Shown here in pieces: positions 1 to 38,322 of a stretch of 38,322 bases of DNA. The stretch lies in contig JAHFGV010000022.1 of assembly GCA_023247255.1 (NCBI GenBank), forward strand, positions 1 through 38,322, read 5' to 3'. The notes under the pieces were generated by a model. It did not search any database. It saw nothing but the letters and a program-made list of their open reading frames with translations, and was not told the DNA's origin. Positions within the stretch are counted from its first letter, which is position 1; each line of letters opens with the position of its first letter. The stretch comes from Candidatus Omnitrophota bacterium (GTDB taxonomy: Bacteria; Omnitrophota; Gorgyraeia; Aquiviventales; Aquiviventaceae). The translations under genes and the position numbers were made by a program.

Positions 1-1
1 C

Positions 2-133
2 GTGTCGCGTCGTGAGATCAAGCATGTCCAAGCCCTCTTGAATGGACGGCCTCGCAAGGTGCTGAACTGGCACTTCCCCTGTGAGGCTCTTCGTGATCAT
101 CTTGTTGCGTTAGAAACTTGGAACCGCCCCTGA
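2..133 (+). mobile_element. IS30-family transposase, C-terminal end (partial)
   Basis: The reading frame is open from the window edge and ends at a TGA at 131-133, giving 43 residues. It contains LNGRPRKVLNW, the conserved end of the IS30-family DDE transposase (the usual form is LNxRPRKxLxWxTP). The rest of the gene lies outside the window, so I cannot say whether the element is intact. I saw no clear terminal inverted repeat in the 180 bases that follow. Confidence 0.7.
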
Positions 134-318
134 TAAAACGATTCGCGTGGATCGGCTGCGGCAAGACGTGGAGATTAAAACTCGGTTGCTTGGCATAGAT
201 TGGAAGCAAGTAGTAACGTTCGTTATATTGACAGGCTTGCGCAGGACATGTCTCGTTTGATCGGATGTCCCTACCGCGAGACTTCACGAAGGGTTGGAAC
301 TAGCTCCAGTTAGTCCCT
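134..318. other. Spacer between IS30 end and nagA
   Basis: No gene is supported here. The spacer should hold the right end of the IS30 element and the nagA promoter, but I could not pick out a convincing inverted repeat or a good -35/-10 pair. A TTGACA-like string (TTGACAGG near 229) has no matching -10 at normal spacing. Confidence 0.4.
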
Positions 319-1413
319 ATGGGTGAGATATGGCTGACGCATGGGAAGCTAAGCATCCCGTATGGGATCGTCAACGCATCGGTGCATGTTGAACAGGGCA
401 GAATCGCAGCGATTCGCTCCCGTGCGCCCCGTGGCGCAAAAGAGATTAATTTACAGGGCGCATTTCTCGCGCCAGGCTTCATTGACCTGCACATCTGGGG
501 TGATCCGCGGGTCGTTGCGCGTGAGGCTGTGAAGGGGGGAGCGACGGCGTTTTTGACAACCTTAGGTCCTGCGGCACCGGAGAAACTGGCTGCTGAGGTG
601 GTTTCGCACGTCGATGCCATACGTCAGATGACGGATGAGACAGGTGCTCGGTGTCTTGGTCTTCATTTGGAAGGTCCGTTTCTCAATCCGGCGCGCGGTG
701 GGGCTTTGCCCCGACGGTGGATGCGTCCATCGGCGATGCAAGAGCTGCGTGGTCTTGCTCAAATAGCGGGTAACCATCTGAAGCTGATGACTCTTGCGCC
801 AGAGCTCTCAGGCGCGCGAGAAATAATTCGGTGGTGTCGTCAGCATGGAGTTGTAGCCTCGTTGGGGCACAGCGAGGCGGACGCAGCAGTCGCTCAGCGT
901 GCGGTTGAGGCTGGAGCGAAGGCTGTGACGCATGTCTTCAACGGCATGCGCCCATTTCATCATCGACAGCCGTCGCTCGTCGATGTCGCCTTGGCCGAGT
1001 CTCGCTTGACGACGATGGTGATCGCCGACGGCGTGCACGTCTCTCCTTTGGCCTTTCGATTACTCGTGCGTGCCAAAGGCGTCGACGGCGTTGCCTTGGT
1101 GACCGACTCCATTCGTCATCAAGGCTGGGATGTGGTTGAGCGCGGGGGCGCTTACTATGCACGTCGAGGAATCCTGGCAGGGAGTTGCCTGACGATGATC
1201 GATGCCGTCCGAAACGCGATGCGATTCGCGAACCTGACGCTTCATGAGGCTGTTCGCATGGCAAGCAGCGTGCCGGCGAAACTTTTGCGATTGGATAGAG
1301 TGACGGGTTCTCTTGAAGTTGGAAAACGCGCAGATCTTGTAGCGTTTGACGATCATTTTCATGTTCACCTAACGATTGCGGGCGGGCATATAGTCTACAA
1401 ACGGAGCGCTTAA
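319..1413 (+). CDS. nagA: N-acetylglucosamine-6-phosphate deacetylase
   Basis: This cytoplasmic amidohydrolase removes the acetyl group from GlcNAc-6-phosphate to give glucosamine-6-phosphate and acetate. The 364-residue protein has the family marks in order: PGFIDLH (52-58), the metal-binding Glu in HLEGPF (E118), metal His in GHSEA (H184) and THVFNGM (H205), DGVH (H240) and the catalytic Asp in TDS (D263). The usual HxH after GFID is HIW, with the second His replaced by Trp, and the N-terminal segment after it is short. NagA enzymes commonly use one metal site built from Glu and two His, so this is not necessarily a defect. It lies 51 bases before glmS, whose product makes glucosamine-6-phosphate, so the two probably balance breakdown and synthesis of amino sugars for peptidoglycan and lipid A. 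The start ATG at 319 gives a normal N-terminus. Confidence 0.92.
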   Translation: MGEIWLTHGKLSIPYGIVNASVHVEQGRIAAIRSRAPRGAKEINLQGAFLAPGFIDLHIWGDPRVVAREAVKGGATAFLTTLGPAAPEKLAAEVVSHVDAIRQMTDETGARCLGLHLEGPFLNPARGGALPRRWMRPSAMQELRGLAQIAGNHLKLMTLAPELSGAREIIRWCRQHGVVASLGHSEADAAVAQRAVEAGAKAVTHVFNGMRPFHHRQPSLVDVALAESRLTTMVIADGVHVSPLAFRLLVRAKGVDGVALVTDSIRHQGWDVVERGGAYYARRGILAGSCLTMIDAVRNAMRFANLTLHEAVRMASSVPAKLLRLDRVTGSLEVGKRADLVAFDDHFHVHLTIAGGHIVYKRSA

Positions 1414-1426
1414 TGTTTTTCACTGG

Positions 1427-1454
1427 TCACGTATCACGTATCACGTGTCACGTG
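1427..1454 (+). repeat. Four tandem TCACGTR heptamers upstream of glmS
   Basis: Four perfect 7-base units, TCACGTA twice then TCACGTG twice, fill most of the 51-base gap between nagA and glmS and end 10 bases before the glmS ATG. A related TGACG follows. CACGTG is itself palindromic. There is no purine-rich Shine-Dalgarno sequence in the gap, so the repeat occupies the place where one would be expected. Confidence 0.85.
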
Positions 1455-1464
1455 TGACGCTACA

Positions 1465-3303
1465 ATGTGCGGCATCGTCGGTTACGTCGGAAAATCAGAA
1501 GGCGTGGAAACCTTGCTTGAGGCGCTCAGCCGCCTGGAGTATCGCGGCTACGACTCCGCAGGGGTGGCTGTTCTTAACAACAAAGGGCTAGACGTGCGCA
1601 AGCGCGCCGGAAAACTTCAGGGGCTTATTGACGATCTTCGCCGGCACCCTCTCCACGGAACCCTATCGATTGGCCACACGCGCTGGGCGACTCACGGCGA
1701 GCCTTCGGAGCTCAACGCGCATCCCCACACGGATTGTACGGGACAACTGGCCGTGGTGCACAACGGGATCATCGAGAATTACTCGGAGTTGAAAGATCAA
1801 CTTCTCGCCAAAGGGCATCGGTTTCGGTCGCAAACCGATACCGAGGTGATCGTCCATCTGATCGAGGAGCTTGCGAAACACCAGCCGTTGGAACGCGCGT
1901 TCATCAGTGCTTTGAAGCAACTGCGCGGCTCCTACGCCCTGTGTCTTTTATCTTCCGCCGAACCCCAGCGACTCTTCGGCGCGAGACATGGCAGCCCTTT
2001 GATTGTAGGCATCGGAAAAGCAGAGGCGTTTTTCGCCAGCGACGTTCCGGCCATCTTGGGGCGGGCCAGCAGCGTTATCTACCTCAACGACGGAGACGTG
2101 GTTGATCTGACAAGCTCAGGCCCTCGGGTGATGGACCTATCGGGCAAGCGCCTTCGCCGCAGCCCCAAGGAGATCCACTGGGATCTGGCGGCGGCCCGTA
2201 AGGAAGGCTGCGCCCATTTCATGCTCAAAGAAATCCACGAGCAGCCGCTCGCTATCGCCCAAACCCTAGCCAATCGACTCAGCGTAGCCAAACATTCCAT
2301 CAGCTTCGATCGCCGGACCCAATCCTTCCTCAACAAGATAAGCCAGCAAGAGCGCCTCATCATCATCGCTTGCGGCACGGCCTACCATGCCGGGCTCGTC
2401 GGTGAGTACATGTTGGAAGAAGTCGCCCACCTTCCTGTGGATGTGGACTTAGCCAGTGAGTTTCGCTATCGTGGGCCCCTGTTAGATGCCCGCACGACGG
2501 TGGTGGCGATTACACAATCCGGTGAGACCGCAGACACCCTGGCGGGGATTCGCATGGCGAAAGAGCAGGGCGCCAGTGTACTTGCGATCTGCAACGTCAT
2601 GGGCTCATCCATCGCGCGAGAGGCCGACGCCGTGCTCTACACCCATGCGGGTCCTGAGATCGCCGTCGCCTCCACGAAGGCCTACACCGCACAGCTGACG
2701 GCTCTTGCTTTGATCAGCCTCTATCTTGCGCACAAACGCCAACGCCTCTTGGGGACGCGCTTTCGGCAGATGATCGAAGGATTATCCGCCCTGCCGAAGC
2801 TGATCGAGAAGACTTTGGCCTCGGAGGCCGAAATCAAGATGGTCGCGGCGAAATACGTCAAGTGCCGCAATTTTTACTTTCTCGGCCGACGGTACAACTA
2901 CCCCAGCGCCCTCGAAGGGGCGCTCAAGCTTAAGGAAATCTGTCCGCTCATTCACGCGGAAGGCTACGCCGCCGGAGAAATGAAACACGGGCCGATCTCC
3001 CTCATCCGCATGGGCTGGCCGGTTGTTTTCCTGGCACCCCAGGCCTCGGTCTATGACAAAATCATCTCTAACATCGAAGAGGTCCGGGCGCGCAAGGGCG
3101 AATGTATCGTCATCGCCTCGGAAGGCAATAACACGATCGCTCGATATGCCGAGAGCCTCATTACGATACCCAAGACAGAAGAATTCTTCTCCCCCATCGT
3201 CGCCGCCATCCCCCTTCAGTTGTTTGCCTATCATATCGCCCAAGCCAACCAGTGCGACATCGACCAGCCCCCCAACCTCGCCAAAAGCGTGACGGTAGAA
3301 TAA
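1465..3303 (+). CDS. glmS: Glutamine-fructose-6-phosphate aminotransferase
   Basis: GlmS makes glucosamine-6-phosphate from fructose-6-phosphate and glutamine, the first step toward UDP-GlcNAc. The 612-residue length matches the family (about 609). It begins MCGIVGYVG, where Cys2 is the N-terminal nucleophile after Met removal. The glutaminase half has the RLEYRGYDSAG and GHTRWATHG motifs. Two SIS sugar-isomerase domains follow, with CGTAYHAG, SQSGETADT (here TQSGETADT) and SSREYPSALEGALKLKE-like motif, and the protein ends in the conserved KSVTVE tail. UDP-GlcNAc is the substrate of LpxA encoded at 8.6 kb. The gene has no visible ribosome binding site, only tandem TCACGTR repeats just ahead of the ATG. 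I saw no glmS ribozyme core; the gap is too short for one. The start is fixed by the required MCGI. Confidence 0.97.
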   Translation: MCGIVGYVGKSEGVETLLEALSRLEYRGYDSAGVAVLNNKGLDVRKRAGKLQGLIDDLRRHPLHGTLSIGHTRWATHGEPSELNAHPHTDCTGQLAVVHNGIIENYSELKDQLLAKGHRFRSQTDTEVIVHLIEELAKHQPLERAFISALKQLRGSYALCLLSSAEPQRLFGARHGSPLIVGIGKAEAFFASDVPAILGRASSVIYLNDGDVVDLTSSGPRVMDLSGKRLRRSPKEIHWDLAAARKEGCAHFMLKEIHEQPLAIAQTLANRLSVAKHSISFDRRTQSFLNKISQQERLIIIACGTAYHAGLVGEYMLEEVAHLPVDVDLASEFRYRGPLLDARTTVVAITQSGETADTLAGIRMAKEQGASVLAICNVMGSSIAREADAVLYTHAGPEIAVASTKAYTAQLTALALISLYLAHKRQRLLGTRFRQMIEGLSALPKLIEKTLASEAEIKMVAAKYVKCRNFYFLGRRYNYPSALEGALKLKEICPLIHAEGYAAGEMKHGPISLIRMGWPVVFLAPQASVYDKIISNIEEVRARKGECIVIASEGNNTIARYAESLITIPKTEEFFSPIVAAIPLQLFAYHIAQANQCDIDQPPNLAKSVTVE

Positions 3304-3363
3304 CCCATTGGAACGTGGAAACATTAACCGGGACGAAAAGAGCGGCTGCGCCGGGGACACCTA

Positions 3364-4451
3364 TTGAGTTACGTAAAAGTAATAGAAATATGATAAACTG
3401 GTTCCATGCGACCCCATGGAACCCAGACAGAGCTTGAACGGCGACGCCGACGGGCCGTTGAACTCTTGGGTAAAGGAATGAACCTGTCGGCAGTGTCCGA
3501 GAAAATAGGTTGTTCGGTAAGTTCCGTGCACTTGTGGAAGGAAGAATACGCCAAGAACGGTGGGGATGGCTTGAATCCAAAACCTGTCCCTGGACGACCC
3601 TCGAAGCTAAGCGGGCGCCAGAAGAAAAGCCTTGTCCGGACTCTCGTCGCAGGAGCGATGAAGAACGGATACCAAACCGATCTTTGGACCACCCGAAGAA
3701 TCGCCCAGGTGATCGGGAAGAAGTTCGAGGTATCTTATCATTCCAATAGTATCTGGTGGCTCCTGAACGAAATGGGTTTGAGTTATCAAAAACCACAGAC
3801 AAGAGCCCGCGAGCGGGATGAGAAGGAAATAAAACAGTGGAAACGCCATTCATGGCCGCATATAAAAAAAGTCCGAAAGGCTTAACATCCCCCTTGTCTT
3901 CTTCGACGAGAGCGGGTTTTGCCTTGTCCCGACTGTCCGAAAGACCTGGGCTCCCATTGGACAAACTCCGATTCTTAAAATCGCCGGGGGATGGACGAAG
4001 ATATCGGCCATCTCTGTCATCAGCGTCTCGGCGGGCAAAAGGAGGATTGCTTTGTATATCCGCTTTCATCCCTTGAAGAACATCCGGCATCCTCAGGTCC
4101 TGACGTTCTTGAGATACCTTCTCAGGCACCTGAACAGAGGATTTGTGCTTTTGTGGGACAGAGGCGGTATGCACGGCCGGGGCGATCAAGAGGTTCCTTA
4201 AAGACCATCCCCGTGTTCATTCGTACTTTTTCCCCGGATACGCCCCTAAGCTTAATCCCGACGAGTTCGTGTGGACGGGCATGAAACGAAGTGTCGCCAA
4301 CAGCGTTGCCAAAGACACGGATGATCTCAGGGGCTTGCTTCGAGGCTCGGCCGAAAGGCTCAAACACTCCAAGAAACTCCTTTGGTCTTGTATCCGTGCC
4401 TCGGAGTTGCCATGGAGATAACATAGCTTCTACTACTTTTACGTAACTCAA
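3364..4451 (+). mobile_element. IS630-family insertion sequence, complete ends
   Basis: The element is bounded by imperfect inverted repeats of about 33 bases that begin TTGAGTTACGTAAAAGTA on the left and match the reverse complement of the right end (TACTTTTACGTAACTCAA). Each end is flanked by TA (3362-3363 and 4452-4453), the target duplication typical of IS630/Tc1-mariner elements. Length is 1088 bp with one transposase region inside. It sits between glmS and a decayed MFS gene and does not interrupt a recognisable gene. Confidence 0.9.
3406..4421 (+). pseudogene. IS630 transposase, split by two frame changes
   Basis: Three reading frames must be joined to get one transposase. Part 1 (3406-3885) is the N-terminal helix-turn-helix region (SAVSEKIGCSVSSVHLWKEEY). 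Part 2 (about 3870-4201) carries the first catalytic Asp in VFFDESGF and the second in LLWDRGG. Part 3 (about 4170-4421) carries the Glu in LNPDEFVW and ends SELPWR. The first change lies after an A7 run at 3864-3870 and is +1. The second, also +1, is at a G run around 4179-4182 and looks like a plain indel. Frameshifted expression is known in some IS630 relatives, so the first could be programmed. Two shifts together suggest that this copy is inactive, or that there are sequencing errors in homopolymers. Confidence 0.8.
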
Positions 4452-4499
4452 TAGGTCTGGAGATAGACGCTTTTATTCATCTGTCAGACTCCAGACCTA
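4452..4499. repeat. 11-bp inverted repeat next to IS630 right end
   Basis: TAGGTCTGGAG at 4452-4462 is matched exactly by CTCCAGACCTA at 4489-4499, leaving a 26-base loop. The left arm begins with the TA target duplication of the IS630 element. It may be the palindromic target of the insertion or a terminator stem without a T run. The next 150 bases (4500-4650) show no supported gene. Confidence 0.6.
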
Positions 4500-4635
4500 T
4501 GGGTATCCGTTGTTCCAAGAACACAGAACTTTCCGAGCCGAGGGGGACGGGGTGTCGGCGGATACGATGTTGGTCTTCCGGCGCTGGCGGAGGGGTTACA
4601 GGCAGTGCTGGCGCAAGAGTAATGGCAGTCGGTAA

Positions 4636-4887
4636 ACGAGTAAGAAGGGAGGAGCTCTGCGCATCACAGCGGTTCTGTCGGGTTTTTCGAAAGCCCCGAT
4701 CGGCTTATTGCTGATCCTGACCTTGCTCGGTGACGTTATTGTGTCCCTGGGGATTACGCTGAACGCTGACCGTTGCGGCCGCAAACACATGTTGGTTATC
4801 AGCGCTGCATTGATTTCATTGGCCGGATTTATATTCTTTGCAACCAGTAGTTTTCTTCTTGGTCGCGGATGGATAATCGTAGAATGA
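4636..4887 (+). pseudogene. MFS transporter, N-terminal fragment
   Basis: An open frame without a start codon runs from after a TAA at 4633 to a TGA at 4885-4887. Its translation holds two hydrophobic helices separated by NADRCGRKHML, which matches MFS motif A (GxxaDRxGRK) in the loop between transmembrane helices 2 and 3. Only about 80 of the usual 400 residues remain and the frame ends inside the start region of rsmI. It is a remnant rather than a gene. The fragment was probably cut back by deletion, with rsmI now abutting it. Confidence 0.7.
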
Positions 4888-5564
4888 GTGGGACACTCTA
4901 CGTTGTGGCGACGCCGATAGGGAATCTGAAGGATGTCACGCTGCGGGCACTGGAGACGCTCAAGGCCGTTGAGCTGATCGCCTGCGAGGACACGCGCCAG
5001 ACGCAAAAGCTCTTAGGGCACTACGACATTCAGAAGCCCTTGGTGAGTCTGCACGATCACAACGAGAGATACAGGACCCCGCAGCTCATCGAACGGTTGC
5101 AAGAGGGAGAGTCTATTGCTTTGGTGAGTGACAGCGGAACACCACTGATCAGCGATCCGGGATGGTATCTGGTAAAGCAAGCGACAGAGGCTGGGATTTC
5201 CGTCACAGCGATCCCTGGGCCGAGTGCGCTAATCACGGCACTTGTGCTTTCAGGGCTGCCGACGGATCGGTTTGTGTTTGAAGGATTTTTGCCGGCCAAG
5301 AGCGCCGCTCGTCGTCGGAAGTTGGAGGCTCTTAAGGCGCAGGAGCGAACGGTTATTTTTTACGAATCGCCGTACCGTTTGGTTAAGGCCCTCACCGATA
5401 TCCGACAGGTGTTCGGAGACATCACAATCTCTTGCAGCCGTGAGTTGACGAAGCACTTTGAGCAGACACTGCGGGATCGAGTGGGAAATCTGATCACCCA
5501 TTTCACGGCATCCCGGCCCAAAGGCGAGTTCGTCCTCATTCTTCAACCAAGCATTTTGTCGTGA
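4884..5564 (+). CDS. rsmI: 16S rRNA 2'-O-ribose C1402 methyltransferase
   Basis: RsmI methylates the ribose of C1402 in the decoding centre of 16S rRNA using S-adenosylmethionine. The protein has the tetrapyrrole-methylase fold with the signature GTLYVVATPIGNLKD at the N-terminus, CEDTRQTQKLL near residue 35, the SAM-binding SDSGTPLISDPG near residue 88 and the IPGPSALITAL loop near 115. I chose the ATG at 4884 (226 residues) because the signature starts three residues later; an in-frame ATG at 4869 would add five. The family is often 270-290 residues; this one stops after the methylase domain and lacks the C-terminal extension. Its stop overlaps a decayed transposase ORF. Neighbours are remnants, so it is probably transcribed alone. 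Confidence 0.93.
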   Translation: MSGTLYVVATPIGNLKDVTLRALETLKAVELIACEDTRQTQKLLGHYDIQKPLVSLHDHNERYRTPQLIERLQEGESIALVSDSGTPLISDPGWYLVKQATEAGISVTAIPGPSALITALVLSGLPTDRFVFEGFLPAKSAARRRKLEALKAQERTVIFYESPYRLVKALTDIRQVFGDITISCSRELTKHFEQTLRDRVGNLITHFTASRPKGEFVLILQPSILS

Positions 5565-5887
5565 ATCGTGGGATTGCGCGAATGGCGATCTTCCGAGAGC
5601 GCGACGATTGTCAGCATTTCAAAAACCTTCTCGCGGAGTATGCGGCAAAGCATCATCTTGCCATCTATCACTGGGCTCTGATGCCGAATCATTTTCATCA
5701 CAAGAAATATGATTCAGAGGGGTTTCTCTTCCAAGGACGTTTCAAGTCACAGCCCGTTCAGGAAGATCGATTATTTGTAGACGTGGACGCGCCCAGGGGA
5801 GATCAGGCTTTTGTCAAAAAACTTGTGCGAAAACAGGGACGACTACTGCCGAGGCGGCGCGGAGGAGTGAAAGTTTTTGTAACATAA
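5561..5887 (+). pseudogene. REP-associated tyrosine transposase, internally deleted
   Basis: The N-terminal 45 residues (VNRGIARMAIFRERDD... HWALMPNHFH) match the Y1 transposases linked to REP sequences (TnpA-REP, HUH superfamily). The HFH at residues 44-46 is the metal-binding HUH motif. Right after it the sequence jumps to LFQGRFKS, a motif that normally lies about 60 residues further on, and the rest (APRGDQAF, then a basic tail) is scrambled. The catalytic Tyr region is not recognisable. The GTG start overlaps the rsmI stop. This is a deletion derivative and probably inactive. Confidence 0.75.
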
Positions 5888-5920
5888 TGTGTATCAATAA
5901 ATAGCGTACGTCTACTACTC
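5868..5920 (+). repeat. Direct repeat, left copy, flanking the TPR gene
   Basis: The block starts TGAAAGTTTTTGTAAC and ends ACGTCTACTA. A second copy lies at 6812-6865 in the same orientation; the two differ by scattered substitutions and about three bases of length. Both contain TGTAAC and CGTCTA, strings known as -35 and -10 boxes of some ECF sigma factors, but they are 25 and 28 bases apart, too far for a normal promoter. Confidence 0.75.
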
Positions 5921-5942
5921 CTACTACTCAGCCTAAACGATT

Positions 5943-6788
5943 ATGGGTAAGGCTGTCATCAAGTGCGCGATTACAATCTTGCTGATTGTCGGACCCAATT
6001 CTTATGTGGTGGGTGATGAGATTCAAACAACTTTTCAACAGGCTCAGGCATTCTTCGACAACGGCGATTACCGTCGGACGATAGAATTGTGCCAGCAACT
6101 CATTGCCCGTGATCCTAGTTATGCCTCCGTGTATGTGCTCTTGGCTATGGCTTATGATGGATTAGGGCAGTATAGACGGGCGATTTCTAACTACGAGAGA
6201 GGGGTTGCCTTGAATGCAGATTTTTCCATCGCGTATGACCACATCGGGACAGACTATGATCGGTTAGGTGAGCACGAGAAAGCCATCACCTATTATGCAA
6301 AGGTGCTAGAAAAATATCCAAACGATCAAAAAATTTACTACAACATGTGCATCGCCTATCAGAGCCTGGGAAGACATCAAGAAGCCCTTAGTCACTGCCA
6401 GAGAGCCATTGAGCTAGATCCGAATTACACCGAGGCATACAACAATTTGGGCTCGGTTTATGGAACTATTGGCCAACTTGACAAGGCGATCGCGTCCTTC
6501 AAGAAAGTTCTTGAAATCGATCCGGGTGATTACTTGGCCTACAACAATCTTGGTTTTGCATACTATTCCACAGGTCAGATCGAGCGTGCGATTGAGTCCC
6601 ATCAAAAAGCCATAGAGATCAATCCGGGTTACGCCGAAGCGTATTCTAGTCTTGGAGGCGTGTATTTATCCCTGGATAAACCCAAAGAAGCGAAGAAATA
6701 TTTCCTGGAAGCGAAGAAACTATTTGAACAGCGGAATGATCACAAAAATACCCGGCGACTGGAGGACCTGTTGAAAAGCCTTCCATAA
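5943..6788 (+). CDS. Exported tetratricopeptide-repeat protein
   Basis: The 281-residue product begins with a likely signal peptide: a short basic start, then a hydrophobic stretch (AITILLIVG) and a possible cleavage near VVGDE. The remainder is about six TPR units of 34 residues, with the consensus seen in AYDGLGQYRRAI, AYQSLGRHQEAL, VYGTIGQLDKAI, AYYSTGQIERAI and VYLSLDKPKEA. TPR arrays are protein-binding scaffolds, so a periplasmic assembly or docking role is plausible, but no partner can be named. Base composition is clearly more AT-rich than the flanking housekeeping genes. The gene sits alone between two copies of a 50-base direct repeat, which suggests that it arrived or duplicated as a unit. 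There is no strong Shine-Dalgarno sequence upstream. Confidence 0.85.
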   Translation: MGKAVIKCAITILLIVGPNSYVVGDEIQTTFQQAQAFFDNGDYRRTIELCQQLIARDPSYASVYVLLAMAYDGLGQYRRAISNYERGVALNADFSIAYDHIGTDYDRLGEHEKAITYYAKVLEKYPNDQKIYYNMCIAYQSLGRHQEALSHCQRAIELDPNYTEAYNNLGSVYGTIGQLDKAIASFKKVLEIDPGDYLAYNNLGFAYYSTGQIERAIESHQKAIEINPGYAEAYSSLGGVYLSLDKPKEAKKYFLEAKKLFEQRNDHKNTRRLEDLLKSLP

Positions 6789-6811
6789 AATTTTTACAGC
6801 CCAGATAAGGA

Positions 6812-6865
6812 TGAAAGTTTTTGTAACCTAATGTATGTCAACAAATAACGCAATACGTCTACTAA
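6812..6865 (+). repeat. Direct repeat, right copy, flanking the TPR gene
   Basis: Second copy of the block described at 5868-5920, again starting TGAAAGTTTTTGTAAC and ending ACGTCTACTA. It lies 24 bases after the TPR stop codon. The rest of the gap to 6959 holds no supported gene. Confidence 0.75.
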
Positions 6866-6959
6866 CCGATCTCTGCTGATCTTTCAGGCGCTGGCGGAGA
6901 GATCGCAGGTGGCGCTGAGGGACCAATGATAGCAGGGGCGTTCATAAGGCGGTCGCCGA

Positions 6960-7463
6960 ATGAAGGACAATAAGTTCAGAGATTACCTGTTGCAAAGTAC
7001 TGCAGCCATCGTACTGGTTCTTATGAACGGGTTAGGTTGTACTCAAGAATCAGAACATCTCGACGGTGTTCCTACGATCAGAGTAGACAACGAGCACTGG
7101 CAGACCGAGAGAAGCGATGGGTCGCAGCCTCTTCGATACCAGGTACCTGCGGCAGATCGAATCATCCTTGACGCGACTGGTTACCAGTTTTCAATCCCCG
7201 CTTCCTTACGAATAGGAAGCCCTACGATGATCATGGTTTCCATCGACAAGGATCAACAATATGGGATTGCCTGGAAGCCTGGGACGACAAAGTACACTTT
7301 CTCATCACAAACATTACACCCACTTAAAGGGTCACAACCCTTTCCAGGTTTGCGGGCAGGGCAGGAGATCGTCATCATGATCGGCCATGTCGATATGTCA
7401 GCAAATGCAACCAGCGGCTCTACATTTTTCTCCTTTTGGTTTGCGTTTGTCGACGTTCTCTAA
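6960..7463 (+). CDS. Putative lipoprotein of unknown function
   Basis: The product has 167 residues. Its start (MKDNKFRDYLLQ) is followed by a hydrophobic stretch and LNGLGC, a good lipobox with Cys27 as the predicted lipidation site, so the protein is probably anchored in a membrane facing the periplasm. The mature part is mostly polar with short beta-prone segments (YQFSIPASLRIG, TKYTFSSQTL, IVIMIGHVDMS) and a Phe-rich end (FFSFWFAFVDVL). I do not recognise a family. The AT-rich composition resembles the TPR gene and it may belong to the same transferred segment. The start at 6960 is the only one that puts the lipobox at a normal distance. Confidence 0.65.
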   Translation: MKDNKFRDYLLQSTAAIVLVLMNGLGCTQESEHLDGVPTIRVDNEHWQTERSDGSQPLRYQVPAADRIILDATGYQFSIPASLRIGSPTMIMVSIDKDQQYGIAWKPGTTKYTFSSQTLHPLKGSQPFPGLRAGQEIVIMIGHVDMSANATSGSTFFSFWFAFVDVL

Positions 7464-7683
7464 TAGCGTGAAGGCATCAGTAGGTGCAGTGTGGGGTACT
7501 TGCTTGAGCTGATAACATCATGAAGGTGCCATTAGGTATTTCCTTCATCCATCCATCAGGCAGCTTCGATCAGGCACGCAACATTAAAGGCATGAGAAAA
7601 TACGTATATTTACACATGACTGTCGGGTCATAAGGTGAATAGCATCAATTTGTTATTATTTCCGTCGGTCTTCTCGACGATGT
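7464..7683. other. AT-rich spacer, nothing recognised
   Basis: No gene, strong hairpin or convincing promoter is seen. The stretch is AT-rich (for example ACGTATATTTACAC) and leads into a decayed Crp/Fnr gene. It may contain remains of the first part of that gene. Confidence 0.4.
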
Positions 7684-7990
7684 CAGTCGCCGTAAGTGCT
7701 TGCAACAGGGGCATTTTCTCAAACATGGTCACGCGTCCACGACGTGTGTCATGACCCCTGGGGAAACCTGCTGCTGTCTGCCGGCGCTTGATGGCAAACC
7801 GTATCCCGTGGATGCTGTGGCGGCAGCCGATTCCACGGTGGTCCGCATTTCAACGAGTGCATTCTATAGATTTGCTCCGAAAGAGCTCCACATTCCTGCA
7901 GGATTCGCTGTGCTTCTTCTGTGAGCTGCTGCGCCAAGCCGCCTCCCAGGCGCACAACGGGGATACTTCAACACCTCCCTCCGTTGCAAT
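7684..7990 (+). pseudogene. Crp/Fnr regulator, cNMP-binding domain remnant
   Basis: One frame (7700-7924) carries LQQGHFLKHGH, TCVMTPGETCCCLPALDGKPYPVDA and AADSTVVRIS, which match the cyclic-nucleotide-binding fold of Crp/Fnr regulators; the CCCLPALDG patch is typical of one subgroup. Near 7865 the match continues in another frame (LLRKSSTFLQDSL... ELLRQAASQ), the start of the dimerisation helix. No helix-turn-helix follows. The gene has therefore lost its beginning, has a frameshift and has lost its DNA-binding end. The remaining bases to 8202 show nothing recognisable. Confidence 0.65.
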
Positions 7991-8202
7991 CGTCGGTCTT
8001 GGAGCCTGCCAGAGGCCAAAACATCGCGACCGCTCGGTGTCCAACGGTCATTGCGCACAAGTTCACAACTTATCCACCCTTCCCCCAGACCCCCATCCAC
8101 AAACAACTACGACTATGACATTTCTATATTTGTTGCGACAAGTCGAGTATGGACTCTAGGCATGCGAAGGGTTTTGGGGTATCATTGTAGCAGTGGGCCT
8201 AT

Positions 8203-8433
8203 ATGATGGACTACGGACATCTCATTACCATTGAACCAGCTAAGTGTGGGGGGAAACCCTGCATCCGAGGGATGCGGATTACTGTCTATGACGTTTTGGA
8301 GTATCTAGCCTCGGGCATGTCTGAAGAGAACATCTTAAGGGATTTTCCCGATTTAACGCGGGAAGACATCCGTGCGTGCCTGGCTTTTGCAGCGGATCGA
8401 GAACGCCGGCTCTTGTCGATTCCTCCGCGGTGA
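8203..8433 (+). CDS. DUF433 antitoxin-like protein
   Basis: The 76-residue protein matches the DUF433 (VapB-like) family along its whole length: IEPAKCGGKPCIRGMRITVYDVLEYLASGMS then ILRDFPDLTREDIRACLAFAADRE. The family folds as a winged helix and usually neutralises a DUF5615 PIN-like toxin encoded just downstream. Here the downstream toxin is reduced to a fragment whose GTG overlaps this stop codon, so the antitoxin is an orphan. DUF433 antitoxins often repress their own promoter; I saw no clear operator. The start ATGATG at 8203 gives a full-length family member. Confidence 0.85.
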   Translation: MMDYGHLITIEPAKCGGKPCIRGMRITVYDVLEYLASGMSEENILRDFPDLTREDIRACLAFAADRERRLLSIPPR

Positions 8434-8574
8434 AACTTCTCCTCTCTCCTATCGGCTCATCCCTGTTTAGGTAACTGCTCGACGGATGAAATCGCGGCGC
8501 TCTTGCGCAAGCACTATCCAGAGGTCTCGACATTCGAGCAGAATTCTGAGGCTGCGTTTTTAGCGCTCACATAA
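8430..8574 (+). pseudogene. DUF5615 toxin remnant, mostly deleted
   Basis: A GTG at 8430 overlaps the antitoxin stop and starts VKLLLS, like the usual MKLLLDENL. After a few codons the reading must shift to 8467-8574, which encodes LGNCSTDEIAALLRKHYPEV then FEQNSEAAFLAL and a stop. That is the C-terminal end of DUF5615 proteins (GNCST and Fxxxxxx AFLxL). About 60-70 central residues, including the acidic PIN-like residues, are missing. The toxin is dead by deletion. Confidence 0.75.
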
Positions 8575-8589
8575 CTCGCTCATCAGAGG

Positions 8590-9438
8590 ATGAGCACTGT
8601 TGGGTCGATGAACAAGATCCATTCGTCAGCGATCGTTGGGAAAGACGTGAGGCTCGGGGAGGATAACGAAATCGGGCCGGGGTGCGTCATCGAAGACGGA
8701 GTCGTCTTGGGCTCGCGCAACAGGCTTTGGATGAATGTCTACGTCGGGCCGGGGACGACGATCGGTGATTCCAATCAAATCCATATGGGAGCGGTCATCG
8801 GGCATCTGCCGCAGGATGCGGCTTTTACCGGAGAGCCGACTTTTACGAAAATCGGCAGCCGCAACGTCATTCGCGAGTACGTGACGATTCATCGGGGGAC
8901 GAAACCCGACTCTGAAACGCTCATCGGGGATGAAAACTTCCTCATGGCCAACGCGCACGTGGGGCACAACTGTCAAGTCGGCAATCGAGCGACGTTGGTT
9001 AACCTGGCGACATTGGCCGGCCACTGCGTCGTTGAAGATGGGGCGGTTCTCTCTGGGATGGTGGTGGTGCATCAGTTTTGCCGGATCGGACGCTTGGCGA
9101 TCATCAGTGGGCTCTCGGCGGTGAACAAAGACGTGCCTCCTTTTATGCTCTGCGGCGGACGGCCCGCCGTTATCCAGGGGCTCAATGTTGTTGGCCTGCG
9201 ACGGGCCGGATTCTCTCCAAACTCTCGCGAGGGAATCCATGCGGCCTACAAATTATTGTACCGGTCAGACCTGAATGTTTCCCACGCCTTGGAAATGATC
9301 CAGAAACAATGTCACGGCGAAGAACTGACGCAGCTGGTGCGGTTCATCCAATCCGCTAAACGCGGGATTTGTGCCGGAATCCAGGCAGAGCCGGACACCC
9401 TTCGACCGCGCAAAGTCAGGGTACTCAGGGCTCGTTAA
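8590..9438 (+). CDS. lpxA: UDP-N-acetylglucosamine O-acyltransferase
   Basis: LpxA starts lipid A synthesis by moving a hydroxyacyl chain from acyl carrier protein to UDP-GlcNAc in the cytoplasm. The 282-residue protein shows many hexapeptide repeats of the left-handed beta-helix and the active-site motif NAHVGHNC (H123 and catalytic H126), followed by TLAGH, VVHQFCRIG and the C-terminal helical segment with GLRRAGF. The start may be 8590 or the ATG at 8608 (MNKIHSSAIVG); an AGAGG directly abuts the first. The last residues (VLRAR) and the TAA lie inside a 162-bp repeat, so the repeat insertion supplied the C-terminus. The gene is not next to fabZ, lpxB or lpxD, which is unusual; lpxD is 9 kb away. 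Confidence 0.93.
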   Translation: MSTVGSMNKIHSSAIVGKDVRLGEDNEIGPGCVIEDGVVLGSRNRLWMNVYVGPGTTIGDSNQIHMGAVIGHLPQDAAFTGEPTFTKIGSRNVIREYVTIHRGTKPDSETLIGDENFLMANAHVGHNCQVGNRATLVNLATLAGHCVVEDGAVLSGMVVVHQFCRIGRLAIISGLSAVNKDVPPFMLCGGRPAVIQGLNVVGLRRAGFSPNSREGIHAAYKLLYRSDLNVSHALEMIQKQCHGEELTQLVRFIQSAKRGICAGIQAEPDTLRPRKVRVLRAR

Positions 9439-9588
9439 GAAATAACTGCATCCATTTGACCGGGGGCTTTTGACCCATGGCTGCGTTGCTCATCGCTTAC
9501 ATCCTCATCGAGGATGCTCGCTCTTCGCGCCTTGCCCTGAGTCAAAATCCCCACGGCCAAATAGCGCAGTCATTTCTTAACGAGCCCT
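9427..9588. repeat. R1 repeat, copy 1 (162 bp, inverted ends)
   Basis: The ends are AGGGCTCGTTAAGAAATAACTGC and its near-perfect complement GCAGTCATTTCTTAACGAGCCCT. Two other copies of identical length are at 15763-15924 and 31021-31182. There is no ORF inside, only conserved internal palindromes such as ATCCTCATCGAGGAT. It looks like a non-autonomous MITE-type element. Its left end overlaps the last four lpxA codons. Confidence 0.9.
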
Positions 9589-9632
9589 AAGCGAGCAAGC
9601 CCCCGACGAATTCTAGCAGCAGCAAAAAGGGC

Positions 9633-9661
9633 TTGCAATTTTATTCACACGCTGCTACCCT
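9633..9661 (+). promoter_or_regulatory. Sigma-70-type promoter for the 6S-like RNA
   Basis: TTGCAA at 9633-9638 and TACCCT at 9656-9661 are separated by exactly 17 bases. The expected transcription start is near 9668, just before the first strand of the predicted RNA closing stem. Confidence 0.6.
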
Positions 9662-9667
9662 AAATTC

Positions 9668-9852
9668 AAGCCCTGCACTGTGCGTGAGGTCCCCAGTCAA
9701 CGTGAACCAACACGATGTGACCGGGAATCCGGCTTCCGTTGGGGTAGGCAGGCTCGATTTTGATCGGGTAGCCGATCCCCAGTGGAGAGGGTACCCACCT
9801 GACAAGGTTGGGTTCAGCATGACGGAGACCAACGGCAGAAGCGGGGTTTTTT
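9668..9852 (+). ncRNA. ssrS: 6S RNA candidate
   Basis: This non-coding stretch of about 185 bases folds by eye into one long interrupted hairpin. CCCTGC (9671) pairs with GCGGGG (9841), GAACCAAC with GTTGGGTTC, TCCGTTGGGG with CCCCAGTGGA as ten continuous pairs including wobbles, and GGCTCGAT with ATCGGGTAGCC at the tip. The opposed strands CACGATGTGACC and GAGGGTACCCACC leave an open middle, as in the 6S RNA central bubble that mimics an open promoter and binds sigma-70 RNA polymerase. A good promoter lies upstream and a T6 run follows the closing stem. 6S genes are known near rarA homologues in several bacteria. Another structured RNA is possible; no SRP, tmRNA or RNase P core motif is seen. 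Confidence 0.6.
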
Positions 9853-9858
9853 GTTTCC

Positions 9859-11202
9859 ATGGACCTGTTTGATTCCCCCCAACAAGATTCTTCCAGCGTC
9901 TCTGCGCCCTTAGCCGTTCGTATGCGCCCGCGGACTCTCGATGAGTACGTGGGCCAGCGACATCTGGTCGGCCCAGGCAAGCTCTTGCGCCGAACCATCG
10001 AGGCTGACCGGTTGACTTCGTTGATTCTTTATGGGCCACCAGGCAGTGGCAAGACAGCCCTCGCCCACATCATCGCAAACACCACTCAGGCTTTCTTCGA
10101 ACCGCTCAACGCCACCGCTTCGGGTGTTTCGGAATTGAGGCAGGCCTTGGCAGTCACAAAGGAGCGGTCGCGGATCAAGGATCGCCGGACCATTCTGTTT
10201 ATCGATGAGATTCATCGATTCAATAAAGCCCAGCAGGATGTCTTGATGCCTGATGTGGAACAAGGCAATCCCATTCTGATCGGTGCAACGACGTTCAATC
10301 CCTTTTTCGCCATTGTTCCCGCCCTCGTCTCCCGATCCCTGGTGTGTGAGCTCAAGCCGCTCGCAGCGACGGATATCCTGGCTTTGTTGAATCGAGCCCT
10401 TGCGGATCAAGAACGCGGGCTGGGAAGGTTTACGGTAGACATCGATTCGGAGGCCCTCAAGCATCTGGCGGATGTTTGTGACGGGGATGCCCGGCGTGCG
10501 CTCAACGCCCTGGAAGTAGCGGTGCTAACCACAAGCCCTGGCGCTGACGAGAAGATCCACATCCCTCTTTCTGTCGTTGAGGAATCGATCCAGAAACGCG
10601 CGGTTGTTTACGACCAGGCCGGGGATGCGCACTACGATACAATCTCCGCGTTCATCAAGTCCATGCGCGGCTGTGATCCTCAAGCCACCCTCTATTGGTT
10701 GGCGAAGATGCTCTACGCGGGAGAAGATCCCCGGTTCATCACCAGGCGCATCGTCATCTGCGCTGCGGAGGATGTGGGAAATGCCGATCCCCAGGCGTTG
10801 GTCCTGGCAATAGCGGCGATGCAGGCAGTGGAATTCATCGGCCTTGCGGAGTGTCGCATTCCTTTGGCGCAGGCCGCCGTGTACGTGGCCTGTGCGCCCA
10901 AGTCGAACGCGGCCTATTTAGGCATCGAGCGGGCCATGAAAGATGTGGAATCCGGACGAACGCTCGAGGTTCCGGATTCCCTCAAGGATGCTCACTATCG
11001 AGGAGCCAAGAAGTTAGGGCGAGGGGTCGGTTACAAATATGCCCATGACTATCCGGATCATCATGTAGAGCAGGACTATCTGCCTTCAGAATCGAAAACT
11101 GGCACAGGCAAGAACCCCCAGAGGGTTTATTATGAACCTACCGATCAGGGCTTTGAAAAAATCATCAAAGAACGCCAGGAGAAACGCTCAAAGGGGCCTT
11201 AA
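9859..11202 (+). CDS. rarA: Replication-associated recombination protein A (RarA/MgsA)
   Basis: RarA is an AAA+ ATPase that acts at stalled replication forks together with RecA and single-strand binding protein. The 447-residue length fits the family. Visible parts are LAVRMRPRTLDEYVGQ (18-33), Walker A GPPGSGKT (59-66), Walker B ILFIDEIHRF (112-121), sensor IGATT (141-145), the arginine-bearing SRSLVCELKPL, and the C-terminal tetramerisation part with RRIVICAAEDVGNADP and YKYAHDYPDH. The usual ENP after GATT reads FNP. The ATG begins six bases after the T run that ends the 6S-like RNA, so the leader of rarA is either the 6S transcript read through or absent. AGCGGGG 11-17 bases ahead could serve as a poor ribosome site. 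Confidence 0.95.
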   Translation: MDLFDSPQQDSSSVSAPLAVRMRPRTLDEYVGQRHLVGPGKLLRRTIEADRLTSLILYGPPGSGKTALAHIIANTTQAFFEPLNATASGVSELRQALAVTKERSRIKDRRTILFIDEIHRFNKAQQDVLMPDVEQGNPILIGATTFNPFFAIVPALVSRSLVCELKPLAATDILALLNRALADQERGLGRFTVDIDSEALKHLADVCDGDARRALNALEVAVLTTSPGADEKIHIPLSVVEESIQKRAVVYDQAGDAHYDTISAFIKSMRGCDPQATLYWLAKMLYAGEDPRFITRRIVICAAEDVGNADPQALVLAIAAMQAVEFIGLAECRIPLAQAAVYVACAPKSNAAYLGIERAMKDVESGRTLEVPDSLKDAHYRGAKKLGRGVGYKYAHDYPDHHVEQDYLPSESKTGTGKNPQRVYYEPTDQGFEKIIKERQEKRSKGP

Positions 11203-11261
11203 TATTACTAAAAAACTAATATGTCATCTTAGAGTAACTCTTGGAGCATGTTAGGGATAGA

Positions 11262-11285
11262 ATCGGGTTCCTGTTCCTACCCGAT
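11262..11285 (+). promoter_or_regulatory. Perfect 7-bp hairpin in the cysH leader
   Basis: ATCGGGT (11262-11268) and ACCCGAT (11279-11285) are exact complements around a 10-base loop TCCTGTTCCT. It lies 36 bases before the cysH start and has no T run, so it is not a simple terminator. It could be a protein-binding site or RNA leader element; no known riboswitch core is apparent. Confidence 0.4.
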
Positions 11286-11320
11286 AGAAACCTCAGAAAC
11301 AAGAAAAAAGGAAGGGAACG

Positions 11321-12043
11321 ATGAAACCAGAAGTCAAACGAGTGATTGAGCAGGGTTCTTTGGAGGGTAAGGAAGCGCAGGATATTGTGCGTTGGGCGAT
11401 CGAGCAGTTCGGCGATCGGGTGGCTTTGGCCTCCAGTTTTGGGGCTGAAGATGTGGTGTTGATTCATATGATGACGCAGGTTACCCCGAAGCCCAGGATA
11501 TTTACCTTAGATACCGGGCGGCTGAACCCGGAGACTTATGACGTCATGGATAAAATCCGCCAGCGGTACCAGATTCCGCTTGAGGTGATGTTTCCAAAAA
11601 CAGATTCTGTGGAGCAAATGGTGCGGGAGAAAGGGTTGAACCTGTTCTACCATTCGATTGAGAACCGCAAACTCTGCTGCGGGATTCGAAAGGTAGAGCC
11701 GCTTAATAGGGCCCTTTCCAGCCTGGATGCGTGGATCACCGGGCTGAGGCGGGATCAGGTAGTGACGCGCGCCGCGGTCAAAAAAATCGAGGTCGATGAT
11801 GCACACGGTGGGATCGTCAAGATTAACCCCCTAGCCGAATGGACGTGGGAACAAGTCATGGATTACGTAAAAGCCAACCAGATCCCCTACAATGTCCTGC
11901 ATGATCAGGGATATCCGTCCATCGGATGCGCTCCCTGCACGCGCGCCATCAAGCCGGGAGAAGATTTTCGCGCCGGACGATGGTGGTGGGAACGCCCAGA
12001 GCAAAAAGAGTGTGGGCTCCACGTCAAGGCGCCCAGTCACTAA
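11321..12043 (+). CDS. cysH: Adenylyl-sulfate (APS) reductase, assimilatory
   Basis: CysH reduces activated sulfate to sulfite with thioredoxin. The 240-residue enzyme has the PP-loop ATPase-like fold with SSFGAEDVVL (38-47) and LDTGRLNPETY (63-73). It carries the four cysteines of a 4Fe-4S cluster: CC at 119-120 (RKLCCGIRK) and CAPC at 203-206, plus the catalytic Cys in KECGLH (C231). The cluster cysteines mark the APS-using type rather than the PAPS-using enterobacterial type. A strong Shine-Dalgarno (AAGGAAGGGA) lies seven bases upstream. The gene opens a cluster of sulfur-transfer genes up to 17.3 kb. No sulfite reductase or ATP sulfurylase is in the window, so the pathway must be completed elsewhere. 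Confidence 0.93.
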   Translation: MKPEVKRVIEQGSLEGKEAQDIVRWAIEQFGDRVALASSFGAEDVVLIHMMTQVTPKPRIFTLDTGRLNPETYDVMDKIRQRYQIPLEVMFPKTDSVEQMVREKGLNLFYHSIENRKLCCGIRKVEPLNRALSSLDAWITGLRRDQVVTRAAVKKIEVDDAHGGIVKINPLAEWTWEQVMDYVKANQIPYNVLHDQGYPSIGCAPCTRAIKPGEDFRAGRWWWERPEQKECGLHVKAPSH

Positions 12044-12073
12044 GAGGTTCCGCAAATCTGCTTGAGCCGAAGC

Positions 12074-12102
12074 GACTAACGTCGATGCATTTCGCAAAAC
12101 TC
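12074..12102 (+). repeat. R2 right-end fragment
   Basis: GACTAACGTCGATGCATTTCGCAAAAC resembles the right end of the R2 repeats at 14021-14045 and 35479-35505 (CTAA, CGATGCATTTYGYAAAAC). No other R2 sequence accompanies it, so it is a leftover or an independent end. Confidence 0.5.
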
Positions 12103-12112
12103 CAGATAGAAA

Positions 12113-12559
12113 ATGGTGCAGATACCGAAGAGCTTTTATGACGCGATCATCGCCCATTGTCAGCAGGAATATCCCAAGGAAGCTTGCGGGTTATTGGCCG
12201 GCTCTGATTCGCCACAGGCGAGCATCGTCCAGATTTATCCCATGCGCAACGTTGAAGCCAGCCCTATCGGGTATGCGATGGATCCGAAAGAGCAGCTTCA
12301 GGTGGAAAAACAGATGCGTCAGCGCCAGCAGAGGCTCTGCGGGATTTATCATTCTCATACAGCCAGCGCGGCTTTTCCGTCGAGCGTCGATGTCAGCCTC
12401 GCGCTCGGTCCTGAGATTTCCTACGTGCTGGTGTCTGTCAAAGAAAGATCGTCCCCACTCCTCAAGAGCTACCGGATCGATCGTTCGCATCCCACACAGC
12501 CCATTACCGAAGAACCCGTAATCCTGCTTGATGCAATCGGGGGCAGCTCGGATTATTGA
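12113..12559 (+). CDS. JAMM/Mov34 peptidase, CysO-cysteine peptidase-like (Mec)
   Basis: The 148-residue protein has every JAMM zinc-peptidase residue: Glu23 (KEACG), then H80-S-H82, seven residues, S90-x-x-D93. In Mycobacterium the homologue Mec releases cysteine from the CysO carrier; in Wolinella the homologue HcyD trims a ThiS-like carrier to expose Gly-Gly. This cluster contains a carrier with a seven-residue tail after Gly-Gly (15428-15724), so a trimming role is likely, and cleavage of a carrier-cysteine adduct is also possible. The gene lies 69 bases after cysH and 62 before the TusA-like gene, on the same strand. The start ATG at 12113 has only a weak ribosome site. Confidence 0.87.
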   Translation: MVQIPKSFYDAIIAHCQQEYPKEACGLLAGSDSPQASIVQIYPMRNVEASPIGYAMDPKEQLQVEKQMRQRQQRLCGIYHSHTASAAFPSSVDVSLALGPEISYVLVSVKERSSPLLKSYRIDRSHPTQPITEEPVILLDAIGGSSDY

Positions 12560-12592
12560 GGTTCGCCGATGGCCATCCATTATGCGAACCTC
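12558..12592 (+). promoter_or_regulatory. 9-bp hairpin after the JAMM gene
   Basis: GAGGTTCGC (12558-12566) is exactly complementary to GCGAACCTC (12584-12592), with a 17-base loop. The left arm overlaps the stop codon. No T run follows, so it may be an mRNA processing or stability element within the cluster rather than a terminator. Confidence 0.45.
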
Positions 12593-12621
12593 GATAGCGC
12601 AACAGCCGGCAGCCGAGTATA

Positions 12622-12843
12622 ATGGACGAGTCCTTGGAACAGACGTTGGATGTGCGCGATATGCTTTGCTCCCAGGCGCTCGCACGGGTGGCTCAAGCGG
12701 CCGCGCGGTGTCAACCCGGGCATGTGTTAAATGTTTGGTTAAACGCTGCCGACGTCAAGCATGATTTGACTGTGTGGGCCAGCCAGCGCGGGGCACAAGT
12801 GGAAGAAATGACGGAGCTTTCGCTGCGCATCAGCCTAAGATGA
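12622..12843 (+). CDS. TusA/SirA-like sulfur-transfer protein, variant motif
   Basis: The 73-residue product fits the small TusA fold: LDVRDMLC near the start, the helix ALARVAQAAARC, GHVLNVWLN as the second strand, then VKHDLTVWASQRGAQVEEM and a last strand. TusA proteins carry persulfide sulfur on the Cys of a CPxP motif. Here the motif is C16-S-Q-A, so the Cys is kept and both prolines are lost. The overlap with the next gene (ATGA at 12840-12843) implies coupled translation with the cysteine synthase, which suggests that it feeds or modulates sulfur transfer in this cluster. It might hand sulfur to the ThiF-activated carrier, but that is inference. Confidence 0.75.
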   Translation: MDESLEQTLDVRDMLCSQALARVAQAAARCQPGHVLNVWLNAADVKHDLTVWASQRGAQVEEMTELSLRISLR

Positions 12844-13784
12844 GCGCGGATACGAGTCGGGCTAAATACGCTTCTTGTGTGTTGGAACTGATCGGCAACA
12901 CCCCGATGGTCCGGTTAAACCGGATCGTCGATGCCTCGATGGCCACGGTCTTGGCCAAAGTGGAATCGTTTAATCCCGGCGGCAGCGTCAAGGATCGTAT
13001 CTGCTTGGCGATGGTCGATGACGCCGAATCGCACGGGCTGCTCAAGCCGGGCTCGACCATCGTTGAGCCGACAAGCGGCAATACCGGTGTGGGGCTTGCG
13101 ATGATCGGAGCGGTGAAAGGCTATCGAGTCATCTTGACGATGCCGGAGACGATGAGCATGGAGCGTATCCAGATTCTCAAAAGTTACGGGGCGCAGGTCG
13201 TTTTGACGCCGGCAAGCGAAGGAATGGCTGGGGCTGTCAAGCGAGCGGAGGCGATGGTCAAAGAAACCCCGGGCGCGTTTATGCCGCAACAGTTTTTGAA
13301 CCCTGCCAATCCGGAGGTTCATCGACGCACCACGGCCCAAGAGATACTTCGGGCGACCGATGGAACGTTGGATGCTTTCGTCGCAGGCGTCGGAACCGGC
13401 GGAACGATCACCGGCGTCGGGGAGACATTGAAAAAGCGCAATGCCAACGTCAAAGTCGTCGCGGTTGAGCCCAAAAACTCACAGGTATTATCCGGCGGCC
13501 CACCCGGTCAGCATATGATTCAGGGGATCGGGGCCGGCTTTGTACCCCAGGTGTTGAACACGCGTGTGATCGATCGGATCATTCCCGTATCCGACGAGGA
13601 TGCCTATGAATGTTCCCGTCGGCTGGCCAGGGAAGAGGGCCTTCTGGTGGGCATCTCCGCAGGGGCTGCTTGCTGGGCTTCGATGCAAGTCGCCAAAGAC
13701 CTGGGTCCTGGGAAAACGGTGGTGACGGTTCTTGCGGATACCGGTGAACGCTACTTCAGCATCCACCCGTATTTTGAGTCTTAA
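12840..13784 (+). CDS. cysM: PLP-dependent cysteine synthase (CysM/CysK family)
   Basis: The 314-residue fold-type II PLP enzyme makes cysteine from an activated serine and a sulfur donor. It shows ELIGNTPMVRL (16-26), the PLP lysine in NPGGSVKDRI (K51), the PTSGNTG loop (78-84), GTGGTITGVG and the C-terminal EGLLVGISAGAA. I chose the ATG at 12840, overlapping the TusA-like stop by four bases, instead of the longer frame start at 12774, because homologues begin just before this point. In Mycobacterium, CysM uses O-phosphoserine and thiocarboxylated CysO. The presence of a JAMM peptidase, a carrier and an activating enzyme nearby points to the same kind of sulfur donor. The exact amino-acid substrate cannot be read from sequence. 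Confidence 0.9.
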   Translation: MSADTSRAKYASCVLELIGNTPMVRLNRIVDASMATVLAKVESFNPGGSVKDRICLAMVDDAESHGLLKPGSTIVEPTSGNTGVGLAMIGAVKGYRVILTMPETMSMERIQILKSYGAQVVLTPASEGMAGAVKRAEAMVKETPGAFMPQQFLNPANPEVHRRTTAQEILRATDGTLDAFVAGVGTGGTITGVGETLKKRNANVKVVAVEPKNSQVLSGGPPGQHMIQGIGAGFVPQVLNTRVIDRIIPVSDEDAYECSRRLAREEGLLVGISAGAACWASMQVAKDLGPGKTVVTVLADTGERYFSIHPYFES

Positions 13785-14056
13785 CTGGGCTTTTACAAAA
13801 ATAGCCAACGCGTTGACCGAGTGTTGTGTCCTATTCCAAGAGAAGTAATGAGGATTGTGTCATGTTTTATGAGTCATGTGTCATGAAAAAGCAGAAAATA
13901 AACAGGCATCTCAAGCACGGCCAAAGTGCTCCTTTTGCTTTCCATGACTCATGACACAGACGGGAGCACTGCAGATTAGAACTATGATTTACTTTCTTCT
14001 TGGCCACGGGCCACTAGGCTACTAACCGCGATGCATTTCGTAAAACATCTGTTAGG
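13784..14056 (+). repeat. R2 repeat, copy A
   Basis: It starts ACTGGGCTTTTACAAAAATAGCC at the cysM stop codon and ends near GATGCATTTCGTAAAACATC, two imperfectly inverted ends. The inside holds GTGTCATG/CATGACAC-type palindromes around a 57-base core at 13886-13942. The core begins AAAAAGCAGAAAATAAACAGG. In copies B and C the same core lies in the opposite orientation relative to the outer ends. Confidence 0.85.
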
Positions 14057-14071
14057 TACTCTAAAGAGACG

Positions 14072-15322
14072 ATGAGCTACATGATTGGTTTAAAATGCCG
14101 CGAGTGCGGCCGGACCTATCCCAAAGAGGTGGTATTCGTATGCGAATACTGTTTTGGAAGCGTTGAGGTCGACTACGATTACGATGCCATCCGTCGGGTG
14201 TTGACCAAAGACGCCCTTGAAAGACGACCGCGGTCCCTCTGGCGTTATCGGGAGCTTTTGCCCATCGAGGGTGAGCCTACGGCGGGATTGTCGTCCGGGT
14301 TCACTCCCTTCATTCGCTCCGAGCGTCTGGCACGGGTTTTGGGTGTGCGCGAGCTCTACCTCAAGGATGACTCGGTTTCCCATCCCACCCTGTCCTTCAA
14401 GGATCGGGTGGTAGCCGTCGCCATCTCACGTGCGCAAGAGCTGAAATTTGACACCATCGCTTGTGCCTCGACAGGCAATCTCGCCCATGCGGTTTCTGCC
14501 CAGGCGGCTAGAGCCGGGCTGAATCGTTATCTGTTTATCCCCGCAGATCTTGAAAGCTCCAAGGTTGTGGCATCGCTGGTTTATGAGCCGACGCTTGTCG
14601 CCGTCGAGGGAACCTATGATGAGGTGAACCGGCTCTGCGCCGAGATCGGTGCCAAGTATCCCTGGGCTTTTGTGAACATCAATATCCGTCCCTATTACGC
14701 GGAAGGATCAAAAACCTACGGCTATGAGATCGTGGAGCAAATGGGTTGGAAAGCCCCGCAGCATGTTGTGGTGCCGGCGGCCGGAGGATCTTTGATTACC
14801 AAAATCAGCAAGGCCCTGAAAGAGCTGAGGCTGCTAGGTTTTATTCCGGAAGGCGTCACTCAACTCTACGCCGCCCAGGCTTCGGGTTGCGCGCCAATCG
14901 TGAACACGATCCAAGCCCGATCCGAAATCGTCAAGCCGGTCAAGCCGAATACCATCGCCAAGTCACTGGCCATCGGCAACCCCGCCGATGGTTACTACGC
15001 GACCCAGGCGGTGCTTGAATCGGGGGGATGGGCGGAAGCGGCGACGGATGAAGAAATCATCAGTGCCATGAAATTGCTCGCCCAGACAGAAGGCATCTTT
15101 ACCGAGACCGCCGGTGGAGTTACCGTGGCTGTAGCGCAGAAACTCATCCAACAAGGAATTATCCCTCGGGATGAATCGATCGTGTTGTGCATCACCGGAA
15201 ACGGCTTGAAAACCCAAGAGCCGATCATGAATCGGTTGGGCGAGGCCATTCGGATTAAGCCCAGCTTGGCGTCATTCGAGTCGAGCTTGGCCGATCGTCT
15301 TTCGAGCGCATCTGCGATATGA
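14072..15322 (+). CDS. thrC: Threonine synthase
   Basis: The enzyme converts O-phosphohomoserine to threonine with PLP. The 416-residue protein has a short N-terminal zinc-ribbon-like pattern, C9-x2-C12 and C24-x2-C27, then the fold-type II core: the PLP lysine in TLSFKDR (K110), ASTGNLAHA near residue 130, the phosphate-binding AAGGSLITK near residue 230 and CITGNGLK near the end. Placement between cysM and the sulfur carrier is notable, because O-phosphohomoserine is also a possible acceptor for sulfur in methionine synthesis. A family member with a changed reaction cannot be excluded, but the sequence reads as an ordinary class of ThrC. R2 repeat DNA lies immediately upstream and no clear promoter is visible. 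Confidence 0.88.
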   Translation: MSYMIGLKCRECGRTYPKEVVFVCEYCFGSVEVDYDYDAIRRVLTKDALERRPRSLWRYRELLPIEGEPTAGLSSGFTPFIRSERLARVLGVRELYLKDDSVSHPTLSFKDRVVAVAISRAQELKFDTIACASTGNLAHAVSAQAARAGLNRYLFIPADLESSKVVASLVYEPTLVAVEGTYDEVNRLCAEIGAKYPWAFVNINIRPYYAEGSKTYGYEIVEQMGWKAPQHVVVPAAGGSLITKISKALKELRLLGFIPEGVTQLYAAQASGCAPIVNTIQARSEIVKPVKPNTIAKSLAIGNPADGYYATQAVLESGGWAEAATDEEIISAMKLLAQTEGIFTETAGGVTVAVAQKLIQQGIIPRDESIVLCITGNGLKTQEPIMNRLGEAIRIKPSLASFESSLADRLSSASAI

Positions 15323-15336
15323 GCGACACGATGTAA

Positions 15337-15413
15337 TTTTCGATTGTCGAATTGAGATTGTCGATTGAAGGGCCGTTTTGCTTTGCGATTGACGATCGAC
15401 GATCGATGATGCA
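15337..15413 (+). repeat. CGATTGTCGATT-type repeat cluster, copy 1
   Basis: Short motifs TTTTCGATTGTCGA, ATTGTCGATTG, GCGATTGACGATCGACGATCGATGATG follow each other between thrC and the carrier gene. A related, more clearly palindromic block is at 16889-16964, on the far side of moeB. It ends at the strong ribosome binding site of the carrier gene. Confidence 0.6.
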
Positions 15414-15427
15414 AGGAAGGAGGACCC

Positions 15428-15724
15428 ATGCCAGTTACCGTGCGTATTCCCACGCCTGTTCAGCGTCTGACGAACGGCCAAAGCGAGGTGCAGGGCGAAG
15501 GCAGGACGGTGAAGGAATTGTTGGACGATCTGGAGCTCCGGTATCCGGGCGTTAAAGAACGCATCTGTGACGAGAAGGGAAAGCTGCGCCGTTTTGTGAA
15601 CGTTTTTGTGAACGAGGAAGATATCCGCTTCATGCAGGGTGATCAAACGGCGCTCAAGGATGGGGATGAGGTTTCCATCATTCCCGCAATCGCCGGCGGA
15701 TCATTCGTTTGTCGTCACTCGTGA
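15428..15724 (+). CDS. MoaD/ThiS-like sulfur carrier protein with C-terminal tail
   Basis: The 98-residue protein has a ubiquitin-like beta-grasp fold: VTVRIPTPVQRLT, TVKELLDDLELRYPGVKERI, RFVNVFVNEEDIRF, LKDGDEVSIIPAIAGG. The Gly-Gly that would be adenylated and turned into a thiocarboxylate is at residues 90-91, but seven residues (SFVCRHS) follow before the stop. Such a protein must be cut after Gly-Gly before use, which matches the JAMM peptidase at 12113. Sequence type and context agree with CysO of Mycobacterium and HcyS of Wolinella, carriers for cysteine or homocysteine synthesis, more than with molybdopterin MoaD. A strong AAGGAGG ribosome site lies six bases before the ATG, so it is probably made in quantity. 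Confidence 0.9.
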   Translation: MPVTVRIPTPVQRLTNGQSEVQGEGRTVKELLDDLELRYPGVKERICDEKGKLRRFVNVFVNEEDIRFMQGDQTALKDGDEVSIIPAIAGGSFVCRHS

Positions 15725-15762
15725 GTGTCTCACAGGACGACGAAACTTATCGCGTTTGTATA

Positions 15763-15924
15763 AGGGCTCGTTAAGAAATAACTGCATCCATTTGACCGGT
15801 GGCTTTTGACCCATGGCTGCGTTGCTCATCGCTTACATTCTCATCGAGGATGCTCGCTCTTCGCGCCTTGCCCTGAGTCAAAATCCCCACGGCCAAATAG
15901 CGCAGTCATTTCTTAACGAACCCT
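15763..15924. repeat. R1 repeat, copy 2 (162 bp)
   Basis: Same structure and exact length as copy 1, with ends AGGGCTCGTTAAGAAATAACTGC and GCAGTCATTTCTTAACGAACCCT. It is flanked by TA on both sides, a possible target duplication. It separates the carrier gene from moeB, whose ATG begins 13 bases later, so any moeB promoter or leader must come from the repeat or from read-through. Confidence 0.9.
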
Positions 15925-15936
15925 TAGCGACGGGAC

Positions 15937-16818
15937 ATGGGACTTTCTAAGGAACAGATCGCGCGATACAGTCGGCAGCTCATCCTTCCCGAGGTAGGCC
16001 CAAGCGGCCAGGAACGACTCTTAGGCGCGTCTGCGTTGATCGTTGGTGCCGGCGGGTTGGGGTCTGTAGCCGCACTCTATCTGGCGGCAGCAGGGGTGGG
16101 GACCATTGGGATTGTGGATCGCGAGTCGGTTGAGTTGAGCAACCTCCACCGGCAGATATTGCATGCCACGCGAGATGTCGGGCGTCCTAAAACGACTTCC
16201 GCTCAGATTCGTCTTTCGAGTTTAAATTCCGAGATTCGCGTGAAGGCCTTGCAGGTGAGCCTCGGGCCCCAAAACGTGGCAGACTTACTGGCCCCCTACG
16301 ACGTGATCTTGGATGGGTCCGATAATTTTCCAACCCGGTATTTGGTCAATGACGCCTGTGTGTTGGCTAATAAGATACTCGTGCATGCGGGAGTGGTTCG
16401 CTTTGAAGGACAGCTTCTGACCATTATTCCCAGACAATCCGCTTGCTTTCGATGCGTGTTTCCCGAGCCTCCATTGCCAGGAGCGATTCCCGCCTGCCAA
16501 GCGGCCGGCGTTCTTGGTTCTTGCGCCGGGGTGATCGGCAGCTTAATGGCGCATGAGGCGTTGAAGGTGTTGTTGGGTATCGGGGAGCCGTTGGGCAATC
16601 GTCTTTTAGTTTTCGACGGAAAGACGAGTCGCTTTCGAGAAGTTTTGGTCCGGCGCGATCTCGGATGCGGGGTCTGTGGGCAGATCCCTACGATTCACGA
16701 TTTGATACGCAGCGCCGATCCGTGTAGCGGTTTGCTTCCGAGTGATTCGGTTGCACCAGGGACGGAAGTCGTTTTTACAGACGTGACAAATGCTCCGTCT
16801 ACATCGCACTATGGATAG
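15937..16818 (+). CDS. moeB: ThiF/MoeB-family carrier-activating adenylyltransferase
   Basis: The enzyme adenylates the C-terminal Gly of a ubiquitin-like sulfur carrier. The 293-residue protein has RYSRQLILPEVG (10-21), the nucleotide-binding GAGGLG (37-42), DGSDNFPTRYLVND (126-139), zinc cysteines C170/C173 (CFRC) and C244/C247 (CGVC), and a conserved Cys187 in PACQAAGVLG. It lacks the C-terminal rhodanese domain found in MoeZ or MOCS3, so a separate protein must supply sulfur; the TusA-like protein is a candidate. Its partner is presumably the tailed carrier encoded 212 bases upstream. The symbol reflects the family, not a proven role in molybdenum cofactor synthesis. HcyF and ThiF are equally fitting labels. 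Confidence 0.92.
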   Translation: MGLSKEQIARYSRQLILPEVGPSGQERLLGASALIVGAGGLGSVAALYLAAAGVGTIGIVDRESVELSNLHRQILHATRDVGRPKTTSAQIRLSSLNSEIRVKALQVSLGPQNVADLLAPYDVILDGSDNFPTRYLVNDACVLANKILVHAGVVRFEGQLLTIIPRQSACFRCVFPEPPLPGAIPACQAAGVLGSCAGVIGSLMAHEALKVLLGIGEPLGNRLLVFDGKTSRFREVLVRRDLGCGVCGQIPTIHDLIRSADPCSGLLPSDSVAPGTEVVFTDVTNAPSTSHYG

Positions 16819-16888
16819 TCCGCTGCCATTCATAGCCTACTTTGGCATCGGCAAGTCCAGCCCTGCCAAGGAATCATGAAACCGCCTG

Positions 16889-16964
16889 GGAATTTTCGAT
16901 TGTCGATTTTGGATTTTCGATTGGAAGACGGCCGTTCAATCGAAAATCGTCAATCGACAATTCC
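16889..16964 (+). repeat. Large palindrome of CGATTGTCGATT type, copy 2
   Basis: GGAATTTTCGATTGTCGATTTT (outer left arm) pairs with AAAATCGTCAATCGACAATTCC with two mismatches, and inside it TTTTCGATTG pairs exactly with CAATCGAAAA around GAAGACGGCCGTT. It sits between moeB and the NIL gene. The shorter related block is at 15337-15413. Confidence 0.75.
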
Positions 16965-17046
16965 ACGGAATGAGCCTGTGGCATCGGCAACCCGTCCTTT
17001 CAATCGGGATGGAGCACAAACCGTTGAGTTTCAAAAAGGAGGAGTC

Positions 17047-17286
17047 ATGGCGAAGAAACAGGTAACGCTGATCTTTCCCCAGCATCTGATCAAGGAACCG
17101 GTCATCTACCTGATGGCGAAGGAGTACGGGGTGGTTCCGAACATTCGGCGCGCCAAGGTGACGGAAACAATGGGAGAGGTGACCTTGGAGCTGGACGGTT
17201 CCGAGGATAATCTGAAGAACGCCATTGCCTTTATGGAGCGAAAGGGAGTCAAGGTGGAGCCTGTGCTCGGAGACGTTCTGAGTTAA
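17047..17286 (+). CDS. NIL-domain protein
   Basis: The 79-residue protein is a stand-alone NIL domain: KKQVTLIFPQHLIKEPVIYLMAKEYGVVPNI then a central TMGEVTLELDG and DNLKNAIAFMERKGVKVEPV. NIL is the ferredoxin-like ligand-binding domain at the C-terminus of MetN, the methionine importer ATPase, where it senses methionine. Single-domain forms are often found beside sulfur-carrier genes and are thought to be linked to sulfur amino acid metabolism. I chose the ATG at 17047 because of the AAGGAGG five bases ahead; the longer frame from 16876 runs through the palindrome and has no ribosome site. It closes the sulfur cluster. A sensing role is a guess. Confidence 0.88.
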   Translation: MAKKQVTLIFPQHLIKEPVIYLMAKEYGVVPNIRRAKVTETMGEVTLELDGSEDNLKNAIAFMERKGVKVEPVLGDVLS

Positions 17287-17305
17287 GCCCCCCGCGACCA
17301 AGTCT

Positions 17306-18253
17306 ATGACGAGCAGTATTGGATCCCCGCTCTTGTGGGGCGGTTTTACGTTACTCATTCTGAGCATGTTTGTGCTGGACCTTGGGGTCTTCCATCGAAA
17401 GGCCCATGCGATCCGTCCGCGGGAGGCCCTGGTGTGGGTGTTGATCTGTGTGGGACTCGCGGCGCTATTCAACCTCTGCGTCTGGAGGTGCTTTGGATCT
17501 CAGAAGGCTTTGGAATTTCTCACGGGATACCTCATTGAAGAAGCCCTGAGCATTGACAACCTGTTTGTTTTCATGGTGGTCTTTTCTTCTTTCTCGGTTC
17601 CTCCTGCTTACCAGCATCGGGTTTTGTTTTGGGGCATTGTCGGGGCCCTCGTGATGCGTGGGATATTCATCGTCGTAGGCGCGGCATTGATCCACACCTT
17701 TCATTGGGTGGTGTTTATCTTCGGCGGGTTTCTGGTAATCACGGGGGTTAAATTCTTAAGCCAGAAGGAAACTCGGATTCATCCACAGCAAAATCCGGTT
17801 CTGCGTCTTTTTCGACGCATCACGCCTGTTGTTTTGGAGTACCATGGATCGCGATTCACCGTGGTCCTTAAGGGGCGACGGTATGCCACGCTTCTTTTGC
17901 TCGTGCTGGTCGTTGTTGAGGCTACGGACGTTGTGTTTGCGATCGATTCGATCCCCGCGGTCTTTGCCGTTACGACCGATCCGTTTATCGTCTACACCTC
18001 CAACATCTTTGCGATCTTGGGTCTGCGTGCGCTGTATTTCCTGCTGGCCAACGCGGTCAGCCGGTTTCACTACTTGAAGATCGGGCTGGGATGTGTGCTC
18101 ATTTTTGTGGGGGCTAAAATGTTGGTGAGCGAATACTACGTGGTTCCTGTGGGCCTGTCCCTAGGAGTCATCAGCGGACTGCTCGGTCTTTCCATCATTG
18201 CCTCCCTTCTTCGCAAGCCCGTCGGTTCTTCTTGTTTCTCCGCAACCTCCTGA
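17306..18253 (+). CDS. TerC/Alx-family integral membrane protein
   Basis: The 315-residue protein has about nine hydrophobic helices and the TerC signature acidic residues inside the membrane: EEALSIDNLFVFMVVF near residue 78 and EATDVVFAIDSIPAVFAVTTDPF near residue 211. Members of this family help export manganese or calcium and, in some bacteria, load secreted metal enzymes; others relate to tellurite resistance. The exact ion cannot be assigned. The gene starts 19 bases after the NIL stop on the same strand and may be co-transcribed with the sulfur cluster. I saw no yybP-ykoY manganese riboswitch, for which there is also no room. Confidence 0.9.
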   Translation: MTSSIGSPLLWGGFTLLILSMFVLDLGVFHRKAHAIRPREALVWVLICVGLAALFNLCVWRCFGSQKALEFLTGYLIEEALSIDNLFVFMVVFSSFSVPPAYQHRVLFWGIVGALVMRGIFIVVGAALIHTFHWVVFIFGGFLVITGVKFLSQKETRIHPQQNPVLRLFRRITPVVLEYHGSRFTVVLKGRRYATLLLLVLVVVEATDVVFAIDSIPAVFAVTTDPFIVYTSNIFAILGLRALYFLLANAVSRFHYLKIGLGCVLIFVGAKMLVSEYYVVPVGLSLGVISGLLGLSIIASLLRKPVGSSCFSATS

Positions 18254-18365
18254 TGCCCAAACGCAACAGGACGGGACCCGATGAGGCTCACGGGGGTTGT
18301 TATCTAGAGAGGGTTGATTCGGACGCGGGGTTGCCTATTGTTTGCCTAGGCAGAGGACTGTTCTG

Positions 18366-19502
18366 ATGGAACGAACATTAGAAGCGCTTGCCGCGTATCT
18401 GAAGGGGCGCCTCATCGGTGATGGGACGATCCTTGTCAAGGATGTCAACAGCCTGGATGGAGTAAGCGAAGGCGAGGTAACATTTGCCGAGGATGCCAAA
18501 CATCTCGCCCAGGCCCTACAGACCAAAGCCGCCGCCATCATCGTCAATGCCACGGTGATGGATCTTAAGGGTCGATCGGGCATCAGCGTGCCCAATCCGA
18601 AACTCGCGTTCGCTTTGCTTCTTGAGGTTTTTCATCCCACTGCCTTACCTCAGGGCAGCATCCATCTCAGTGCGCTGCTCGGTGAGCAGGTCAAAATCAG
18701 CCACCCGGTGGACATCCGGGCGAACGCCATCATCGGCAATCGGGTTCATATTGGCAGTGGAACAGTGATTGAACCCGGTGCGTACGTAGGGGACGACGTG
18801 ACTATCGGAGAGCGCTGCCTGATCGGCCCGAACGTGGTAATCTACAGGCAGACGCTGATCGGTGATCGTGTCGCCATCCACGGGGGATCGGTCATCGGTG
18901 GTGATGGGTTTGGGTATGTTTTCCACCAAGGTTGCTATGTCAAGGTGCCGCAGGTGGGCAACGTCGTTATTGAAGATGACGTGGAGATCGGCTGCAACGT
19001 CTGCATCGACCGGGCTACCGTCGGCTCGACGGTAATTCAACGAGGGACCAAGATGGATAATCTCGTTCAGATCGCCCATAACAACCGTATCGGTCGCCAC
19101 GTGATCCTGGCAGGCCAGGTCGGTCTGGCGGGGAGCGTAACCGTTGGAAACCACGTGCGGTTTGGGGGCAAGGCAGGAGTGGTCGATCACGTCACGATTG
19201 GCGATCGAGTCGACGTCGGGGCCGCGAGCGTCGTCACAAAATCGGTAGCCCCGGGCGAAAAGATATGGGGTTATCCTGCCCGTGCGACGCGGCTGACCCT
19301 GCAGCAGATCGCTTCCCTCGGCCGGCTGCCCTCTGTTCTAAAAACCGTGGCGGGTTTGTTGATGCGCTTCGGGCGTCTTGAAGGGCGGATCGATCGTCTT
19401 GAGGCTGCCGACGTGGGGCGTGGGGTGGGGGAGTTAAAGACAGGGGCACGGGGCGGGAGACGCGGGGCGAGGGAGCACAGATTAAAAGGTTACAAGAGAT
19501 AA
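18366..19502 (+). CDS. lpxD: UDP-3-O-acylglucosamine N-acyltransferase
   Basis: LpxD adds the second hydroxyacyl chain, on nitrogen, in lipid A synthesis. The 378-residue protein has the N-terminal uridine-binding domain (VNSLDGVSEGEVTF, AIIV), a long hexapeptide beta-helix with DGFGYVF and VEIGCNVCIDRATVGSTVI, and the catalytic His in QIAHNN (H238). The C-terminal helix region ends in an atypical low-complexity Gly/Arg tail (GGRRGAREHRLKGYKR). I placed the start at the ATG at 18366, eight bases after AGAGGA, rather than at 18342. lpxA is 9 kb away, so the lipid A genes are split. The gene is not followed by fabZ or lpxA, as in many genomes. Confidence 0.93.
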   Translation: MERTLEALAAYLKGRLIGDGTILVKDVNSLDGVSEGEVTFAEDAKHLAQALQTKAAAIIVNATVMDLKGRSGISVPNPKLAFALLLEVFHPTALPQGSIHLSALLGEQVKISHPVDIRANAIIGNRVHIGSGTVIEPGAYVGDDVTIGERCLIGPNVVIYRQTLIGDRVAIHGGSVIGGDGFGYVFHQGCYVKVPQVGNVVIEDDVEIGCNVCIDRATVGSTVIQRGTKMDNLVQIAHNNRIGRHVILAGQVGLAGSVTVGNHVRFGGKAGVVDHVTIGDRVDVGAASVVTKSVAPGEKIWGYPARATRLTLQQIASLGRLPSVLKTVAGLLMRFGRLEGRIDRLEAADVGRGVGELKTGARGGRRGAREHRLKGYKR

Positions 19503-19772
19503 AAAGTCCTACAACCGGTTTTAAAAAAGGGTTCTTCCGGTTTTGCAGTGGGTAAAGGGAACAACACTTCTCTCTCCCTGAAAGGGGAGAGGGGGAAGGA
19601 CATGCCCATGCTAATCCCGGAAGCGCCTGAAAAAGAACGGGCGATAGCTAGCTTTCGAAATTTGTGGAGTGCTATTTGTACTTCCCCCGCCCCCTGCCCC
19701 GGCACTTAACTCCCCAGACCCTTGCCCCCGATGCTGGTTTTTCAGCATCCTGTTAGTGGGTGACGTTTTTGT
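19503..19772. other. Spacer with hairpin and R4 end fragment
   Basis: No gene is supported. CTCTCCC and GGGAGAG around 19574-19591 form a hairpin with loop TGAAAGG-like sequence. GGTTTTTCAGCATCCTGTTAG at 19736-19756 matches the right end of the R4 repeat at 36333-36469. C-rich tracts (CCCCCGCCCCCTGCCCC) fill the part between. Confidence 0.5.
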
Positions 19773-19801
19773 TTGGCGTTAAGGATCGTGCGCGTTATAA
19801 T
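19773..19801 (+). promoter_or_regulatory. Strong sigma-70-type promoter ahead of DUF4912 gene
   Basis: TTGGCG at 19773-19778 and a consensus TATAAT at 19796-19801 are 17 bases apart. Transcription would begin near 19808, giving a leader of only about 22 bases before the ATG at 19830. The four genes from DUF4912 to the PfkB kinase could be served by it. Confidence 0.7.
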
Positions 19802-19829
19802 ACCTCTCGGATGAACGATCCACCCGACG

Positions 19830-21110
19830 ATGCCCAAACTCAAGCCTTCCAGACAAGCTTCCAAAAAGTCGCCGGTTTCTTCGTCCAAGCCTGCGGTGAA
19901 ATCGCCTCTTGGCCTGAAACCTTCCAAGCGATTGTCCCCGGCTCGTCGGAAAAAGTCCGCTGTTGTCTCAGCCAGGCAAAGCACCCGGCGATCCCTCGTG
20001 AGGCCGCAGAGCAGAAGACTCACAAGCAAGCAGCTTCCTGGTCCGATTGCAAAATCCCTAGCGGCTTCATTCGAACAGCCGATTTTTCCATCCGAGTCAT
20101 CCCTGCAGCCAGTAGCATCTGAGTCGGCAACGGTTCCCACTGTCATCTGGCCATTCCCCGATCGACAACAATCTGCCGGCGCGCATGAGTCACAGGGCAG
20201 AGGCTCGGCACCGCGTCCGTCGGCTCGTGTGACCGAGGCGTTTTCAGTTCCATCCGCTTATGGCGATAACCGGATCGTCTTGATGGTTCGAGACCCTTGG
20301 TGGATCTACGCCTATTGGGAGATCCGTCCGGAGATCGAGCGGGCGGCACGTCTGCAGCTTGCCCCACAAGAAACCATCGGGCTTCAGTCGGTCCTGCGGG
20401 TCTATGATGTGACAGACCTATCCGCGGAGGATCTGAAGAATGCTCACCGGGTATCGGACATTCCCATTTCTAGCCTGGCGACGAATTGGTACATTCACAC
20501 GGATGCGCCGGCTCATGCGTTTATCGTCGAGATCGGGCTGCGGACAGCGCAAGGGCGATTCCTGCCTTTGGCACGTTCCAATCGACTGATGTGCCCCCGG
20601 TGTGCGCCCGCAGAGATTATCGATGAGGGATGGAAGATCAGTGATGAGGATTATTGGGCACTCATCGGGGAGTCTTGTGGCTGGGGAACGGGCGCGAGTC
20701 CTTTGGACGTACAGCGGATGATTACTCAATTGCCGTCGTCGGGGTTTTCACCAGGCATGTTTTCTCCCGGCGCGTTTGGTTCCGCGAAGACGCCAAAAGC
20801 ACAGGAGCGTCATTTCGGTTTGTGGGTGAAGACTGAGCTCATCCTCTATGGAGGCACCGATCCGAAAGCGAAGGTGACGATTCAAGGTCAGCCCGTTGGC
20901 CTGCGAGCCGACGGCACCTTCAGCTTACGGATGGCCCTTCCCGATGGGACCCAGACTATTCCGGTCGAAGGCACTTCACCGGACGGCAGAGAAACCCGAC
21001 GTGTCGTTACTGTCGTCACGCAACAGACCACCATGCAGACGAACCTCGATGGTCAGCCGGCCTCCGATTCCTCATCGAGCCGTCGGTTGATCGATGCCAA
21101 CAATCCCTGA
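19830..21110 (+). CDS. DUF4912 protein with basic N-terminal tail
   Basis: The 426-residue protein has three parts. Residues 1-100 are rich in Lys, Arg, Ser and Pro (KKSPVSSSKPAVKS, SPARRKK) and look disordered, like histone-H1-type tails. Residues 145-250 form the DUF4912 domain, with the hallmark DPWWIYAYWEI and YIHTDAPAHAFIVEIG. Residues about 325-400 form a beta-sandwich unit often found with it (ELILYGGTDPKAKVTIQGQPVGLRADGTFSLRM). DUF4912 proteins are commonly encoded beside GH57 branching enzymes; here the next gene overlaps by 17 bases, so the two are translationally coupled. A scaffold or glycogen-associated role fits the context but is unproven. A second start at 19812 opens a different frame and was rejected. 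Confidence 0.85.
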   Translation: MPKLKPSRQASKKSPVSSSKPAVKSPLGLKPSKRLSPARRKKSAVVSARQSTRRSLVRPQSRRLTSKQLPGPIAKSLAASFEQPIFPSESSLQPVASESATVPTVIWPFPDRQQSAGAHESQGRGSAPRPSARVTEAFSVPSAYGDNRIVLMVRDPWWIYAYWEIRPEIERAARLQLAPQETIGLQSVLRVYDVTDLSAEDLKNAHRVSDIPISSLATNWYIHTDAPAHAFIVEIGLRTAQGRFLPLARSNRLMCPRCAPAEIIDEGWKISDEDYWALIGESCGWGTGASPLDVQRMITQLPSSGFSPGMFSPGAFGSAKTPKAQERHFGLWVKTELILYGGTDPKAKVTIQGQPVGLRADGTFSLRMALPDGTQTIPVEGTSPDGRETRRVVTVVTQQTTMQTNLDGQPASDSSSSRRLIDANNP

Positions 21111-22710
21111 GCCTTCCCGCACGTCATACGGCCTTGCTCTGATTCTCCATGCGCATTTACCTTACGTTCGGCATCCCGAGCATGAGGACTTCCTCGAAGA
21201 GCGCTGGCTTTTTGAGGCGATCACTGAGTCCTACCTGCCGCTTTTGGAACGTCTCAATCGGCTTTGCGACGAACGCGTTCCTTTCCGCCTGACGATTTCC
21301 TTTACCCCGACACTGCTCGCGATGCTTTCCGATCCGTTGCTTCAGGGTCGTTACCTAAAATATCTGGAAGGGCTGATCGAGTTCACGCAGCGTGAGATTC
21401 AGCGCACCCGCTGGCAACCCGCCTTCCAACGCCTGGCTTTGTTTTATCACCATCGGTTGACGCAGGCGCGTCAGCTCTACGAAGAAAGCTATCATCGCGA
21501 CCTCATCCGTCCGTTTGGCCAGATGAGCCGTCGGGGATGCGTCGAGTTGATGGCTTCCTGCGCGACCCATGGGTTTTTGCCGTTGATGGATGTTCAACCG
21601 GTTGCCGTTTACGCGCAGATTCGCGTCGGCCTCCAGGCGTTTGAACGGGCTTTCGGACACAGGCCTTCAGGGATATGGTTGCCGGAGTGTGGCTATGCCC
21701 CCGGCTATGAAGCGCTGCTTGAGGCACAAGGGATTCGATACTTTGTGACGGATGCCCATGCCATTCTTTTTGGCTCTCCCCGTCCGCGATTCGGTGTTTA
21801 CGCACCCATCCAGTGTCCGAACGGGGTCTTGGCTTTCGGAAGGGATCTGGCTTCGTCGAAAAATGTTTGGAGCGCTCAGGAAGGCTATCCAGGGCATGTG
21901 GATTATCGGGAGTTTTATCGCGATGCGGGCTATGAGCTGGAGCAGGATTATCTCAGATCCTGCCTCAGCACCGACGGAATGCGCGCTTCTACCGGCATCA
22001 AATATTATCGGATCACCGGCAAGACCGAAGACAAACAGCCCTATGATCCCGACCGTGCGCTCGAACAGGCCGCTGTTCATGCCGAGGAATTTCTAACCCA
22101 GCGCCAAAAACAAGGCATTAGCCTGAATCGGCGCCTGGCCCGCATGCCGATCATCGTCAGCCCGTTCGACGCGGAACTTTTCGGTCACTGGTGGTTTGAG
22201 GGACCGGATTGGTTGGAGTTGGTGATTCGCAAGGCCCAACACGATTCAGGACTGAGCCTGATGACGCTCTCAGACTGTGAAGCGATGAAACAACCCTTGC
22301 AAGCTATGCAGCCGTGCATGTCCAGTTGGGGATCGGGAGGCTACCATGAGGTGTGGCTCAATGGTTCCAACGACTGGATCTACCGGCATCTGCATAAAAT
22401 GGTCGAGAGGATGCGCCAACTCGCCGATGTCCATTCCCGCGCCGAAGGATGGCAGGCGCGCGCCCTCAATCAAATGGCCCGCGAGCTTTTGTTGGCCCAA
22501 TCCTCGGACTGGGCCTTCATCCTCAAGGCCCAGACGCATACCACCTACGCCTATCAACGCATTCATCAACACGTCGCGCAATTCACCCGCCTCTATGAAT
22601 GCCTCCAGGCTAACCGCGTCGATGAGTCGTGGCTGGCGACGATTGAAGCCAAGGATAATCTGTTTCCCTTTCTGGATTACCGCATCTATGCGAGTTCCCC
22701 GCCGGCATAA
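21094..22710 (+). CDS. 1,4-alpha-glucan branching enzyme, GH57 family
   Basis: The enzyme makes alpha-1,6 branches in glycogen. The 538-residue protein begins with the GH57 motif 1 (ILHAHLPYVRHPE, near residue 20), has the catalytic nucleophile Glu198 in IWLPECGY and the acid Asp359 in SPFDAELFGHWWFEG, and ends with the C-terminal DUF1957 helical domain (LLAQSSDWAFILKAQTH). Length and motifs match the Thermus and Thermococcus branching enzymes. It overlaps the DUF4912 gene by 17 bases and is followed by a half-size glycogen-synthase-like gene, so the group is a glycogen locus. No GH13 branching enzyme, phosphorylase or ADP-glucose pyrophosphorylase is in the window. Confidence 0.93.
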   Translation: MPTIPEPSRTSYGLALILHAHLPYVRHPEHEDFLEERWLFEAITESYLPLLERLNRLCDERVPFRLTISFTPTLLAMLSDPLLQGRYLKYLEGLIEFTQREIQRTRWQPAFQRLALFYHHRLTQARQLYEESYHRDLIRPFGQMSRRGCVELMASCATHGFLPLMDVQPVAVYAQIRVGLQAFERAFGHRPSGIWLPECGYAPGYEALLEAQGIRYFVTDAHAILFGSPRPRFGVYAPIQCPNGVLAFGRDLASSKNVWSAQEGYPGHVDYREFYRDAGYELEQDYLRSCLSTDGMRASTGIKYYRITGKTEDKQPYDPDRALEQAAVHAEEFLTQRQKQGISLNRRLARMPIIVSPFDAELFGHWWFEGPDWLELVIRKAQHDSGLSLMTLSDCEAMKQPLQAMQPCMSSWGSGGYHEVWLNGSNDWIYRHLHKMVERMRQLADVHSRAEGWQARALNQMARELLLAQSSDWAFILKAQTHTTYAYQRIHQHVAQFTRLYECLQANRVDESWLATIEAKDNLFPFLDYRIYASSPPA

Positions 22711-22770
22711 GCCTGGGGCTGATATTCTGCAGAATCCGAGGAAAGAACCCCGTGTGAGCGGCCAGTGGCC

Positions 22771-22823
22771 AATACCAACGAATTATCCTCTGGCATTGTC
22801 GCGTTAGATAATTCGTTGGTATT
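22771..22823. repeat. R3 hairpin, copy 1
   Basis: Two perfect 17-base arms (AATACCAACGAATTATC and its complement) enclose a 19-base loop CTCTGGCATTGTCGCGTTA. A second hairpin with the identical loop is at 33568-33612. The stems differ at one base pair (CCAACG/CGTTGG here, CAAACG/CGTTTG there), so the change is compensatory. Confidence 0.85.
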
Positions 22824-22905
22824 AGCAAGGTGCTGAAAAATGCCAGTCGGTTCAGGGTTCGGGGTTCTGGACTGGTGGCCAGGACCCGGCTCACCGACGA
22901 GCGGT
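22822..22905 (-). repeat. R4 repeat, partial copy
   Basis: TAGCAAGGTGCTGAAAAATGCCAGTCGG and the following GTTCAGGGTTCGGGGTTCTGG are the reverse complement of the right part of the R4 element at 36333-36469. CTCACCGACGAGCGGTGG matches its left half. The far terminal repeat is missing. Confidence 0.7.
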
Positions 22906-22946
22906 GGCTATTTTTGTAAAACCGCATCAATTCTTAGAGTGAACAA

Positions 22947-23627
22947 GTGACGATGGACCAGCCGGGTATCATCCCCATGGTTCAGGGCATGGATACGCTG
23001 CGATGGAATCCGGCGACGGATCCGCACATTGCTTGCCATTATTCGGCCGAGGCCCCTTCCGGAAAGGCCCTGTGCAAGCTGGCTCTTCAGACAAAAGTCG
23101 GGCTTTCCCTGCGCCAAGACTTGCTTTTGGGTGTGACGGCGATGCGGGTGTTGGAGGATGCGGATCTTCTTTGCCGGCTGGTGGAGTCGTTGAAAGATTA
23201 TTCCGTGCAGTGGCTTTTGCTGGACAGCGCCCCGATGGTCGAAAACCGAAAGATAAGTGAGTGGACGCGGCAGATGCCCGGGCGCGTGGCGTTCTGTATC
23301 GGGTCGGGCGAAGCGATGCAGCAGCAGTTCTACGCCGGGGTCGATGCTGTGCTGATTCACCGAGTCGTTGAGACGCCAAGCGTTCCTCCTTTATTGAGCA
23401 TGCGTTACGGGGCTGTGCCTGTGGTGCCGAGTATCGGTATCGAGGCTGCGGCGGTGGTGGATGTCAGCTGGCAAGCGGACTGCCAGAAGACGGCGACAGG
23501 ATTTGTGTTTGACGCATCCTCCGTGGATGCGATGATCGATGCAATCAAAAGAGTCGTTGCCGCATTCCGTGACTACGCTCTATGGCAAGCCCTGATGCGT
23601 CAGGGTATGTGCATGGCCCATCTGTAG
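22947..23627 (+). CDS. Glycogen-synthase-like C-terminal half, degenerate active site
   Basis: The 226-residue product aligns by eye with only the second Rossmann half of bacterial glycogen synthase (GlgA, GT5). RWNPATDPHI at the start equals the NGIDxxxWNPATDPxI hinge, and GKALCKLALQTKVGL, MPGRVAFCIGSGEAM, LSMRYGAVPVVPS and ATGFVFDASSVDAMIDAI follow in order. In the part that binds ADP-glucose, the family pattern VSRLVDQKGFDLL reads VTAMRVLEDADLL, so the Arg and Lys that hold the phosphates are Ala and Glu. FEPCGL reads VETPSV. The N-terminal acceptor-binding domain is absent. It is probably not a working synthase; it may be a pseudogene with an intact frame or a recruited non-catalytic protein. 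Start codon is GTG with a weak ribosome site. Confidence 0.7.
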   Translation: MTMDQPGIIPMVQGMDTLRWNPATDPHIACHYSAEAPSGKALCKLALQTKVGLSLRQDLLLGVTAMRVLEDADLLCRLVESLKDYSVQWLLLDSAPMVENRKISEWTRQMPGRVAFCIGSGEAMQQQFYAGVDAVLIHRVVETPSVPPLLSMRYGAVPVVPSIGIEAAAVVDVSWQADCQKTATGFVFDASSVDAMIDAIKRVVAAFRDYALWQALMRQGMCMAHL

Positions 23628-23650
23628 AGATCCGCAGCCATTTACACGGC

Positions 23651-24592
23651 ATGATTGTGACGGTGACGCTCAACCCATCTTTGGACGAATGGATACGCCT
23701 CCCCTCGCTTAAGATGGGACGGCTGAACCGTGCCACGACCCTAGTGCGCTACGCGGCCGGCAAGGGGATTAATGTATCACGCGTCATCGTCGAGCTGGGC
23801 GCACCGACGACGGCCTTTGCCATTTCAGGCGGGGAGGACGGGTTGGTCCTTCGGCATCTGATGAAACAACTTTCTGTGCCGTGCCGGTTTTTCGAAACGT
23901 CGGGCGTTACCCGCAACAATTACAAAGTCGAGACCTCGTCTCCCCGCTCCCTTACCGAGATCAACACGCCCGGCCCTTATGTATCGGTGGAAACCCTTCA
24001 TCGACTGAAACAAGCGCTCGTGGGTTTTCGTCCCCGTCCTCGTTGCGTGGTCTTATCCGGAAGCCTGCCTCCGGGGGTTTCAGCGGATATTTACCGACGG
24101 TGGATTGCGTTGTTGCGCCGTCGGGGGATTGCTGTGTTCTTGGATACTTCAGGCTCCGCCCTGCGTCAGGGGTTGTTGGCACGCCCTTTTTGCATCAAGC
24201 CTAACCAGCAGGAAGCCGAGGAGCTGCTTGGGTATAGGCTGTCGAGCCGGGAGGCTCAACTGAAGGCAGTGCGCGGGCTTTTGCGTTACGGCGTTTCCAT
24301 GGCCATCCTTTCCTTGGGCAAAGCGGGGGCCATCTTGAGTTGTGCCGCATCGAGTGAGGTATGGTGGGCGCAACCGCCGAAGGTTCCCGTCGATTCCACT
24401 GTGGGAGCAGGGGATTCTCTCGTCGCTGGGTTTGTGGTGGGTTGGACGAAAGGTCGCTCACCGATGGAGTGTCTTCGATGGGCCGTAGCTTGTGGAGCGG
24501 CGACGGCAATGACCCCGGGGACAGAGTTGTGTCATCGTAAGGATGTTAAAGGATTGCTTGCCCGTGTCAGGATTCGGCGGTATACGTTCTAA
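23651..24592 (+). CDS. fruK: PfkB-family sugar kinase, 1-phosphofructokinase type
   Basis: The 313-residue protein is a ribokinase-fold hexose phosphate kinase: MIVTVTLNPSLDEWI at the start, AGKGINVSRVI, LSGSLPPGV, KPNQQEAEELLG and the catalytic VGAGDSLVAGF (Asp255 as base). The TLNPSLD start is typical of FruK, tagatose-6-phosphate kinase and PfkB phosphofructokinase. The exact substrate cannot be fixed; there is no fructose PTS gene nearby. In the context of glycogen genes it could be an ATP-dependent 6-phosphofructokinase (Pfk-2 type). I used the ATG at 23651, since homologues start with MIVTVTLNP, not the frame start at 23582, which overlaps the preceding gene. Confidence 0.8.
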   Translation: MIVTVTLNPSLDEWIRLPSLKMGRLNRATTLVRYAAGKGINVSRVIVELGAPTTAFAISGGEDGLVLRHLMKQLSVPCRFFETSGVTRNNYKVETSSPRSLTEINTPGPYVSVETLHRLKQALVGFRPRPRCVVLSGSLPPGVSADIYRRWIALLRRRGIAVFLDTSGSALRQGLLARPFCIKPNQQEAEELLGYRLSSREAQLKAVRGLLRYGVSMAILSLGKAGAILSCAASSEVWWAQPPKVPVDSTVGAGDSLVAGFVVGWTKGRSPMECLRWAVACGAATAMTPGTELCHRKDVKGLLARVRIRRYTF

Positions 24593-24598
24593 AAGGTC

Positions 24599-24628
24599 TT
24601 GAGGGATTCCCTTGAGATAGGGTAGTAT
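24599..24628 (+). promoter_or_regulatory. Possible promoter ahead of parA
   Basis: TTGAGG at 24599-24604 and TAGTAT at 24623-24628 are 18 bases apart, with the parA ATG 36 bases further on. The match is moderate. Confidence 0.35.
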
Positions 24629-24663
24629 GAATAGGGTTTTTGTATTGACAGGATCTATCCAGA

Positions 24664-25517
24664 ATGTCGATTGAAGAAACCTTTTTGAAAATTTTTGGGC
24701 AGGGGCGATCCTCAACGACTCCGGAATCTTCTTTGAGGGTTCTTCGGAAACACCCGCCTATTCGGATCGCCGTGATCAATCAAAAAGGGGGCTGTGGTAA
24801 GACGACGACGGCGATCAACGTCTCTGCTTGTTTGGCGGAAATGGGCTATAAGGTATTACTGGTCGACCTCGATCCTCAGGCGCACGCCACCTTAGGCTTG
24901 GGGTTGCGAGGGGACGATCTGCCTGTGACGATCTACCCTGTGATGAAAGACGCCATTCCGATTCGGTCGGCTATGCGTCCACCCTATCATGCGAATCTGA
25001 CGTTGATTCCTTCCAATACCCAGCTGGCGGAATCGCAGGTGGAATTTGTTCCCCTGATGGGTCGTGAACGGCGATTGGCCGACCGCCTCGATGAGGTGGC
25101 CGATGAGTTTTAGTTCATCTTTTTGGATTGCCCTCCGAGCCTGAATCTACTTGCAGTCAACGCCCTGACCGCGGCGACGCATGTCGTCATCCCGGTTCAG
25201 ACGCAGCATCTTTCACTCGATGGGATGCGGGAATTGTTTAAAACCGTGGAACTGATCCAGGCACAGCTAAATCCCAGACTGCAAATCTTAGGCATTCTAC
25301 CGACGATGTATGATCGGCGTACGCGTATGAACCGGTCAATGCTGCAGACGATTCGGGAATATTTTCAGGCTAAGGTTGTCGGACACGGTCATTCATATGA
25401 ACAGTCCGCTGATGGAATGTCCGATTGTGGGAGAGCCGATCACACGCTATGCCCCGCATGCGCAAGGCGCGCGACTATCGGCACTTGGTTGAGGAGTTTG
25501 TGCGTCGATATGGCTGA
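24664..25517 (+). pseudogene. parA: ParA/Soj-type ATPase, broken by a stop and two frameshifts
   Basis: The first 149 residues carry the deviant Walker A of ParA ATPases (NQKGGCGKTTTAIN, near residue 40) and LLVDLDPQAHATLGLGL. An in-frame TAG at 25111-25113 then stops translation where homologues have DEFDYIFLDCPPSL; the frame resumes at once with FIFLDCPPSLNLLAVNAL, PVQTQHLSLDGM and LGILPTMYDRRTRMN. Near 25380 the match shifts frame (HMNSPLMECPIVGEPITRYAPHAQGAR), and near 25470 it shifts again (RDYRHLVEEFVRRYG), ending at TGA 25515-25517. With all changes repaired it is a normal ParA of about 285 residues. Without repair the last part is fused in frame to the transglutaminase, which is an artefact. 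Confidence 0.8.
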
Positions 25518-27273
25518 AGAGCGCGTGTCCGATCTTCACGCCGTGTTTGAACGGATGTTCGCCAAACGCCCCGGTTCGACGGTCATCGCCGGCCATTCCC
25601 TTTTCCGTCGCACCCGTGCAGGTTCCAGCCGTTCTCTTTTGGCACTTTCATCCACGCCTCGGGACGTTCTGTCCCATCGGCTGTTGCACCACCCTGTCAC
25701 CCACGGCCGAAGGCTGTGGCGCAATGGCGGGGTTGCGGTCGATGCCCTGTTGCTTGTCGGTTGGTTGATCTCGGTTGCGGCGGTGGTTTTCTATGAGAAA
25801 GGCAACCAGTGGGGTGGATTCGTCAATCCCATGAGTTCTCTGGTCGCTCCTTTGGAAGCTCAGGAGCAGTGGTTCGGCATTTACTACAACGACCAGAAGA
25901 TCGGCTTCGCAAAAACCGTGGTGCTACCGTCGGACGTTGAAGGAATCCCTGGAATTTCTGTGACGGATTCGGGGCAGCTGGCCATGACTTTGCTCGGCAG
26001 TCCCCAACGGCTTACGATCAATGCTCGCGCTTTCATTGATGCCGACTGGCGCTTGCAATTTTTTAGTGCCAAGGTGCGATCGGAAACCTATAGCTTAGAA
26101 TGGGAGGGAATCCGCAAGGGAGACGTTTTTATCATTACCCTGAAGACACCCAGCAGCACGACCACAACCCGTCTGCGGGATCCAACGGGCACTTTGCTGG
26201 TGCATGGGTTTTCCCCTTGGATGGCCTTCCATCGTCTTTCCGTCGGACAATCAGGCAAGGCCTGGGTGCTGAATCCATTGGCCTTGAAACCGGAGGAGCT
26301 CTATTTTTATGTGCGGCGCAAGGAAGTCATCGACGGGCAAGAAGCCCTGGTGATTGAGTCCGATCTGGCGGGCATGACCACGACCAGTTGGGTGACTCCG
26401 TCGGGGCAGGTGCTTCGCGAACACTCCCCGCTTGGTTGGCAGCTCAAACACCAGACCGAGCAGGAGATCATCCAGCAGGCCACCCCGATCGTCCCGTCGT
26501 TTGATTTTCTTTCTGCAACCGCGGTTCCGATTGACCATCTGCTCGATGATCCGGCTAAAATCGAGCGCTTGATACTTTTGGTAGAAGGCTTGAGTGAGAA
26601 ACAGCTCAGTATTCACCGTCCCTGGCAGAAGGTTCTTCACCCGGATGCAGGGATCGCTCACGCGCCGGTGGCAAGGGATGTTCCCTTTTGTATCTTGCGT
26701 CTGGATCGCCCTCGAGGAATTACCGCTACGTCTTCGGAGAAGGCTCCCCCACAGCGCTATCAACAGCCCAGCCTCTTTGTTCAGTCCGACGATGCGCGCA
26801 TTCAGGCTAAAGCCAGGGAGATAGTCGGTTCACGGACCGATCCCTGGGAAAAGGTCCAGGCCTTGAACGCATGGGTATTTGGCACCCTCATCAAACGACT
26901 GACGGTGGGGCTGCCTTCTGCGGTGGACGTGTTGATTCGGCTGCAAGGGGATTGTCATGAACACACGATTCTGTTCACCGCACTGGCCAGAAGCCAAAAT
27001 CTGCCCGCACGCATGGTGGCTGGGCTTGTCTATCAGGCGGGTCGGTTCTACTATCATGCATGGCCGGAGGTGTGGATCGGACAGTGGATTCCGACAGACC
27101 CCACCTTGGGTCAGGATGTTGCCGACGTCACCCACATTGGCTTGACAGAGGCAGAGGGTTCGGATTTGGTGAATCTGGCGCAGTTCGTGGGCCAACTCCG
27201 CGTGCAGGTGCTCCAGGTCGTTGCGAGTGATCCACAGCAGACACCGGGAATCCAGATTGAGGATACACGATGA
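25510..27273 (+). CDS. Membrane-anchored transglutaminase-like protein
   Basis: I place the start at the ATG at 25510 (MAEERVSDLHAVFERMF), which overlaps the repaired parA stop in ATGGCTGA, giving 587 residues. A basic N-terminal region is followed by one membrane helix near residues 78-95 (VDALLLVGWLISVAAVVFY), so the bulk is periplasmic. The C-terminal part is a transglutaminase/cysteine-protease core with a complete triad: Cys in QGDCHEHTILF, His in YYHAWPEVW and Asp in WIPTDPTLGQ. The middle is a beta-rich region (WFGIYYNDQKIGFAKT, EWEGI). Such proteins may act as proteases or cross-linkers on the cell surface; no substrate can be named. It precedes an ABC exporter and may work with it. 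Confidence 0.82.
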   Translation: MAEERVSDLHAVFERMFAKRPGSTVIAGHSLFRRTRAGSSRSLLALSSTPRDVLSHRLLHHPVTHGRRLWRNGGVAVDALLLVGWLISVAAVVFYEKGNQWGGFVNPMSSLVAPLEAQEQWFGIYYNDQKIGFAKTVVLPSDVEGIPGISVTDSGQLAMTLLGSPQRLTINARAFIDADWRLQFFSAKVRSETYSLEWEGIRKGDVFIITLKTPSSTTTTRLRDPTGTLLVHGFSPWMAFHRLSVGQSGKAWVLNPLALKPEELYFYVRRKEVIDGQEALVIESDLAGMTTTSWVTPSGQVLREHSPLGWQLKHQTEQEIIQQATPIVPSFDFLSATAVPIDHLLDDPAKIERLILLVEGLSEKQLSIHRPWQKVLHPDAGIAHAPVARDVPFCILRLDRPRGITATSSEKAPPQRYQQPSLFVQSDDARIQAKAREIVGSRTDPWEKVQALNAWVFGTLIKRLTVGLPSAVDVLIRLQGDCHEHTILFTALARSQNLPARMVAGLVYQAGRFYYHAWPEVWIGQWIPTDPTLGQDVADVTHIGLTEAEGSDLVNLAQFVGQLRVQVLQVVASDPQQTPGIQIEDTR

Positions 27274-27279
27274 TCTGGG

Positions 27280-27468
27280 AGGATTGTGTCATGTTTCATG
27301 TGTCATGAAAAAGCAGGAAATAAACAGGCATCTCAAGTACGGCCAAAGTACGCCTTTTGCTTCCCATGACTCATGACACATGAAACATGACACAATTTGC
27401 AGCACTTCTCTTGGAACATGACACAACACTCGGTCAACGCGTTGGCTATTTTTGCCAAAGCCCAGTAC
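27280..27468 (-). repeat. R2 repeat, copy B
   Basis: Read on the minus strand it starts GTACTGGGCTTTGGCAAAAATAGCC and runs to a GTGTCATGTTTC block near 27290. The 56-57-base core (about 27308-27363) has the same orientation relative to the outer end as copy C and the opposite of copy A. It lacks the GATGCATTTTGC right end. It fills nearly all of the gap between the transglutaminase and the ABC ATPase. Confidence 0.85.
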
Positions 27469-27499
27469 CACTCCGCAATTCACTTAAGGGGGATGTGGG

Positions 27500-28225
27500 A
27501 TGATTAAGGCGGCAGGACTGACAAAACGTTTCGGGGCGTTGGTCGCGCTTGAGGATTTTTCCATCGAAATCGCAAAAGGGGAAATCGTCGCGCTCGTCGG
27601 CCCGAACGGCGCCGGCAAGACGACGGCGCTGCATCTTCTGGTCGGGCTCTTGACACCGACGGCGGGGGAAGTCTACCTGGGAGATTTTCATGTGATGCGC
27701 CAAGCCTTGGAGGCCAAGCGGATTTTGGGATTCCTGCCGGATCAGCCTTTTCTTTATGAGCACCTGACGGTGGAAGAAACCCTTCAATTCGTGGGAGGGA
27801 TCTATCAGTTGGATCCTGAAATCTGGAGCCTTCAGGCTCAGCGACTGGCGATCTTATTTGGGTTGGCGGACAAGATGAACCGTCGAGTGAACCAGCTATC
27901 GTACGGGATGAAGAGTCGGCTGGTGTTGATAGCCACCCTGCTGCATCAGCCGCAGATTCTTATCTTGGATGAGCCGTTTTTCGGATTGGATCCGCAAACG
28001 CTTCATTTGATGAAGCAACACCTGCGTGAGTGTGTGGCCCAAGGGATGACGGTTTTTCTGTCTACGCATCAGCTCTCTGTCGTTGAAGACCTGGCGCATC
28101 GCATCGCCTTTCTGAGCCAGGGGCGGCTGGTGGGTCTGGGTACGTTAAAAGAGATGACGCAGCGTCATGGAAGTGCTTGCCTGGAGGATCTTTTCTTCCA
28201 ACTGACCGGATCGTCGTCCGGATAG
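27500..28225 (+). CDS. ABC transporter ATP-binding protein
   Basis: The 241-residue ATPase has Walker A GPNGAGKT (near residue 35), a Q-loop region at FLPDQPFLYEHLTVEE, signature LSYGMKSRL (a variant of LSGGQ common in ABC-2 exporters), Walker B ILILDEPFFGLD and the H-loop His in STHQL. It is the DrrA/NatA-like exporter class. The permease gene begins three bases after its stop, so the two form an operon. The ligand cannot be inferred from sequence. An AGGGGGATG-type ribosome site precedes the ATG at 27500. Confidence 0.93.
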   Translation: MIKAAGLTKRFGALVALEDFSIEIAKGEIVALVGPNGAGKTTALHLLVGLLTPTAGEVYLGDFHVMRQALEAKRILGFLPDQPFLYEHLTVEETLQFVGGIYQLDPEIWSLQAQRLAILFGLADKMNRRVNQLSYGMKSRLVLIATLLHQPQILILDEPFFGLDPQTLHLMKQHLRECVAQGMTVFLSTHQLSVVEDLAHRIAFLSQGRLVGLGTLKEMTQRHGSACLEDLFFQLTGSSSG

Positions 28226-28228
28226 CCG

Positions 28229-29908
28229 ATGGCCGCATCGCGCCATTTTCCCCGTACGCCCTTTGTTCTTTTTGTCTGGGTCCGTTTCTGCGTTTGGCGT
28301 CGGCAGATCCGGCAGCTGTTTGAGAGTCCGGCCAAGCTCAGTCTGATCGTCGGTGTGTGGCTGTCGCTGCTGGTCGGGGTCTTCGCGTTGGCGTATTACG
28401 GCTTTCAGTTTGTTTACGATACCGCTGGGCTTGGGCCATTTCTCTTAAGCCGTTTGTGGTTTCTTTTTCTGTTTGTGATCATGATTCTCATGGCAACGAG
28501 CCACTTGGCCAGCGCGTTTTCCACGATCGTACGGACCCCGGAGACACGCTGGTGGATAACGCTGCCGGTTTCGGCAAGGACGATCTGCCGGGCGAAAGGA
28601 TTTGAAAGCACCCTCTATAGCGCATGGGCGGTCGTGATATTGCTTTTGCCTACCTGCCTGGCCTATGTCGTGGTACTGAAGAAACCCTTGTGGTTGGTGG
28701 GATGGATCATCGGTGTTTTATTGGTACCCATGCTGGGAATCGTGACTGCGTTTTCGACGATGGTTCTTTTGGCTTGGCTGCGCTGGGCCCGGCCCCTGAT
28801 GATCCGTCGGGAAGTGGCCTTTGTGGGTCTTTGGATTGTTTCTTGTCTGTTGTTCTGGCTGCTTGGCGAGCGCCAGGTTGAGAGACAGCAGGATGTCTGG
28901 TTCATCGCCCTCCAAGAGTTATTACCCCGCATGCAAGTGGCGATGTCTATGGGCTGGCCCAGTAGTTGGGCGGCTACAGGTATCGACGCAGGCATGAATG
29001 GCCGTTGGCTGGAAGGCTCTCTGTACGCGAGCCTTCTGTGGACGACGGCTCTTTTAAGCTGGCGGATTCTGGATCATGGAGCCGCGCGATGGTTGTTTCG
29101 GGTGTTGCGGGATGTGGCGCGTCCGGTAGATGCGGCGTCTTGGGCGAGCCGTCCGTCTTCCTCGCCGAGGCTTGTTCCGGTGTGGTGGATGCGTCGTGCG
29201 TTGTTTTCTTCCATAGCCAAAGATGTGTTGTTTGTGCTGCGCGATCCCATGCAGTGGAGCCAAGGGCTGCTCTTCTTCGGTCTGTTAGGCGCTTATTTCG
29301 GGAACCTGCATCGGTTTGGTTATGCCGTGGCAGAACCGTCTTGGAGGATTGGGATCGCCGCCTTGAATTGCGCCTGCACCTTGTTGGTCTTCGGCTCCTT
29401 GGCGGTCCGGTTTATCTTTCCGCAGATGAGTCTTGAGGGTCGGGCCCTGTGGCTTTTGCGTATCAGCCCTGGGGGGTTGAGTCGCCAGATGGTCTCCAAG
29501 ATTTGTCTCTATGGCTTTCTTGCTGTGGGGATTGTGGACGGCTTGCTTTTGGTATCGACGGGAAGGCTTTCGATTCCTTCGCCCATCCGACTGTGGTTGT
29601 TGGGTGCGGGTCTGATTTCCTCCCTAGCCATCGTCGGGCTGAGTGTGGGATTGGGCTGTTTGTGGATCGATCCAACCGCTCAGGATGCGGCTCGCGTGGT
29701 TTCCTCTTCCAACGGAGCGATGGCGCTGATTTTGATGTTAGCGTATGTGTCCTGTGTGGTGGTTGGGTTTGTGGGGTTCTGGCTCTGTTGGATGCATCAC
29801 TCACCGACTGGACTGTTTGGCATCAGCCTGAGTCTGGTTGGCGTCAGTATGTTTACCGGCTGGGTCCCCATGCGCTTGGGATTGAAACGGATGGAGCGAT
29901 TGGAGTAA
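28229..29908 (+). CDS. ABC-2-type exporter permease
   Basis: The 559-residue protein has about ten to twelve hydrophobic helices spread over its length, for example LSLIVGVWLSLLVGVFALAYYG near residue 40, WFLFLFVIMILMA near residue 80 and ALILMLAYVSCVVVGFVGFWLCW near residue 500. A cytoplasmic loop of about 90 residues (near 280-340) lies between the halves. It has no binding-protein contact motif, which fits an exporter. It is coupled to the ATPase just upstream. No close named family is recognised; large permeases of this type are often annotated as putative ABC exporters. Its role beside a surface transglutaminase is open. Confidence 0.8.
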   Translation: MAASRHFPRTPFVLFVWVRFCVWRRQIRQLFESPAKLSLIVGVWLSLLVGVFALAYYGFQFVYDTAGLGPFLLSRLWFLFLFVIMILMATSHLASAFSTIVRTPETRWWITLPVSARTICRAKGFESTLYSAWAVVILLLPTCLAYVVVLKKPLWLVGWIIGVLLVPMLGIVTAFSTMVLLAWLRWARPLMIRREVAFVGLWIVSCLLFWLLGERQVERQQDVWFIALQELLPRMQVAMSMGWPSSWAATGIDAGMNGRWLEGSLYASLLWTTALLSWRILDHGAARWLFRVLRDVARPVDAASWASRPSSSPRLVPVWWMRRALFSSIAKDVLFVLRDPMQWSQGLLFFGLLGAYFGNLHRFGYAVAEPSWRIGIAALNCACTLLVFGSLAVRFIFPQMSLEGRALWLLRISPGGLSRQMVSKICLYGFLAVGIVDGLLLVSTGRLSIPSPIRLWLLGAGLISSLAIVGLSVGLGCLWIDPTAQDAARVVSSSNGAMALILMLAYVSCVVVGFVGFWLCWMHHSPTGLFGISLSLVGVSMFTGWVPMRLGLKRMERLE

Positions 29909-29911
29909 CGT

Positions 29912-29940
29912 TTGACGACGCCAAATCCCTTTGGTAGACT
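29912..29940 (+). promoter_or_regulatory. Sigma-70-type promoter for mdh
   Basis: TTGACG at 29912-29917 and TAGACT at 29935-29940 are exactly 17 bases apart. Transcription would begin near 29947, giving a leader of about 86 bases before the mdh ATG. The -35 box starts three bases after the permease stop codon. Confidence 0.65.
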
Positions 29941-30032
29941 AAATCTTCCGATTCGTTTTCGCATCACGCGTTTGGGCAGCGCTGCCGCGGGCCATCATCC
30001 ATAAAATCCATTAAACGATTCCCATTTCTGTC

Positions 30033-31007
30033 ATGACTCTTCCAAAAGTATCCGTCATCGGCGCCGGTCAGGTAGGTTCCACGACGGCGCACCTTCTGGC
30101 ACTCAAGGGTTTGGCCGACGTCACGCTTATTGATGTCGTCGACGGCTTAGCCCAGGGGAAAGCCTTGGACATTACCCAAGCCAGCCCCATCGAGGGTTTT
30201 GGCGGTCGCGTTCAAGGCACGACCGATTACGCCGCAATGGCGGATAGTCGTCTGGTGATTGTCACCGCTGGATTGGCACGTAAGCCGGGGATGTCCCGCG
30301 ATGATTTGTTGGCGGCCAATGCGGCCATTGTGGGGCCGATTGCAGAACGCATCAGTCGTCTGGCCCCGGATGCGATCGTCATCGTCGTCACCAATCCCCT
30401 CGATGTGATGGTGGCGCTTGCCATCAAGCGATCGGGTTTCCCACGGCAGCGTGTGATGGGCATGGCTGGCGTTCTGGACAGCGCCCGATTGCGGGCATTC
30501 ATTGCCCAGCAACTTGGAATCGCATCGACTGAGGTGGAAACGATGGTGTTAGGCTCACACGGGGATCTGATGGTTCCCCTGAAACGCTTCACCCAGCTTA
30601 AAGGTAAGCCCATCGATACCTGGCTGAATGACGCGCAGATCGAAGATTTGTTCCAACGGACGAAAGATGCGGGGGCTGAGTTGGTGCGGCTGCTCAAGCA
30701 AGGCAGCGCCTTCTACGCACCGGCCAGCGGCGTCGTAGAGATGGCGGGTGCGATCCTTGGAGATGCGCACAAGATTCTTCCGATCTGTGCATGGTTGGAA
30801 GGGGAGTATGGGCTGCGCGATGTCTGTATCGGAGTTCCGGCGCAGTTGGGTTCTCGAGGGATCGATCGTGTGATTGAGTTAGAGCTCACCGTGCAGGAGC
30901 GCCAGGCCCTGAGCGCTTCGGCAGAACAGGTGCGAATCATGATCCAGCAGCTCGTGGTTCTGGATGCTTTCCGCAGCAATAACGCGATAATGGAAAACAA
31001 GCCATAA
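30033..31007 (+). CDS. mdh: Malate dehydrogenase, NAD-dependent
   Basis: The enzyme interconverts malate and oxaloacetate. The 324-residue protein is of the LDH-like MDH group: VIGAGQVGSTTAH (8-20), the NAD-selecting Asp34 in TLIDVVDG, the substrate-specificity loop RKPGMSR (R83 and R89; Arg in the loop favours oxaloacetate over pyruvate), TNPLDVM (120-126), Arg152 in SARLR and catalytic His176 in GSHGD. A good promoter lies upstream. It leads a set of citric acid cycle genes (gltA, sucC, sucD) on the same strand, but a 162-bp R1 repeat separates it from gltA. The gene set does not show by itself whether the cycle runs oxidatively or reductively. Confidence 0.95.
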   Translation: MTLPKVSVIGAGQVGSTTAHLLALKGLADVTLIDVVDGLAQGKALDITQASPIEGFGGRVQGTTDYAAMADSRLVIVTAGLARKPGMSRDDLLAANAAIVGPIAERISRLAPDAIVIVVTNPLDVMVALAIKRSGFPRQRVMGMAGVLDSARLRAFIAQQLGIASTEVETMVLGSHGDLMVPLKRFTQLKGKPIDTWLNDAQIEDLFQRTKDAGAELVRLLKQGSAFYAPASGVVEMAGAILGDAHKILPICAWLEGEYGLRDVCIGVPAQLGSRGIDRVIELELTVQERQALSASAEQVRIMIQQLVVLDAFRSNNAIMENKP

Positions 31008-31020
31008 TTCATTGGAACTA

Positions 31021-31182
31021 AGGATTCGTTAAGAAATAACTGCATCCATTTGACCGGGGGCTTTTGACTCATGGCTGCGTTGCTCATCGCTTACATCCTC
31101 GTCGCGGATGCTCGCTCTTCGCGCCTTGCCCTGAGTCAAAATCCCCACGGCCAAATAGCGCAGTCATTTCTTAACGAACCCT
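31021..31182. repeat. R1 repeat, copy 3 (162 bp)
   Basis: Ends are AGGATTCGTTAAGAAATAACTGC and GCAGTCATTTCTTAACGAACCCT; length is identical to the other copies. It occupies nearly the whole gap between mdh and gltA and ends 21 bases before the gltA ATG. It may carry or block transcription into gltA. Confidence 0.9.
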
Positions 31183-31203
31183 AACTGAGGCGTGCCGAGA
31201 TAG

Positions 31204-32343
31204 ATGGCGTCCACAATCGAGCCCATAGAAGTCCGCAAGGGATTGGAAGGCGTGATCGCTGGGGATACGGCCATTTGCCACGTCGATGGCGAGCGCTGTC
31301 AACTGATCTACCGAGGGTACAATATCGATGATCTCATCGGCAAAGTGAGCTACGAAGAAGTCAGCTACCTTCTTTTGTACGCGAGCCTGCCGAAGCGCTC
31401 CCAGTTGAGCGACTGGACCGATCAATTAGTCATGCACCGTGCGATTGAGCCTGAGGTGCTGTCGGTTTTAAAGAGCCTGCCGGTTCACTCCGATCCCATG
31501 GCGCTTTTAAGAACCCTGATCTCCGTGATGGCCCTCTACGATCCCGAAGAGGAATCAAACACCGTGGAATCCAATCGTCGCAAAGCCGCCCGCACGATTG
31601 CCAAGACGGCCACCTTGGTGGCCGCGATCAGTCGTCTGGCTCAAGGCCACGAACCCATTTCTCCCCGCGCCGATAACAGTCACGCAGCCAACTTTCTCCT
31701 TATGCTTCACGGCGAGCCTCCTTCGCAGGAACAGGCGAGGGCGCTCGACACCTATTTTGTGCTTTTGGCCGAGCATGGTTTTAACGCCTCCACGTTCACT
31801 GCGCGGACGGTCAGTGGGACTCAGTCGGATTTTTACTCCTCCATCGTCGCTGCGATCGGTTCCCTGAAGGGCCCTCTGCATGGCGCCGCCGGTCGCAAGG
31901 CGATGGAAACTTTGATTGAAATCGGAAGCCCCGATCAAGTGGAAAGCTTCGTGCAGAAGACCCTCGCGGATCACAAACGCTTTATGGGTTTTGGCCACCG
32001 GGTCTACAAAGGCGATGATCCTCGGGGCAAGCACCTGAAGGCCCTGGCCAAAGGCCTCGGCATCGAGACCGAGCAGGGACGCTGGTTTACCATTGCCGAG
32101 CGCATGCAAGAGGCGGTCTTCAAGGCAAAGGGCCTGCACATCAACGTCGATTTTTATTCGGCTCCCCTGTTGCAAGCCCTCGGCATTCCCACCGAGCTGT
32201 TTACAGCCATGTTTGCCTGTGCCCGAATGGCGGGCTGGTCGGCGCATATTCTCGAACAGACTCTCGATAACCGCCTCATTCGTCCCCTGGCTCGTTACGT
32301 CGGTCCGCGTGAGCTTCGGGTTGTTCCGATTGATCAACGATAA
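31204..32343 (+). CDS. gltA: Citrate synthase
   Basis: The enzyme condenses acetyl-CoA and oxaloacetate to citrate. The 379-residue length is that of the short dimeric (Gram-positive or archaeal style) citrate synthases. Catalytic residues are visible: His in GPLHGAAGRKA (near residue 225), His in GFGHRVYKGDDPR (near 265) and Asp in NVDFYSAPLLQALGIP (near 318). The start region (IEVRKGLEGVIAGDTAICHVDGE) also matches. A 2-methylcitrate synthase of the same family cannot be excluded, but the TCA neighbours favour citrate synthase. The ribosome site is weak and the upstream DNA is an R1 repeat. An 11-bp hairpin overlaps the stop codon. Confidence 0.92.
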   Translation: MASTIEPIEVRKGLEGVIAGDTAICHVDGERCQLIYRGYNIDDLIGKVSYEEVSYLLLYASLPKRSQLSDWTDQLVMHRAIEPEVLSVLKSLPVHSDPMALLRTLISVMALYDPEEESNTVESNRRKAARTIAKTATLVAAISRLAQGHEPISPRADNSHAANFLLMLHGEPPSQEQARALDTYFVLLAEHGFNASTFTARTVSGTQSDFYSSIVAAIGSLKGPLHGAAGRKAMETLIEIGSPDQVESFVQKTLADHKRFMGFGHRVYKGDDPRGKHLKALAKGLGIETEQGRWFTIAERMQEAVFKAKGLHINVDFYSAPLLQALGIPTELFTAMFACARMAGWSAHILEQTLDNRLIRPLARYVGPRELRVVPIDQR

Positions 32344-32365
32344 ATTTTGTGAAGCAAAATTTATC
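32339..32365 (+). promoter_or_regulatory. 11-bp perfect hairpin between gltA and sucC
   Basis: GATAAATTTTG (32339-32349) and CAAAATTTATC (32355-32365) enclose TGAAG. The left arm contains the gltA stop codon and the right arm ends 13 bases before the sucC ATG. With no T run it is more likely an mRNA stability or processing element than a terminator, and it may hinder ribosome loading on sucC. Confidence 0.55.
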
Positions 32366-32378
32366 ATGAGACCCTATT

Positions 32379-33566
32379 ATGAAACTCCACGAATACCAAG
32401 CCAAAGAACTTTTTGCTTCCGTTAAGATTCCGGTCTGTCGGGCAGCGGTGGCGACTACTCCTGAGCAAGCCGCATCCGTCTATGAGACCCTTCGGGATCA
32501 GACCTCGACAGATCCCTTCGTGTGCAACGTTAAGGCACAGATCCATGCCGGCGGACGCGGCAAATCTGGAGGGATCTTGATCGCCCGCAGCGCGCAAGAG
32601 GCATGCGACCAAGCGGAAAGCCTTCTGGGTCGTCGGCTTGTGACTAAGCAGACCTCCTCCGAGGGCCTGCCTATTTCCGCCGTCCTTTTGGAAGAACGGA
32701 TGGAAATCACTCAAGAGCTGTATCTGGCCCTTACCATCGATCGGTTCCAGGCCAGCCCCGTGATTTTGGCCAGTCGGCGGGGAGGCATGGACATCGAGGA
32801 AGTGGCCGCCACAGATCCCTCGGCGATTCTTCACGAACGATTCGACATCTTCGAAGGCCCGACGCCCGCAACCCTGGCGCGCATCCCTTCAGGACTTGGT
32901 CTAAGCGGCGCGCTGGCCGATCAATGCCGGGACATTCTTTGCGGGCTCTGGAAACTTTACGAATCCCATGACGCTTCCCTCATTGAGGTGAATCCACTCA
33001 TCGTGAGCCCCGATGGGAAACTCATTGCCTTGGACGCAAAAGTACTTCTCGATGACAACGCCCTATTCCGCCATCCGGATTTGGCCAAGCTTCGCGATGA
33101 AAGCCAGGAGCATCCTTTGGAACTCAAGGCCAGCCGCATCGGTATTTCTTACGTCGGGTTAGAGGGAGACATCGGCTGCCTGGTTAACGGGGCAGGATTG
33201 GCGATGGCTACTAACGACATCATTAAACTCTGCGGGGGTGGTCCCGCGAACTTTCTTGATGTGGGTGGTGGAGCCAATGTCGAGCAGGTCGCCCATGCGT
33301 TTCGCATCATCCTGGCCGATTCCCGCATCCGGGCGATCCTGGTCAACATCTTTGGTGGCATCATGCGTTGTGATTGGATCGCCCAGGGCTTGCTGAATGC
33401 GACTCAAGAACTCCAGGTCAGAATTCCAATCGTCGTCCGTCTGCAAGGCACCAACGTCGAGGAGGGCCGCAGACTTCTCACCCAAGCCCAGCGGCTCAAT
33501 CTCGTCAGCGCAGAAGAGCTCTCTGAAGCGGCGAAGAAAGTCGTCGAGCTTGCCCAGCGATCCTAA
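32379..33566 (+). CDS. sucC: Succinyl-CoA synthetase, beta subunit
   Basis: Together with SucD it interconverts succinyl-CoA and succinate with ATP or GTP. The 395-residue protein starts MKLHEYQAKELF and has the ATP-grasp region KAQIHAGGRGKSGG (near residue 50), EVNPLIV with metal-binding Asn (near residue 206) and the CoA-ligase half with LVNGAGLAMATND, FLDVGGGANVEQV and NIFGGIMRCD. All conserved residues look intact. A response-regulator gene and an R3 hairpin separate it from sucD, where the two subunit genes are normally adjacent. Confidence 0.95.
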   Translation: MKLHEYQAKELFASVKIPVCRAAVATTPEQAASVYETLRDQTSTDPFVCNVKAQIHAGGRGKSGGILIARSAQEACDQAESLLGRRLVTKQTSSEGLPISAVLLEERMEITQELYLALTIDRFQASPVILASRRGGMDIEEVAATDPSAILHERFDIFEGPTPATLARIPSGLGLSGALADQCRDILCGLWKLYESHDASLIEVNPLIVSPDGKLIALDAKVLLDDNALFRHPDLAKLRDESQEHPLELKASRIGISYVGLEGDIGCLVNGAGLAMATNDIIKLCGGGPANFLDVGGGANVEQVAHAFRIILADSRIRAILVNIFGGIMRCDWIAQGLLNATQELQVRIPIVVRLQGTNVEEGRRLLTQAQRLNLVSAEELSEAAKKVVELAQRS

Positions 33567-33567
33567 T

Positions 33568-33612
33568 CAAACGAATTATCCTCTGGCATTGTCGCGTTAG
33601 ATAATTCGTTTG
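33568..33612. repeat. R3 hairpin, copy 2
   Basis: Arms of 13 bases (CAAACGAATTATC and its complement) flank the same 19-base loop as copy 1 (22771-22823). It starts one base after the sucC stop codon. The stem base pair that differs from copy 1 is changed on both strands. Confidence 0.85.
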
Positions 33613-33620
33613 TATGAGTA

Positions 33621-33646
33621 TTGGCTATTTTTGCAAAAGCCCAGTG
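33621..33646 (-). repeat. R2 left-end fragment
   Basis: TTGGCTATTTTTGCAAAAGCCCAGT is the reverse complement of the R2 left end (ACTGGGCTTTTGCAAAAATAGCCAA). Only the terminal part is present, between the R3 hairpin and the response-regulator gene. Confidence 0.8.
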
Positions 33647-33657
33647 AGAGGAGCAAA

Positions 33658-34071
33658 ATGAGCGAACGGAAATTGCGGGTACTGCTAGTGGATGATGAAC
33701 CCAGCATCATTAAGACGGTCGGTAAACGGTTGGAACTCGAAGGTTTTGAAGTCTTGGTGGCAACAGATGGAGAAGAAGCCCTCGCCAAGGCGCAGACGGG
33801 GCACCCGGATGCCATCGTTCTGGATCTGATGCTGCCGAAGCTAAGCGGCTTTGATGTCTGTGCGAAACTTAAGCAAGATCAGCAGAGCACGGATATCCCA
33901 ATCATCACCATCTTTAGTGGAAAGGCAAGCCCGGAGGATGCAACGCGCTGTCGGCAGCTGGGTGCTGCCGCCTATGTCCCGAAGGGCAAAGGCGCGGCGC
34001 CACTGGTGGAGCAATTACGTTTATTGTTTCGCCAGTTAGAATCTTCAAAACCCGATGAGCATCTTGGTTGA
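33658..34071 (+). CDS. Stand-alone response-regulator receiver protein
   Basis: The 137-residue protein is a single receiver domain. It has the acidic pair D12-D13 (LLVDDEPS), the phosphoacceptor Asp56 in VLDLMLPK, the switch Ser in IFSGKAS (near 87) and Lys109 in YVPKGKG. No output domain follows, so it must act by binding another protein. It lies between sucC and sucD, and its last 17 bases overlap the sucD start, so the two are translated together. AGAGGAGCAAAATG gives a strong ribosome site, which fixes the start at 33658. A matching sensor kinase is not in the window. A role in controlling succinyl-CoA synthetase is possible but untested. Confidence 0.9.
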
Positions 34072-34957
34072 TCGCACGACGCGGGTGTTGGTGCAGGGAA
34101 TCACCGGACAGGCAGGCAGCTTTCATACCCAGAAGATGCTGGAGTATGGCACCGTGCTCGTCGGTGGTGTGACGCCTGGAAAAGGAAACACGCAGGTACA
34201 CGGCGTTTTTGTCTTCAACTCAGTGGCACAGGCGCGTGAGGCAACTGGGGCCAATGCAACGGTGATCTTCGTACCGGCCCGATTTGCGTATGGTGCGGTC
34301 TTGGAAGCCGTCGAGGCGGGCATTTCCTTGATCGTCGTCATCACCGAAGGAATCCCGACGCTGGATATGGTTCGCGTCCGCCGGAAGATCCAAGGACTTC
34401 CCATCCGACTCATCGGACCCAATTGTCCGGGGATCATTACCCCGGGCGCTTGCAAGCTCGGTATCATGCCCGGATATATCCACAAACCGGGAACGATCGG
34501 TGTGCTTTCTCGAAGCGGCACCCTGACATACGATGCGGTTTACCAACTGACAGCAGCAGGATTGGGTCAGTCCACCTGCATCGGGATTGGCGGGGATCCG
34601 GTTTTAGGATCCGGATTCATCGATCTGCTTCAGTTATTCGAGACGGACCCGCAGACCGAGGCGGTGGTCTTGATCGGTGAGATCGGAGGGACCGAAGAGG
34701 AGGAAGCTGCCCGTTGGATTGCTGCACACATGACTAAGCCTGTTTTTGCCTTCATCGCAGGCCGGATGGCTCCAAAAGAGAAACGAATGGGTCATGCGGG
34801 GGCTATTATCGCAGGCGGCAAGGGAACAGCACTTGAGAAAATCACTACCCTGCGTGAGGCGGGTGTGACCGTTATCGAAAGTCCGGCCGAAATCGGTGCG
34901 ACCGTTTCCCAACGGCTGCGGCATGTGGCTTCATCCACTCACCGGGCTTGTTCATGA
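34055..34957 (+). CDS. sucD: Succinyl-CoA synthetase, alpha subunit
   Basis: The alpha subunit binds CoA and carries the phosphohistidine. The 300-residue protein has the CoA-binding [20 protein letters not shown] (near residue 13), [20 protein letters not shown] (near residue 128) and the active-site His247 in RMGHAGAII. It overlaps the response-regulator gene by 17 bases, with SucC encoded just before that. The C-terminal end is slightly divergent (HRACS). The family start MSILVD at 34055 is the natural one. Confidence 0.95.
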
Positions 34958-35035
34958 GACGTTTTCTTAAAGAAAGTGTCGGATAGGCTAGCGTGGGGTA
35001 AGGTGAGATTATCGTCAGGTCTACGGGAGGATACC

Positions 35036-35260
35036 ATGAAGGATCGCGTCGAGCGTGTGATCGATCGGATTCGACCGGCCGTTCAGATGGACGGTGGAGA
35101 CATCGAACTGATCGATGTCGTTGACGGGATGGTGAAGCTGCGCTTGGTGGGTAGCTGCTCTGGATGTCCTTCATCCATGATGACTCTCAAGATGGGCATC
35201 GAGCGCGCCATTCGTGCGGAGGTACCAGAGATCAACGGTGTAGAGGCCGTTGCGGAGTAA
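35036..35260 (+). CDS. NifU-like iron-sulfur scaffold, C-terminal domain type
   Basis: The 74-residue protein is the small NifU C-terminal domain with the conserved GSCSGCPSS (C41 and C44), MDGGDIELIDV and a short helix after. Such proteins carry and transfer Fe-S clusters; two subunits share one cluster. The start ATG at 35036 follows GGGAGG by six bases, so the longer frame from 34976 was not used. It is transcribed the same way as sucD but 78 bases after it. The cluster enzyme CysH in this window is a possible client. Confidence 0.9.
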   Translation: MKDRVERVIDRIRPAVQMDGGDIELIDVVDGMVKLRLVGSCSGCPSSMMTLKMGIERAIRAEVPEINGVEAVAE

Positions 35261-35284
35261 AAACAACGGGGCATCAGGCTATTT

Positions 35285-35520
35285 TAAGTGCTGGGCTTTT
35301 GCAAAAATAGCCAACGCGTTGACCGAGTGTTGTGTCCTATTCCAAGAGAAGCAATGAGGATTGTGTCATGTTTCATGTGTCATGAGTCATGGAAAGCAAA
35401 AGGAGCCCTTTGGCCATGCTTGAGATGCCTGTTTATTTTCTGCTCTTTCATGACTCATGAAACAGACGTGAGCACTGCCACTAATCTCGATGCATTTTGC
35501 AAAACCTCAGTTAAGTGCTT
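35285..35520 (+). repeat. R2 repeat, copy C
   Basis: It runs from AAGTGCTGGGCTTTTGCAAAAATAGCC to GATGCATTTTGCAAAACC and TTAAGTGCTT, two inverted ends. The inner core (about 35392-35449) is the reverse complement of the copy A core, while the outer parts of the two copies are in the same orientation. It fills most of the gap between nifU and the cold-shock promoter. Confidence 0.88.
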
Positions 35521-35574
35521 GGAGTGCCAGGCTTTCATTGGTCAAATTAGGACACTCCCCACGGTTTTATTCGC

Positions 35575-35603
35575 TTGACACAGCCGCCGTTCCATGGTAG
35601 GTT
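35575..35603 (+). promoter_or_regulatory. Strong promoter of the cold-shock gene
   Basis: TTGACA at 35575-35580 is the full -35 consensus and TAGGTT at 35598-35603 follows at 17 bases. The start of transcription is expected near 35610. Confidence 0.75.
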
Positions 35604-35640
35604 ATTGCAAGTCGTGTTCAGCCTCATCGAGTCCAGTAAG

Positions 35641-35671
35641 CCGTGGAGCTGTTAGCGCTCCGCGGTTTTTT
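35641..35671 (+). terminator. Attenuator-like hairpin in the csp leader
   Basis: CCGTGGAGC and GCTCCGCGG pair along nine bases (one wobble) around TGTTAGC and are followed by a T6 run, a typical intrinsic terminator. It stands between the promoter and the csp start, about 50 bases before the ATG. It could end a short transcript of about 60 bases or act as an attenuator opened by the cold-shock protein or by temperature. Confidence 0.7.
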
Positions 35672-35723
35672 GCTTCTCGGAAGGCTGGCACGCATAACAA
35701 GAAGGGGAGGAGGTGGTACGGTT

Positions 35724-35927
35724 ATGGCACGAGGTACAGTGAAGTGGTTCAGCGACCAGAAGGGGTACGGATTTGTGACCCCGGAGGACGGATCCAAGGA
35801 CGTGTTTGTCCATCACTCTGCGATCCAAGGCGAAGGTTTCAAGTCACTGTCTGAAGGTCAGACGGTCGAGTTCGAGACCACGCAAGGCCCGAAAGGTCCC
35901 CAAGCGTCGAACGTCGTCAAGAAGTAA
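35724..35927 (+). CDS. Cold-shock protein (CspA family)
   Basis: The 67-residue protein is a standard single cold-shock domain that binds single-stranded RNA and DNA and opens secondary structure. RNP1 is KGYGFV (residues 13-18) and RNP2 is VFVHHSAI (near 28-35). The start at 35724 follows a strong GGGGAGGAGG ribosome site. The leader of about 114 bases carries an attenuator hairpin, and E. coli Csp proteins are known to act as antiterminators, so self-control is plausible. A two-hairpin terminator follows the gene. Confidence 0.95.
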
Positions 35928-35933
35928 CCATTC

Positions 35934-35990
35934 CCCCGCGAAGCCGCGGGGAAGAATCGAGCCGAGGGCGTCCAGTTTAGCTGGACGCCC
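35934..35990 (+). terminator. Two terminator hairpins after csp
   Basis: CCCCGCG/CGCGGGG around AAGC (35934-35951) is followed by GGGCGTCCAG/CTGGACGCCC around TTTAG (35966-35990) and a short T-rich tail ATTTGGCTTTCT. The second is a strong 10-bp stem. Confidence 0.75.
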
Positions 35991-36027
35991 ATTTGGCTTT
36001 CTATGCACCCAGCGACTCCAGCTGCTC

Positions 36028-36209
36028 AGTGAGCTCGATCCAGCGCCGACACGACGTGCTGAGCGTAGTACGCGACCGCACAGTTGTAGCCCCAGCGGAA
36101 TGCGCCACTTTTGGGAGGCAAATCCCCGTTCAGAGTTCGCAGGAAAGTCAAAAATGACGCGCGGGCCAAAGCCCTTCTGGATGTTTTTCAGTTGCAAGAT
36201 GGCGGGCAT
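36028..36209 (-). pseudogene. ABC-F ATPase remnant
   Basis: Read on the minus strand, the segment starts ATG with MPAILQLKNIQKGFGPRVIFD, the usual N-terminus of ABC-F proteins (Uup/EttA group). About 20 codons later another frame gives GAFRWGYNCAVAYYAQHVVSALD, a piece that in intact proteins lies some 150-200 residues further on. Both Walker A and signature motifs are missing. The two parts were joined by deletion. Confidence 0.6.
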
Positions 36210-36269
36210 GACTGGTCCGATAGCTTAAGGCTTCGTGAGGACAACGTCAAGCGAGCGGTGTGCCGAGTA

Positions 36270-36329
36270 GTGCCTCCCCATGATGGGTGACGCGCCGCGG
36301 TAGGCCCCATCACCATTATAGGGAGGCAC
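36270..36329. repeat. Inverted repeat of about 20 bp
   Basis: GTGCCTCCCCATGATGGGTGA (36270-36290) is complementary to TCACCATTATAGGGAGGCAC (36310-36329) over GTGCCTCCC, ATGG and TGA, with a four-base mismatch patch and a bulge. No T run follows. It could be a REP-like unit or a terminator of an older gene. Confidence 0.55.
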
Positions 36330-36332
36330 GAC

Positions 36333-36469
36333 CTAGCAGGTTGCGGAAAAACCCTTCGTGGTTCTGGGTTCAGGGCAAATACACCACCGCTCGTCGGTGA
36401 GACGGGTCATGGCCCCCAGCCCAGAGCCCCGAACACTGAACCGACTGGCATTTTTCAGCATCCTGTTAG
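36333..36469 (+). repeat. R4 MITE-like repeat
   Basis: Terminal inverted repeats are CTAGCAGGTTGCGGAAAAA and TTTTTCAGCATCCTGTTAG, with four mismatches. The 137-bp element has no ORF. Partial copies are at 22822-22905 (reverse) and 19736-19756 (right end only). Confidence 0.75.
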
Positions 36470-36513
36470 AATTGAGTGTCCATCGGCGCATGTTCCAGCT
36501 ATGCTAACACTCC

Positions 36514-36636
36514 ATGGAAACCTACGACGTCAGCGTCATCGGCTCGGACGCTGCGGGGTGGACACCGATGAGCGGTCCTCAAAAACCATGGAGGCTGAGA
36601 GTGCCTGACAGGATTCATATGAAACGCAGGCCCTAG
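36514..36636 (+). pseudogene. FAD-dependent oxidoreductase N-terminal remnant
   Basis: An ATG opens METYDVSVIGSDAAG, which matches the first strand and dinucleotide-binding turn of pyridine nucleotide-disulfide oxidoreductases (METYDVVVIGSGPAG), with the second and third Gly lost. The frame then runs into unrelated residues and stops after 40 codons. It is a remnant, close to R4 and an R2-like GTGTTGTGTCAAGTTTCATGTGTCATG piece (36637-36663). Confidence 0.5.
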
Positions 36637-36729
36637 TGTTGTGTCAAGTTTCATGTGTCATGAAAGGCTTCCCACGGCTGCTGTCGTTCCATAACGCATG
36701 ACGCATCGACCTTCACGGCCAATCGTTGC

Positions 36730-37791
36730 TTGGAATTCATCACACCCGCACCCATGTCAACACGGTATCCCGCACCAGCTTCCTTACAGCAAGAGGCCCT
36801 CGGAGGCCAACAGGATTTCATCCCAGCCTGGTGGTGCCGCAGCGGCCATGCGCAGACGATCTGGGCGTCCGTCCTTCGGCCAATGCCCAACGTACCGGCT
36901 CGTCGCGAACGTTGGGAAATTCCCGACGGCGATTTCCTGGATGTGGATCATGTGCCTGCACCAGCCGGCCGGCCGATTGTGATCGTCTTGCACGGTCTTG
37001 AAGGATCTTCCGACGGAAAGCCTGTTCGCGGCTTCCTGCAGGCCGTTCATCGTCGAGGATGGCGCGGACTGGGCCTGAACTTCCGCTCCTGCAGCGGAGA
37101 ACCGAACCGGTTGCGCCGCTCCTATCATAGTGGTGAAACATCCGACCTGCGCTGGATAATCCGACGCGTGGCCGCTCAGTACCCCCAAGATTCCATTGGC
37201 GGTGTTGGGATCTCCCTCGGAGGGAATGTGTTGTTGAAATACTTGGGGGAGCAGCAGGACGACGTGCCCCCGGCATTCAAAGCGGCGGTGGCCGTTTCCT
37301 CCCCCTTTGATCTGGCGGTTTCGGCCCGTGTATTCGAGAGGGGTTTCTTGAATCGTATCTACATGGGCCGTCTGATTCGCAGCCTCAAGCGCAAGACGCT
37401 GGCCAAGCTCATTCGGTATCCGGATTTGGTGGATCCTCTGCAGCTGGCTGCGGTGCGGACGATTGGGGAGTTTGATGAGTGGGTCACCGCCCCGGTGCAT
37501 GGGTTCGCAGACGCGATGAGCTACTGGACGGCCTCGAGTTGTCGTCAGTTCCTTCGGTCGATTCGCCGGCCCACGCTCCTCATCAATGGGGGAGACGACC
37601 CGGTGGTTCCGGCCGACGGACTGCCGCGGAAGGAAATAGCGCGGCATCCGTTCCTCACTGCCGCCTTTCCTGCAACCGGTGGCCATGCGGGATTCATCGG
37701 CGGGGCATGGCCATTTCGGCCGGTTCTCTGGGCCGAGGAGAGGGCACTTACCTTCCTGGAGTCGCATATGAGAGCACTACAGGTCCCCTGA
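36730..37791 (+). CDS. YheT-like alpha/beta-fold hydrolase
   Basis: The 353-residue protein belongs to the COG0429 group of alpha/beta hydrolases. It has PAWWCRSGHAQTIWA near residue 33, the oxyanion strand VIVLHGLEGSSDGKPVRG (84-101), the nucleophile Ser162 in GISLGGN, Asp in NGGDDPVVP (near 298) and His in GGHAGFI (near 320). So the Ser-Asp-His triad is complete. Natural substrates of this group are poorly known; esterase activity is likely. The ATG may be at 36730 or 36754 (MSTRYPAP); no ribosome site decides. It stands alone among gene fragments and no promoter was evident. Confidence 0.87.
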   Translation: MEFITPAPMSTRYPAPASLQQEALGGQQDFIPAWWCRSGHAQTIWASVLRPMPNVPARRERWEIPDGDFLDVDHVPAPAGRPIVIVLHGLEGSSDGKPVRGFLQAVHRRGWRGLGLNFRSCSGEPNRLRRSYHSGETSDLRWIIRRVAAQYPQDSIGGVGISLGGNVLLKYLGEQQDDVPPAFKAAVAVSSPFDLAVSARVFERGFLNRIYMGRLIRSLKRKTLAKLIRYPDLVDPLQLAAVRTIGEFDEWVTAPVHGFADAMSYWTASSCRQFLRSIRRPTLLINGGDDPVVPADGLPRKEIARHPFLTAAFPATGGHAGFIGGAWPFRPVLWAEERALTFLESHMRALQVP

Positions 37792-37799
37792 GGCCCTTC

Positions 37800-37932
37800 C
37801 TCGGTGAGGGAGGTGCTGCTCGATCAAGACCGTGTCCTTGAGGCGCATCCGTACTGGCTGGTCTGGCAGCAGTCGGAAGAATCGGTTCTGCAGCCGTAGG
37901 GTGCAGTCGCCATCGACGGGGCGCGTGGTCTG
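37800..37932 (-). pseudogene. ISNCY/IS1202-like transposase C-terminal remnant
   Basis: On the minus strand the translation contains DCTLRLQNRFFRLLPDQPVRMRLKDTVLIEQHL, which resembles the beta-barrel C-terminal part of DDE transposases of the IS1202/ISNCY type (DxTxRxxNRxxQ followed by a V-rich strand). No upstream DDE core is present. It overlaps the Crp/Fnr half in opposite sense at one edge. Confidence 0.55.
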
Positions 37933-38223
37933 CACAGACGCAATCGCCTCGAGATTGTGGGTCTTGAGCAGCGGATTACTTACGTTTTCTTGCGTCTGCG
38001 ACGGTCCTTCGGTAAGACCATCCCGGTTACTCATCATGAGCTGGGTGGCAGGGTGGGGATCCGCTGGGAAACCTCCATCCGAATACTCTCAGCCATGAAG
38101 CGCTCCGGCTGGATTGCTTCTTCGCGGGGGCGGATCACCCTGCTGGCGCCTCGTAAACTTCGCACCCTCCTCAATCACGGCAACTGCCCATCGACGAACG
38201 GCATCGGCACAGTTGTGCCGTAG
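37900..38223 (+). pseudogene. Crp/Fnr DNA-binding domain, orphan C-terminal half
   Basis: The open frame begins after a TAG at 37897 and its match begins near LEIVGLEQRITYVFLRL, the end of the dimer helix. It continues through FGKTIPVTHHELGGRVGIRWETSIRILSAMKRSGWIASSRGRITLLAPRKLRTLL, a full winged helix-turn-helix of the Crp family with recognition helix RWETSIRILSAM. No cyclic-nucleotide domain precedes it. An ATG at 37957 could still make an 88-residue DNA-binding protein, so residual function is not excluded. The sensor-domain half of a similar protein lies at 7684-7990. Confidence 0.7.
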
Positions 38224-38279
38224 ACTCCCCAAGTGTGTGATATGCGTCAGAGAACGCTGAGGCGCCCTGCCATAATACT

Positions 38280-38322
38280 CACTGGGCTTTTGCAAAAATA
38301 GCCAACGCGTTGACCGAGTGTT
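38280..38322 (+). repeat. R2 repeat, copy D (cut by window end)
   Basis: ACTGGGCTTTTGCAAAAATAGCC and the following AACGCGTTGACCGAGTGTT are identical to the start of R2 copy C. The rest is beyond the window. Confidence 0.85.

Follow-up and report, generated by a model that had tools for sequence, protein, structure and literature searches.

In Escherichia coli, 6S RNA and ygfA are transcribed together, according to two reports (PMC2848244; PMC7641849). In Lactobacillales, rarA is a conserved neighbour of the 6S gene and lies upstream of it, and in Bacillus subtilis it lies near 6S-1 in the opposite direction; the source for both statements proposes a common stress response network for 6S RNA and rarA, and takes 6S RNA to be monocistronic (PMC8414754). 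The proximity of 6S and rarA in lactic acid bacteria and B. subtilis has thus been published before. Our literature search found no paper joining 6S RNA with Omnitrophota or with COG2256, and the search on 6S RNA together with rarA or its other names returned, besides PMC8414754, a paper that has 6S RNA with mgsA (PMC3439734) and a Porphyromonas fitness study that has both in unrelated roles. The order with 6S upstream of rarA may have been noticed earlier in other phyla. Here we analyse a stretch of 38,322 nucleotides from an uncultured Candidatus Omnitrophota bacterium (hereafter the window), in which a 6S RNA gene adjoins the start of the co-directional DNA-repair gene rarA. The features of the locus, in window coordinates, are as follows.

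8590–9438, plus strand: lpxA, the upstream neighbour, outside the unit (NCBIfam NF003657, 317 bits, above the cut-off of 226).
9427–9588, no strand assigned: palindromic MITE-like repeat between lpxA and the 6S promoter (inverted arms; fold z = −7.63).
9633–9638, plus strand: −35 element TTGCAA (direct reading and script check; TTG at equal spacing in many relatives).
9653–9661, plus strand: extended −10 element TGC-TACCCT, of the form TGnTAnnnT (direct reading and script; a GTGCTA...T pattern is common among relatives).
9667–9851, plus strand: 6S RNA gene, Rfam RF00013, model positions 1–187 of 187 (82.6 bits, cut-off 46.4).
9668–9676, plus strand: 5′ arm of the closing stem (pairs with 9841–9849 in the minimum-energy fold).
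9691–9711, plus strand: predicted template of the product RNA (pRNA), in the 5′ strand of the central bubble; the pRNA made from it would read GUUGGUUCACGUUGACUGGGG.
9841–9852, plus strand: 3′ arm of the closing stem (GCGGGG) and T6 run, a probable intrinsic terminator (9841–9847 paired with probability 0.99–1.0).
9859–11202, plus strand: rarA, encoding an MgsA family AAA+ ATPase of 447 amino acids that starts with MDLF (open reading frame list and NCBIfam).

The gene at 9667–9851 encodes a genuine, ordinary 6S RNA, a type of RNA that restrains RNA polymerase in many bacteria. A preliminary description of this DNA had called it 6S-like and had named a covariance search with the 6S model as a check that could overturn the call; the search returned a clear, full-length match (E = 5.4 × 10−15, cmscan of the window), and the identification can be strengthened to 6S RNA. 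This is the sole Rfam match in the whole window at gathering thresholds and the only 6S match in the 2.18-Mb assembly, which is 90.7% complete. The RNA is expected to start at about 9667 and to be about 185 nt long, and its folding energy of −85.5 kcal/mol (z = −4.35) was equalled by 0 of 200 shuffles. In an alignment of 55 6S genes (the window, L002–L030 and L111–L135, all above the Rfam cut-off and therefore biased towards good matches), the consensus fold has 21 pairs, 13 of which show changes in both partners, a number reached in 1 of 500 shuffles. Across these pairs, 94.2% of cells are paired compared with 84.7% after shuffling, and 119 cells are changed on both sides compared with 46.3 (0 of 500 shuffles reach either value); because the alignment also supplied the structure, the test is partly circular and leans towards pairing, whereas the Rfam score is independent. 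Sliding the partners by 1–3 columns lowers pairing to 42–58%, and the closing-stem helix is paired in 97.4% of cells. In the central region, the CCAACA and CCCACnT motifs vary little or not at all, and the central bubble is largely unpaired in the consensus fold and partly closed in the single-sequence minimum-energy fold. With the RF00013 family the RNA shares the full-length covariance match, the closing stem, the central bubble with both motifs and the terminal stem; we found no structural difference from that family, in a phylum that has received little study in this respect. In a set of 40 genomes that includes our own, 31 have 6S RNA, all 31 above the cut-off, as do 17 of the 18 genomes in that set with at least 90% completeness and at most 5% contamination.

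The pRNA was placed by matching the cmscan alignment to the start of the E. coli pRNA, at the position that we take that start to have. By this analogy with E. coli, the product RNA would begin GUUGGUUCACG... The GG at positions 4/5 of the predicted pRNA agrees with a feature of other 6S pRNAs given in PMC8414754.

The putative 6S promoter has the layout TTGCAA-17-TACCCT, with the −10 hexamer at 9656–9661 and a 17-nt spacer that carries the TG of an extended −10 element (9653–9654). A consensus promoter scan of the window did not list it on the plus strand, because its −10 element agrees with TATAAT at just three of six positions, and its own score has p = 0.145 in a shuffle test. Among the collected 6S genes, 72 in all (L001–L030, L111–L135 and 17 named loci), the best −35/−10 pair upstream has a mean score of 7.66 compared with 5.09 for mononucleotide shuffles; 70 of the 72 could be scored, L005 and L076 having too little upstream DNA, and 33 of the 70 reach p ≤ 0.05 individually, whereas 7 have no qualifying site. 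L031 had been left out of the collection because it duplicates the DNA of L015; further duplicates may exist among the 72 between genomes with and without names. Our call of this candidate promoter rests on conservation across relatives. In five loci (L039, L123, L125, L128 and L130), the best promoter ends about 26–30 nt before the start of the 6S model, compared with about 5 nt in the window, so that the 6S RNA of these loci may be about 20 nt longer at the 5′ end or may undergo processing. Four of the five (L123, L125, L128 and L130) belong to one family, and L039 groups with three of them in the RarA tree.

Direct reading and a script located the promoter, the closing stem and the T6 run where the preliminary description had placed them. 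At the junction, the T6 run (9847–9852) is followed by GTTTCC and the rarA ATG at 9859; the stated six-base distance between the T run and the start codon is accurate, and the abutment of the 6S terminator to the start of rarA is real in the sequence. The further claim that rarA has no independent leader also holds in sequence terms, as the ATG at 9859 encodes the conserved N terminus MDLF, and GCGGGG is the only Shine–Dalgarno-like G tract just before the rarA gene of the window. A consensus terminator scan of the window gave no terminator-like site because the scan allows loops of 3–8 nt only. A T tract (at least 5 T in the 9 nt after GGG[GA]) is present in 63 of the 66 Omnitrophota 6S genes, the six non-Omnitrophota members of the 72 being left out of this count.

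We call the protein encoded at 9859–11202 RarA even though its NCBIfam scores fall below the curated cut-offs. Its best match is the RarA-type AAA ATPase model (595.9 bits over residues 1–442; cut-off 651), and the shortfall probably reflects the greater length of the model, of which 433 of 736 positions are matched; against the RarA model NF011289 it scores 209 bits (cut-off 570). In an alignment with 13 full-length relatives, the protein is 53–75% identical to them. The nine best-ranked named RarA relatives are from Candidatus Omnitrophota metagenome-assembled genomes. In all 14 aligned RarA proteins, L3 and F4 of the MDLF-like N-terminal motif are kept; we take this N terminus to resemble a sliding-clamp-binding motif. 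Upstream, lpxA was considered as part of the unit and rejected, as it was found only in the locus of the window and in L006 among 30 loci (flanks of up to 1.5 kb). The MITE-like repeat of about 162 bp has 28 copies in the genome, some of them partial, at 94–100% identity, with further copies in the window at 15763–15930 and 31026–31184. The copy at 9427 contains the lpxA stop codon, and about 45 bp separate its end from the −35 element of 6S.

To place the junction in context, we surveyed 78 Omnitrophota genomes, our own included, each at least 90% complete. A 6S match was found in 49 (45 of them over the cut-off) and, under the stricter filters of this survey, none in the other 29, and rarA was found in 73; rarA therefore does not need 6S RNA. 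Both genes were found in 47 genomes, and in 40 of these 6S precedes a co-directional rarA by 4–357 nt (by at most 15 nt in 11 of the 40), which is the arrangement of a bicistronic unit of 6S and a protein gene, with 6S upstream, co-directional and kept in relatives. The remaining seven comprise one divergent pair (G058) and six genomes with the genes on different contigs; one of the six (G061) is so counted although a partial rarA lies 327 nt behind its 6S gene (L119). Where both genes are found in Omnitrophota, this order is the usual one. Two of the 49 genomes with 6S (G083 and G030) gave no rarA match; G083 has two 6S matches over the cut-off (L111 and a second at G083:C78:28939-29129) and no rarA match at E = 10−60. 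In one Omnitrophota family (f33), only 1 of 16 genomes has a 6S match, which is below the cut-off (39.8 bits), and all 16 have rarA matches; either 6S RNA was lost there or it has diverged beyond the reach of the model and filters. In a nearer set of 29 relative loci, rarA lies downstream on the same strand in 25 and is divergent in one (L011), and no rarA was found within the fetched flank in three (L002, L008 and L027). In 13 loci, the two genes are co-directional with a gap of just 1–9 nt.

Relatives keep the order and the strand of the two genes but not the precise distance between them. On a RarA tree, the abutting state (a rarA start no more than 16 nt beyond the 6S match; 17 loci) changes 13 times; shuffling gives 14.4 changes on average, and 125 of 500 shuffles give 13 or fewer. 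The tree is a quick and rough one, holding 51 of the 72 rows and leaving 22 of 48 inner branches open. We had considered abutment as a conserved constraint and dropped the idea on this comparison. The lability of the spacing between relatives argues against a conserved, dedicated switch, and makes one that depends on spacing unlikely as a general feature.

Outside Omnitrophota, the link between the two genes is far from general. Among 80 named RarA loci, 18 hold 6S, in every case upstream of rarA and on the same strand: 12 of 15 Omnitrophota loci, 2 of 5 verrucomicrobial loci, both Alicyclobacillaceae loci and 2 from records titled only ‘bacterium’. No 6S was found in any of the Lachnospiraceae and planctomycete records among the 80. 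Of 20 6S loci from 25 of the genomes behind these 80 loci, just 5 show rarA at a distance of up to about 1.5 kb: four whose adjacency was already established and one from Omnitrophota. By phylum, rarA lies beside 6S in 9 of 23 Verrucomicrobiota loci and 8 of 30 Bacillota loci, with 6S upstream and co-directional in all 17, and in none of the 13 Planctomycetota loci; these counts are lower bounds, given flanks of at most 1.5 kb, and the Bacillota loci are the 30 top-ranked among 60 genomes with a match. One genome, L182, prompted the Verrucomicrobiota search, and without it the count is 8 of 22. In Verrucomicrobiota, 11 of the 23 6S matches score below the Rfam cut-off, as do 4 of 13 in Planctomycetota. 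The linkage is thus usual in Omnitrophota, whereas two other phyla show it in some loci only and in a fourth it was not seen.

How, then, is rarA expressed? The reading that we prefer, with a probability of roughly 0.7, is that 6S RNA is made from its own promoter, that most transcripts stop at the T6 run and that a minority read through to give a 6S–rarA mRNA and low levels of RarA. A housekeeping-sigma promoter at 9633–9661 would drive the RNA of about 185 nt, which would fold into a 6S rod with a central bubble; going by its family membership, this RNA would bind the housekeeping RNA polymerase holoenzyme and let it go by templating a short product RNA. Most transcripts would end at the closing stem and T6 run, and those that continued into rarA, with its start codon six bases on, would be bicistronic. 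In the 90 nt before the rarA start of the 17 abutting loci, the best promoter-like score has a mean of 6.24 compared with 6.00 for dinucleotide shuffles, whereas the 6S promoters of the same loci score 6–11; because the score measures agreement with the E. coli consensus, a genuine rarA promoter of Omnitrophota might escape it. The lack of a promoter-like site above shuffles before rarA makes read-through of the 6S terminator the most likely way in which the gene would be transcribed. An lpxA transcript reading through from upstream could be an alternative source. It is plausible that read-through would link polymerase control to fork repair, as the preliminary description had proposed.

Less probable, although still a serious contender, is that 6S and rarA have been inherited together with no regulatory link at all, their order reflecting slow rearrangement only. 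The labile gap would fit this, as would the many 6S loci with no rarA in a flank of up to 1.5 kb (14 of 23 in Verrucomicrobiota, 22 of 30 in Bacillota and 13 of 13 in Planctomycetota). Against it, order and strand beside 6S are constant across varied gaps and three phyla, with L011 and G058 as the exceptions, and drift alone does not readily keep such an order and strand.

We consider it unlikely that rarA has a promoter of its own, overlapping 6S or recognised by a sigma factor unlike sigma-70, with a leaderless or very short-leadered mRNA that the 6S terminator only insulates. In abutting loci the T tract fills the place of a Shine–Dalgarno sequence, which would suit leaderless initiation, and the length of the gap differs among relatives; the promoter-like scores before rarA in the 17 abutting loci speak against this reading. 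A rarA promoter inside the 6S gene was dropped on the same scores. In L005, which has a longer gap, a TATACT was seen shortly before the rarA start, by eye only.

Control of rarA in cis through the 6S fold is more doubtful again. In this reading, the closing stem would hide GCGGGG in the read-through mRNA, and translation of rarA would need refolding of the 6S RNA, such as by pRNA synthesis during outgrowth. The G tract is indeed paired with a probability near 1.0 in the 6S–rarA fold, and positions −18 to −5 (14 nt) pair with the anti-Shine–Dalgarno sequence at −4 kcal/mol or below in 14 of 17 abutting loci compared with 8 of 24 non-abutting loci, mostly through GGGG. This analysis is noisy and used the 41 of 72 6S genes with a placeable rarA start (two of them non-Omnitrophota); seven starts were assigned manually, and L004 and L007 have less certain starts that are not of the MDLF type. 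However, GGGG is fixed by the closing stem, and its position follows automatically from abutment; in the window it lies 12 nt from the ATG, which is far for a Shine–Dalgarno sequence. Random 14-mers from the window reach −4 kcal/mol in 29.6% of 500 draws, and greedily chosen open reading frames of the window do so in 11 of 24 cases, even with the best start in 40 codons. The scatter of abutment on the RarA tree also counts against such control. We give similarly little credence to the wider proposal that the 6S RNA of abutting Omnitrophota doubles as the 5′ leader of rarA, its closing stem and U tract ending 6S, setting read-through and hiding the only Shine–Dalgarno-like sequence of the mRNA; were it true, RarA output would follow 6S conformation, for example through pRNA-driven refolding during outgrowth. 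A riboswitch or attenuator that merely resembles 6S, suggested by a structure that reaches the start codon and closes with a stem and T run like those of a terminator, is very improbable and was dropped as a novel cis-regulatory leader, given the full-length 6S match well above the cut-off, the divergent genes in L011 and G058, the three loci with no rarA in the fetched flank and gaps of up to 357 nt.

These results give good support to a 6S RNA in a phylum whose members are known largely through metagenomes and extend the 6S–rarA neighbourhood to Omnitrophota and to some of the sampled Verrucomicrobiota and Bacillota loci, with 6S upstream and co-directional. This differs from Lactobacillales and B. 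subtilis, in which rarA is described as lying upstream of or opposite to 6S. If the preferred reading of read-through from 6S into rarA is true, a link between the shutting down of polymerase and the restarting of replication becomes testable, and rarA would be another protein gene, beside ygfA, that rides on a 6S transcript. The locus resembles E. coli ssrS–ygfA in having 6S first and a protein gene downstream on the same strand. The downstream gene differs: ygfA (FAU1) encodes 5-formyltetrahydrofolate cyclo-ligase, and the gene here is rarA, so that we liken the locus to ssrS–ygfA and do not class it there. Chae reportedly described, in 2011, Rho-dependent termination for E. coli 6S RNA. Compared with ssrS–ygfA, the Omnitrophota locus has a T tract directly before the start codon of the downstream gene.

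Follow-up and report, generated by a model that had tools for sequence, protein, structure and literature searches.

The R3 hairpins very probably belong to a TA-targeting, MITE-like family of non-autonomous elements that is moved in trans by a transposase, and they are best filed as a new family of an ordinary kind of element. The two copies considered initially lie in the window, that is, the whole analyzed stretch of 38,322 nucleotides, which comes from a 2.18-Mb draft genome of 64 contigs (91% complete). In the proposed mechanism, a transposase acting in trans would recognize the terminal inverted repeats of R3 and insert the element at a TA dinucleotide, presumably duplicating it. The candidate mover would be an IS630-type or another TA-specific transposase. 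The elements would thus have spread recently across the intergenic DNA of this lineage.

The first-pass annotation had reported two hairpins (22771-22823 and 33568-33612) with an identical 19-base loop and a stem pair altered on both sides, C-G at 22771 versus A-T at 33568, and we verified the coordinates, the loop and the change. The window contains exactly two copies of the 19-mer CTCTGGCATTGTCGCGTTA (Table 1), whereas 0 occurrences are expected from 100 shuffles, even allowing three mismatches. In copy 1, the arms (22768-22787 and 22807-22826) are 95% complementary, and the hairpin folds as RNA with an energy of -27.6 kcal/mol (z = -6.2). In copy 2, the outer stem is disturbed by a change of ATAC to ATC and by mispairs, and its left end, CTAAT, provides the stop codon TAA of sucC (ORF end 33566). 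Copy 1 has the gene for a glucan branching enzyme on one side and a glgA-like reading frame on the other. A reading frame at 22947-23627 (226 aa) matched the GlgA models in their second half only (about 240-458 of 477) and had no Pfam match; its product is possibly a truncated or divergent glycosyltransferase.

Table 1. Coordinates of R3 copies in the window, of a repeat adjoining copy 1, and of the ~118-bp element with the same type of ends elsewhere in the genome
Feature	Position	Strand	Remarks
Single-hairpin (B-type) copy 1	22768..22826	+	arms ATACCAACGAATTATC/GATAATTCGTTGGTAT, 19-nt loop, outer end TTAG
Loop CTCTGGCATTGTCGCGTTA of copy 1	22788..22806	+	19-mer search of the window
Different repeat (TAGCAAGGTGCTGAAAAATGCCAGTCGG...) adjoining copy 1 at a common TA	22824..22914	+	right limit approximate; outside the R3 element
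Single-hairpin (B-type) copy 2	33563..33618	+	outer stem imperfect
Loop of copy 2	33581..33599	+	same 19 nt as in copy 1
~118-bp element copies	C45:9509, C18:64283, C53:7299, C20:47702, C18:36255		

A genome-wide search for the loop with up to three mismatches gave 20 matches (none for the reversed-sequence control), and blastn with the longest form as a query located about 23 R3 loci scattered over many contigs. The finding of only two copies, which the first-pass annotation had named as contrary to its reading, is therefore not what was observed in the genome; many dispersed palindromic copies are what a mobile repeat would show, and to that extent its reading is supported. Ten of the loci are single B hairpins of 54-55 bp (both window copies included), six represent a 127-bp element with two hairpins, and the rest are pieces. 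The 127-bp form consists of hairpin A (TAATACAAACGCACTTATTGTTGAGACATTGAGTGCGTTTGTATT), a linker of ~30 nt, and hairpin B, and its six near-complete copies are 94-98% identical. Three to four of the pieces comprise only the right half of B (L012, L013, L018, L071), each broken within the loop. According to mechanical ORF calls, which left several cases ambiguous, the copies are mostly intergenic and occur in both orientations. As in MITEs, the family is dispersed, multi-copy and mainly intergenic, and its members are small (55 and 127 bp, against an upper limit of 500 bp for MITEs), have terminal inverted repeats, and are non-coding, being too short for a transposase ORF to fit. The 127-bp element had no blastn match in the 383 other genomes of the phylum (384 sampled), and the right half of B had none in 39 relatives. 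We also observed isolated 13-14-nt ends, CTAATACAAACGCA, without the remaining element (C37:11437, C42:904 and C9:1232 of genome G000; L058, L061 and L049), one of them immediately 5' of an ATG; these may be excision footprints, products of decay, or the result of hairpin misassembly.

The first-pass annotation had interpreted a conserved loop in a covarying stem as the mark of selected structure. Neither part of this argument held across the family. Substitution rates, computed from 15 full copies free of gaps, are 4.6% for the loop and 4.3% for each of the two arms. Since its divergence is the same as that of the arms, the R3 loop is not specially conserved, and the likeness of the copies reflects recent copying, for which equal divergence of loop and arms is expected. 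In the stem, 93.8% of the pairing cells (17 copies by 19 pairs) are paired, and three pairs are changed on both sides. Two of these are the outermost ones, near the flank, and the third, which alone lies further in, is the C-G pair at 22771, present in one of 17 copies, while A-T is the family majority at this position. Several other copies carry mispairs and G-U pairs, and mismatched stems were the other observation that the first-pass annotation had set against its own reading. Covariation exceeded the shuffle control on some measures, an excess that relatedness of the copies can cause by itself. A simulation of independent substitutions at the observed rate gave 0.15 compensated pairs expected, with a probability of 0.14 for at least one. 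In addition, two published reports describe template switching between the arms of an inverted repeat as yielding paired changes without selection (PMC8794818, PMC8604942). The compensated R3 pair is most plausibly due to template switching that homogenized the arms, or else to two changes that coincided by chance. The extra loop conservation and recurrent compensation that mark a structured regulatory RNA were thus not found, and the appearance of a conserved loop with covariation is accounted for by recent amplification of a repeat. More generally, when two paralogous hairpins differ by a paired change in the stem, this says little in favor of selection, which calls for caution in similar cases.

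These results bear directly on the proposal that R3 is transcribed and under selection as an RNA hairpin whose loop binds a protein or an sRNA, serving as a riboregulator common to metabolic genes. The high stability of the hairpin, the compensated inner pair, and the position of many copies between co-directional genes, where they would be transcribed, agree with such a role. However, besides the unremarkable loop and the broken pairs of several copies, the orientation relative to co-directional flanking genes is mixed (approximately ten sense and five antisense copies by manual count). Rfam places no family at the hairpin positions (the only match in the window is 6S RNA at 9667-9851), and no promoter- or terminator-like site lies within either window hairpin. 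The association with carbon storage or the TCA cycle noted in the first-pass annotation is correct for the two window copies, which follow the genes for glucan branching enzyme and sucC, but it does not extend to the genome, where the flanking genes are unrelated. Judging from their translations, the neighbors of other copies are apparently frames for an aminoacyl-tRNA ligase, a tRNA methyltransferase, NADH dehydrogenase, pilin, ruvB, and molybdenum cofactor and sugar biosynthesis. The gene context gives a metabolic regulon no support, and we regard the riboregulator as highly improbable.

The R3 unit is defined by its ends. It is bounded by the terminal inverted repeats CTAATACAAACG...CGTTTGTATTAG, and these are found, with small changes, on hairpins of different interior at C9:43325, C10:34967 and C28:12594. 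The ~118-bp element, whose C-rich palindromic interior is unrelated to that of R3, has ends of this type as well, CTAATACAAA(A/C/G)G...TTGTATTA (Table 1). Common ends on unrelated interiors argue for recognition of the ends, as predicted for a transposase, rather than for a function of the loop. The lineage contains a MITE-like family whose common ends enclose interchangeable interiors. A more elaborate version would describe a modular family (A-type, B-type, composites, and the unrelated 118-bp core) with one end type and an undescribed transposase of the lineage, in which the loop-broken right halves would reflect single-stranded or hairpin-opening intermediates, not ordinary decay; we consider it unlikely in this full form.

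The flanks of the elements are compatible with TA as the target. In five cases, R3 directly adjoins a member of a second repeat family (TARCAGGMTGCKGAAAAA...), and the boundary falls exactly on a TA or on the equivalent position; the junctions read TTA four times and TCA once, and the same position is TA in most uninterrupted copies of the TARCAGGMTGCKGAAAAA repeat. A member of this family (about 133 bp, with (C)TARCAGGMTGCKGAAAAA ends) is present in the window at 36334-36468. By manual count, roughly half of the full R3 copies and 5/5 copies of the 118-bp element have a TA at each outer end, while several R3 copies lack it at one or both ends. In some copies, the outer bases are inverted-complementary and not direct repeats (TGA/TCA, TCA/TGA), so that they could equally belong to the palindrome or to a target duplication. 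The pattern as a whole fits insertion at TA, with a putative duplication of the target.

Mobility by another route was suggested in the first-pass annotation, with a search for REP-type or IS200/IS605 transposases as the check. Under this explanation, R3 would be a REP-type element, mobilized when a RAYT/Y1 (IS200/IS605-like) transposase acts on its hairpin in single-stranded form. The genome contains nine Y1_Tnp matches; R3 is short, palindromic, multi-copy and intergenic, as are REP/RAYT repeats, and the right-half copies broken inside the loop would suit such a mechanism. But eight of the Y1 loci have no R3 hairpin within ~1.5 kb, and the repeats or hairpins near several of these RAYT-like loci start with GGGGACAG instead. 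In addition, published REPs have a head of the GTAG/GTGG type (PMC2817692), which the R3 ends lack when their flanks are compared with Table 1 of that paper, and the end type of R3 recurs on a second family of unrelated interior. We therefore find mobilization by a RAYT very unlikely.

The first-pass annotation also recommended looking for integron-like sites. If R3 copies were attC-like recombination sites, the GTTAGAT at the loop-stem junction could be taken as the GTTRRRY half of attC, which it matches by sequence reading. The opposite end, however, has no RYYYAAC partner box, leaving the R boxes unpaired. No integron integrase scored above the TIGR02249 cut-off; the weaker tyrosine-recombinase matches have counterparts in 14/14 control genomes. 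The R3 copies are also spread over many contigs, next to ordinary genes and outside cassette arrays. An integron origin is accordingly so improbable as to be negligible.

A parent element for the preferred MITE-like family was sought among the transposases of the genome. The window contains an IS630-family element (3359-4456) with 29-nt ends that are 97% complementary, but these ends (CCTATTGAGTTACGTAAAAG) differ from those of R3, and the element was rejected as the parent. Its DDE_3 match is split in two, and its transposase may be interrupted. The five DDE_Tnp_1 loci were rejected as well, none of them having R3-type ends. Hence the draft assembly yielded no autonomous element with R3 ends at its IS630 and DDE_Tnp_1 loci; within it, R3 shares its ends only with other non-autonomous repeats. 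The missing parent is weak evidence because the draft is 91% complete, repeats break assemblies, and the search covered the IS630, DDE_Tnp_1 and Y1/RAYT families. Type II and orphan MITEs need not share their ends with an autonomous transposon.

Outside this genome, viral contigs had no match to TGGCATTGTCGCGTTAGAT. An exact search for the ends in a wider genome collection gave two matches. One, in a Nitrospirota MAG (L130), is a hairpin with R3's ends and a different interior; the other, in Edaphocola flava, has a GC-rich core, looks like an unrelated terminator, and was not accepted as a relative. No literature on palindromic MITEs in Nitrospira was found. When 28 genomes of the order were searched with a covariance model, about 18 places were detected in one genome of a related genus (G001, L166-L183), all palindromes of the form GGGGACACAAACAAATT...AATTTGTTTGTGTCCCC with variable loops. 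They were not accepted as R3, since the outer sequence is different and the resemblance lies in an ACAAAC stem, and we read them as a putative separate REP-like repeat. In addition, the model detected a hairpin that bears CTAATACAAA(C/T)G at its ends and precedes a T run, present once in each of two congeneric species from a related genus (G020 and G396; L185 and L184). The two loci appear to be orthologous, and the hairpin is possibly an old copy with R3's end type.

The ERIC/IRU/RU-1 and Correia elements belong to another host group and have other ends than R3. Bacterial MITEs such as RUP, ERIC and Correia are small and intergenic, with terminal inverted repeats and a terminal TA (PMC2229807, PMC10969869). 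Among the closest counterparts is the RUP element of Streptococcus pneumoniae, which is 107 bp long and targets TA, and for which mobilization by IS630-Spn1 has been proposed. Like R3, RUP is a short non-autonomous, multi-copy and intergenic element with terminal inverted repeats and a terminal TA, clustered with other repeats (PMC2229807, PMC10969869). The two differ in copy number (about 23 for R3 versus 108), in the lack of a found end-matched IS for R3, and in the R3 interior of one or two near-perfect hairpins; the comparison is one of features. ERIC/IRU/RU-1 (127 bp) and Correia resemble R3 in size range, strong palindromes, terminal inverted repeats with a terminal TA, and intergenic location (PMC2229807). 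The resemblance covers these features and not RNase III processing, an IHF site or a promoter.

Further repeats were observed in the window. One is an imperfect palindrome of ~165 bp that carries GTTAAGAAATAACTGC close to its ends; it represents a further family in this genome and occurs at 9424-9591, 15761-15926 and 31021-31182, as well as at L096 (120-281). The short repeat GGGCTTTTGCAAAAATAGCC is located at 13787, 22906, 27444, 33623, 35293 and 38284, and thus near both window copies of R3.
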